Source of the DNA: an uncultured Alphaproteobacteria bacterium
GTDB taxonomy: Bacteria; Pseudomonadota; Alphaproteobacteria; UBA828
Length of the DNA: 42,088 nt
Assembly (NCBI GenBank): GCA_913053235.1
Contig: CAJXFT010000009.1
Location: forward strand, 1 to 42,088
Direction of reading: 5' to 3'
Positions 1 through 42,088 of this stretch are shown piece by piece. The position numbers and the translations under genes were made by a program. The stretch's first letter is position 1. Every line of letters starts with the position of its first letter. The notes under the pieces are model-generated. The model made no database searches. It was not told the DNA's origin and saw nothing but the letters and a program-made list of their open reading frames with translations.

Positions 1-147
1 CGGCAACGCGCGGGCGTAATAATCCGCCAGCGCCGCCGAGGCCGCTTCGTCGATATGCTTTACCAGGCGCGCCTCACGGTAAAACATTTCGTCGTCGCCG
101 CCGTCTTCGCGGGCAAAATGCTCGGGTTTGAATTCGTTCCGCATCAT
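1..147 (-). CDS. Class I SAM-dependent methyltransferase, N-terminal fragment running off the left edge
   Basis: Reverse-strand reading from ATG at 147/144 gives M(M)RNEFKPEHFAREDGGDDEMFYREARLVKHIDEAASAALADYYARALP, resembling the N-terminus of FYxxPRLVxHID methyltransferases. Partial, and not in the supplied ORF list. Confidence 0.5.
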   Translation of the reverse strand, partial: MMRNEFKPEHFAREDGGDDEMFYREARLVKHIDEAASAALADYYARALP

Positions 148-237
148 CGGCTCAGCATATACCCTATCCGTTAATGCACTGCCTCGGCGAAATCGATGCT
201 ATACCGGGCCGGGAACGGAAAATCGGAGACATTCAGC

Positions 238-633
238 ATGATTACCAAGGGCGTCAAGCAACTCTGCGCCGAGGCGGAAGCGGAGATCGAGACCGTGACG
301 GCGGAGGAAGCCATCAAGCTTGCCGAAGAGGATGCGGTGCAACTCGTCGATATCCGCGATATCCGGGAACTGTGGCGCGAGGGCGCGGTGCCCGGCGCGC
401 TGCACGCGCCGCGCGGCTTGCTGGAATTCTGGGTCGACCCGGAGAGCAGCTACCACCGCGAAATTTTCGCCAGCGACAAACGCTTCATCTTCTTTTGCGC
501 CGGCGGCCTGCGCTCGGCGCTCGCCACCCAATCGGTCCAGCGCATGGGCCTCAATCCGGTGGCCCATATCGAAGGCGGATTCGAGGCCTGGAAGGAAGCC
601 GGCGGAAGCACCGTCGTCAAGGAAAAGAAATAA
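238..633 (+). CDS. Rhodanese-like domain protein
   Basis: MITKGVKQLCAEAEAEI...VQLVDIRDIRELWREGAVPGALHAPRG...FFCAGGLRSALATQ...GGFEAWKEAGG; active-site Cys in the CAGGLRS loop. ATG at 238 preferred over the upstream start. Confidence 0.9.
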   Translation: MITKGVKQLCAEAEAEIETVTAEEAIKLAEEDAVQLVDIRDIRELWREGAVPGALHAPRGLLEFWVDPESSYHREIFASDKRFIFFCAGGLRSALATQSVQRMGLNPVAHIEGGFEAWKEAGGSTVVKEKK

Positions 634-679
634 CGCGCGACGCTGTCGGCGCTTTGCCACGCCGGGCGGATAAACGCCG

Positions 680-1624
680 TTGAAACTTCTCACCAGTTTT
701 ATTGATCCGCTGTCCGCCGCCTATCTGCGCCTGCCGGGCCAGATGCGCGGCATGCTTCTGCTGCTCTGCGCCACCATTCTGTTCTCCTGCATGCACGCGC
801 TCATTCGCCATGTCGGCGAGGCGCAGCACCCGTTCGAGATGGCGTTTTTCCGCAACCTGTTCGGCTTCATCGTGCTGGCGCCGTTTTTCATGCGCTATGG
901 TTTCGGCATCCTGCGCACCCAGCGCTTCGGACTGCATGCGCTGCGCGGCACGGTTCATGTCGGCTCGATGCTGCTGTTTTTTTCCGCCGTCACCGTGGCG
1001 CCGCTCGCCACCGTGGCGGCGATGACGTTCACCGCGCCGCTCTTCGTGACCGTCGGCGCGGTGTTGCTGTTGGGCGAGAAAATTCGTTACCGCCGCGTCG
1101 GCGCGCTGCTGATCGGTTTCGCCGGCGTGATGATCGTGCTTCGCCCCGGCCTCGGCGGATTGGAAGTCGGCGCCCTGATGGCGCTCGGCTCGTCGGGCAT
1201 CTGGGCCTGTGCCCTCTTAATGATCAAGGTTTTGTCGCGCACCGAATCAAGCATAACGCTGACCGCCTATATGGCGATTTTCCTGACCCCGCTTTCCGCC
1301 ATCCCCGCCGCTTTGGTGTGGCAGTGGCCGAGCGCCGAGGAGCTCGGCTGGCTCGCCCTGATGGGCAGCATCGGCACGGCCGGGCATCTCTTCCTGGCCC
1401 AGGCCTTCCGCGAGGCGGACGCGACGACGGTGCTGCCGCTCGATTTCCTGCGCCTGATCTGGGCCAGCCTGCTCGGCTATTTTCTCTTCGGCCAGGTGCC
1501 CGAGGTGCTGGTGTGGATCGGCGGCGCGGTGATTTTTTCGAGCACCATCTATCTCGCCTACCGCGAAGCGGTGGTGTCGCGCCGCACACGGAAAACCACC
1601 GACCCACCGCTGCCGCCGGGCTGA
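680..1624 (+). CDS. DMT/EamA family transporter
   Basis: 314-aa hydrophobic ORF with repeated EamA-type transmembrane segments (MRGMLLLLCATILFSCMHALIRHVG..., LLIGFAGVMIVLRPG). Confidence 0.9.
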   Translation: MKLLTSFIDPLSAAYLRLPGQMRGMLLLLCATILFSCMHALIRHVGEAQHPFEMAFFRNLFGFIVLAPFFMRYGFGILRTQRFGLHALRGTVHVGSMLLFFSAVTVAPLATVAAMTFTAPLFVTVGAVLLLGEKIRYRRVGALLIGFAGVMIVLRPGLGGLEVGALMALGSSGIWACALLMIKVLSRTESSITLTAYMAIFLTPLSAIPAALVWQWPSAEELGWLALMGSIGTAGHLFLAQAFREADATTVLPLDFLRLIWASLLGYFLFGQVPEVLVWIGGAVIFSSTIYLAYREAVVSRRTRKTTDPPLPPG

Positions 1625-1637
1625 GTTTGGTTCAGCC
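1619..1637. terminator. Short hairpin spanning both stop codons of convergent genes
   Basis: GGCTGA (1619-1624) ... TCAGCC (1632-1637); each arm contains the TGA of one of the two convergent ORFs. Confidence 0.35.
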
Positions 1638-2801
1638 GGTGCGCAGAACGCCTTTGTCTTTCAGGCGCGCCACTTCGTCCGGGCCGAGGCCGAGGCCGAG
1701 CGCGATTTCCTCCGAATCGGCGCCGAGCGCCGGCGCCTGCATGTTCACTTCGCCGGGCTCGCGGCGGAACTTGATCGGAATGCCGAGATGGGCATTGCCG
1801 TCCGCATCGCGCAGCAGCATGTCGCGCGCCAGCAAATGCTCGTTCTCGAAGGCTTCGACAAGGTCGAGCACCGGCGCGAAACAGATATCGCGGCCCTTGA
1901 ACCATGCGCTCCATTCGTCGCGCGTCTTGGTCAAAAAAGTCTCGCTCAAATAATCGCGTAAATCCGCCTGCGGCTCGCCGGGTGGCAGTTTGGCCACTTC
2001 GATCAAATCCTCGCGCCCCATGGCGGTGAGAAAATTGCTGACGAATTTCATCTCGCTGCCGCCGAGGGTGATATGGCCGCCGCCCTTCACCGCATAGGGC
2101 CGGTAGAAGGCGGCGCCGCCCTGGGTGCGCTCTGAGAGCGGCTCGGGCGCGCGCCCCTCGGCGAGCACCTTGCCGGCGATATGCGGCGTCCAGGAGATCA
2201 CGCTGTCATACATCGACATGTCGAGATAATCGCCCTTGCCGGTTTGCGCCCGGCCGACCAGCGCCATCAGGATGCCGGCGAACGCCATCAGCGAGCCGCC
2301 CATGTCGCTCGGCGGCATGCACGGCATGTTGGGCTGGCCGTCCCGGTCGACACTCAGGCTGGCCACGCCGGCGAGCGCGCAGACGCTCAAATCATGCGCC
2401 GGGCGGTCGCGGTAGGGCCCGTCCTGGCCGAAGGCCGAGATCGAGCAATAGACCACTTGCGGCGCCCGCGCGGCGACCACGTCATAGCCGATCCCAAGAC
2501 GGTCGACGACGCCCGGGCGGAAGGTCTCGAGCACCACATCGGCGCCTTCCGCCAGGCGCAGGAACAACTCCCGCCCGTCGGCGCTCTTGAGATCGAGCGA
2601 CAGGCTCTTCTTGCCGCGGTTGGCGTTGCGGTAATAGACGGTCTGATCGCCGCTCTTGGGGCCGATATGGCGTGCCGGATCGCCGCTCTTGGTGTCCTCG
2701 ATCTTGATCACCTCGGCACCATGGTCGGCCATCATCATGGCGAGGTGCGGTCCGGGTAAAAACCGCGAAAGATCCAGCACCTTTATTCCCGTCAATTTCA
2801 T
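1632..2801 (-). CDS. CaiB/BaiF (class III) CoA-transferase family protein
   Basis: MKLTGIKVLDLSRFLPGPHLAMMMADHGAEVIKIEDTKSGDPARHIGP...YYRNANRGKKSLSLDLKSADGRELFLRLAEGADVVLETFRPGVVDRLGIGYD; canonical family III motifs. Start taken at the internal Met (2801). Confidence 0.93.
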   Translation of the reverse strand: MKLTGIKVLDLSRFLPGPHLAMMMADHGAEVIKIEDTKSGDPARHIGPKSGDQTVYYRNANRGKKSLSLDLKSADGRELFLRLAEGADVVLETFRPGVVDRLGIGYDVVAARAPQVVYCSISAFGQDGPYRDRPAHDLSVCALAGVASLSVDRDGQPNMPCMPPSDMGGSLMAFAGILMALVGRAQTGKGDYLDMSMYDSVISWTPHIAGKVLAEGRAPEPLSERTQGGAAFYRPYAVKGGGHITLGGSEMKFVSNFLTAMGREDLIEVAKLPPGEPQADLRDYLSETFLTKTRDEWSAWFKGRDICFAPVLDLVEAFENEHLLARDMLLRDADGNAHLGIPIKFRREPGEVNMQAPALGADSEEIALGLGLGPDEVARLKDKGVLRTG

Positions 2802-2937
2802 TGCGCGCTCCAGCTTTTCACCATATCGGCGCGCCGCCATGTCGGAATTATCTGCGCGGCGCCGGCTTAGACCCTTATAATGGCCCTCCCGGCCGGATGC
2901 CAATGTTGGCGTGGCGCAATTATCTGACGAACTTCGC

Positions 2938-3690
2938 ATGGCTAAGACAAAGGCACGGAAATCGCGCTTGCGCTATCAAGAGGTGGCGGACGCTCTGCTC
3001 GGACAAATCGCCAATGACCGTCATCCGGTGGGCGCCATGCTGCCCTCCGAGCTCGAATTGTGCCAACAGTTCGGCGTCAGCCGCTACACCGTGCGCGAGG
3101 CGCTCAGGAGGCTCGGCGATATGGGCGTGGTGTCGCGCCGCCAGGGCTCCGGCACCCTGGTGCGGGCGCGCGAGCCGGCGGCGAAATATGTCCAGACATT
3201 GGGATCGCTCGGCGAATTCCTGCAATATCCGGAAGACACGCGGCTGCATATCCTCTCGGCGCGCGAACGCGTCGCCGACAAGGCCCTGGCCGACATGCTC
3301 GACGGCCGCCAGCGCCGGCGCTGGTTTCACATCGAAGCCCTGAGAAGGCGCTCCGACGGCCTGCCGCTGTGCTGGAGCAATATATTCGTGCTGCCCAAAT
3401 ACGCCTCCCTGGTGCAGTGGATCGGCAAGGACAACAGCCCGGTGCATTTGCTGATCGACCGCCATTTCGATCAGCGCCCGGCAAAGGTCGAGATCGACAT
3501 GTTCGCCGGCGAGATATCGGCCGATCACGCGGCCGAGCTGGAAGTGGCGGAAGGCACGCCGGCGCTGATCATCGTGCGGCGCTACGCCGAGACGTCGGGC
3601 AGAAATTATGAAATCTCCGTCATCGAGCATCCGGCCGGGCGCTTCACCTATTCGATGGAATTGAAGCGCGCCTGGGGCGCGAGCGACTGA
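2938..3690 (+). CDS. GntR family transcriptional regulator (wHTH + UTRA-like domain)
   Basis: YQEVADALLGQIANDRHPVGAMLPSELELCQQFGVSRYTVREALRRLGDMGVVSRRQGSGTLV, then a UTRA-like C-terminus. Alternative GTG start at 2911. Confidence 0.93.
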   Translation: MAKTKARKSRLRYQEVADALLGQIANDRHPVGAMLPSELELCQQFGVSRYTVREALRRLGDMGVVSRRQGSGTLVRAREPAAKYVQTLGSLGEFLQYPEDTRLHILSARERVADKALADMLDGRQRRRWFHIEALRRRSDGLPLCWSNIFVLPKYASLVQWIGKDNSPVHLLIDRHFDQRPAKVEIDMFAGEISADHAAELEVAEGTPALIIVRRYAETSGRNYEISVIEHPAGRFTYSMELKRAWGASD

Positions 3691-3693
3691 AGA

Positions 3694-4596
3694 ATGAATA
3701 GCGAAACCGGCCGAATGGAGCCCTTGCGAACCTGGCTGTTCGCGCCCGGCAACCATGCGAGGAAGGTCGAGAAAGTGTTCACCGTCGGCGCCGACGCGGT
3801 GGTGCTCGACCTCGAGGATGCGGTGGCGCTCGAACAAAAGGCGGCGACGCGCGCCACGGTGGTCGCGGCGCTGAAGGCGGAGGGCAATCGCGCCAGCCGG
3901 GGCTATGTCCGCGTCAACGCCATCGATACGGAATTTTGCCACGGCGATCTGGAGGCGGTGATCGGCCCGTGGCTCGACGGCATCCTGCTGCCCAAGGTCG
4001 AAAGCGCCAGCCAGTTGCAGACCATCGACTGGCTCATGGCGCAGCTCGAACGCAAGCGCGGCATGGCGGTGGGCGGCCTCGATATCCTGCCGATCATCGA
4101 AACCGGGCGCGGCGTCGCGGCCATCAATGATATCGCGCGCTCGCGGACGCGAGTCAGGCGCCTGTCGTTCGGGGCCGGCGATTTTACCAACGATATGGGC
4201 ATGCTGTGGACGCCAGACGAGGGCGAGCTCATGCACGCGCGCTCGGCGATCGCGCTGGCTTCGCGCGCCGCCGGGCTGGAGCCGCCCATCGATACCGTGT
4301 TCATCGATTTGCAGGATAGCGAACATCTGCAAAAATCCGCGCGCACCGCGCTGGCGCTTGGATATCGCGGGAAATTATGCATCCATCCGGCGCAAATCGA
4401 TGCGGTGAACGCGATCTTCACGCCGAGCGCGGAGGAGGTCGCCAAGGCGCGGAAATATGTCGACGCCTTCGCGGCGGCGGAAGCCGAGGGCTCGGCTTCG
4501 ATTCAGGTCGATGGCTATTTCGTCGACTACCCTATATTCGAGAAAGCCCAACGCACGCTTGCCCTGATGGCGGCGATAGAGGCAAAGCAAGACTGA
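3694..4596 (+). CDS. HpcH/HpaI / CitE-like CoA ester lyase
   Basis: PLRTWLFAPGNHARKVEKVFTVGADAVVLDLEDAVA...GYVRVNAIDT...PKVESASQ...LSFGAGDFTNDMG...CIHPAQIDAVN; CitE-like family pattern. Confidence 0.92.
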   Translation: MNSETGRMEPLRTWLFAPGNHARKVEKVFTVGADAVVLDLEDAVALEQKAATRATVVAALKAEGNRASRGYVRVNAIDTEFCHGDLEAVIGPWLDGILLPKVESASQLQTIDWLMAQLERKRGMAVGGLDILPIIETGRGVAAINDIARSRTRVRRLSFGAGDFTNDMGMLWTPDEGELMHARSAIALASRAAGLEPPIDTVFIDLQDSEHLQKSARTALALGYRGKLCIHPAQIDAVNAIFTPSAEEVAKARKYVDAFAAAEAEGSASIQVDGYFVDYPIFEKAQRTLALMAAIEAKQD

Positions 4597-4625
4597 ACCA
4601 AGCAACCTTGAACGAGGAGGGAATC

Positions 4626-5123
4626 ATGTCCGCGGAAATCGAAAAACGCCTGAAGCGCCTGGAAGATATCGAGGACATCAAGCAGTTGATCGCGCGCTAC
4701 GCCAAGGCGGCGGACCTTAACGGCAATGAGGCGATGATGGCGACCTGCTTCACCGCCGACGCGGTGTGGAACTGCGAGGGCATTGGCGGCTGGCAGGGGC
4801 GCGATGCGGTCGTCGCGGGTTTGCGCGAAACCAGCACCGTAAAACTGCCATGGGCGCTCCACTATATGACCCAGCCGATCATCACCATCGCCGCTGACGG
4901 CCAAACCGCGGAAGGTGAATATTATCTCTGGGAATTGGCCAAGGTCAGTCAGGAAGATGGCGGCGGCGCAACCGAGGATACCTGGATCGGCGGCTGGTAC
5001 GAATCCAAATTTCGCAATGAAAACGGCGTCTGGTTGTTCAGCCATATCGAGTTGATCCTGAAATTGATGAGCGGCGCCTCACAACCGCAATGGCAAACCC
5101 CGATCGCGCCCTGGCAGGGATAG
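4626..5123 (+). CDS. Nuclear transport factor 2-like / SnoaL-like protein
   Basis: MSAEIEKRLKRLEDIEDIKQLIARYAKAADLNGNEAMMATCFTADAVWNCEGIGGWQGRDAVV; typical SnoaL-like N-terminus. Confidence 0.85.
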   Translation: MSAEIEKRLKRLEDIEDIKQLIARYAKAADLNGNEAMMATCFTADAVWNCEGIGGWQGRDAVVAGLRETSTVKLPWALHYMTQPIITIAADGQTAEGEYYLWELAKVSQEDGGGATEDTWIGGWYESKFRNENGVWLFSHIELILKLMSGASQPQWQTPIAPWQG

Positions 5124-5125
5124 CA

Positions 5126-5160
5126 CCGGAAGGCGATGCGTTTCACGCGTCGCCTTCCGG
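5126..5160. terminator. Strong stem-loop immediately after the NTF2-like gene
   Basis: CCGGAAGGCGA (5126-5136) pairs perfectly with TCGCCTTCCGG (5150-5160); the interior GCGT/ACGC extends the stem around a TTC loop. No T-tract follows. Confidence 0.6.
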
Positions 5161-5241
5161 CAAGCGCGACCGCGCGCCCGAGCTTATGCGAGGCAAGCCA
5201 AGGACGCGGACGCGTCCGCCCGGCGCTTGAGGGAATATACG

Positions 5242-5263
5242 ACGGGTCATCTTGATGACCCGT
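5242..5263. promoter_or_regulatory. Near-perfect palindrome upstream of the isochorismatase-family gene
   Basis: ACGGGTCATC-TT-GATGACCCGT, 10-bp perfect arms, 22 bp upstream of the ATG at 5286. Confidence 0.5.
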
Positions 5264-5285
5264 TGGTATTGGAGGAACGAGTCCC

Positions 5286-5975
5286 ATGCAGGATTGGCGG
5301 CGCTATCTCAGCGACGGCGACTTGGCGACAATCGAGCGCGGCAAGTGGGCGCGCCCGGTGGGCTACGGCGTGCGTCCGGCGGTGATCGTGATCGATGTGC
5401 AGAACTATATGGCCGGCGAGGAGGCGGGTAACGACCCCGACAAATACCCTTACGCCGCGCCGGCCGTCGCCTGGCCCGCTGTGCGGCAAATCGAAGCCAT
5501 ATTGGCCGCCGCCCGCGGCGCCGGCGCGCCCATCATCTACACCCGCTTCGCCATCGACCGCGAGGCCGGCGACGCTGGCCTGTTCGACGCCAAGATCGGC
5601 GCGCCGGAAAGCGAATATGTCTATCTCGAAGGCACCCATGGCAGCGAGATCGTCAAGGACATCGCGCCCCAGCCCGGCGACCTGGTGATCACCAAGAAGA
5701 AACCGAGCAGCTTTTTCGGCACCCCCCTGCTGCCCTATCTGATCGAACGCCGGGTCGATACGCTGATCGTCACCGGCGGCTCGACCTGCAACTGCGTGCG
5801 CGCCACCGTGTTCGACGCCTTTTCCTATAATTTCCGCGCCATCGTGCCGAGCGACGCGGTGTTCGACCGCATGCCGATTTCGCAGGCGATTAATCTGTTC
5901 GATATGAACCGCTGCTCGGCGGATGTCGTCGAAACGAGCGCGGTGCTCGAATATCTGGCGGGTCTCAAGGCCTAG
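5286..5975 (+). CDS. Isochorismatase-family cysteine hydrolase (N-carbamoylsarcosine amidase-like)
   Basis: PAVIVIDVQNYM...GAPIIYTRFAI...ITKKKPSSFFGTPL...VDTLIVTGGSTCNCVRATVFDAFS; Asp, Lys and Cys of the family are present. Confidence 0.92.
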   Translation: MQDWRRYLSDGDLATIERGKWARPVGYGVRPAVIVIDVQNYMAGEEAGNDPDKYPYAAPAVAWPAVRQIEAILAAARGAGAPIIYTRFAIDREAGDAGLFDAKIGAPESEYVYLEGTHGSEIVKDIAPQPGDLVITKKKPSSFFGTPLLPYLIERRVDTLIVTGGSTCNCVRATVFDAFSYNFRAIVPSDAVFDRMPISQAINLFDMNRCSADVVETSAVLEYLAGLKA

Positions 5976-6184
5976 GTTATGGACTCGCAAATGACGCTCA
6001 CGGCAACGACTTCCGCTAATTGACGTAAACCGGTCATTGTTGATCTACACAGTGAAGGCCCGGTTTTGACATTTGACGCCACGCGTCAACATCCAAATCC
6101 GACGCTGCGAGGACGCCGACCTAGACTCTCGTCTCATTCGTGCATACGTTCTATTCATACCACCATCTGGGTTTGGGGAGGCCC

Positions 6185-7951
6185 ATGACGAAGAAGGTTG
6201 AGCGCAGGCTGGCGGCGATCCTGAGCGCCGACGTGGTGGGCTACTCGAACCTCATGGAGGCCGACGAGGCCGGCACGCTCGCGCGCCTAAAGGCCCACCG
6301 CGCGGAGCTGTTCGACCCGATCACGGAAGAGAATGGCGGGCGCATCGTCAAGCTCATGGGCGACGGCGCGCTGGTCGAATTTCCAAGCGTGGTCGGGGCC
6401 GTGCGCTGCGCAATCGAGGTGCAGCGCGGCATGTCGATGCGCAACGAAAGCCTAACCGAAGGCGAGCGCATCACACTCCGCATCGGGGTCAATCTGGGCG
6501 ACGTGATCATCGAGGGCGAGGACATCTATGGCGAGGGCGTCAATATCGCGGCCCGGCTTCAGGGGCTGGCCGCGCCGGGCGGCGTGTCGGTTTCCGGCAA
6601 AGTGCATGACGAGGTGCGGGGAAAAGTTGAGGCGGCATTTGAGGACCAGGGTGAGAAGAGCGTCAAGAACATCGCCCAGCCGATACGGGTCTATGCGCTC
6701 ACCTCGGCGGACGAGGCGCCGACGAGGCAGGGCGACGAAGGCGCGGACCTTGCGCTGCCGTCCAAGCCCTCAATCGCCGTTCTGCCTTTCAACAATATGA
6801 GCGAAGATGCGGGGCAGGAGTATTTCGCCGATGGCATCGCCGACGATATCCTGACCGGGCTGTCGCGCTTCCACGATCTCTTCGTCATCGCGCGTAATTC
6901 CTCCTTTATCTATAAGGGGTCTGCCGTCGATATTAAGCAAGTCGGCCGCGAACTCGGCGTCCGCTATGTGCTGGAAGGCGGCGTCCGCAAAGCCGGCGAC
7001 CGCGTGCGCATTACCGCCCAGCTCATTGAAGCCGAGACCGGCAATCATCTGTGGGCCGAGAAATATGACGGCGAACTCGCCGATATCTTCGATCTGCAGG
7101 ACGAGATCACCGCGAGCGTGGTGGGCGCGATCCAGACCTCCGTTTCCTTCGCCGAAATCGAGCGCGCCCGCGGCAAGCATCCCAGCAATCTCGATGCCCA
7201 CGATCACATCATGCGCGGCTGGGCGGAATGGATCCACCCCACTCAGGAAGGCATGGCGAACGCCAAAGAACATGCTCGTGCGGCCCTGGCGTTGGATGCG
7301 CGCTACGCGACCGCCTATACCCTATTGGGCTGGGCGGATATGTTGCTGCTCCTCTATGGCTGGTCGGCGGACCACCAGGCAACCATTCGCACTGCGAAAG
7401 AATCGGCGCGGCGGGCGGTGGAACTCGATGACGGCGATGGCGCGGCCTATGCCGTGCTTGGCTGCTCGCTGGTGTTGAGCCGCGAGCACGATACCGCCTT
7501 GGCCGCTTGTGAGCGCGCGGTACGCGTCAATCCCAACCTGGCTGGCGCCGCCCATATTCGAGGATTGGCTTATGTCTGCACAGGCCGGCCGGCCGAGGGC
7601 GTTGAGGAATGCCGGCGCGCGCTACGGCTCAGCCCTCGCGATCCCGAAACATTCGGATTTCTGAATACCTTGGCGATGTGCCAGTATGCGCTGCGCGACT
7701 ATGAAGCGGCGGCGGGAACCGCCGAAGAGCTTGTCGCGCTAAAGCCGGATTATATTTTCGGCCATTGGCATGTCGCCATCGCCTGCGCCCAACTCGGCCG
7801 GACCGAGCGCGCCGAGCGCGCCTTTCAGGAAATCCTCCGCATCAAACCCAATTTCGACCAGGCCTTCATCGACGCCGTCACCCCCTTCCAGGACCGCGCC
7901 GAATACGAACACGAAGTCGACGGCCTTCGGAAAGCGGGTTGGCAAGGTTGA
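6185..7951 (+). CDS. Class III adenylate/guanylate cyclase domain protein with C-terminal TPR repeats
   Basis: RRLAAILSADVVGYSNLMEADEAGTL...GGRIVKLMGDGALVEFPSVVGAV...EDIYGEGVNIAARLQ, then PSIAVLPFNNMSEDAGQEYFADGIADDILTGLSR and TPR-like helices. Confidence 0.95.
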   Translation: MTKKVERRLAAILSADVVGYSNLMEADEAGTLARLKAHRAELFDPITEENGGRIVKLMGDGALVEFPSVVGAVRCAIEVQRGMSMRNESLTEGERITLRIGVNLGDVIIEGEDIYGEGVNIAARLQGLAAPGGVSVSGKVHDEVRGKVEAAFEDQGEKSVKNIAQPIRVYALTSADEAPTRQGDEGADLALPSKPSIAVLPFNNMSEDAGQEYFADGIADDILTGLSRFHDLFVIARNSSFIYKGSAVDIKQVGRELGVRYVLEGGVRKAGDRVRITAQLIEAETGNHLWAEKYDGELADIFDLQDEITASVVGAIQTSVSFAEIERARGKHPSNLDAHDHIMRGWAEWIHPTQEGMANAKEHARAALALDARYATAYTLLGWADMLLLLYGWSADHQATIRTAKESARRAVELDDGDGAAYAVLGCSLVLSREHDTALAACERAVRVNPNLAGAAHIRGLAYVCTGRPAEGVEECRRALRLSPRDPETFGFLNTLAMCQYALRDYEAAAGTAEELVALKPDYIFGHWHVAIACAQLGRTERAERAFQEILRIKPNFDQAFIDAVTPFQDRAEYEHEVDGLRKAGWQG

Positions 7952-7972
7952 GTGTCATGTCTGCTTGTGGCT

Positions 7973-8132
7973 GAGGCTGTTGAAAAACTATTTTGGGGTC
8001 TGAAATCGCGATTTCTCGGAGATCAACGAAAACCCGACTCCCATAAAATCAATAGCTTAGACGTTCACCAATTTGGCGGTGCTCACCGATAACGGCTGAA
8101 AACGCCTTTTTCAGGAGTTGTTCAACAGCCTC
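7973..8132. mobile_element. MITE-like element or IS remnant 1 (~160 bp)
   Basis: TIR GAGGCTGTTGAAAAACT (7973-7989) versus AGTTGTTCAACAGCCTC (8116-8132), 16/17 complementary; flanked by GGCT (7969-7972) and GGCT (8133-8136). Confidence 0.7.
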
Positions 8133-8184
8133 GGCTAAGAACTGAAGTTCAAGCCACCGTTAAAAAACTTCCGCTGTCGGAGGT

Positions 8185-8343
8185 ATTCTGTTGCAAAACT
8201 CGCATTCGGCGGCTCTGGATGCCGATTCTTCATCCGCCGGAACTGGCGCTTTCTGTCAAGTCATTGATTTCGTTGTGCCCGAGTATTGGTGTCCGAGCAA
8301 ACGCCAAGTGAAAAATTGTCCCACAGGAGTTTTGCAACAGAAT
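8185..8343. mobile_element. MITE-like element or IS remnant 2 (~159 bp)
   Basis: Perfect 17-bp inverted repeat ATTCTGTTGCAAAACTC (8185-8201) / GAGTTTTGCAACAGAAT (8327-8343); flanked by direct repeats TCGGAGG (8177-8183) and TCGGAGG (8343-8349), with 1-nt boundary ambiguity. Confidence 0.7.
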
Positions 8344-8514
8344 CGGAGGCATAGCGGACATTGCGCTGGGGGTTCTTGAATGCGAAGCCAAATCCGAATT
8401 GATACCGGATTGACCATCGCACCGTTATCGAAACCTCTTGCCGAACAAGGGCCGTCCAAAAGCGAATCACATAGGGGACGGTTCGAGTATCCTTCGTATT
8501 GGGTCGTGGTTTGG

Positions 8515-9240
8515 TCAGCAGCCGAGTTGCGCCGCGAGATCGAGAAAATCTTCGGCGGTGAAATCCCATGCCCCGTCCGGCTCCAGGTCGGTGGTTTGCC
8601 CCGGCCCGTACTCATGCGGGCGGCGGACGAAGGCGGTCTTGAAACCGAGGGCGGCGGCGGCGGCGAGGTCGCCATTATGGGCGGCCACCATCATGCAGCG
8701 CTCGGGCGCAAGGCCCAGCATCTCGGCGCTGCGCAGATAGGCGCGCGGCTGGGGTTTGTAGGCGCCGGCGGTCTCGGCGCCGAGCACGGCGTCCCAGGGC
8801 AAGCGTGCGCGCTTTGCCATATTGACCAGCAAAGAAACATTGCCGTTGGAGAGCGTCGCCAAAATGAATTTTTCGCTCAGACGATCGAGGCCCGCGACGG
8901 CGTCCGGCCACGCATCGAGGCGGTGCCAGGCGCGATTGAAATGATCGGTCTCGTCTTCCGTCAAGCCGTCGACGCCGTGGCGCGCCAGTAAAATATCGAG
9001 ATTCATGCGGTGCAAATCGTCGAGCATGCACCAGGCGATCTCGCCCGAGCGCACGCGCTCCATGGCCGGCTGATAGAGCGCGCGCCATTCGTCGGCAAAA
9101 GCGAACCAGTCGAGATCGATGCCCTTGGCGCGGCCCAGTTCGGCGCCGTCGCGGGCAATGCCGGAGCGCCAATCGACGACGGTGCCGAAGACGTCGAAAG
9201 TCAACGCGCCGTCGATGGAATGCCGGGCGGCGGCGCTCAC
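8515..9240 (-). CDS. Haloacid dehalogenase type II (HAD superfamily)
   Basis: ALTFDVFGTVVDWRSGIARD...ILATLSNGNVSLLVNMAKRARLPWDAVLGAETAGAYKPQPRAYLRSAEMLGL...MMVAAHNGDLAAAAALGFKTAFV. GTG start at 9240 assumed (the ORF extends to 9297). Confidence 0.9.
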   Translation of the reverse strand: MSAAARHSIDGALTFDVFGTVVDWRSGIARDGAELGRAKGIDLDWFAFADEWRALYQPAMERVRSGEIAWCMLDDLHRMNLDILLARHGVDGLTEDETDHFNRAWHRLDAWPDAVAGLDRLSEKFILATLSNGNVSLLVNMAKRARLPWDAVLGAETAGAYKPQPRAYLRSAEMLGLAPERCMMVAAHNGDLAAAAALGFKTAFVRRPHEYGPGQTTDLEPDGAWDFTAEDFLDLAAQLGC

Positions 9241-9241
9241 G

Positions 9242-10243
9242 TCACGCCCCGAACGGATTTCTCCAACTTTCGAACGCCTGCCTGATTTCCTTATCATCGG
9301 CGCCGGCGCGTAAGAGGAGCGCCAATAACAGGCGCGACTTGATACCGCCGAGCCAACCGGCGGGGATCAGGCCGCGCGCCAGCAGGTCGGTTTCGGCGCC
9401 GGGAAAATCATATGTCGCCCGCATGGTGTCGCCGTGGCGCGTGCGCGAGGCATAGACGACCGGTATTTTCTTCGCGGCGCGCCCCAATGCCTCGACCATC
9501 GCCTTGGGCACATGGCCGCCGCCGGTGACGTCGATGACCATGCCGTGGTAACCGGTTTGCAGGGCGAGATCGACGAGCGTGCCGTCTTCGCCGAGGCCGA
9601 CCGTCAAACGGGCGACGCGCGCGGCGCGCGGAGCGCCGCGCAGTTTGACCGGATAGCGCCCCGCCGGGCGGGTGACGATGCGCGCCTGTTTCTCGATGAT
9701 CCAGCCGAGGGCGCCGGCGGGGCTGGACTGAAACGCCGCCGGGCTGGTGGTATGCAGTTTTTGCACATAGCGGGCGGCGTGAATCTCGTCGTTCATCACC
9801 ACCAATGTGCCGATCCCGCGCGCCTGGCCGTCCAACGCCACCAGGGCGGCATGGTAGAGGTTGGCCGGGCCGTCCGGTCCGGGCATGGTGGGATTGCGCA
9901 TGGCGCCGGTAAACACAATAGGCGCGTCGTGCTGCACCAGGCGGTCGATGACGAAAGCGGATTCCTCGATGGTATCGGTGCCCTGGGTTACGACGATGCC
10001 GCGCACGCCGTCCTCGAGCCGCCGGTTGATCTCGCGCACCAACGCTTCGAGATCGTCAAGGGTAATATCGGGGCTTGGCAGTTGGCGGAAGGAATGCGCC
10101 TCGATCTCGGCGATTTCGGCCAACGCCGGAACCGCCGCGATAAGCATCTCGGCCGAATGCGACAGGGAAACGCCCTTGCCGGGCGCCGTGGCGCCCATCG
10201 CAATGGTGCCGCCGAGGGAAAATACGCTGACCCGAGGCAACAT
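9242..10243 (-). CDS. Asparaginase family protein
   Basis: VSVFSLGGTIAMGATAPGKG...VRGIVVTQGTDTIEESAFVIDRLVQHDAPIVFTGAMRNPTMPGPDGPANLYHA; both catalytic Thr motifs are present. Confidence 0.95.
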   Translation of the reverse strand: MLPRVSVFSLGGTIAMGATAPGKGVSLSHSAEMLIAAVPALAEIAEIEAHSFRQLPSPDITLDDLEALVREINRRLEDGVRGIVVTQGTDTIEESAFVIDRLVQHDAPIVFTGAMRNPTMPGPDGPANLYHAALVALDGQARGIGTLVVMNDEIHAARYVQKLHTTSPAAFQSSPAGALGWIIEKQARIVTRPAGRYPVKLRGAPRAARVARLTVGLGEDGTLVDLALQTGYHGMVIDVTGGGHVPKAMVEALGRAAKKIPVVYASRTRHGDTMRATYDFPGAETDLLARGLIPAGWLGGIKSRLLLALLLRAGADDKEIRQAFESWRNPFGA

Positions 10244-10313
10244 GAGTTTCACCGCAAGATGGTGGATCCAAGAGTGCCGCTAGGCCGCCGCCGACAAGGC
10301 CGCGGAAAGAAAA

Positions 10314-11408
10314 TCAGGAGAGCCGGCGACCCGTCGCGGGGTCGAAAAACAATATCGATTCCATGTCGAGATGCATCTCGACAGAATCGCCATCGCTGAA
10401 TTCCTGCACGCCTGGAACGGTGAAAAAGAGGTTCACGCCGCCCAGATTCACACCCACCGTGGTATGCATGCCGAGCGGTTCGAGATCGTTTACGGTGCCG
10501 GTCAGATGCGATTCAGCCGAATCGGCGCCGACCATACGCACATGCTCCGGGCGCACGCCGATCTCGACATCGCTGACCGAGGATGGCAGGCCATGCTCCA
10601 TTTCCGCCGGCAATACCAAATTCATCGAGCCGATGGCGAGATTCGCCGTGCCGTTGTCGCGCGTCAGGCGCGCCGGCACGATATTGATCGGCGGGTTGCC
10701 GACGAAGCGCGCGACGTCGCGGTCGATCGGCTCGTCATAGAGTTCCTGCGCCTTGGCGATCTGGCGCACCTGGCCTTCGATCAAAACGCAAACCGTATCG
10801 GCAAGCGCCAGGGCTTCGGTGTAATCGGGCGTCGCGAACAGAAAAGTCCGGCCCGATTCCTGTTGCAGCCGTTTGAGCTCCGTCCTGAGATCGATGCGCA
10901 GCATGAAATCCAGGCTGCTCAATGGCTCGTCCAGGAGGTAAAAGCGCGGCTCGCGAATCATGGCGCGGCCCAAGGCGACGCGCTGGCGCTCGCCGCCGCT
11001 GAAAGTCGCCGGCGTGCGCTCGAGGATATGGCTGATCTTCATCAACTCCGCCATTTCCATGACGCGCCGATTGATCTCGTCCTTCGGAGTCCTGGAAATC
11101 CGCAACGGCGAGGCGATGTTTTCGTAGCCGGACTTGTTGGGATAAAGCGCGAGATTATCAAAAATCATCGCGATATCGCGCTGGTTCGGCTGATGTTTGG
11201 TGAAGTCCATGCGTTCGATAAAGACTTCGCCCGAGCTTGGCGCTTCGAGCCCGGCGATGATGCGCAAGGTGGTTGTCTTGCCGGCGCCGGCCGGGCCGAG
11301 CAGAACGATCAGCGAGCCATGCGGCACCACAAGATCGACATCCCGCAACGCCTGATTGGAGCCGAAATTTTTCGATATCGAGCGTAGCTCGAGAACCGGC
11401 TCGCTCAT
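10314..11408 (-). CDS. ABC transporter ATP-binding protein (MalK/UgpC type), divergent Q- and H-loops
   Basis: Walker A GPAGAGKTTT, signature FSGGERQRVALGRAM, Walker B RFYLLDEPLSSLD, C-terminal TOBE-like region; Q-loop reads IFDNLALYPN and the H-loop position reads ATPDYTEAL. Confidence 0.95.
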   Translation of the reverse strand: MSEPVLELRSISKNFGSNQALRDVDLVVPHGSLIVLLGPAGAGKTTTLRIIAGLEAPSSGEVFIERMDFTKHQPNQRDIAMIFDNLALYPNKSGYENIASPLRISRTPKDEINRRVMEMAELMKISHILERTPATFSGGERQRVALGRAMIREPRFYLLDEPLSSLDFMLRIDLRTELKRLQQESGRTFLFATPDYTEALALADTVCVLIEGQVRQIAKAQELYDEPIDRDVARFVGNPPINIVPARLTRDNGTANLAIGSMNLVLPAEMEHGLPSSVSDVEIGVRPEHVRMVGADSAESHLTGTVNDLEPLGMHTTVGVNLGGVNLFFTVPGVQEFSDGDSVEMHLDMESILFFDPATGRRLS

Positions 11409-12514
11409 CTTCTCTCTCCACTGTCCAATAACCTGACGCCCGATTCGGCATCGAACAAGGCGACAAGGTCGCTTTCCGGCGCCAGGGAAATGGAGCTGCC
11501 CTCGACTGCGTCAGTGCCGGTGGGCACGATAACCTTGAACGTCGAATCGCCAAAAGAAGCGGTGACGACCGTCTCCGGGCCTTGCGGCTCGACCGCCAAT
11601 ATCGGGACGGAGAAGCGGCCGGGATCGTCCGCGGCAGCCAAATTCAAACTCTCGGGGCGCACGCCGACGACAACATCCGAGCCAACGGATACGTCCGAGC
11701 CGAGCTTTCCGGCCGGCAGCGGTATCGTTGAATCACCGGATGTCACGATTCGCTTGCCGCCATCCTCCGTCAATTTTCCTTTCAGAAAATTCATCGGCGG
11801 ATTGCCGAGAAAACTGCCGACAAAGCGATTGGCGGGATATTGGTAGACATTATGCGCGGTGTCATATTGGTGAAGGCTGCCAAAATCCATCACCGCGATC
11901 CGATGCGCCAGGGAAAGCGCCTCGATCTGGTCATGGGTGACGTAAATGATGGTCTGTCCGGTATCCGCCTGGATGCGCCGCAACTCGCGCCGCATCTGGT
12001 TGCGCATCGCCGCCTCGAGGTTGCTCAGCGGCTCGTCGAGCAACAGGATTTCAGGGTTGGTGACCAGCGTCCGGCCGATGGCGACGCGCTGCAGTTCGGA
12101 AGCGCCCAACTCCGACGGTTTGTGGTCGAGCTGATGGGAAATCGAGAGAAACTCCGCCACCTTGGAGACTTCGCGATCGATCTCTGGCTGCTTCATTTTG
12201 CGGATTTTCAAACCATAGGCCAAATTGCGGCGCACCGTCATATGGGTGAATACGGCATAATCCTGAAACACCAAACCGACATTGCGGTCGCCGGGCGGCA
12301 CTTTCAGCACCGATTGGCCATCGATGAGAATGTCGCCGCCGGTCGGCGTCTCGAGCCCGACGACCATGTTGAGAATGGTCGTTTTGCCGCAGCCGGACGG
12401 TCCCAACAGGGCCATCGTTTCGCCTTCTTCGATGGCGATCGAAACATCGTTGACGGCGACGAGCTCGCCGAACTCCTTGCGGAGATTAACCAGCTCCAGC
12501 TTAATCTTAGCCAT
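11405..12514 (-). CDS. ABC transporter ATP-binding protein (MalK/UgpC type), divergent signature motif
   Basis: Walker A GPSGCGKTT, Q-loop VFQDYAVFTHMTV, Walker B EILLLDEPLSNLE, H-loop YVTHDQIEAL; the signature reads SELGASELQRVAIGRTL instead of LSGGQ. Confidence 0.95.
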   Translation of the reverse strand: MAKIKLELVNLRKEFGELVAVNDVSIAIEEGETMALLGPSGCGKTTILNMVVGLETPTGGDILIDGQSVLKVPPGDRNVGLVFQDYAVFTHMTVRRNLAYGLKIRKMKQPEIDREVSKVAEFLSISHQLDHKPSELGASELQRVAIGRTLVTNPEILLLDEPLSNLEAAMRNQMRRELRRIQADTGQTIIYVTHDQIEALSLAHRIAVMDFGSLHQYDTAHNVYQYPANRFVGSFLGNPPMNFLKGKLTEDGGKRIVTSGDSTIPLPAGKLGSDVSVGSDVVVGVRPESLNLAAADDPGRFSVPILAVEPQGPETVVTASFGDSTFKVIVPTGTDAVEGSSISLAPESDLVALFDAESGVRLLDSGERR

Positions 12515-12520
12515 TTCCGG

Positions 12521-13456
12521 TCACCGCTTGATGGCGCCGAGCGTCAGCCCGCGCACCAGATGTTTCTGAATGAAGAAGCCGACAATGATCAACGGAATGA
12601 TGGAGACCATGGCGAGCGCCGCCTGCACGCCGTAAAGCGTGCCTTCGGTGGCCGAGAAATATTTATTGAGCGTCACCGGTATGGTTTGCACATTGGTATA
12701 GGTCAGGACCAGGGCGAACAGGAACTCGCTCCAATTGAGGATGAAAATGAACAGAGTCGTGGCGATGATGCCGCCTTTGATAAGCGGAACCGTCACCGTA
12801 GCATGAGCTCTCCAGCGCGAATAGCCGTCCATCATCGCCGCCTCTTCGATCTCCTGCGGCAATTCGTCGACAAAGCTTTTCAACATCCAGGTCGAGAACG
12901 GCACCGTCACCGCCGCATAGGCCACGATCAAGCCGAAATAGGTGTCCGTTATGTCGAAAATCCCCGGCCCGAACATGATGACGAACGGGATGGCGATGGC
13001 AATGGGCGGAAACATTCGCCCCGCCAATATGAAGAACGGTGTGAAATTACCGCCAAATCGATATCGCGAGATGCTGATGGCGGCCATAAGGCCGACGACA
13101 ATGGACAATATTGTCGCCGATATCGAGATGATGACCGAGCCCTTGATGCCGGGCCATGCCGAGCGGTTGAGGAAATCGGCGATGGCGCCGCCTGCCGCAT
13201 CGTCCTTGCCGCCGCCGAAGCCCTCATCGCCGTGTTGCTGGGTTCCGCCGCGCCGGTCGAGCAATATTTGCGGCGCCAGGATGGTGAGATAATTATCCAC
13301 CGTGGGAGCGGAAGAGACCCAGGTCGGCGGGCTGGTGACCCATTCGCTGCGCAATTTGAAGGATGTCGAGACCATCCAGAAAATCGGAAATATGGCGAAG
13401 ATCAGTCCGGCCAGAAGGGCCAGCATGTTGAACGGAGTGAATTTGGCGTCCGGCAT
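12521..13456 (-). CDS. Carbohydrate ABC transporter permease (MalG/UgpE type)
   Basis: FPIFWMVSTSFK, LPQEIEEAAMMDGYSRWRAHATVTVPLIKGGIIATTLFIFILNWSEFLFALVLT (EAA loop). Confidence 0.94.
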   Translation of the reverse strand: MPDAKFTPFNMLALLAGLIFAIFPIFWMVSTSFKLRSEWVTSPPTWVSSAPTVDNYLTILAPQILLDRRGGTQQHGDEGFGGGKDDAAGGAIADFLNRSAWPGIKGSVIISISATILSIVVGLMAAISISRYRFGGNFTPFFILAGRMFPPIAIAIPFVIMFGPGIFDITDTYFGLIVAYAAVTVPFSTWMLKSFVDELPQEIEEAAMMDGYSRWRAHATVTVPLIKGGIIATTLFIFILNWSEFLFALVLTYTNVQTIPVTLNKYFSATEGTLYGVQAALAMVSIIPLIIVGFFIQKHLVRGLTLGAIKR

Positions 13457-13458
13457 CG

Positions 13459-14433
13459 TCAGCGCCCCTCGACCAACTGATAGCGGATCGGTTTCAGCAT
13501 CATGTTAATCAGAACCACGGTGATAATCAGGACGATGAAGGCGGCGGAACCGGCATAGGCGAGGCGGAAATCCTCGAACGCCAGTTTGTATAGATAGAGG
13601 CTGATGGTCTCGGTCGCCGTGCCCGGGCCACCTCGCGTGAGCAGGTATATTTCATCGAACAGTTTGACCACCTCCATGCCGCGGATCACGAAAGCGATGA
13701 TGATCACCGCCTTCATATTGGGCAGGATGATGGTCCAGAAAATCTTGAAATTGCTGGCGCCCAGCACGGTCGCGGCGCGAATCGGATTCTCCGGCACGGC
13801 ATTCAGGCCCGACAGCATGATCAGGAAGAACAGCGGCGTCCAATGCCACACCTCGGTGACGATCACCGCGATGAAGGCCAGCGTGGCGTCGTTCAGCCAT
13901 TTGAAATTGACCGGGCTGAAGGCGATCCAGCCGAACACCTGATTGATCGGGCCGTTATATTGAAACAGCATGAACCAGGTGTAGCCGACGACGACCGGCA
14001 TGATCATCATCGGCGTCAACAGCGCCGTGAACCAAACGCGTTTGCCCCAGAATTTTTTCAGGAACAAACTGGCCAGCCCGAGGCCGATGACGAATTCGAG
14101 GCACAGGCTGATCACCGACATGATCACGGTGCGGCCGAGCGCCTGCAAATAACGCGGCTCGTCGGTCACCAGATAATTGTAGCTGATGCCCTGATTTATT
14201 TTTTGCGTGAAAACGCTATTAAAAGCATCCCAGAAATCACCATAAATCGGCTGCCATTCGGTCAAGCTGATGACGAATTCCAGAACGAACGGAAAAATCA
14301 GCATCACGATCAACAGAATCTGCACCGGCGTGATCAACAGGCCAGGGATAATTCTCTTGTCGTTGGGATCAAAGCGGCGGGGTTTCCTCAGACCGAGAGA
14401 GGAAGCCCCGCCATTCGAAGTGTTTGTAACCAC
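13459..14433 (-). CDS. Sugar ABC transporter permease (MalF/UgpA type)
   Basis: LLITPVQILLIVMLIFPFVLEFVISLTEW...NPIRAATVLGASNFKIFWTIILPNMKAVIIIAFVIRGMEVVKLFDEIYLLTRGGPGTATETISLYLYKLAF. Confidence 0.95.
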   Translation of the reverse strand: MVTNTSNGGASSLGLRKPRRFDPNDKRIIPGLLITPVQILLIVMLIFPFVLEFVISLTEWQPIYGDFWDAFNSVFTQKINQGISYNYLVTDEPRYLQALGRTVIMSVISLCLEFVIGLGLASLFLKKFWGKRVWFTALLTPMMIMPVVVGYTWFMLFQYNGPINQVFGWIAFSPVNFKWLNDATLAFIAVIVTEVWHWTPLFFLIMLSGLNAVPENPIRAATVLGASNFKIFWTIILPNMKAVIIIAFVIRGMEVVKLFDEIYLLTRGGPGTATETISLYLYKLAFEDFRLAYAGSAAFIVLIITVVLINMMLKPIRYQLVEGR

Positions 14434-14488
14434 AGACTTTTTCTTATCTTATGTGTTTTTGTTGACGATATGTGGCGTGGTCAAATTA

Positions 14489-16093
14489 TCAGCTCCACTT
14501 GTCCGCGCCGGCTGCCTGCTGAAGCGCCGAGGGATACATCGCCGCCAGGGCGCGCCACGCCTCGATCTGGGTGTCTTTGCCCAGACGGCGGGTGATGCGA
14601 TCCTGTTCCTTGGCGGTGTCCTTCATCGCCTGTTCCGGCGTCTTGTCACCGTTATAGGCAGCCTGCAGGTTGCGATCCAGGGTGTCGTGATATTCCGCGC
14701 CGCCCCTGAGGATGATCTCCGGCACGCAATCGACCACGGCCTCGTAGGAGGTCGCCAGGAAATCGCCCGGATAGGCTTCGAAGAACTCCGGTGACGGATC
14801 GAGGAAGTGGTTGTTGCGCCACGGATCGAAATAGCCGCCCTCGTTCGGGATCGAGCGCATCGACATGGTCGGGCCGGTCAGCCATTGCGCATAGAGATAG
14901 GCCGCTTCCGGAATTTGCGAATGCGCGTTGACCACGAAATCCCAGGCAAACGGCATCACGTCGGCGCGGATCAGCTCGCCATTGACGATGTCGCCCGGCA
15001 CTTTGGAGATACCGGTCTGGGTCGGGCCATTGGCATCCTTGCCGGCGATGATCGACTGGGCGCCCGCCACGTCATGGCTGTAGCGCCACAGCGACGGCCA
15101 ACCGAACTCGAAGAAGCCGCGGCCAGCGGCGTAATATTGCGCATAATTCTCGGTGAAGCCGTAGTTGAACTGCTCCGGCGGCATATACTCCTGGATATTA
15201 ACAAGATCCGTGACGGTCTTGATGCTCTCCGGGCTGGCCGCCATCGACTTCATGTCCTTGTCGAAATAAAGCACGCCCTTCGACTGGAAACGGGTCATCC
15301 AGTGGAATTTGTTCCAGAATGGCGAGCGATACTCCAAGGCGCCCCAGAAATCATTGGCCTTGTCGGTCATATCGGCGGCGAGCTGGTCATATTCGGCCCA
15401 GGTATCGACCACCGAGCGCTTTTGCTTCGGCGATTTGCCGGCCTCGGCCAACTTGTCCTTGCGGTAATTCAGCAGCCACCAGTCGCCATCGCAATAGAGG
15501 CCGTAAATCTTGCCCTTATATTTCTGGCCGAAATCCGAAACCGGGTATTCGAGCTTGTTGGGGCCGTCGAAAAGCTCCGGATCGTATTTGTCGACCCACG
15601 CCGTGAGATCTTGCGCGAGGCCGGATTCGGCGTAATCGGGAAGGCTCAACGGCGCCGGCAGCAACAGATCGTAACGGCCGGTCTTGGCGACGGCTTCCTG
15701 CATACCCTTTTGATGGGTCTGCGTCACCGGCACCTCGATCAGCTCGACGTCGAAACCGGTCAGCGCTTTCCACTCGGCCGAGAACGGCGACATGTTGCCG
15801 CCCGAGCCCGACGGATGCATGATCGAGACGGTTTTCTTCGGCGAGTTGGCGTAGAGCGCCTTCGCCGCGTTGATGGCGCGCTCTTCCGGCGTGCCGCCCT
15901 CGGCCGCCCAAGCGCTCTTCACGCTGAACGGGGCTTTGCGCATGATCATCGAGATGGCGGTGCCACTCAGGCCGAGGCTCACCATGCCCTTCATCAGATC
16001 ACGGCGCGAAACCTTGTAGTCGCGCGACATATGCATACCCCAAAGACGGTATAGCTCCTTTAGGAATTTTTCTTTTTTCTCCACTTGTGACAT
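14489..16093 (-). CDS. Extracellular solute-binding protein with Tat-like signal
   Basis: MSQVEKKEKFLKELYRLWGMHMSRDYKVSRRDLMKGMVSLGLSG (twin-arginine SRRDLMKG), followed by a periplasmic binding-protein-like body; next to permease and ATPase genes. Confidence 0.93.
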   Translation of the reverse strand: MSQVEKKEKFLKELYRLWGMHMSRDYKVSRRDLMKGMVSLGLSGTAISMIMRKAPFSVKSAWAAEGGTPEERAINAAKALYANSPKKTVSIMHPSGSGGNMSPFSAEWKALTGFDVELIEVPVTQTHQKGMQEAVAKTGRYDLLLPAPLSLPDYAESGLAQDLTAWVDKYDPELFDGPNKLEYPVSDFGQKYKGKIYGLYCDGDWWLLNYRKDKLAEAGKSPKQKRSVVDTWAEYDQLAADMTDKANDFWGALEYRSPFWNKFHWMTRFQSKGVLYFDKDMKSMAASPESIKTVTDLVNIQEYMPPEQFNYGFTENYAQYYAAGRGFFEFGWPSLWRYSHDVAGAQSIIAGKDANGPTQTGISKVPGDIVNGELIRADVMPFAWDFVVNAHSQIPEAAYLYAQWLTGPTMSMRSIPNEGGYFDPWRNNHFLDPSPEFFEAYPGDFLATSYEAVVDCVPEIILRGGAEYHDTLDRNLQAAYNGDKTPEQAMKDTAKEQDRITRRLGKDTQIEAWRALAAMYPSALQQAAGADKWS

Positions 16094-16316
16094 GTTTTCG
16101 CTCCCTTTGGCTTACGCGGCCCTCGCCGCTTCCCGGCGTCCAGGCCTCAAGCAATAAACAATGATACCATCGCCGCACGGCCGACAAACAATCCAGACCA
16201 TGCCACGACGATCAGAATCTTCCAGACGCTGGTGGACCATAACGGCGCACCTTTGCGCCTGTAAAGTCAGAAATGCAGATAAAACAATATGTTTTCCGAT
16301 TTGCGGTGAAAATATT

Positions 16317-17153
16317 TCAGCGCTTCACCGCGCCGAGCGTGAAACCGCGCGCCAGATGTTTGTGGATCAACAACCCCATGACGACGATGGGCAGGGCGGC
16401 GACGGTGGCCAAAGCCGCCTGAATCCCGGCCATTCCGCCGTAAAGCTGCATATTGACCGGGACCGTGAAGACCGTCTTTTCGGTCAGCACCACGGCGAGC
16501 AGAAATTCGCTCCAGTTCAAAATGAAGATGAACAGCGCGGTGGCGATCAGGCCGCCCTTGATCAGCGGCACGGTGACACGGAAATGCGCCTGCCAGCGCG
16601 ACATGCCGTCCATCATGGCGGCTTCCTCGATCTCGGCCGGAATCTCGTCGATGAAGCTCTTCAGCATCCAGAAGGCGAAGGGAGTCGTGAAAGTGACATA
16701 AGCCAGAATAAGGCCGACATGGGTATCGCGCAGGCCGAGCCAGCCGAACAGGATCAGGAACGGGATGGCGATAACCACCGTCGGAATGCCGCGCACCGAG
16801 AGGATGGCGATCGCCAGCGTGTGGCCGCCGGCCTGGTATCGCGAAAATCCGATCGCCGCCATGCCGCCGATCACCAGCGCGATGAAGGTGGCGGCGCCCG
16901 AGACGATAAACGAATGCATCATCGCCTGCCACGAGGCGCCGTGGCCAAATACGTAAATATCCTTGAAATCGACGATCAGCGGCGCGTAATTCGCCCAGGT
17001 CGCCTGACTCGGAATCCACGCCGGCGGCGTTGCCGCCCACTCATGGGTGGGCTTGAACGAGGTCGAAACCATCCAGAAGATGGGGAAAAGTGCGAACACC
17101 AGGCCGGCCAGGAGGCCGATGGCGTCGTACCAGCGAAACGGTCGTCGTGGCAT
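16317..17153 (-). CDS. Second carbohydrate ABC transporter permease (MalG type)
   Basis: MPRRPFRWYDAIGLLAGLVFALFPIFWMVSTSFKP...IPAEIEEAAMMDGMSRWQAHFRVTVPLIKGGLIATALFIFILNWSEFLLAVVLT; ends HKHLARGFTLGAVKR, paralogous to the 12521-13456 product (QKHLVRGLTLGAIKR). Confidence 0.94.
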   Translation of the reverse strand: MPRRPFRWYDAIGLLAGLVFALFPIFWMVSTSFKPTHEWAATPPAWIPSQATWANYAPLIVDFKDIYVFGHGASWQAMMHSFIVSGAATFIALVIGGMAAIGFSRYQAGGHTLAIAILSVRGIPTVVIAIPFLILFGWLGLRDTHVGLILAYVTFTTPFAFWMLKSFIDEIPAEIEEAAMMDGMSRWQAHFRVTVPLIKGGLIATALFIFILNWSEFLLAVVLTEKTVFTVPVNMQLYGGMAGIQAALATVAALPIVVMGLLIHKHLARGFTLGAVKR

Positions 17154-17256
17154 TCTGTGCCCTCTATCACGCTTTCGCGGTTGCCATTGTCCCTCGGTGG
17201 GGCGGCAGCATAGAGTGACGGAGCAGGAGAATAAAACGAATTCGGGAGGGCTGGCC

Positions 17257-18039
17257 ATGACCGGCGAGTACGAGACGTTGATCTACGAAAAGGACGGCCG
17301 GCGGGCCAGTATCACCTTCAACCGGCCGCATATTCTGAACGCCGTTTCTGAACGCCGTCGCCATGACCGGCGCCCATGAGATGGCGGCGCTGGCAAACCG
17401 AATTGCCGATGATGACGAGATTCGCATGGTTACCATCGCCGGCGCCGGGCGCGCCTTTTCGACCGGCATCGACCTCAAGGATCTCGCCGCCGGCCTGATC
17501 GACGACAGCTATTTCGATCTCTGGGACCGCGCCCTGAGAGTCTTCGAGACCATGGACAAGCTGGTGCTCTGCCTGATCCACGGATATGCCCTGGGCGGCG
17601 GTTTGCAGCTCGCTTTGGCCGCCGACATCCGCGTCGCCACGCCGTCGGCCAAGCTCGGCCTGCCGGCCATCAAGGAGGGCCTCATCCCCGGCCTCGGCAC
17701 GCTTCGTCTGGCGCGCTATATCGGCTTGGGGCGGGCCAAGCGGCTGATCGTCACCGGCGACATGATCGACTCGGTGGAAGGCGAGCGCATCGGCCTGATC
17801 GATTATCTCGTCTCGGAAGACGGCGCGGCGGCCGAATTCGAGGACATCGTCAGCCGCGTCGGCGCGGTCAACTCGGAGGGCTGCCGGCTGTCCAAGAAAA
17901 TGCTGGACAGTTGTTTCGATCTCGATTTCGAGAGTTTTTCTCTTTATATAAGGAGCGTCAGGCGCAGGCCACCGACTCGGCGGATTTCCGCGAGGCGATG
18001 ACGGCGTACCGGGAAAAGCGCCCACCGAACTGGTCGTGA
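17257..18039 (+). pseudogene. Enoyl-CoA hydratase/isomerase, disrupted by two frameshifts
   Basis: N-terminus MTGEYETLIYEKDGRRASITFNRPHILNAV in one frame; body AMTGAHEMAALANRIADDDEIRMVTIAGAGRAFSTGIDLKD...HGYALGGGLQLALAADIRVATPSAKLGLPAIKEGLIPG in a second frame; C-terminus ERQAQATDSADFREAMTAYREKRPPNWS* back in the first frame. Confidence 0.9.
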
Positions 18040-18057
18040 CAGAGGCAGGGGGGAGCC

Positions 18058-19713
18058 GTGACAGCAATCGATTTTCGCACCGCGCCCGAGCGCTACCGCC
18101 ATTGGCGGCTGACGCTGGAGGGTCCTGTCGCCACCCTGGCGCTCGATGTCGACGCTGAGGGCGGCCTCAGTCCCGGATATGAGCTGAAGCTCAATTCCTA
18201 CGATCTCGGCGTCGATATCGAGCTTAACGACGCCATCCAGCGCCTTCGTTTCGAGCAGCCGCAAGTGCGCGCGGTGATCATCACCTCGGCCAACGACAAG
18301 GTATTCTGCGCCGGCGCCAATATCGGCATGCTGCGCGGCGCCAGCCACGCGCACAAAGTCAATTTCTGCAAATTCACCAACGAAACCCGCCTCGCCCTGG
18401 AAGACGCCAGCGCCCGGTCCGGGCAGAAATATATCTGTGCGATCAACGGCGCCTGCGCCGGCGGCGGTTATGAATTGGCGCTGGCCGCCGATCATCTCAT
18501 GCTCCTCGACGATGGCGCCTCCGCCGTTGCGCTGCCGGAAATACCGCTCCTTGCGGTGCTTCCCGGCACCGGCGGCCTGACCCGCCTGGTCGACAAGCGC
18601 GGCGTCAGGCGCGACCGCGCCGATTTCTTCTGCACCGTGGAAGAGGGCGTGCGCGGCAAGCGCGCCCTCGAATGGCACCTGGTGGATGAGATCGTGCCGC
18701 GCTCCAAATGGCGGGACGCCGTCGCCGCGCGCGCCGCCGAGCTGGCCGAGGCGTCCGACCGCCCGGCCAAGGCCGAAGGCATGGCGCTGCCGCCACTTGA
18801 GCGGGTTATCGAGGGCGAGCGCATCGAATATAATCACGTCACTTGCGTGATCGACCGCGCCCTGATGGCGGCGCATATCACCGTGCGGGCGCCCGCCGCA
18901 GCGCCGCCTTCCGATCTTGCCGCGATACATGGCGAGGGTGCCGATTTTTGGCCGCTTGCCATGGCTCGCCAGTTGGAGGATTTGATTTTTCATCTGCGTT
19001 TCAACGAGAGCGAAATCGGCACCTGGCTGATGCGCAGCGAGGGCGCGGGCGAATATGTCGCGGCCGCCGACGCCGCCCTGGCGGCGCATGCCGGGGACTG
19101 GCTGGTGCGTGAGATCACGCTCTATATCAAGCGCACGCTGAAACGCCTCGACCTTTCGGCGCGCTCCATCTTCGCCTTCATCGAGCCCGGCTCCTGCTTC
19201 ACCGGCACGCTGCTCGAATTGGCCCTCGCCGCCGACCGCTGCTACATGCTGGACGGCGCCTTCGAGGGCGACAACCGCCCGCCCGCCAGCATCCGCCTGA
19301 CGGCGGCGAATTACGGCGGCTATCCCATGGCCAACGGGTTGAGCCGGCTGGAGAGCCGTTTTATCGGCGACGCGGCGGCGCTTGATCGCGTCGAAAAAGA
19401 GAGCGGCCGGGCGCTCGACGCGATCGAAGCCGAGCAGCTCGGCCTCGTCACCTTCGCCCCCGACGATATAGACTGGCGGGACGAGACGCGCATCGCCGTC
19501 GAGGAGCGCGCCGCCTTCTCACCCGACGCCTTGACCGGCATGGAGGCGTCGCTCCGTTTCGCCGGACCGGAGACCATGGAAAGCAAAATATTCGCCCGCC
19601 TCAGCGCCTGGCAGAACTGGATATTCCAGCGCCCCAACGCGGTCGGGGCGGAAGGCACGCTCAAGCTCTATGGCAGCGGGCAGCGGCCGCGCTTCGACAA
19701 GGAACGGGTTTGA
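18058..19713 (+). CDS. boxC: 2,3-epoxybenzoyl-CoA dihydrolase (BoxC), double crotonase-fold protein
   Basis: FRTAPERYRHWRLTLEGPVATLALDVDAEGGLSPGYELKLNSYDLGVDIELNDAIQRLRFEQPQVRAVIITSANDKVFCAGANIGML...INGACAGGGYELALAADHLML; C-terminus TLKLYGSGQRPRFDKERV; followed by boxB. GTG start. Confidence 0.93.
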   Translation: MTAIDFRTAPERYRHWRLTLEGPVATLALDVDAEGGLSPGYELKLNSYDLGVDIELNDAIQRLRFEQPQVRAVIITSANDKVFCAGANIGMLRGASHAHKVNFCKFTNETRLALEDASARSGQKYICAINGACAGGGYELALAADHLMLLDDGASAVALPEIPLLAVLPGTGGLTRLVDKRGVRRDRADFFCTVEEGVRGKRALEWHLVDEIVPRSKWRDAVAARAAELAEASDRPAKAEGMALPPLERVIEGERIEYNHVTCVIDRALMAAHITVRAPAAAPPSDLAAIHGEGADFWPLAMARQLEDLIFHLRFNESEIGTWLMRSEGAGEYVAAADAALAAHAGDWLVREITLYIKRTLKRLDLSARSIFAFIEPGSCFTGTLLELALAADRCYMLDGAFEGDNRPPASIRLTAANYGGYPMANGLSRLESRFIGDAAALDRVEKESGRALDAIEAEQLGLVTFAPDDIDWRDETRIAVEERAAFSPDALTGMEASLRFAGPETMESKIFARLSAWQNWIFQRPNAVGAEGTLKLYGSGQRPRFDKERV

Positions 19714-19716
19714 ACC

Positions 19717-21132
19717 ATGGCCATCGATTACAACGAACGCATTCCCAACAATGTCGATTTGGCCGACAATCGGCGGCTCCAGCGCGCGCTCGAAGCCTGG
19801 CAGCCCGGCTATCTCGATTGGTGGGGGGAGATGGGACCGTCGGATTTCAGCCAGGCCGATGTCTATCTCAGGACCGCGATCTCCGTCGAGACCGACGGCT
19901 GGGCGCATTTCGGCCATGTCAAAATGCCGGAATATCGCTGGGGTATTTTCCTGGCTGCGCCCGAGGCCGACCGGCACATCGCGTTCGGCGCGCACAAGGG
20001 CGAGGCGGTCTGGCAGGAGGTGCCGGGCGAGCACCGCGCGACGCTGCGCCGCCTGATCGTGACCCAGGGCGACACCGAACCGGCGAGCGTCGAGCAGCAG
20101 CGCCTCTTGGGCCTCACCTGCCCGTCGCTGTACGATTTGCGCAACCTGTTTCAGGTCAACATCGAAGAAGGCCGGCATCTCTGGGCGATGGCCTATTTGC
20201 TGCATGCCCACTTTGGCCGCGACGGACGCGAAGAGGCCGAGGCGCTTCTCGAACGGCGCTCCGGCGACGTCGACAAGCCGCGCATCCTCGGCGCCTTCAA
20301 CGAAGCGACGCCGGATTGGCTGTCCTTTTTCATGTTCACCTTCTTCACCGACCGCGACGGCAAATATCAACTGGCCTCGCTCGCCGAATCGGCGTTCGAC
20401 CCGTTGGCGCGCACCTGCCGCTTCATGCTCACCGAAGAAGCGCACCATATGTTCGTCGGCGACACCGGCATTCAGCGCGTCGTCGGGCGAACCTGCGAAT
20501 TGATGAAGGCGCATGACACGGAAGATGTCGCACCGCATGGCGGCATCAACCTCGACACCGTGCAGCGCTATCTCAACTTCCACTTCGCCGTCTCCATCGA
20601 CCTGTTCGGCGGCGAATTCTCGACCAACGCCGCCAATTATTTCAGCGCCGGCCTGAAGGGCCGCTACCGCGAAGAAAAAATCGAGGACGACCATGTCCTC
20701 GCCACCGCGCATTACAGCGTGCCCAAGCTCGAAGGCGGCGTCATCAGCGAAAGCGAAGAGGCGGCGCTCACCGTCATCAACGAGCGTCTGCGCGACGACT
20801 ATATCGAGGATTGCGAAAAAGGCATCGAGCGTTGGAACCGCGTCATCCGCGAGAGCGGCTTCGACCATGTGCTGCGCCTGCCGCACCGCGCCTTCCAGCG
20901 CGCCATCGGACAGTATCGCGAGGCGCATTTTACGCCCGAGGGCAAAGCCATCGGCGACGCGGAATGGTCGGCGCGCAAGGACGAGTGGCTGCCCAGCGAG
21001 GCCGAACGCGCGCATGTCATTTCGCTCATGCAGCGCGTCGTCGAGCCGGGCAAATTCGCCGGCTGGATCGCGCCGCCCCGGCGCGGCATCAACGGCCAGC
21101 CGATCGATTTCGATTATGTTCATTTAGGTTGA
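19717..21132 (+). CDS. boxB: Benzoyl-CoA 2,3-epoxidase subunit BoxB (diiron)
   Basis: IDYNERIPNNVDLADNRRLQRALEAWQPGYLDWWGEMGP...DVYLRTAISVETDGWAHFGHVKMPEYRWGIFLAAPEADR; diiron-type NIEEGRH and TEEAHHMFVGDTG motifs. Confidence 0.95.
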   Translation: MAIDYNERIPNNVDLADNRRLQRALEAWQPGYLDWWGEMGPSDFSQADVYLRTAISVETDGWAHFGHVKMPEYRWGIFLAAPEADRHIAFGAHKGEAVWQEVPGEHRATLRRLIVTQGDTEPASVEQQRLLGLTCPSLYDLRNLFQVNIEEGRHLWAMAYLLHAHFGRDGREEAEALLERRSGDVDKPRILGAFNEATPDWLSFFMFTFFTDRDGKYQLASLAESAFDPLARTCRFMLTEEAHHMFVGDTGIQRVVGRTCELMKAHDTEDVAPHGGINLDTVQRYLNFHFAVSIDLFGGEFSTNAANYFSAGLKGRYREEKIEDDHVLATAHYSVPKLEGGVISESEEAALTVINERLRDDYIEDCEKGIERWNRVIRESGFDHVLRLPHRAFQRAIGQYREAHFTPEGKAIGDAEWSARKDEWLPSEAERAHVISLMQRVVEPGKFAGWIAPPRRGINGQPIDFDYVHLG

Positions 21133-21160
21133 ACGGCCGCACCGGCCCCAGGAGAAAAAA

Positions 21161-23203
21161 ATGGCGCGCTATCCCAATTTGTTTTCCGAATGGTCGATCC
21201 GCAATTGCCGCATCAAGAACCGGGTGGTGTTTCCGCCGACCTGTCCGACCTGGGTATCGGACCCGTGGAACGGCCTCTTTATCGACATGGCCACCGAATA
21301 TTACGAAGAGCGCGCCAAGGGTGGTGTCGGCCTGATCATTATCGGCGGCACCCATGTCCATCCGAGCTCGATCATGGCGCCGCTCTTAATGCCGCAACTG
21401 TTCGACGACCGCCAGATCGAGCCGCTCGCCAAGATCGCCGAGGCGGTGCACAGGCATGGCTGCAAGCTGGCGATCCAGCTCTGGCATTCGGGCGTGCGCG
21501 GCTTTCCCGGCTATAAGCAGGCGCCGGGCTACGACCCGGACGCAACCTGGTACACGGTGTCGCCGAGCCAGGTGCCGCTCGGCGAATTCCCCGGCGCCTC
21601 GACGCCCAAGGAGCTCGACGAGGAAGAAATCCAGGAACTGATCGCCGCCTATGGCAGCGCCGCCGCGCGCGCCATGGCCGCCGGCCTCGACGGCGTCGAG
21701 CTGCATCTCAGCCACGGTTACCTGCCCTGGCAGTTTCTCTCGCCGCTCTACAACAAGCGCAGCGACCGTTGGGGCGGCAGCTACGAAAACCGCCTGCGCT
21801 TTCCGCTCGAGGTGCTGCGCGCCATGCGCAACGCGGTCGGCGGTGAGCCATTCGTCGGCTACCGCATCAACTCGACCTCGTTCTGGCCCGGCGATCTCGA
21901 AATCGAGGATGTGCGCAAGATCGTGCCGGATATCGAGCACAGCGCCGATATCGATTATGTCGACGTCTCGGCCGGCGTGCATCATTCCTTCATTCACACG
22001 CCGATGGAGTTCGAAGGCGGCTGGGAGCGCGGCTATGCGCGGCGGATTCGCGAGGTTTCCAACAAGCCGGTGCTCGCCGTCGGGCGCATCACGACGCCGG
22101 ATCTGGCCGAATCGCTCTTGGAGGCCGGCGACGCCGACGCCATCTGCCTGGCCCGCCAATTGTTCACCGATCCCTACTGGGCGAAGAAGGCCGAGGAGGG
22201 CCGCGCCGAGGATATCCGCACCTGCGTCGCCGCCAATTTCTGCTGGAAGAGCGTCAGCATGGGGGCGCGCATCCAGTGCGTCTACAATCCCGCCATCGGG
22301 CGCGAAGGCGCCTGGGGCGAAGGCTCGCTGATTAAAACCGAAACACCGAGGAAAGCGCTGGTCATCGGCGGCGGCCCGGCCGGGCTCGAATATGCGCGGG
22401 TCGCCGCGACGCGTGGCCACAGCGTGACCCTCGTCGAGAGCGAGAGCGAAATGGGCGGCCATGTGCGCCTGCAATCGCTGCTGCCGAGCCGCGCCGAATA
22501 TGGCGAGATCGCCCGCTGGCTGGCCGACCAGGCGGCCAAGAACGGTGCCGAATTGCGCACCGATTCTCCGGTCTCGGAGGCCGGCCTCGACGCCCTCCTA
22601 AAAGCCGAGCAGCCCGATCATGTGGTCGTGGCGACCGGCTCCAGCGTCTGCACCGACGGCTTCCAGGGCTGGACCGGCGAAGCCATGCCGGGCTGGGAGA
22701 GCGGCAATTGCATCGGCTGGGATGAAGTGCTGACGGCGGGAGCCCGCGCCACCGGCGCTTCCTTCCCCGGCGACGTGGTGGTGATCGACGATATGTGCGA
22801 CGTGGTGGCGCCGCTGACCGCCGTCGCGCTGACGAGCGCCGGCGCCAATTCCGTCACTCTCTTGACGCGCTGGCCGATGGTCGGCATGGAGACCATCCTC
22901 GATGTCTATCTCGATTGGATCCTGCCCAAGCTCTATGAGAGCGGCGTGACCATGCTGTGCGACCATTTCGTCCGGCGCATCGACGAAGCAAAGCTGCATA
23001 TCTTCAACGTCCATAACGAAAAGGCCGAGAGCGTGCTCAACGCCGATTGGATCGTCATGGCGACCGGGCGGCGCTCGCAAACCGCCCTCCTGGCGCCGCT
23101 CCGGGAACGCGGCATCAGCGTCGAGGCGATCGGCGACGCCATCGCGCCGCGCTCGACATACGAAGCCGTCTATGAGGGCCATCGCCAGGCGCGCAAATTG
23201 TAA
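21161..23203 (+). CDS. Old yellow enzyme / 2,4-dienoyl-CoA reductase-type FMN/FAD oxidoreductase
   Basis: N-terminal TIM-barrel (LFSEWSIRNCRIKNRVVFPP...ELHLSHGYLPWQFLSPLYNKRSDRWGGSYENRLRFPLEVL) plus C-terminal dinucleotide domain (KALVIGGGPAGLEYARVAATRGHSVTLVE). Confidence 0.95.
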   Translation: MARYPNLFSEWSIRNCRIKNRVVFPPTCPTWVSDPWNGLFIDMATEYYEERAKGGVGLIIIGGTHVHPSSIMAPLLMPQLFDDRQIEPLAKIAEAVHRHGCKLAIQLWHSGVRGFPGYKQAPGYDPDATWYTVSPSQVPLGEFPGASTPKELDEEEIQELIAAYGSAAARAMAAGLDGVELHLSHGYLPWQFLSPLYNKRSDRWGGSYENRLRFPLEVLRAMRNAVGGEPFVGYRINSTSFWPGDLEIEDVRKIVPDIEHSADIDYVDVSAGVHHSFIHTPMEFEGGWERGYARRIREVSNKPVLAVGRITTPDLAESLLEAGDADAICLARQLFTDPYWAKKAEEGRAEDIRTCVAANFCWKSVSMGARIQCVYNPAIGREGAWGEGSLIKTETPRKALVIGGGPAGLEYARVAATRGHSVTLVESESEMGGHVRLQSLLPSRAEYGEIARWLADQAAKNGAELRTDSPVSEAGLDALLKAEQPDHVVVATGSSVCTDGFQGWTGEAMPGWESGNCIGWDEVLTAGARATGASFPGDVVVIDDMCDVVAPLTAVALTSAGANSVTLLTRWPMVGMETILDVYLDWILPKLYESGVTMLCDHFVRRIDEAKLHIFNVHNEKAESVLNADWIVMATGRRSQTALLAPLRERGISVEAIGDAIAPRSTYEAVYEGHRQARKL

Positions 23204-23287
23204 TTCGTTTGCGATAGCAAATTGTCATGAGTCGTCCTGCGCCGTGACAGTTGGTCGATTATTTCCGTAAAGAACTGGGAGGCAGCA

Positions 23288-23743
23288 ATGACGACAAATG
23301 AGACGCCCACGGCAAACGGCGGCGTTCGCCCGGATGAGCTTTACCATCTTTATCAAAATGCCGCAGCCAACCTTGCTGCTTTGAAGAATCGCCAATGGCA
23401 AGTACTGGTGCTTTTTACTGCCCCAGTGGCTTTTTTGATTTATCGAGCAGATCAGATGTCGATAATCACCAAAGGAATCATGACAGCCGCCATCGTCGTA
23501 GGAGCCGTGGCAACGGTGGGGGCAATTTTTCTATCCCAACGAAATATGGAGAAAGAACGCGAAATTCTGAGTAATATTTATCAGAGATTTGGAGATGACT
23601 TTCGTGAATGCAGGAAGGTAAAAGGCGATGTTCAGAAATCGGATTGCTTCGAAATTTTATTTGTTATTGGAATTCGAGCCTATCTGATCGTTGTCGTGTT
23701 TTACTCGACAGCGGTATTTTGGAATTGGCCGTGGCCTGCATGA
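23288..23743 (+). CDS. Small membrane protein of unknown function
   Basis: 151 aa with two close hydrophobic segments (WQVLVLFTAPVAFLIYRA; IMTAAIVVGAVATVGAIFL) and a C-terminal hydrophobic segment (ILFVIGIRAYLIVVVFYSTAVFWNW); GGGAGGC ahead of the ATG; visibly lower GC than its neighbours. Confidence 0.65.
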   Translation: MTTNETPTANGGVRPDELYHLYQNAAANLAALKNRQWQVLVLFTAPVAFLIYRADQMSIITKGIMTAAIVVGAVATVGAIFLSQRNMEKEREILSNIYQRFGDDFRECRKVKGDVQKSDCFEILFVIGIRAYLIVVVFYSTAVFWNWPWPA

Positions 23744-23770
23744 CCAGTTCTGAACAGCTTGATTTTCATT

Positions 23771-23905
23771 GGGCGTTCGCGCACCGATCTCCTCACGCCG
23801 CTCAAGGACAGCGGCATCAGTTTCGAAGCGATCAGCGACGCCATAGCGCCGCGCTCGACCTATGAAGCCGTCTATGAGGGCCACCGCCAGGCGCGCAAAC
23901 TGTGA
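23771..23905 (+). pseudogene. 3' remnant of a second OYE/dienoyl-CoA-reductase-type gene
   Basis: Frame starting at 23771 reads GRSRTDLLTPLKDSGISFEAISDAIAPRSTYEAVYEGHRQARKL*, nearly the C-terminus of the intact gene (GRRSQTALLAPLRERGISVEAIGDAIAPRSTYEAVYEGHRQARKL*). Confidence 0.9.
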
Positions 23906-23987
23906 TAATTGCGCCGCTTGCTTGACAAGGCGGCGGGCGGCTGCACCCTGAGCAAAAGCAAAAAAGCCAAAAAACAGGGAGACCCTC

Positions 23988-26069
23988 ATGAGCTACCGCA
24001 TCACGGTCGATACCGGCGGCACCTTTACCGACATGGTGGTGGCGAGCGATGCTGGCCGGCAGGTGATCGGCAAGGCGCCGACGACGCCCGAGCGTATCTT
24101 CCACGGCATGAAGGACGCGCTCGACACGGCGGCGGACGAACTCGGCGTCGCGCCCGAACAATTGCTGGCCGAGGCGAGCGTTCTCATCTACGGCACGACG
24201 CGCGCCACCAACGCCATCGTCCAGGGCAAGGTGGCCAAGACCGCCTTTCTCACCACCCAGGGCTTTCCCGACACGCTGGTGCTGAAGGAAGGCGGCAAGC
24301 ACGGGCCGCATGATTTCACCCAGGATTTTCCCGACCCCTACATTCCGCAGAAATACACTTTCGAAATCCCCGAACGCATCGACGCCGAGGGCGGCGTGCG
24401 CACGCCGCTCGACGAAGCCGCGGCGCGTGAGATTGTCACCCGCCTCAAGGCGCATAATTTTGAGGCCATCGCCGTCTGCCTGATGTGGTCGATCATGAAT
24501 CCCGGGCATGAGCAGGCGGTGGGGCGGATGATCGAGGAGATTCTGCCCGGCGTGCCCTATACGCTGTCGCATGAGCTGGTGCCGATCATCCGCGAATATC
24601 GCCGCGCCTCGGCGACCGCCATCGACGCTTCGCTGAAACCGCTCATGCAGGAGCATTTGCGCCAGATGGAAAGCGATCTGCGCGGCGCCGGATACAAGGG
24701 CGAGATCCTCGTCTCGACCGCCGTCGGCGGCTGCATGCATGTCGAGGAACTGGCCGCGCGGCCAATTCATACCGTCAAGTCAGGCCCCGCCATGGCGCCG
24801 GTGGCCGGGCTCAACTATGCCCGTATCGAGGAATTCGGCTCTGATGTCATCATCTGCGACGCCGGTGGTACGACGTTCGATGTCGGCCTGGTGCGCGACG
24901 GCGAAGTCAAGTTCACCCGCGACACCTGGATCGGCCCGCAATGGACCGGCCACATTTTGGCGATTTCCTCGGTCGATGTGCGCTCGATCGGCGCCGGCGG
25001 CGGCTCGATCGCCTGGATCGATCCGGGCGGCTTGTTGCGCGTCGGCCCGCACAGCGCCGGCGCGGTACCGGGCCCGGCCTGCTACGGCGCCGGCGGCGAC
25101 CAGCCCACCGTGACAGACGCCGCCCTGGTGCTCGGCTATCTCGACGCCCAGTATTTTCTCGGCGGGCGCATGGCGCTCGACATGGCGGCGGCGCGCAAAG
25201 TGATCGAGACCATCGCCGAGGGCATCGGCGGGTCCATAGAGGAGGCCGCCTACGCCATCATGAGCCTGGCCAGCGAATACATGATCAAGGCGATCCATGA
25301 CATCACCGTGACGGAGGGCTTCAACCCGGCCGAGAGCGCGCTCGTCGCCGGCGGCGGCGCGGCCGGCCTCAACATCATGACGATTGCCGACGAGCTCGGC
25401 TGCAAGCGCGTCATCCTGCCCAAGACCGCCAGCGCGCTGTCGGCCTGCGGCATGCAGTTCTCCGACATCATCGCCGAACACAGCGCCAGCAAGGTGACGC
25501 TGAGCGGCAATTTCAACTATGACGGCGTGAACCAGGCGCTTGAGGCGATCGACGACGAGTTGGGACGATTCGTCAAGACCCTCGAAAGCCGCGGGTTGGA
25601 AGATTCGAGCATCGAATATTTCCTCGAGGCGCGCTACCTGTTCCAGGTCTGGGAGCTCGACGTGCCGATAAGCATTCACCGCTTCCGCGACCAGAAAGAC
25701 GTCGATGCCCTGGTGGCGGCGTTTCACGATGTGCATGAGCGCGTCTTCGCCGTGCGCGACGTCGAAAGCCAGGTCGAATGCCTCAACTGGAAAGGCCGGG
25801 CGCGGGTGCGCCTCGCCCATCCGCCGGAGCAGGCCGTCGGCGCCGATGTTTCGGGCGACAACAAGCCGGTGGCTGAGCGCGCCGCCTATTTCGGCCCCAT
25901 TGGGCGCATCGACACGCCGATCTATCACGGCAACGAGCTCAGCCATGGTGCGCTGATTACCGGCCCGGCGATCATCGAGGAGCCGACCACCACATTGGTG
26001 GTTAACCCCGGCATGTCGGCACGCCTCAGCGGCGCCGACAATTACCTGCTCGAAACAGAAGCGAATTGA
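23988..26069 (+). CDS. Hydantoinase/oxoprolinase family protein, HyuA type (hydantoinase A or acetophenone-carboxylase-like)
   Basis: MSYRITVDTGGTFTDMVVASDAG...IYGTTRATNAIVQGKVAKTAFLTTQGFPDTLVLKEGGK...DAGGTTFDVGLVRDGE...SIGAGGGSIAWIDPGGLLRVGPHSAGAVPGPACYG. Confidence 0.95.
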   Translation: MSYRITVDTGGTFTDMVVASDAGRQVIGKAPTTPERIFHGMKDALDTAADELGVAPEQLLAEASVLIYGTTRATNAIVQGKVAKTAFLTTQGFPDTLVLKEGGKHGPHDFTQDFPDPYIPQKYTFEIPERIDAEGGVRTPLDEAAAREIVTRLKAHNFEAIAVCLMWSIMNPGHEQAVGRMIEEILPGVPYTLSHELVPIIREYRRASATAIDASLKPLMQEHLRQMESDLRGAGYKGEILVSTAVGGCMHVEELAARPIHTVKSGPAMAPVAGLNYARIEEFGSDVIICDAGGTTFDVGLVRDGEVKFTRDTWIGPQWTGHILAISSVDVRSIGAGGGSIAWIDPGGLLRVGPHSAGAVPGPACYGAGGDQPTVTDAALVLGYLDAQYFLGGRMALDMAAARKVIETIAEGIGGSIEEAAYAIMSLASEYMIKAIHDITVTEGFNPAESALVAGGGAAGLNIMTIADELGCKRVILPKTASALSACGMQFSDIIAEHSASKVTLSGNFNYDGVNQALEAIDDELGRFVKTLESRGLEDSSIEYFLEARYLFQVWELDVPISIHRFRDQKDVDALVAAFHDVHERVFAVRDVESQVECLNWKGRARVRLAHPPEQAVGADVSGDNKPVAERAAYFGPIGRIDTPIYHGNELSHGALITGPAIIEEPTTTLVVNPGMSARLSGADNYLLETEAN

Positions 26070-26084
26070 GGGAAGGAAAAGACC

Positions 26085-27872
26085 ATGAGCACAGATAAGA
26101 ATGGCGGCGCTTCCCAGCTCGATTCGGTGTTGATTTCGATATTGGCCAACCGGCTCGACGGCATCGTGCGGGAAATGTCCAACACCCTGTTGCGCGCGGC
26201 GCGCTCCGCCGTGATCGCCTCGGCGCGCGATTTCTCCTGTGCGCTCTGTACCGGCGACAACCGCCTGCTCTCCGCCGCCGAGGGCCTGCCGGTGCATATC
26301 TTCGGCTCGCATCTGCAAACCCAGGCGATGTGCGACCTGCATGACGACCTCGCCGAGGGCGACGCCTTCCTGCACAATGACAACTATCTCGGCAACACCC
26401 ATTCGGCCGATTTGACGGTGCTCGTCCCCGTCTTCATCGATGGCGAGCACATGTTTACCGCCTGCGCCAAGGCGCATCAGGCCGATATCGGCAATTCCAT
26501 TCCCTCCACCTATCACGCCCTCGCGCACGACGTGTATGAGGAGGGCGCGATGATCTTCCCCTGCGTCCGCGTGCAGGCGAATTACGAGATGAACGGCGAT
26601 ATCATCCGCATGTGCCGCCGCCGCATCCGCGTACCGGAGCAATGGTATGGCGATTTCCTCGCAGCACTTGGCTCGGCGCGCATCGCCGAACGCCGCCTCA
26701 AGGAATTGTGCGCCAAATACGGCAAGGACCAGATCAAGCAATTCATCGAGGAATGGTTCGACTATTCCGAACGCATGATGGTGCAGACGATCCGCGAATT
26801 GCCCAAGGCCAAGATCGTCAACGAGGGAGCGCATGACCCGTTCGAGCCGATCCTGCCGGACGGCATTCCGATCAAGGTCGAGCTCACCCTCGATCCGGAC
26901 GAGGCGATGATAGAGATTGACTTGCGCGACAATATCGATTGCGTCGATTGCGGCCTCAACCAGTCCGAGGCTTGCGCCATCAACAATGTGGTGGCCGGCG
27001 TGTTTCACAGCCTGGCGGGCGACCTGCCGCATAATGCCGGGTCGTTCCGCCGCATCACCGTGCATCTCCGCGACGGCTGCGTGGTCGGCCGGCCGAGCTT
27101 CCCGCACAGCGCCTCGATGGCGACCACCAATGTCGCCGACCGCCTCGTCAATCTCACCCAATCGGCGTTCGCGCAATTGGGCGACGGCCAGGGGCTGGCC
27201 GAGGGCGGCAGCGCCATGGCGGCGGGCTTCGCGGTGGTCTCCGGCAATGATTTCCGGCGCGGCGGCGAGCCTTTTATCAACCAGCTCATGACGGCGGTGA
27301 ACGGCGGCCCGGCCAGCCCCCAGGCCGACGGCTGGGTGACCTACGGCCTGCCCGTGGTCGCCGGCCTGATGTACCGCGACAGCATGGAGCTGGCCGAGAT
27401 CAAGCAACCGATTCATTTCGAAAGTTTGCGCCTCACCGCCGCCAGCGGCGGCGCCGGGCGTTTTCGCGGCGGACCGGCGACCGAAGTCATCTACGGCCCG
27501 CGCCAGGATCCGATGACGGTGGTCATTCCCTCCGACTGCCAGATCAACCCGGCGCGCGGCGTGCGCGGCGGGCAGGACGGCGGAGCGGCGGCGCAGTGGA
27601 AGGTGAGCGCCAATGGCGACGAAACCAAATTGCCCAATGTGGTGCAGATCGAATTGCAGGCGGGCGAGTTCGTGCGCGGCCTGGAGGCCGGCGGCGGCGG
27701 CTATGGCAGCCCCCATGAGCGCGCCCCCGAACGCGTCTTGAAAGACGTCGAACGGGGTTGGGAAACCGTCGAGCGCGCGCGCGACATCTATGGCGTGGCG
27801 CTCACCGGCAGCGTCGAAGATGACGATCTGGCGGTCGACAGGAAAGCGACCGAGGCGGCGCGCGCCGGCTAA
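26085..27872 (+). CDS. Hydantoinase B/oxoprolinase family protein, HyuB type
   Basis: LDSVLISILANRLDGIVREMSNTLLRAARSAVIASARDFSCALCTGDNRLLSAAEGLPVHIFGSHLQ...DAFLHNDNYLGNTHSADLTVLVPVF; HyuB-like, directly after HyuA. Confidence 0.95.
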   Translation: MSTDKNGGASQLDSVLISILANRLDGIVREMSNTLLRAARSAVIASARDFSCALCTGDNRLLSAAEGLPVHIFGSHLQTQAMCDLHDDLAEGDAFLHNDNYLGNTHSADLTVLVPVFIDGEHMFTACAKAHQADIGNSIPSTYHALAHDVYEEGAMIFPCVRVQANYEMNGDIIRMCRRRIRVPEQWYGDFLAALGSARIAERRLKELCAKYGKDQIKQFIEEWFDYSERMMVQTIRELPKAKIVNEGAHDPFEPILPDGIPIKVELTLDPDEAMIEIDLRDNIDCVDCGLNQSEACAINNVVAGVFHSLAGDLPHNAGSFRRITVHLRDGCVVGRPSFPHSASMATTNVADRLVNLTQSAFAQLGDGQGLAEGGSAMAAGFAVVSGNDFRRGGEPFINQLMTAVNGGPASPQADGWVTYGLPVVAGLMYRDSMELAEIKQPIHFESLRLTAASGGAGRFRGGPATEVIYGPRQDPMTVVIPSDCQINPARGVRGGQDGGAAAQWKVSANGDETKLPNVVQIELQAGEFVRGLEAGGGGYGSPHERAPERVLKDVERGWETVERARDIYGVALTGSVEDDDLAVDRKATEAARAG

Positions 27873-30181
27873 CCCTTCGCCAACAGGGCGTTGAGGACGC
27901 GCTCCGGAGTCAGGGGGATTCGCTTGAGGCGGAGACCGGTGGCGGCCGAGACGGCGTTGTTGATAGCCGGCGCCGCGGCCACCAGGGGCTGCTCGGCGAC
28001 GCCCTTGACGCCGAGCGGGTGGCTTACCTCCGGCGTCTCGAGGACGATGGCGTTGATGCGCTCGGGCGCCTCCATGGCGCCGGGAAATTTGTAATCCATG
28101 AAGCTCGGATTGACCAGGCGGCAATCCTCCCACAGCAATTCCTCCGTCAGCGCATAGCCCATGCCCTGCGTGAAGGCGCCGTGAATCTGGCTTTCGATGG
28201 CGCCCGGATTGACCGCCCGCCCGGCATCGTGGGCGCACCAAGCCTCGACGACGCGCACGGCACCAGTCGCCTCGTCGACCTCGACCTCGACCGCCTGGGC
28301 GCCGAAAGAGCGCACCGAAAGCACGCCGAGATCGAGCAAGCCGCTGGTTTTGGTGTGCTCGGGATCCAACGGATCGCTGGTCATGAAGCTGCCCGAGCCG
28401 GTGATCGGCCCGCCGACGGCATATAGCGAGCGCCCGGCGATATCGGCGAAACTGACCTCGGCATTGCGCGCCGGCTCGCCGCTCACACCGACGCGCCCGC
28501 CGGGGCGGAGCTCCAGCCGCTCGGGCGCGCATTCGAGCATCGCCGCCGCGTGATCGAACAGTTGGGCGCGCACCGCCATCGCCGCCTCATGCACGGCGTG
28601 ACCGACCGTATAGGTCACACGGCTGGCGACGGTGCCGTAATTATAGGGCGCGGAATCGGTATCGGGGGTGGCGAAGCTGACCTGTTCGATATCGAGGCCG
28701 AGCGCCGCCGCGCACATCTGGCTGAGCGCCGTGTCCGAGCCCTGGCCGATATCCACGGCGCCGGTATTGACGATCACCGTGCCGTCGCCCTGCAGACGCA
28801 CGATGGCGCCGGCCGAGAGGAAGGCGCAAGTATGCGCCACGGCGGACACGCCGAGCCCGCGCTTGCATCCCGCCGGCGCGGCTCGCGGGCGCGTCCAGTC
28901 CGAAGCCGCGCGCACCGCCCGCAAGGCGTCGCCGAGGGCCGAGGAGGTGATGGTTTGCCCGCCGAGCCAGCGGTCGCCGGCCTTGATCGCATTCTTGATG
29001 CGCAGCTCGATCGGGTCGATGCCGAGCTTTTCGGCGAGCTCGTCGATTTGCGATTCGCCGGCGAAAGAGGCTTGCGGGTTGCCGAAGCCGCGAAAGGCGC
29101 CGAAGCGCAGTTTGTTGGTATAGACCGCATGGCCGAGCACGTGCACATGCGGGATGTTGTAGGGACCGCGCGCATATTGCAGCGACACGCTCAACACCGC
29201 CGGGCTGTCGTCGGCATAGGCGCCGGCGTCGAACCAAAGCTCGACCTCGCGCGCCACCAGGGTGCCGTCCGCTTTGGCGCCGGTCTTGACGCGGAGCGTG
29301 CCGGGATGGCGCGCGCGCATCGAGGTCATGTCCTCGTCGCGGCTCAGCACCAGGCGAACAGGTGCGGCGGCCTTCCTCGCCAGCATCACCGCGACGAGCT
29401 CGCCCGAGACTTCCGCCTTGCCGCCGAAACCGCCGCCGACGCGCGCCGCGACGCAACGGATCTTGGTCATCGGGATGCCGAGGCCCTCATGCAGATTGGC
29501 CTGGACGCGGAAGATGCTCTGGGTCGAAGACCACACCGTCACCCGGCCGTCGGGCGCGAAGGCGGCGAGCACCGAGACCGGCTCCATATAGGCGTGATAT
29601 TGCGCCCCCACTTCATAGACGCCCTCGACCACGATATCGGCTTCGTCGAAGCCATCGGTGCCGCGCCCCATCACCGCCTCGCCGCGGGTCATCAGATTTC
29701 CGCCATTCTCGGGCGCCGGATATATTTTGAAATAGTCGGCAAAATCCTCGTGCAACAGCGGCGCGCCTTCGGCCATCGCCTCGGCGATGGTGGCGACGGC
29801 GGGCAGCTCTTCATATTCGACTTCGACCAGGCGCGCGGCCAGGCGCGCGATCGCCTCGCTTTCCGCCGCCACCGCCGCCACCGGCTCGCCGATATAGCGC
29901 GTCTTGCCGCGTGCCAGCGCGTACTCGTCGCGTACCAACGGGCCGATGGCGCCGCCGGTGATATCCTCGGCCGTGACCACCGCCTTGACGCCGGGATGCG
30001 CCAGCGCCGCCGAGGCGTCATAGGAGAGAATCCGCGCATGCGCATAGGGGCTGGTGAGGAGCGCGCCATGCAACATGCCGGGCAGCACCATATCGCCGGA
30101 AAAAAGCGCCTGGCCGGCGGCCTTCTCCGCCGCCTCCAGACGCGGCGGGCTCTTGCCGATGGCGCTTTCGATATCGCTCAT
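27869..30181 (-). CDS. Xanthine dehydrogenase family, molybdopterin-binding large subunit
   Basis: RLEAAEKAAGQALFSGDMVLPGMLHGALLTSPYAHARILSYD...VGGGFGGKAEVSGELVAVMLARKAAAPVRLVLSRDEDM...RFGAFRGFGNPQA...GVKGVAEQPLVAAAPAINNAV. Confidence 0.95.
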   Translation of the reverse strand: MSDIESAIGKSPPRLEAAEKAAGQALFSGDMVLPGMLHGALLTSPYAHARILSYDASAALAHPGVKAVVTAEDITGGAIGPLVRDEYALARGKTRYIGEPVAAVAAESEAIARLAARLVEVEYEELPAVATIAEAMAEGAPLLHEDFADYFKIYPAPENGGNLMTRGEAVMGRGTDGFDEADIVVEGVYEVGAQYHAYMEPVSVLAAFAPDGRVTVWSSTQSIFRVQANLHEGLGIPMTKIRCVAARVGGGFGGKAEVSGELVAVMLARKAAAPVRLVLSRDEDMTSMRARHPGTLRVKTGAKADGTLVAREVELWFDAGAYADDSPAVLSVSLQYARGPYNIPHVHVLGHAVYTNKLRFGAFRGFGNPQASFAGESQIDELAEKLGIDPIELRIKNAIKAGDRWLGGQTITSSALGDALRAVRAASDWTRPRAAPAGCKRGLGVSAVAHTCAFLSAGAIVRLQGDGTVIVNTGAVDIGQGSDTALSQMCAAALGLDIEQVSFATPDTDSAPYNYGTVASRVTYTVGHAVHEAAMAVRAQLFDHAAAMLECAPERLELRPGGRVGVSGEPARNAEVSFADIAGRSLYAVGGPITGSGSFMTSDPLDPEHTKTSGLLDLGVLSVRSFGAQAVEVEVDEATGAVRVVEAWCAHDAGRAVNPGAIESQIHGAFTQGMGYALTEELLWEDCRLVNPSFMDYKFPGAMEAPERINAIVLETPEVSHPLGVKGVAEQPLVAAAPAINNAVSAATGLRLKRIPLTPERVLNALLAKG

Positions 30182-30645
30182 GGGCTGAGCCTTTGCGCCG
30201 CCAGGGCGACAGCGTCGAAGACCCGGACATAGCCGGAGCAGCGGCACAGATTGCCCGAAAGAGCAGTGCGGATTTCATCGCGCGAGGGCATCGGATTATG
30301 CGCCAGAAAGGCCGTCGCGCTGACGATCATGCCGCTCATGCAAAAGCCGCACTGGATCGCCCCGGCATCGACGAAGGCCTGCTGCACGACGGATAGTTCG
30401 CCGCCTTCGCCGAGACCCTCGATGGTGGTGATATCGCGCCCCGTTACATTGACCGCCAGAACCAGGCAAGCGTTCACCGGCATACCGTCGACCAACACCG
30501 TGCAAGAGCCGCAGACGCCCTGATTGCAGGCGTTCTTCGCGCCCGTAAGCGCCATATCATCGCGCAGCGCCTCCAGCAGAGTGCGCGAGGCCGGCACACT
30601 GAGTGCGCATTCTTCGCCATTAATTCTGAGAGAGATATCCATCAC
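30178..30645 (-). CDS. (2Fe-2S)-binding small subunit of molybdenum hydroxylase
   Basis: NACNQGVCGSCTVLVDGMPVNAC...QCGFCMSGMIVSATAFLAHNPMPSRDEIRTALSGNLCRCSGYVRVFDAV; both 2Fe-2S Cys motifs intact. Confidence 0.96.
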   Translation of the reverse strand: MMDISLRINGEECALSVPASRTLLEALRDDMALTGAKNACNQGVCGSCTVLVDGMPVNACLVLAVNVTGRDITTIEGLGEGGELSVVQQAFVDAGAIQCGFCMSGMIVSATAFLAHNPMPSRDEIRTALSGNLCRCSGYVRVFDAVALAAQRLSP

Positions 30646-31487
30646 GCCCCGCCCTCAGCGGCGGCGAGGGCGCGCCCCAGCAGGCGCGGCACCAGCATCA
30701 GGCGGTATTCGGCGCTGCCGCGCACATCGTCGATGGGATCGCTCGCCTCGGCCAATATGGCGGCGGCATCGCGCACGGCATCCGCATCCAGCACCGAGCC
30801 CAGCAAGCGCGCCTCCGCTGCATCGACGCGCACCGGCGTCGCTCCAGCGGCGCCGAGCGCGACGCGCACATGGCTGCATTCGCCGCCCGCCATGGCGAGC
30901 ACCACGGCGACCGAAAGGGTGGCGTAACCGCCGTGCACGCGGGCGAATTTTTCGTAATGCCCGACGGCGCCCTCGGGCTGCACCGGCAGGGTAATCGCGG
31001 AGACCATCTCGCCCGGCTTAAGCGCCGTGGTGAGATAATCCTCGAAGAAATTTTCGGCGGCGACAACGCGCCTTGCCGCCGGGCCAGCAATTTCGATCGC
31101 GGCGTCCGCCGCCACCAGCGCCGCCGGCAGGTCGGAGCTCGGATCGCCATGCGCCACGGCGCCGCCGAGCGTGCCGATATTGCGCACTTGGGGGTGGGCG
31201 ATCCGCGCCGCCGCCTGGCGCACCACTTCGTTGCCGCCGCCAAGCCGCGCCTCATCGGCGAGGGCGGCGTGGCTGATCATGGCGCCGATGCGAAACCCGC
31301 CATCCGCCGCCGCCTCGATGGTTTGTAACTCGGCGACATCGCGCAGACTCACAAGAGCGGAAGGTTCGACCAGATCGGCGTTCATCATCGCCACCAGGGT
31401 GGCGCCGCCGGCCAGCGGCAACGCCTCCGGATCGGCGGCGAGGAGCGCCAGTGCGGCGTCGAGGCTGGTCGGCTGATAAAAATCCAT
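30642..31487 (-). CDS. FAD-binding medium subunit of molybdenum hydroxylase
   Basis: MDFYQPTSLDAALALLAADPEALPLAGGATLVAMMNADLVEPSALVSLRDVAELQ...RNIGTLGGAVAHGDPSSDLPAALVAADA. Confidence 0.94.
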   Translation of the reverse strand: MDFYQPTSLDAALALLAADPEALPLAGGATLVAMMNADLVEPSALVSLRDVAELQTIEAAADGGFRIGAMISHAALADEARLGGGNEVVRQAAARIAHPQVRNIGTLGGAVAHGDPSSDLPAALVAADAAIEIAGPAARRVVAAENFFEDYLTTALKPGEMVSAITLPVQPEGAVGHYEKFARVHGGYATLSVAVVLAMAGGECSHVRVALGAAGATPVRVDAAEARLLGSVLDADAVRDAAAILAEASDPIDDVRGSAEYRLMLVPRLLGRALAAAEGGA

Positions 31488-31497
31488 GGCCTTTGCC

Positions 31498-31971
31498 TCA
31501 GCCGCCACTTATCGCGGCAGGACTGCCCGCCTCGGCGGCGGCGCGGAAGTTTTCGGCGAATTCGGCGCCCAGCGCCTTGGCCTTCTTTTTCATGATGCCG
31601 AGGCCGAACTTGGCCAAACGCCCGACGACTTGAACGTCCGATCTATAATGCACCTTGGTCGCACCCGCGCCGGCGGCGCTCAGCGTCAAATCGCTCTTTG
31701 CCGTGAGGCGGCTGGCGTTGGTGCCCTCCTGGCCGCGCGTCTCGATGCGGGCAAAGCCGGGCGGCGCTTCTTCGCTGACCTGGATATCGAGTTTGAACAC
31801 CGTCTTGATCGGCCCGATGCCGACCTTGACCGCCGCCCGGTAGGCGCCGTCGCCGATATCCTCGACATCCTGGCAGCCGGGGACGCAAGGAGCCACAAAG
31901 GCGGCGTCGCGGATGCAATTCCAGACATGCCCGAGCGCCGCCTCGACGGTGAATTCTTCCTCGATGATCAC
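31498..31971 (-). CDS. SRPBCC / CoxG-like protein
   Basis: VIIEEEFTVEAALGHVWNCIRDAAFVAPCVPGCQDVEDIGDGAYRAAVKVGIGPIKTVFKLDIQVSEEAPPG...VGRLAKFGLGIMKKKAKALGAEFAENF. GTG start at 31971 assumed. Confidence 0.88.
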   Translation of the reverse strand: MIIEEEFTVEAALGHVWNCIRDAAFVAPCVPGCQDVEDIGDGAYRAAVKVGIGPIKTVFKLDIQVSEEAPPGFARIETRGQEGTNASRLTAKSDLTLSAAGAGATKVHYRSDVQVVGRLAKFGLGIMKKKAKALGAEFAENFRAAAEAGSPAAISGG

Positions 31972-32021
31972 GCGTCCCCCACTTGCTCCTGTTTCGTTGT
32001 TATGGCGCCGGCGCCCGGCTG

Positions 32022-33167
32022 TCAATCCGCGAGCGCCGCCGCTGGAACCATGACGCGGCCTTCCATCAGCCGGCGCGCGGTGCGGATTACCGTGACGCGC
32101 TCGGCCAGCCAGCTGCCCTCACCCGCACGCCGCACGCGTGCGCCGAGGGAAAGCACGCCGGAAGGATGGGCGATGGCGATCGATTCCTGGCGCCGCCAAT
32201 TCGGCGGCACCATCTCATGCACCACGGTACCGTGAATCGCGGCGGCGGTGGCGAGGCACATGGCGCCAGTGAGCGGCAGGGCGCGGTGCGGCCGCTCCAT
32301 CGATATCATGCGCGCCGTCAGCGCCATGCTGTCGGCCGCCACTTGTCGGCCCGCAAGCGTCGGCGCCGCCATCGGCGGCGCGATGAATCCGAGCTTGGGC
32401 ACGCTCAAGCCGTCGGCCGGCAGCGCCATCGCCTCGGCGGCGGCGCGCCGGATCGCCTCGAGGCGCGCCAACAACCCGTCCTCGGCCTCCAATTGCGCCG
32501 GCGTTTCGTCGCCGCGCAAGCCGATATCCGCGGCGCGCAGGAACACGCATGCCGTGGTGGCGTCGACCAAGCTCGCCTCGATGCGGCTCAACCCGGGAAC
32601 GTCGAGCCGATCCAGCGGCTTTCCCGTCGGCAGAAGCTTGCCGGTAATGGCGCCGCCGGGGTCGGCGAAATCGAGGGCGATCGGCGCGCCGCGCCCGGCC
32701 ACACCGTCAAGCTCGAAATCGCCAGCGACGCGGGCGCGGCCCGCAGCGACCTCGAAACGCGCATGGATGAGCGCGCCGCTATTGGTGTTGTGCAGGCAAA
32801 GCACGACCTCGCCATCGCCAACCTGTACAAGTCCCTCATCGACCGCGAACGGGCCGACCGCCGAACTCAGATTTCCGCAATTGCTGCGCCAATCGATGAC
32901 GCCCTGGTCCACCGCGACCTGGCCGAAGCTGTAATCCAGTACCGCCTCGGCGCGGCTTGGCGGGGCGACGATGACGACCTTGCTGAGCGAGGAAATACCG
33001 CCGCCCATACCATCGAGCTGGCGCTCATAGGGATCGGGGCTGCCCATGGCAGCGAGTAATATCCGGTCACGGACGTGACTTTCTGGCGGCAGATCGCGGG
33101 CGTGGAAAAACAGGCCCTTGCTGGTGCCGCCGCGCATGAATACGGCGGCGATGGCGCGTTGGCTCAC
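32022..33167 (-). CDS. PrpF-family isomerase-like protein
   Basis: RAIAAVFMRGGTSKGLFFHARDLPPESHVRDRILLAAMGSPDPYERQLDGMGGGISSLSKVVIVAPPSR...NCGNLSSAVGPFAVDEGLV. Confidence 0.94.
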   Translation of the reverse strand: MSQRAIAAVFMRGGTSKGLFFHARDLPPESHVRDRILLAAMGSPDPYERQLDGMGGGISSLSKVVIVAPPSRAEAVLDYSFGQVAVDQGVIDWRSNCGNLSSAVGPFAVDEGLVQVGDGEVVLCLHNTNSGALIHARFEVAAGRARVAGDFELDGVAGRGAPIALDFADPGGAITGKLLPTGKPLDRLDVPGLSRIEASLVDATTACVFLRAADIGLRGDETPAQLEAEDGLLARLEAIRRAAAEAMALPADGLSVPKLGFIAPPMAAPTLAGRQVAADSMALTARMISMERPHRALPLTGAMCLATAAAIHGTVVHEMVPPNWRRQESIAIAHPSGVLSLGARVRRAGEGSWLAERVTVIRTARRLMEGRVMVPAAALAD

Positions 33168-34624
33168 CGTTTGAGCCCGGCGGCATCCTGGCCGGCGATG
33201 CGCCCGAACACGGCGCCGCGCATGACCGAGGTCGAGCCCGTATAGGTGCGGTAATAGAGCCCCGCCGTCTCGCCCGCCGCATAGAGGCCGGGGATGGCTT
33301 CGCCGTCCAAATTCACCACCCGGGCGCGGCCATCGATCTTGACGCCGCCAAAGGTAAAGCAGTTGGCGGCAATGACCGGCCAGGCGCGGAACGGCGGCCT
33401 CGTCAGAGGCCGCGCCCAGTTCGACTTCGCCGGGTCGAGGCCGTGCGTCGCCAACCCATCGAGCTCCAGCGCCTTGAATTCACCGTTCGCCGGGCAGGCG
33501 GCGTTATAAGCGTGCACTGTGTCCATCAAACCATCAACGCCGAGGACCGCCGCCAAGCTGTCGAGATCGCCGGCTTCCATGGGCGCCTCGTCGGTGCGCA
33601 CGGATTTTTGCCAGTTGGGCACGTCGTCGAGCCCGGCGTCGCACAGCACATAGGCGATGCCCTTCGGTTGCGCCATGATGTCGCGCGTGATCGCCTCGTA
33701 ACTCGCATCCACCGTCGCCGGTGCCTCGTCGGTGAAACGGCGGCCGGCATTGTTGACCAGTATTCCATAGGGAAAATTCAGCACCACCGGCTCATGCCTT
33801 CCCGAGCGCGGATCCACCGGCTGGGCATGGAAGCTGCCGAAATCGCCGCAAGGTGCTGCGCCGGCTTCGAGCGCCATGCGGATGCCTTCGCCGCGATTGT
33901 AGTAACCGCCGCGCGCCACCGGCCGGATATACTGGCTCGCCGGGCCGAGATATTTGCTCAGCATTTCGGGATTGCCTTGGAAACCGCCCGACGCCAGCAC
34001 CACCGAAGGGGCGCGGAATTCGGTGCCGCGATTGTCGGCGCCGACGGCGCGCAATCCGGCGACCGCGCCCTCCGCATCCAGGATCAACGCCTGCGCGGTG
34101 GTGCGGTAAAACATCTGAATGTCATCGGGCACGCTTTCCGCATGGGCGGCAAGCGCCTCGATCAGCGCCAGGCCGCCGCCCGCCGGCGCCATGCGCGACG
34201 TCGATTCGGTGATAAAATAATTGGCCAGGAAATCGAAGGTGACGCCAAATCCGGAAAGCCAATTCAGCGTCGGGCCGGCATTCTCGGCGAGCGTCGCGAT
34301 GACTTCCGGATCGGTGAAGCCCAGGCCCTTGAGCAATTGCGGCCATTCGCTGTATGGCAGATCGGCGTCGCGGATTATCTCGGGATCGAGATAGCCGCCG
34401 GCATTGGCGGCAAGCTGTTGCTCGAGATCGTCCGCGACCTCGTCGCGGCTTTTCATGCGCCAGAAGGATTCGGTGTAGCGGGTATTGCCGCCGCGCTCCT
34501 CTTTGGGGGCGCGTTCCAAAAGGCCGACGCGCGCGCCGGCCTGCTGGGCGCTGACCGCCGCCGACAGCCCGGCGATGCCGCAGCCGACGGTGACGACGTC
34601 GAATTCGAGCGCGCCGCTGCTCAT
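33164..34624 (-). CDS. FAD-dependent fumarate reductase/tricarballylate dehydrogenase-like flavoprotein
   Basis: FDVVTVGCGIAGLSAAVSAQQAGARVGLLERAPKEERGGNTRYTESFWRMKS...NCFTFGGVKIDGRARVVNLDGEAIPGLYAAGETAGLYY; TcuA-like. Confidence 0.92.
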   Translation of the reverse strand: MSSGALEFDVVTVGCGIAGLSAAVSAQQAGARVGLLERAPKEERGGNTRYTESFWRMKSRDEVADDLEQQLAANAGGYLDPEIIRDADLPYSEWPQLLKGLGFTDPEVIATLAENAGPTLNWLSGFGVTFDFLANYFITESTSRMAPAGGGLALIEALAAHAESVPDDIQMFYRTTAQALILDAEGAVAGLRAVGADNRGTEFRAPSVVLASGGFQGNPEMLSKYLGPASQYIRPVARGGYYNRGEGIRMALEAGAAPCGDFGSFHAQPVDPRSGRHEPVVLNFPYGILVNNAGRRFTDEAPATVDASYEAITRDIMAQPKGIAYVLCDAGLDDVPNWQKSVRTDEAPMEAGDLDSLAAVLGVDGLMDTVHAYNAACPANGEFKALELDGLATHGLDPAKSNWARPLTRPPFRAWPVIAANCFTFGGVKIDGRARVVNLDGEAIPGLYAAGETAGLYYRTYTGSTSVMRGAVFGRIAGQDAAGLKR

Positions 34625-34708
34625 GAATTGCCTCTCCGCGCTGTGCCGATTAGTTTCGGCTCTCTATTCTAACCGTCCCTGAGGCATCGGTAAAAGGAAT
34701 GACATAGC

Positions 34709-37039
34709 GTGCGTGAAGATGTGGCCGGCGCGGCCATAACCCGCCTGGAGGATGATCGCCTGCTGCGCGGCCAGGGCAGGTTCGTCGACGATTTGGCGCT
34801 CGCCGGGCAGGCGCATGGCTCCGTCCTGCGCAGCCCTCACGCCCATGCCCGCATCCGCGCCATCGACAGCGCCGCCGCCGCCGCCGTGCCGGGGGTTCTG
34901 GCTATCCTCACCGGCGCCGACGCGGACGGCGACGGCATCGGCGGCATTCCCTGCATCGTCGATATTCCGAGCCGCGACGGCACGCCGTGCCGGACGCCGG
35001 AGCGGCCGGTGCTGGCCGGCGATCGGGTGCGTTTCGCCGGCGACCCGGTGGCCTTTGTCGTCGCCGAGACCGAGCAGGCGGCACGCGACGGTGCCGAAGC
35101 GATCGATGTCGCCTATGAGGAACTGCCGGCGCTGATAAATCCGGCCGCGGCGCTGTCGCAAGGCGCGCCGCAACTGCATGACGGCGCGCCGGACAATCTC
35201 TGCATCGATTGGGAAGGCGGCGATGGCGAGGGCGTGGCGCGAATCTTCGCCGGCGCAGCCAAGATCGTGGCGCTGGAAACGCGCAACAACCGCATCGCTC
35301 CGAGCGCCATCGAGCCGCGCGTCGCCATCGGCAGCTATGAGCCGGGCAGCGGCCAATACACCCTCCACACGCCGTCGCAAGGCGTTCACCGCCTGCGCGG
35401 CCTGCTGGCGACGCGCGTCCTGGGCGTGCCGGAAAGCCTGGTGCGGGTGATCACGCCCGATGTCGGCGGCGGCTTCGGCGTGAAATTATGGCTCTATCCC
35501 GAGCATGTCCTGGTGCTGTGGGCGGCGCGGCGCCTGTGCCGGCCGGTCAAATGGCTGGCCAGCCGGGGCGAATCCTTTCTCTCGGACAGGCACGGGCGCG
35601 ACGTCATCGCGCGCGGCGAAATGGCGTTGGACGGCGACGGCCGCATATTGGCGCTCCGCGTCGACAACATCGCCAATTTCGGCGCCTACCCTTCCTATTT
35701 CGCGCCCTACATACCGACCGCCGGCGGCACCCGGGTGCTGCCCGGCCCCTATCGCATCGAGGCCATTCACATGCGCGTGCGCGGCGTCTTTACCAACGCC
35801 GCCCCGGTCGACGCCTATCGCGGCGCCGGGCGGCCGGAAAATCTTTTTCTCGTGCAACGCCTGATCGACATCGCGGCGCGCGAATTCGGTATCGACGGCG
35901 CCGACATGCAGCGCCGCAACCTGGTGCCGGCCGCGGCCATGCCGTACAAAAACACGCTCGGGCAGGTCTATGATTCAGGCGATTTCCCGGCCAATCTGGA
36001 GGACGCCCTGGAAGCCGCCGATTGGTCCGGATTCGCGGCGCGGAAGGAGCGCGCGCGCGGGCGCGGGCGCCTCAGAGGTATCGGCATCACCTGTTATGTC
36101 GATCCGTGCGCCGGCAACCGCGACCAATATGCGAGCCTACGCTTTTCCGCCAGCGGCGCCGTGCAACTGGCTATCGGCACCCAGTCGAGCGGCCAGGGCC
36201 ATGAGACGGCCTTCGCGCAAATCGTCGCCCGGCGCCTCGGTCTCGATGTGGCGCAGGTGCGCGTCCTGCAGGGCGATAGCGACGTCGTGCCGAGCGGCCA
36301 GGGCTCGAGCGGCTCGCGCTCGCTCACCATCGGCGGCAACGCGGCGGCGCTGGCCGCGGCACGCAGTATCGATCGCGGACGCTTCGTCGCCGCTGCCCTG
36401 TTGGAAGCGGACGCCGCCGATATCACCTTCGCGGCCGGCGCCTATGAGGTCGCCGGGACCGACCGGCGCATCGCTTTTGCCGAGGTGCTGAAAGCCTCGT
36501 TCGATCCCGCGCGCGTCCCCGCCGGCCATGATCTGGGCCTCGATGCGCGGGCGCAACCGATGTTACGCGACGTCACCTATCCCAATGGCTGCCATATCTC
36601 CGAGGTCGAAATCGAGCCGGATACCGGGCGCGTCCGCCTCGTCGCCTATATTGCGGTGGACGAATTCGGGCGGGTAATCAACCCGATGCTGGTGGACGGC
36701 CAGGTGCATGGCGCCGTCGCCCAGGGCATCGGCCAGGCTTTGCTCGAAAACAGCCGGTTCGACGAAGACAGCGGCCAGCTGCTGAGCGGCAGTTTCATGG
36801 ATTACGCCGTGCCGCGCGCCGCTGATTTGCCGGCATTCCGCCTGCTGCGAAACGAAATACCGTGCCTCACCAACGCGCTCGGCGTGAAGGGCTGCGGCGA
36901 ATCCGGCGCCACCGTCTCGCCCGCCGCCGTCATCAACGCGGTGGTCGACGCGCTGGCCGAATTCGGCGTGCGCCACATCGACATGCCGGCGACGGCGGAA
37001 AAGGTCTGGCGTTCCATTGAAGCTGGCAAACGCGCGTAA
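34709..37039 (+). CDS. Xanthine dehydrogenase/CoxL-type molybdopterin-binding large subunit (orphan)
   Basis: AAITRLEDDRLLRGQGRFVDDLALAGQAHGSVLRSPHAHARIRAIDSAAA...VGGGFGVKLWLYPEHVLVLWAARRLCRPVKWLASRGESFLSDRHGRD...DAYRGAGRPENLF...GVKGCGESGATVSPAAVINAVVDAL; GTG start. Confidence 0.94.
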   Translation: MREDVAGAAITRLEDDRLLRGQGRFVDDLALAGQAHGSVLRSPHAHARIRAIDSAAAAAVPGVLAILTGADADGDGIGGIPCIVDIPSRDGTPCRTPERPVLAGDRVRFAGDPVAFVVAETEQAARDGAEAIDVAYEELPALINPAAALSQGAPQLHDGAPDNLCIDWEGGDGEGVARIFAGAAKIVALETRNNRIAPSAIEPRVAIGSYEPGSGQYTLHTPSQGVHRLRGLLATRVLGVPESLVRVITPDVGGGFGVKLWLYPEHVLVLWAARRLCRPVKWLASRGESFLSDRHGRDVIARGEMALDGDGRILALRVDNIANFGAYPSYFAPYIPTAGGTRVLPGPYRIEAIHMRVRGVFTNAAPVDAYRGAGRPENLFLVQRLIDIAAREFGIDGADMQRRNLVPAAAMPYKNTLGQVYDSGDFPANLEDALEAADWSGFAARKERARGRGRLRGIGITCYVDPCAGNRDQYASLRFSASGAVQLAIGTQSSGQGHETAFAQIVARRLGLDVAQVRVLQGDSDVVPSGQGSSGSRSLTIGGNAAALAAARSIDRGRFVAAALLEADAADITFAAGAYEVAGTDRRIAFAEVLKASFDPARVPAGHDLGLDARAQPMLRDVTYPNGCHISEVEIEPDTGRVRLVAYIAVDEFGRVINPMLVDGQVHGAVAQGIGQALLENSRFDEDSGQLLSGSFMDYAVPRAADLPAFRLLRNEIPCLTNALGVKGCGESGATVSPAAVINAVVDALAEFGVRHIDMPATAEKVWRSIEAGKRA

Positions 37040-37059
37040 ATCGGCTATTTTCGCAGGCC

Positions 37060-37734
37060 ATGAAACATCCCACCATACGCCCCAGAGATGCCGCCACCCT
37101 CGCGCTCGTACGCCATGACGGCGGGCGCGCCCGGGTGCTCATGGGACAGCGCGGCAAGGAGCAGGCGTTCATGCCGGAGCGCTACGTCTTTCCCGGCGGC
37201 GGCGTCGAGGTTTGCGATCGCTATGTGCACCCGGCCGGCGAAATGCGCGACAATGTCGCTCTTCGCCTGTCGCGCTCCTGCACGCCGGCGCGGGCGCGCT
37301 CCCTGGCGGCGGCGGCGATCCGTGAAACCTTCGAGGAAACCGGCCTCATGCTGGCCGCGCCGAGCGCGGCGCCGCGCGGCAAGGTGCGGGCGGAATGGCG
37401 CGGCTTTCATGAGCAGGGTCTGGCGCCGGCGCTCGACAAGCTCGATTATATTTTCCGCGCCGTGACGCCGCCGGGGTCGCCGCGCCGTTTCAACGCGCGC
37501 TTCTTCATGGCGTTCGCCGACGATCTGCACGGCGAGATCGCCGGCAATGGCGAGCTGCACAATATCGCCTGGGTGCCGATTTCGGAGGCGCTGGAGATGC
37601 ACATCCCGCGCATCACCAGCGTCGTCCTCGGCGAGATAGACCGCCTGCTGCAAGACCCGGCGCCGCGCGAGGCCGCCAAGACCACCCCTTTCGTCCGCCG
37701 CGTCGGCAGGAAATATATTTTGGATGCGGAGTGA
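37060..37734 (+). CDS. NUDIX hydrolase
   Basis: RDAATLALVRHDGGRARVLMGQRGKEQAFMPERYVFPGGGVEV...AAIRETFEETGLML; NUDIX box with a long insertion between the GG and REtxEExG parts. Confidence 0.92.
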   Translation: MKHPTIRPRDAATLALVRHDGGRARVLMGQRGKEQAFMPERYVFPGGGVEVCDRYVHPAGEMRDNVALRLSRSCTPARARSLAAAAIRETFEETGLMLAAPSAAPRGKVRAEWRGFHEQGLAPALDKLDYIFRAVTPPGSPRRFNARFFMAFADDLHGEIAGNGELHNIAWVPISEALEMHIPRITSVVLGEIDRLLQDPAPREAAKTTPFVRRVGRKYILDAE

Positions 37735-37752
37735 CCAGCACCCTGAATAAGT

Positions 37753-37776
37753 CCCTCTTCCCCGAGGGGAAGAGGG
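37753..37776. repeat. Perfect extragenic inverted repeat
   Basis: CCCTCTTCCCC (37753-37763) GA GGAG-side complement GGGGAAGAGGG (37766-37776); a second small hairpin AGCGCGC-AGA-GCGCGCT follows at 37797-37813. Confidence 0.7.
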
Positions 37777-37922
37777 TGGGGAGAAGGGGCGAGCTAAGCG
37801 CGCAGAGCGCGCTCGCAACACCCGGGGGCATCCGCGCTCTTTTGTTTGGCCCCTCAGACGCCGGGCGGTCGCATCCGCTCCCTTGGCTACCTCGTATTAA
37901 CTCGGGCGCGTAGTCACGCTTG

Positions 37923-37945
37923 CCGGAATGCTGGTCGCATTCCGG
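37923..37945. terminator. Stem-loop between convergent NUDIX and Ldh-type genes
   Basis: CCGGAATGC-TGGTC-GCATTCCGG, 9-bp perfect arms, downstream of the minus-strand stop at 37981. Confidence 0.5.
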
Positions 37946-37980
37946 TTGGTGGTGCCGTTTGGAACGCTTGATTTTGGTAC

Positions 37981-39117
37981 TTAGCCAGACGGGGTGCTCG
38001 TGGCGGCACCACGCACCGCTTCTATCTTGTCGGCCGGCATCCCGACATCCTGCGCCGCCTCCAGCAGGCTGTGCCAGGTCGAGCCCGGCAGCGGCACGCC
38101 CTCGGCCATGCGCCGCGCCCGGCTGCGCTCTTCCGCGTCGCCCGGACAGAGCACCTCACCGCCCTCTTCGGCGGGTCGCGCCGAGCGGAAAAACCTCACA
38201 TATTGTTCGAGCTCGGCGGCAAACGCGTTCGCCGTGGCGAGAAATTCCGGCACGATGTAGATCGACAACATGGCATTCGCCAATTGCTCGACGCCGGGTT
38301 TGGAGCAGCCCGAGCCGGTCAGGGCGCCGGCCAGGATCTCGCACATGAAGGCGAGGCCCGAGCCCTTGTGCTCGCCCATGGCGCGGATGGCGCCCGAGCC
38401 GGTGCGCACATCCAAGGGCTGGGTGCTGTCGCTGGTGCCGTAGATCAGCGCCGGGTCGGTGGAAAGCGTGCCGTCGCCATCGATCAGGGAGCCCTCGGGC
38501 AGCGGCTTGCCGCCGCCGAGCGCGTTCAGGACCTTGCCTTCGGCGACGATGGAAGTGGCGAAATCAAGCACCATCGCCGGCCCGTCTTGGCGTGGGATGC
38601 CGATGCAGACCGGGTTGGTCGACATGCGCCGCTCGGCGCCGCCGAACGGCGCGACGAGCAGGCCGAGGCCGGAGGTGTTGACGAAATGAATCGATATCAG
38701 CCCTTGCGCCGCCGCCATCTCGGCCCAATCGCCGATGCGCCCGAGATGGCCGGAGTTGCGCAAGCCGATCAGCGACAACCCGCCCGCTGCCGCCTTCGCC
38801 ATGCCGAGGCGGACGGCCTGCGGCCCGACCGTCTGGCCGAAGCCGTAATTGCCGTCGACCACCGCCAGCACATCGCTTTCGCTGACCATGGTGATTTCCT
38901 GATCGCGCGTGATCTTGCCTTCGTTCAGCCAGTGGAGATAACGCGGCACGCGAATGACGCCGTGGCTTTCATGGCCGGAAAGGTTCGATTCCGTCAGATA
39001 TTCGCCGATGCGCCCGGCCTCGCCGGTGGAACAGCCGGCGGCGGCAAAAATATCGCTGACCAGCCGGCTGAGAATTTCGGCCGGGACGGAGACGGCGCTG
39101 TCCTGGATATTCGCCAT
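37981..39117 (-). CDS. Ldh family (malate/L-lactate dehydrogenase type 2) oxidoreductase
   Basis: NLSGHESHGVIRVPRYLHWLNEGKI...VDGNYGFGQTVGPQAVRLGMAKAAAGGLSLIGLRNSGHLGRIGDWAEMAAAQGLISIHFVNTSG...VLDFATSIVAEGKV...GEHKGSGLAFMCEILAGALTG. Confidence 0.95.
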   Translation of the reverse strand: MANIQDSAVSVPAEILSRLVSDIFAAAGCSTGEAGRIGEYLTESNLSGHESHGVIRVPRYLHWLNEGKITRDQEITMVSESDVLAVVDGNYGFGQTVGPQAVRLGMAKAAAGGLSLIGLRNSGHLGRIGDWAEMAAAQGLISIHFVNTSGLGLLVAPFGGAERRMSTNPVCIGIPRQDGPAMVLDFATSIVAEGKVLNALGGGKPLPEGSLIDGDGTLSTDPALIYGTSDSTQPLDVRTGSGAIRAMGEHKGSGLAFMCEILAGALTGSGCSKPGVEQLANAMLSIYIVPEFLATANAFAAELEQYVRFFRSARPAEEGGEVLCPGDAEERSRARRMAEGVPLPGSTWHSLLEAAQDVGMPADKIEAVRGAATSTPSG

Positions 39118-39123
39118 GCCGGG

Positions 39124-40080
39124 TCAGCTCTTGCCGCGTTCGCGGGCGAGCATTTCCAACAGCGATATCAGCAACTGATCGCGCTCTCCCGTCAAATCCT
39201 CGAGCGAACGGCCGGCCGCTTCGTCTTCGACGCCGGCAATTAATTTCTCCGCCGTCCGGCTCGAGATCGTCGGTGCGCTGCCGAGATCGGCCCACCAGGA
39301 TTCGAGCGCCGGCCCGAAATGCTCGACCGAATGGCGGATGCCGCCGTCGCCGCCGGCGAGGTGAAAAATAAGGTTCGGCCCCATCAGCGCCCAGCGCAGG
39401 CCGGGGCCGTAGGAGACGGCGATATCGATGTCCTCGACGCTGGCCACATCCGTATCGACCAGATGCATCGCCTCGCGCCACATCGCCGCCTGCAAGCGGT
39501 TGGCGAGGTGGCCGGGCACTTCGCGGTTGATGCGGATCGCCTTCTTGCCGCAGCCGTTATAGAAGGCGAGCGCCCAGTCGATCGCTGCGGCGTCGGTTTG
39601 CTCGCCGCCGACGACTTCGACCAGGGGTATGAGATGCGGCGGGTTGAAGGGATGGCCGATGACGTAGCGCGCCGCCGCCTTGCGCCCGGCCTGAAGCTCG
39701 CTGATCAACAGACCCGAAGAGCTCGACGCCATCACCACACCGTCGGCCATGGCATCGTCGAGGCGGCTATATAGCTCGATCTTGAGCTGCTTGTCCTCGG
39801 GGCCGTTCTCCTGCACGAACTGGCTGGAGCGCACCGCCTCCGCCATATCGTCGAAAAACGCCATGCGGCTTTCGTCCGGGGCTTCCGGCGCGCCGAGCCG
39901 GCTGAGGGCGGGCCAGGCGGCGGCGATGAAGGCGCGGCAGCGCGCTTCATATCCGGGCGCCGGGTCCCAGATATTGACGGCCAGGCCGTGGGCCAGGAAA
40001 TAGGCCGCCCAGGAGGCGCCGATGGTGCCGGCGCCGAGGATGGCGACGCGCTCGACCGCGTCGGGTTTTACCAAATTCAT
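39124..40080 (-). CDS. 3-hydroxyacyl-CoA dehydrogenase family NAD-binding protein
   Basis: VERVAILGAGTIGASWAAYFLAHGLAVNIWDPAPGYEAR...VMASSSSGLLISELQAGRKAAARYVIGHPFNPPHLIPLVEVVGGEQT; 3HCDH Rossmann and HPFNP motifs. Confidence 0.95.
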   Translation of the reverse strand: MNLVKPDAVERVAILGAGTIGASWAAYFLAHGLAVNIWDPAPGYEARCRAFIAAAWPALSRLGAPEAPDESRMAFFDDMAEAVRSSQFVQENGPEDKQLKIELYSRLDDAMADGVVMASSSSGLLISELQAGRKAAARYVIGHPFNPPHLIPLVEVVGGEQTDAAAIDWALAFYNGCGKKAIRINREVPGHLANRLQAAMWREAMHLVDTDVASVEDIDIAVSYGPGLRWALMGPNLIFHLAGGDGGIRHSVEHFGPALESWWADLGSAPTISSRTAEKLIAGVEDEAAGRSLEDLTGERDQLLISLLEMLARERGKS

Positions 40081-40108
40081 TTTCGTCTCCCCAATGAATG
40101 TTCAGATT

Positions 40109-41491
40109 TCAGGATACCAGAGCCGCCGCGCTTTCGCCCGCGACGCGGCCCAGCATCACCGCCGTCAGCAACCCGTTGCCGGAGGAATAGCCCCATACCT
40201 CGGGACCCGAGACACCGCAAGCCGCGCCGCCGCCGGCAAACAGATTGGGCAACGCACCGCCGCCCTGGCGCAGCACCCGCGCCGATATGTCGATGGCGAG
40301 CCCGCCCTGGGTGTGGAACAGGGCGGCGCCGACCTTGACCGCGTAATAGGGCGGCGCCAGCGCCGGTTTGTCGTCGAAGCGCCGCCCGAAAGGGTCTTCC
40401 GCCGAACTTCGCGTGAGCGCCAAAGTCTCGCGCAGCGCCGCTTCGGGCAGGCCGAGGGTGCCGGCGAGCGCCGTTTCGTCCGCCGCCCTTTTCACCGCGC
40501 CCGCGGCCTGCGCCTGCCGGTAATCCTCGAACTCCATCGCCAGCGCATGGATACGCGAATCATAAATATCCCACACGGTGCCGCCGGGCTGGGCCAGCAC
40601 GTCGACCGAATGCTCCGAATAGCCGCGGCTCTCATCGGCAAAACGTTTTCCTTCCCCATTGACCTGAATCCCGCCTTCGCGCATTACCGCCCAGGTAATC
40701 AGAATGCCGTGCGGCACCGCCACCGAGGCGTGGCCCTGATAGGCGCCCATATGCCTCGCTTCGGCGCCGAGCGCCTCGCCCCACAGCACCGCATGGCCGC
40801 GATTGCCGGCATGGCCGAAATATTCGGCCTCGGCCATTTCGGGGATGTGCTGGCGCACCATATCCGGATTTCCGCCGAAGCCGTTGCAGGCCAATATCAG
40901 CGCCTCGCAAGCAACCCGCTCGGCGCCGCCGTCGGGGCGGCGAAAGCCGACGCCGCGCACCCGGCCGTCGCCATCGGCGAACAATTCGCTTACCTCGGCG
41001 CCGCACAGGATATCGGCTTGCACGGCTTCGGCGGCGGCCAACAGACGCGCCATCAGCGCGGCACCCGTGCGCTCCGGCACCGCATGCATACGCGCACGGC
41101 TTTGGCCGGTGTAGAGGAAGCCCTCGATCAGGACAAATGGTATGCCGTGCCTGTCGGCCAGCCATTCGAGGGTCGGGCCTGAGCGCCGGCAGCATAGATC
41201 GACGATTGCCGCATCGGCCAAATGCCTGGCCTTCGCCTGGATGTCGCCGGCCATGAGTTCGACGCTGTCTTCAACAGCGCGCTCCCGCTGCCAGCGCGTC
41301 GCGGCGGCCGGAATAAAGCCCGAGGAAAGCCCGGTCGAGCCCGCCGGCAGCGGGTCCTGCTCGAGCACCAGCGCGGCGCTGCCGGCGTCGCCAAGTGTCA
41401 ACGCCGCGGTCAGGCCGCAGGCGCCGCCGCCGATGATAACGACGGGAAATTTCGTCTCGAACGCCACGCCATCGCTGGGCCGCACACGCAT
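40109..41491 (-). CDS. FAD-dependent oxidoreductase (fumarate reductase/KstD-like)
   Basis: FPVVIIGGGACGLTAALTLGDAGSAALVLEQDPLPAGSTGLSSGFIPAAATRWQ...GGLAIDISARVLRQGGGALPNLFAGGGAACGVSG. ATG at 41491; the ORF opens at GTG 41500. Confidence 0.92.
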   Translation of the reverse strand: MRVRPSDGVAFETKFPVVIIGGGACGLTAALTLGDAGSAALVLEQDPLPAGSTGLSSGFIPAAATRWQRERAVEDSVELMAGDIQAKARHLADAAIVDLCCRRSGPTLEWLADRHGIPFVLIEGFLYTGQSRARMHAVPERTGAALMARLLAAAEAVQADILCGAEVSELFADGDGRVRGVGFRRPDGGAERVACEALILACNGFGGNPDMVRQHIPEMAEAEYFGHAGNRGHAVLWGEALGAEARHMGAYQGHASVAVPHGILITWAVMREGGIQVNGEGKRFADESRGYSEHSVDVLAQPGGTVWDIYDSRIHALAMEFEDYRQAQAAGAVKRAADETALAGTLGLPEAALRETLALTRSSAEDPFGRRFDDKPALAPPYYAVKVGAALFHTQGGLAIDISARVLRQGGGALPNLFAGGGAACGVSGPEVWGYSSGNGLLTAVMLGRVAGESAAALVS

Positions 41492-41514
41492 TGTTATCAC
41501 CTTTCACCAACCCT

Positions 41515-42078
41515 ATGCTTGAGCGCCGATCCGAACATGGGAGAGATGCCTTGCGCTTCGAAGGAACCAAGACTTACGTCACCACCGAGGAATTGAACGC
41601 CGGCGTCAATGCGGCGATCACATTACAGCGCCCGCTGCTGGTCAAGGGCGAGCCGGGCACCGGCAAGACCATCCTCGCCGCCGAGATCGCCGGCGCGTTG
41701 GATGCGCCGCTCATCGAATGGCATGTGAAATCCACCACCAAGGCGCAGCATGGCCTCTATGAATATGACGCGGTGGCGCGCCTCAGAGACGGCCAGCTCG
41801 GCGACGAGCGGGTGAACGAAATCTCCAACTACATTTTGCCCGGCAAGTTGTGGCAGGCGTTTGTGCACGAGCAGCGGCCGGTTCTTTTGATCGACGAGAT
41901 CGACAAGGCCGATATCGAATTTCCCAACGATCTTCTGCTCGAACTCGACCGCATGGAATTCCATGTCTACGAGACCAAGGAAACCATCCGCGCCGTGCAC
42001 CGGCCGGTCATCATCATCACCTCGAACAATGAAAAAGAGCTGCCGGACGCCTTCCTGCGGCGCTGTTTCTTCCATTAG
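41515..42078 (+). CDS. MoxR-family AAA+ ATPase, CoxD-like, ending at an in-frame TAG inside the conserved domain
   Basis: LRFEGTKTYVTTEELNAGVNAAITLQRPLLVKGEPGTGKTILAAEIAGALDAPLIEWHVKSTTKAQHGLYEYDAVARLRDGQLGDERV...PVLLIDEIDKADIEFPNDLLLELDRMEFHVYETKETI...ITSNNEKELPDAFLRRCFFH*; the next in-frame codons read I R F. TTG at 41551 is an alternative start. Confidence 0.93.
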   Translation: MLERRSEHGRDALRFEGTKTYVTTEELNAGVNAAITLQRPLLVKGEPGTGKTILAAEIAGALDAPLIEWHVKSTTKAQHGLYEYDAVARLRDGQLGDERVNEISNYILPGKLWQAFVHEQRPVLLIDEIDKADIEFPNDLLLELDRMEFHVYETKETIRAVHRPVIIITSNNEKELPDAFLRRCFFH

Positions 42079-42088
42079 ATCCGCTTCC

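Follow-up and report, generated by a model that had tools for sequence, protein, structure and literature searches.

Two adjacent MITE-like elements with IS1182-type ends in the spacer between convergent genes of an uncultured alphaproteobacterium

Described systems and the present locus

MITEPye1 of Paracoccus yeei is a 159 bp element devoid of any reading frame, which is bounded by 18-bp IS1182-like terminal repeats and flanked by 4-bp direct repeats; in the excerpts of its description it is intergenic, present in 1-3 copies per chromosome and capable of a long stem-loop fold (PMC11578231). Two short elements, hereafter elements 1 and 2, lie side by side in the window, the whole 42,088-nucleotide stretch of contig CAJXFT010000009.1 (assembly GCA_913053235.1) that was analysed. 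Compared by description only, and as far as those excerpts go, they are like MITEPye1 in size, IS1182-like ends and lack of a reading frame. They differ in their host and in their palindromic target, a feature which the excerpts do not describe for MITEPye1 (PMC11578231). An earlier note on this DNA had suggested two members of an undescribed family of short elements inserted next to each other; a related, non-autonomous and adjacent pair is indeed present, but its kind is already described, being that of the IS1182-type MITE with MITEPye1 as precedent.

Full-length copies of the IS1182 family (loci L159, L167, L258-L267 and L271-L281, L258 being ISMno9) have ends of the form (K)ATTCTGTTGAAAAACTC or close variants and a symmetric target consensus, as do elements 1 and 2; they are about 1.5-1.8 kb long and contain a transposase gene, which the window elements lack. 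ISPse1, which belongs to the IS1182 family and was caught with a trap plasmid, has 4-bp repeats (PMC3281130). The duplication of 4 bp is shared by these IS1182-family copies, ISPse1 and element 1, the likeness to ISPse1 being one of family and duplication length. IS1272 is likewise related to IS1182. In Staphylococcus it targets inverted repeats, which it is reported to replace with no duplication (PMC5678879), whereas elements 1 and 2 leave the target arms in place and duplicate 4-5 bp. Insertion sequences targeting repetitive extragenic palindromes (REPs), including ISPpu9, ISPpu10 and ISRm22, are members of the IS110, IS3, IS4, IS256 and IS5 families (PMC1525189). Their palindromic extragenic target is like that of elements 1 and 2, and IS1182 is not among the families listed in the excerpts of that survey (PMC1525189). 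Against this background it is very probable that 7973-8132 and 8184-8344 are two independent MITE insertions with ends recognised by IS1182-family transposases, made in trans and each situated in the middle of a symmetric target of about 44 bp.

Boundaries and genomic setting of the two elements

The pair had first been noticed through four copies of the core CTGTTG(A/C)AAAACT in alternating orientation, all of which were found: 7977-7989 (+), 8116-8128 (-, one mismatch), 8188-8200 (+) and 8328-8340 (-). The near-equal core-to-core spans of 152 and 153 bp are also as originally claimed, and interior clustering bears out that the two interiors are unrelated to each other. Allowing at most 2 mismatches, we counted 6 core matches in the window where 0.48 are expected, and none of 100 shuffles reached that count. 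A weaker core-like match at 8157-8169 (2 mismatches) was rejected as an element end. The inverted repeats extend past the cores, over 20 nt at 90% and 17 nt at 100% identity, and the true ends were set by the target duplications, which are perfect for both elements. The features are as follows, with the strand where one applies and the basis of each assignment in brackets.

6140..7951, + strand: upstream gene, adenylate/guanylate cyclase catalytic domain and TPR repeats (Pfam)
7969..7972: target duplication GGCT of element 1, left copy (sequence; geometry from other sites)
7973..8132: element 1, 160-bp MITE without transposase (same-length end-to-end homologues at unrelated sites)
7973..7989, + strand: element 1 left terminal inverted repeat GAGGCTGTTGAAAAACT (core and repeat searches, target model)
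8116..8132, - strand: element 1 right terminal inverted repeat GAGGCTGTTGAACAACT (core and repeat searches, target model)
8133..8136: target duplication GGCT of element 1, right copy (sequence; geometry from other sites)
8179..8183: target duplication GGAGG of element 2, left copy (sequence, target analysis)
8184..8344: element 2, 161-bp MITE without transposase (ends, duplication, target)
8184..8201, + strand: element 2 left terminal inverted repeat TATTCTGTTGCAAAACTC (core and repeat searches, target model)
8327..8344, - strand: element 2 right terminal inverted repeat GATTCTGTTGCAAAACTC (core and repeat searches, target model)
8345..8349: target duplication GGAGG of element 2, right copy (sequence, target analysis)
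8515..9297, - strand: downstream convergent gene, haloacid dehalogenase-like (HAD-like) hydrolase (Pfam)

Both elements are too short to hold a transposase gene, and as each has a duplication of its own, of 4 bp in element 1 and 5 bp in element 2, they represent two separate insertions. The outer bases of element 1 are GAGG instead of GATT or TATT, a difference from the full-length IS1182-family copies. For element 2 a 4-bp duplication with an inserted T was considered and dropped, the 5-bp duplication fitting both halves as well as other elements.

The elements occupy the spacer between the 3' ends of the convergent cyclase/TPR and HAD-like genes, and may possibly influence the two transcripts. 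Their predicted RNA folds have energies of -61 kcal/mol (z -3.0) and -76 kcal/mol (z -3.8) relative to shuffled sequences, and the whole region has a z of -4.4; stable folds are expected, because the ends are inverted repeats. We consider it very unlikely that the locus is, as had alternatively been suggested, an alternating hairpin array retained for a role in RNA or DNA topology (as a terminator, processing site or small RNA), any mobile ancestry being incidental. Both folds do exceed shuffles in stability and a position between convergent genes would suit a terminator, but comparable folding is obtained from any element with 17-bp inverted ends, a scan of the window with Rfam covariance models gave no match, no T-run follows the long stems, and what looks like a terminator at 8167-8184 consists mostly of the target site. 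The same-genus relatives retain the downstream gene; the spacer aligns in just one of them, where the elements are absent, and no exact empty orthologue of the locus was found in the genus. A hairpin array is thus unnecessary, since the duplications, the boundaries and the homologues at other loci show transposition.

Paired ends and homologues in other genomes

We searched 85,462 species, each represented by one genome, with the pattern core-N(112-142)-inverted core and recovered at least 118 stretches with such pairs, distributed over several phyla, against about 0.06 expected by chance (from 264 billion bases at equal base frequencies); many of these elements are related to each other, so that the counts are not independent, and duplicates were removed by their flanks alone. 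As the pattern presets the length range, this census is silent on shorter or longer elements; E-values and ranks were computed on draft genomes. Among the matches listed the hosts include Rhodobacteraceae, Sphingopyxis, Variovorax, Azotobacter, Acidobacteriaceae, Krumholzibacteriota, Thermodesulfovibrionia and others. Inverted core pairs of the kind that the earlier note proposed to look for are therefore present in many unrelated genomes, with related ends in the same genus, but the host assembly itself (3.9 Mb in 363 contigs, 94.7% complete) contains no second copy of either element. Both units match one and the same IS family, rather than different ones.

At 78 distinct sites the direct repeats cover the positions -8 to -5 and +5 to +8 relative to the cores, precisely four and no more; the match rate is 71-74% at each of these as against about 30% at the adjoining positions, which implies that each end consists of four bases plus the core. 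A perfect 4-bp duplication is seen at the predicted place in 60 of 111 distinct sites, compared to 3.9% with shuffled partners. In a nearly identical set the longest perfect repeat measures 4 bp in 58/109 sites and 5 bp in 13/109; the 5-bp duplication of element 2 is accordingly a minority form, which counts against our reading.

Among the matches listed, the element lengths at census loci L039-L157 bunch near 149, 158-161 and 166-168 bp, possibly reflecting shared ancestry. A length period of about 10 bp was obtained over 40 interior clusters of the matches listed (p about 0.007, not corrected for having tried four periods and confined to the preset length range). It is conceivable, though improbable, that IS1182-type MITEs are a very broad grouping with unrelated interiors and with lengths set roughly one helical turn apart (148-149, 158-161 and 166-168 bp), as if the transposase needed its ends at a fixed rotational phase and a short distance, in a strictly symmetric target. 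At another census locus, in a Yoonia MAG (L106, 6969-7191), a further core of the same type is found within about 15 bp beyond an element, possibly another side-by-side arrangement like that of the window.

Element 1 groups by its interior with the elements of two loci in other genomes, L155 and L156, to which it is 82% and 86% identical, gapless over 160 bp and at unrelated locations. The similarity ends at the element boundaries, beyond which the flanks are unrelated except for the target consensus. A further homologue, 82% identical and again flanked by GGCT, is present in another family of the class (L269), making three with shared boundaries at unrelated sites; in addition L270 gives a shorter match, and the right 98 bp recur as a 79% identical remnant at a different locus within the genus. 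Element 1 hence represents a mobile MITE family, which was not found described in the literature searched; literature searches by sequence returned nothing relevant. Neither element has DNA matches in the plasmid and phage collections.

Target sites, transposases and mobilisation

A symmetric target model was trained on 79 insertion sites, exclusively from other genomes, and used to score the window with both elements joined out; the half-site consensus of the AT class reads cgAAtGtCnGcTatc[GGCC]. The model defines the following half-sites.

7949..7968, + strand: left half of target P1 (target model, rank 1 of 41,714)
8137..8156, - strand: right half of target P1 (target model)
8159..8178, + strand: left half of target P2 (target model, rank 2 of 41,713 with 5-bp spacing)
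8350..8369, - strand: right half of target P2 (target model)

The site of element 1 thus scores highest among all window positions, and that of element 2 second at its own 5-bp spacing but 597th at 4-bp spacing, so that its rank depends on the choice of spacing, which rests on the duplication. We dropped a true stem-loop requirement at the target for most sites: the arms of AT-type sites pair no better with each other than with arms of different sites (z 0.07), and a symmetrically bound sequence consensus therefore suffices there. At the 18 GG-type sites arm pairing is above the class consensus (z 3.1).

Several similar sites were encountered without these elements. Contig C143 of the host contains an element-free sequence resembling the target of element 1 (ATGTCGGCTGTTGGCTGAGAACCGAAGTTCAAGCCACCGTCAAA), which is a possible unoccupied relative of that site at another locus and not an empty orthologue. 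In contig C69 of the host (L253, 180-285, minus strand) the end of a paralogous cyclase/TPR gene is followed by a half palindrome, a different hairpin element of about 95 bp (GATTGTCCGACACCTGCCGA ... TCGGCAGGTGTCCGACAACC) and then AAAAGCGGACGTC, i.e. another small insert in a site of the same kind. Read by eye, an IS30-like element in a same-genus genome (L237, about 5735-7086, G034:C11) apparently sits mid-palindrome in such a site (GATGTCCGGCTTTTAGGGTGG / GGTGGCAAGTAATAGCGGACGTT), suggesting that such sites may also be used by other IS families; an IS30-type end as the source of the end of element 2 was rejected, because the IS30 appears, also by eye, to have its own ends further in. In a genome of the same order (L180, 60-460, G026:C87) several empty palindromes of the type ATGTCCGCTTATGGCTATAAGCGGACAT occur within 400 bp, one of them interrupted by a GAGGCTGTTGAA end, and exact palindromes number 7 in this genome versus 0 for the reversed control.

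A palindromic target and such clustering of empty palindromes might recall REP/BIME-like repetitive extragenic palindromes in place of transposon ends, an explanation which we regard as extremely improbable. The core does not lie within the palindrome; rather, there are palindromes without an insert, and cores that flank IS1182 transposases. Moreover, element 1 measures 160 bp and has target duplications, whereas REPs have none and are palindromic units of 20-40 nt with many intergenic copies, as opposed to a single copy in this assembly.

The transposases were identified in full-length elements, sought as inverted core pairs 1.5-2.6 kb apart. The proteins of those with the present ends match the NCBIfam model NF033551 for the IS1182 family transposase (355, 405 and 360 bits; cut-off 270) and also contain DUF772 and DDE domains. 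We inspected 13 copies, comprising ten from plasmids retrieved by a transposase search, one of which is annotated as ISMno9, and three genomic ones: in 11 of these, ISMno9 included, the 4-bp duplication is perfect, its position agrees with that in the MITEs, and the targets are of the same type. Perfect 4-bp duplications are likewise present in 8 of 9 further IS1182 copies in viral contigs. The core is identical to the ends of L159, L276 and L277 and to the left ends of L167 and L258. The end type of element 2, GTTGCAAAA, is found at the full-length IS1182 L279, which its C variant resembles. Within the genus there are partial IS1182 transposase matches, and the C-variant end matches two loci, L242 and L243: in L243 the end ATTCCGTTGCAAAACTC is followed some 70-80 bp on by ATGATGGGTCCACGG (MMGPR), which resembles how several IS1182 transposases begin and lies roughly as far from the end as is usual, before the sequence breaks off, and in L242 the same end runs into the contig end.

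These same-genus ends bear on the possibility that element 1 alone is a true MITE family, and that element 2 arose just once, by internal deletion of a single IS1182 copy, and did not multiply afterwards. Apart from the occurrence of an IS1182 end of the element 2 type in those two genomes, it would explain why the interior of element 2 lacks a homologue, and the element a full-length one, in 386 genomes of the class and among the census matches listed, whereas element 1 has several. On the other hand, a length of 161 bp, intact perfect 17-bp repeats and a clean 5-bp duplication resemble a transposed small element and not decay in place, and, compared with the left end known from the IS1182 of this genus, the interior agrees over only a few bases. 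We consider this derivation a serious though somewhat less probable alternative; element 2 may instead belong to a multi-copy family.

Based on these observations we propose, in keeping with two independent MITE insertions, that an IS1182-family transposase supplied in trans would excise such elements from donor sites, and that each would then be inserted at the centre of its target of about 44 bp with duplication of the central 4 bp (GGCT) or 5 bp (GGAGG). The two lie side by side, about 50 bp apart, because the convergent-gene spacer contained two adjacent good targets. An IS1182 transposase was searched for in the host assembly but not found, and neither element has a second copy there, so that the home genome does not reveal the mobilising enzyme, which counts against the proposal; the mobility in question would probably be past rather than present. 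Multi-copy insertion sequences are often missing from assemblies as fragmented as this.

A conspicuous repeat is thereby accounted for by a known mechanism, and at least one apparently unreported MITE family, that of element 1, is added to a kind of element whose precedent in the literature searched is one MITE from one species. An explicit symmetric target consensus becomes available for IS1182-type elements, which predicts insertion sites in a genome outside its training set. As the census pairs extend over several phyla, such elements probably often go unannotated.
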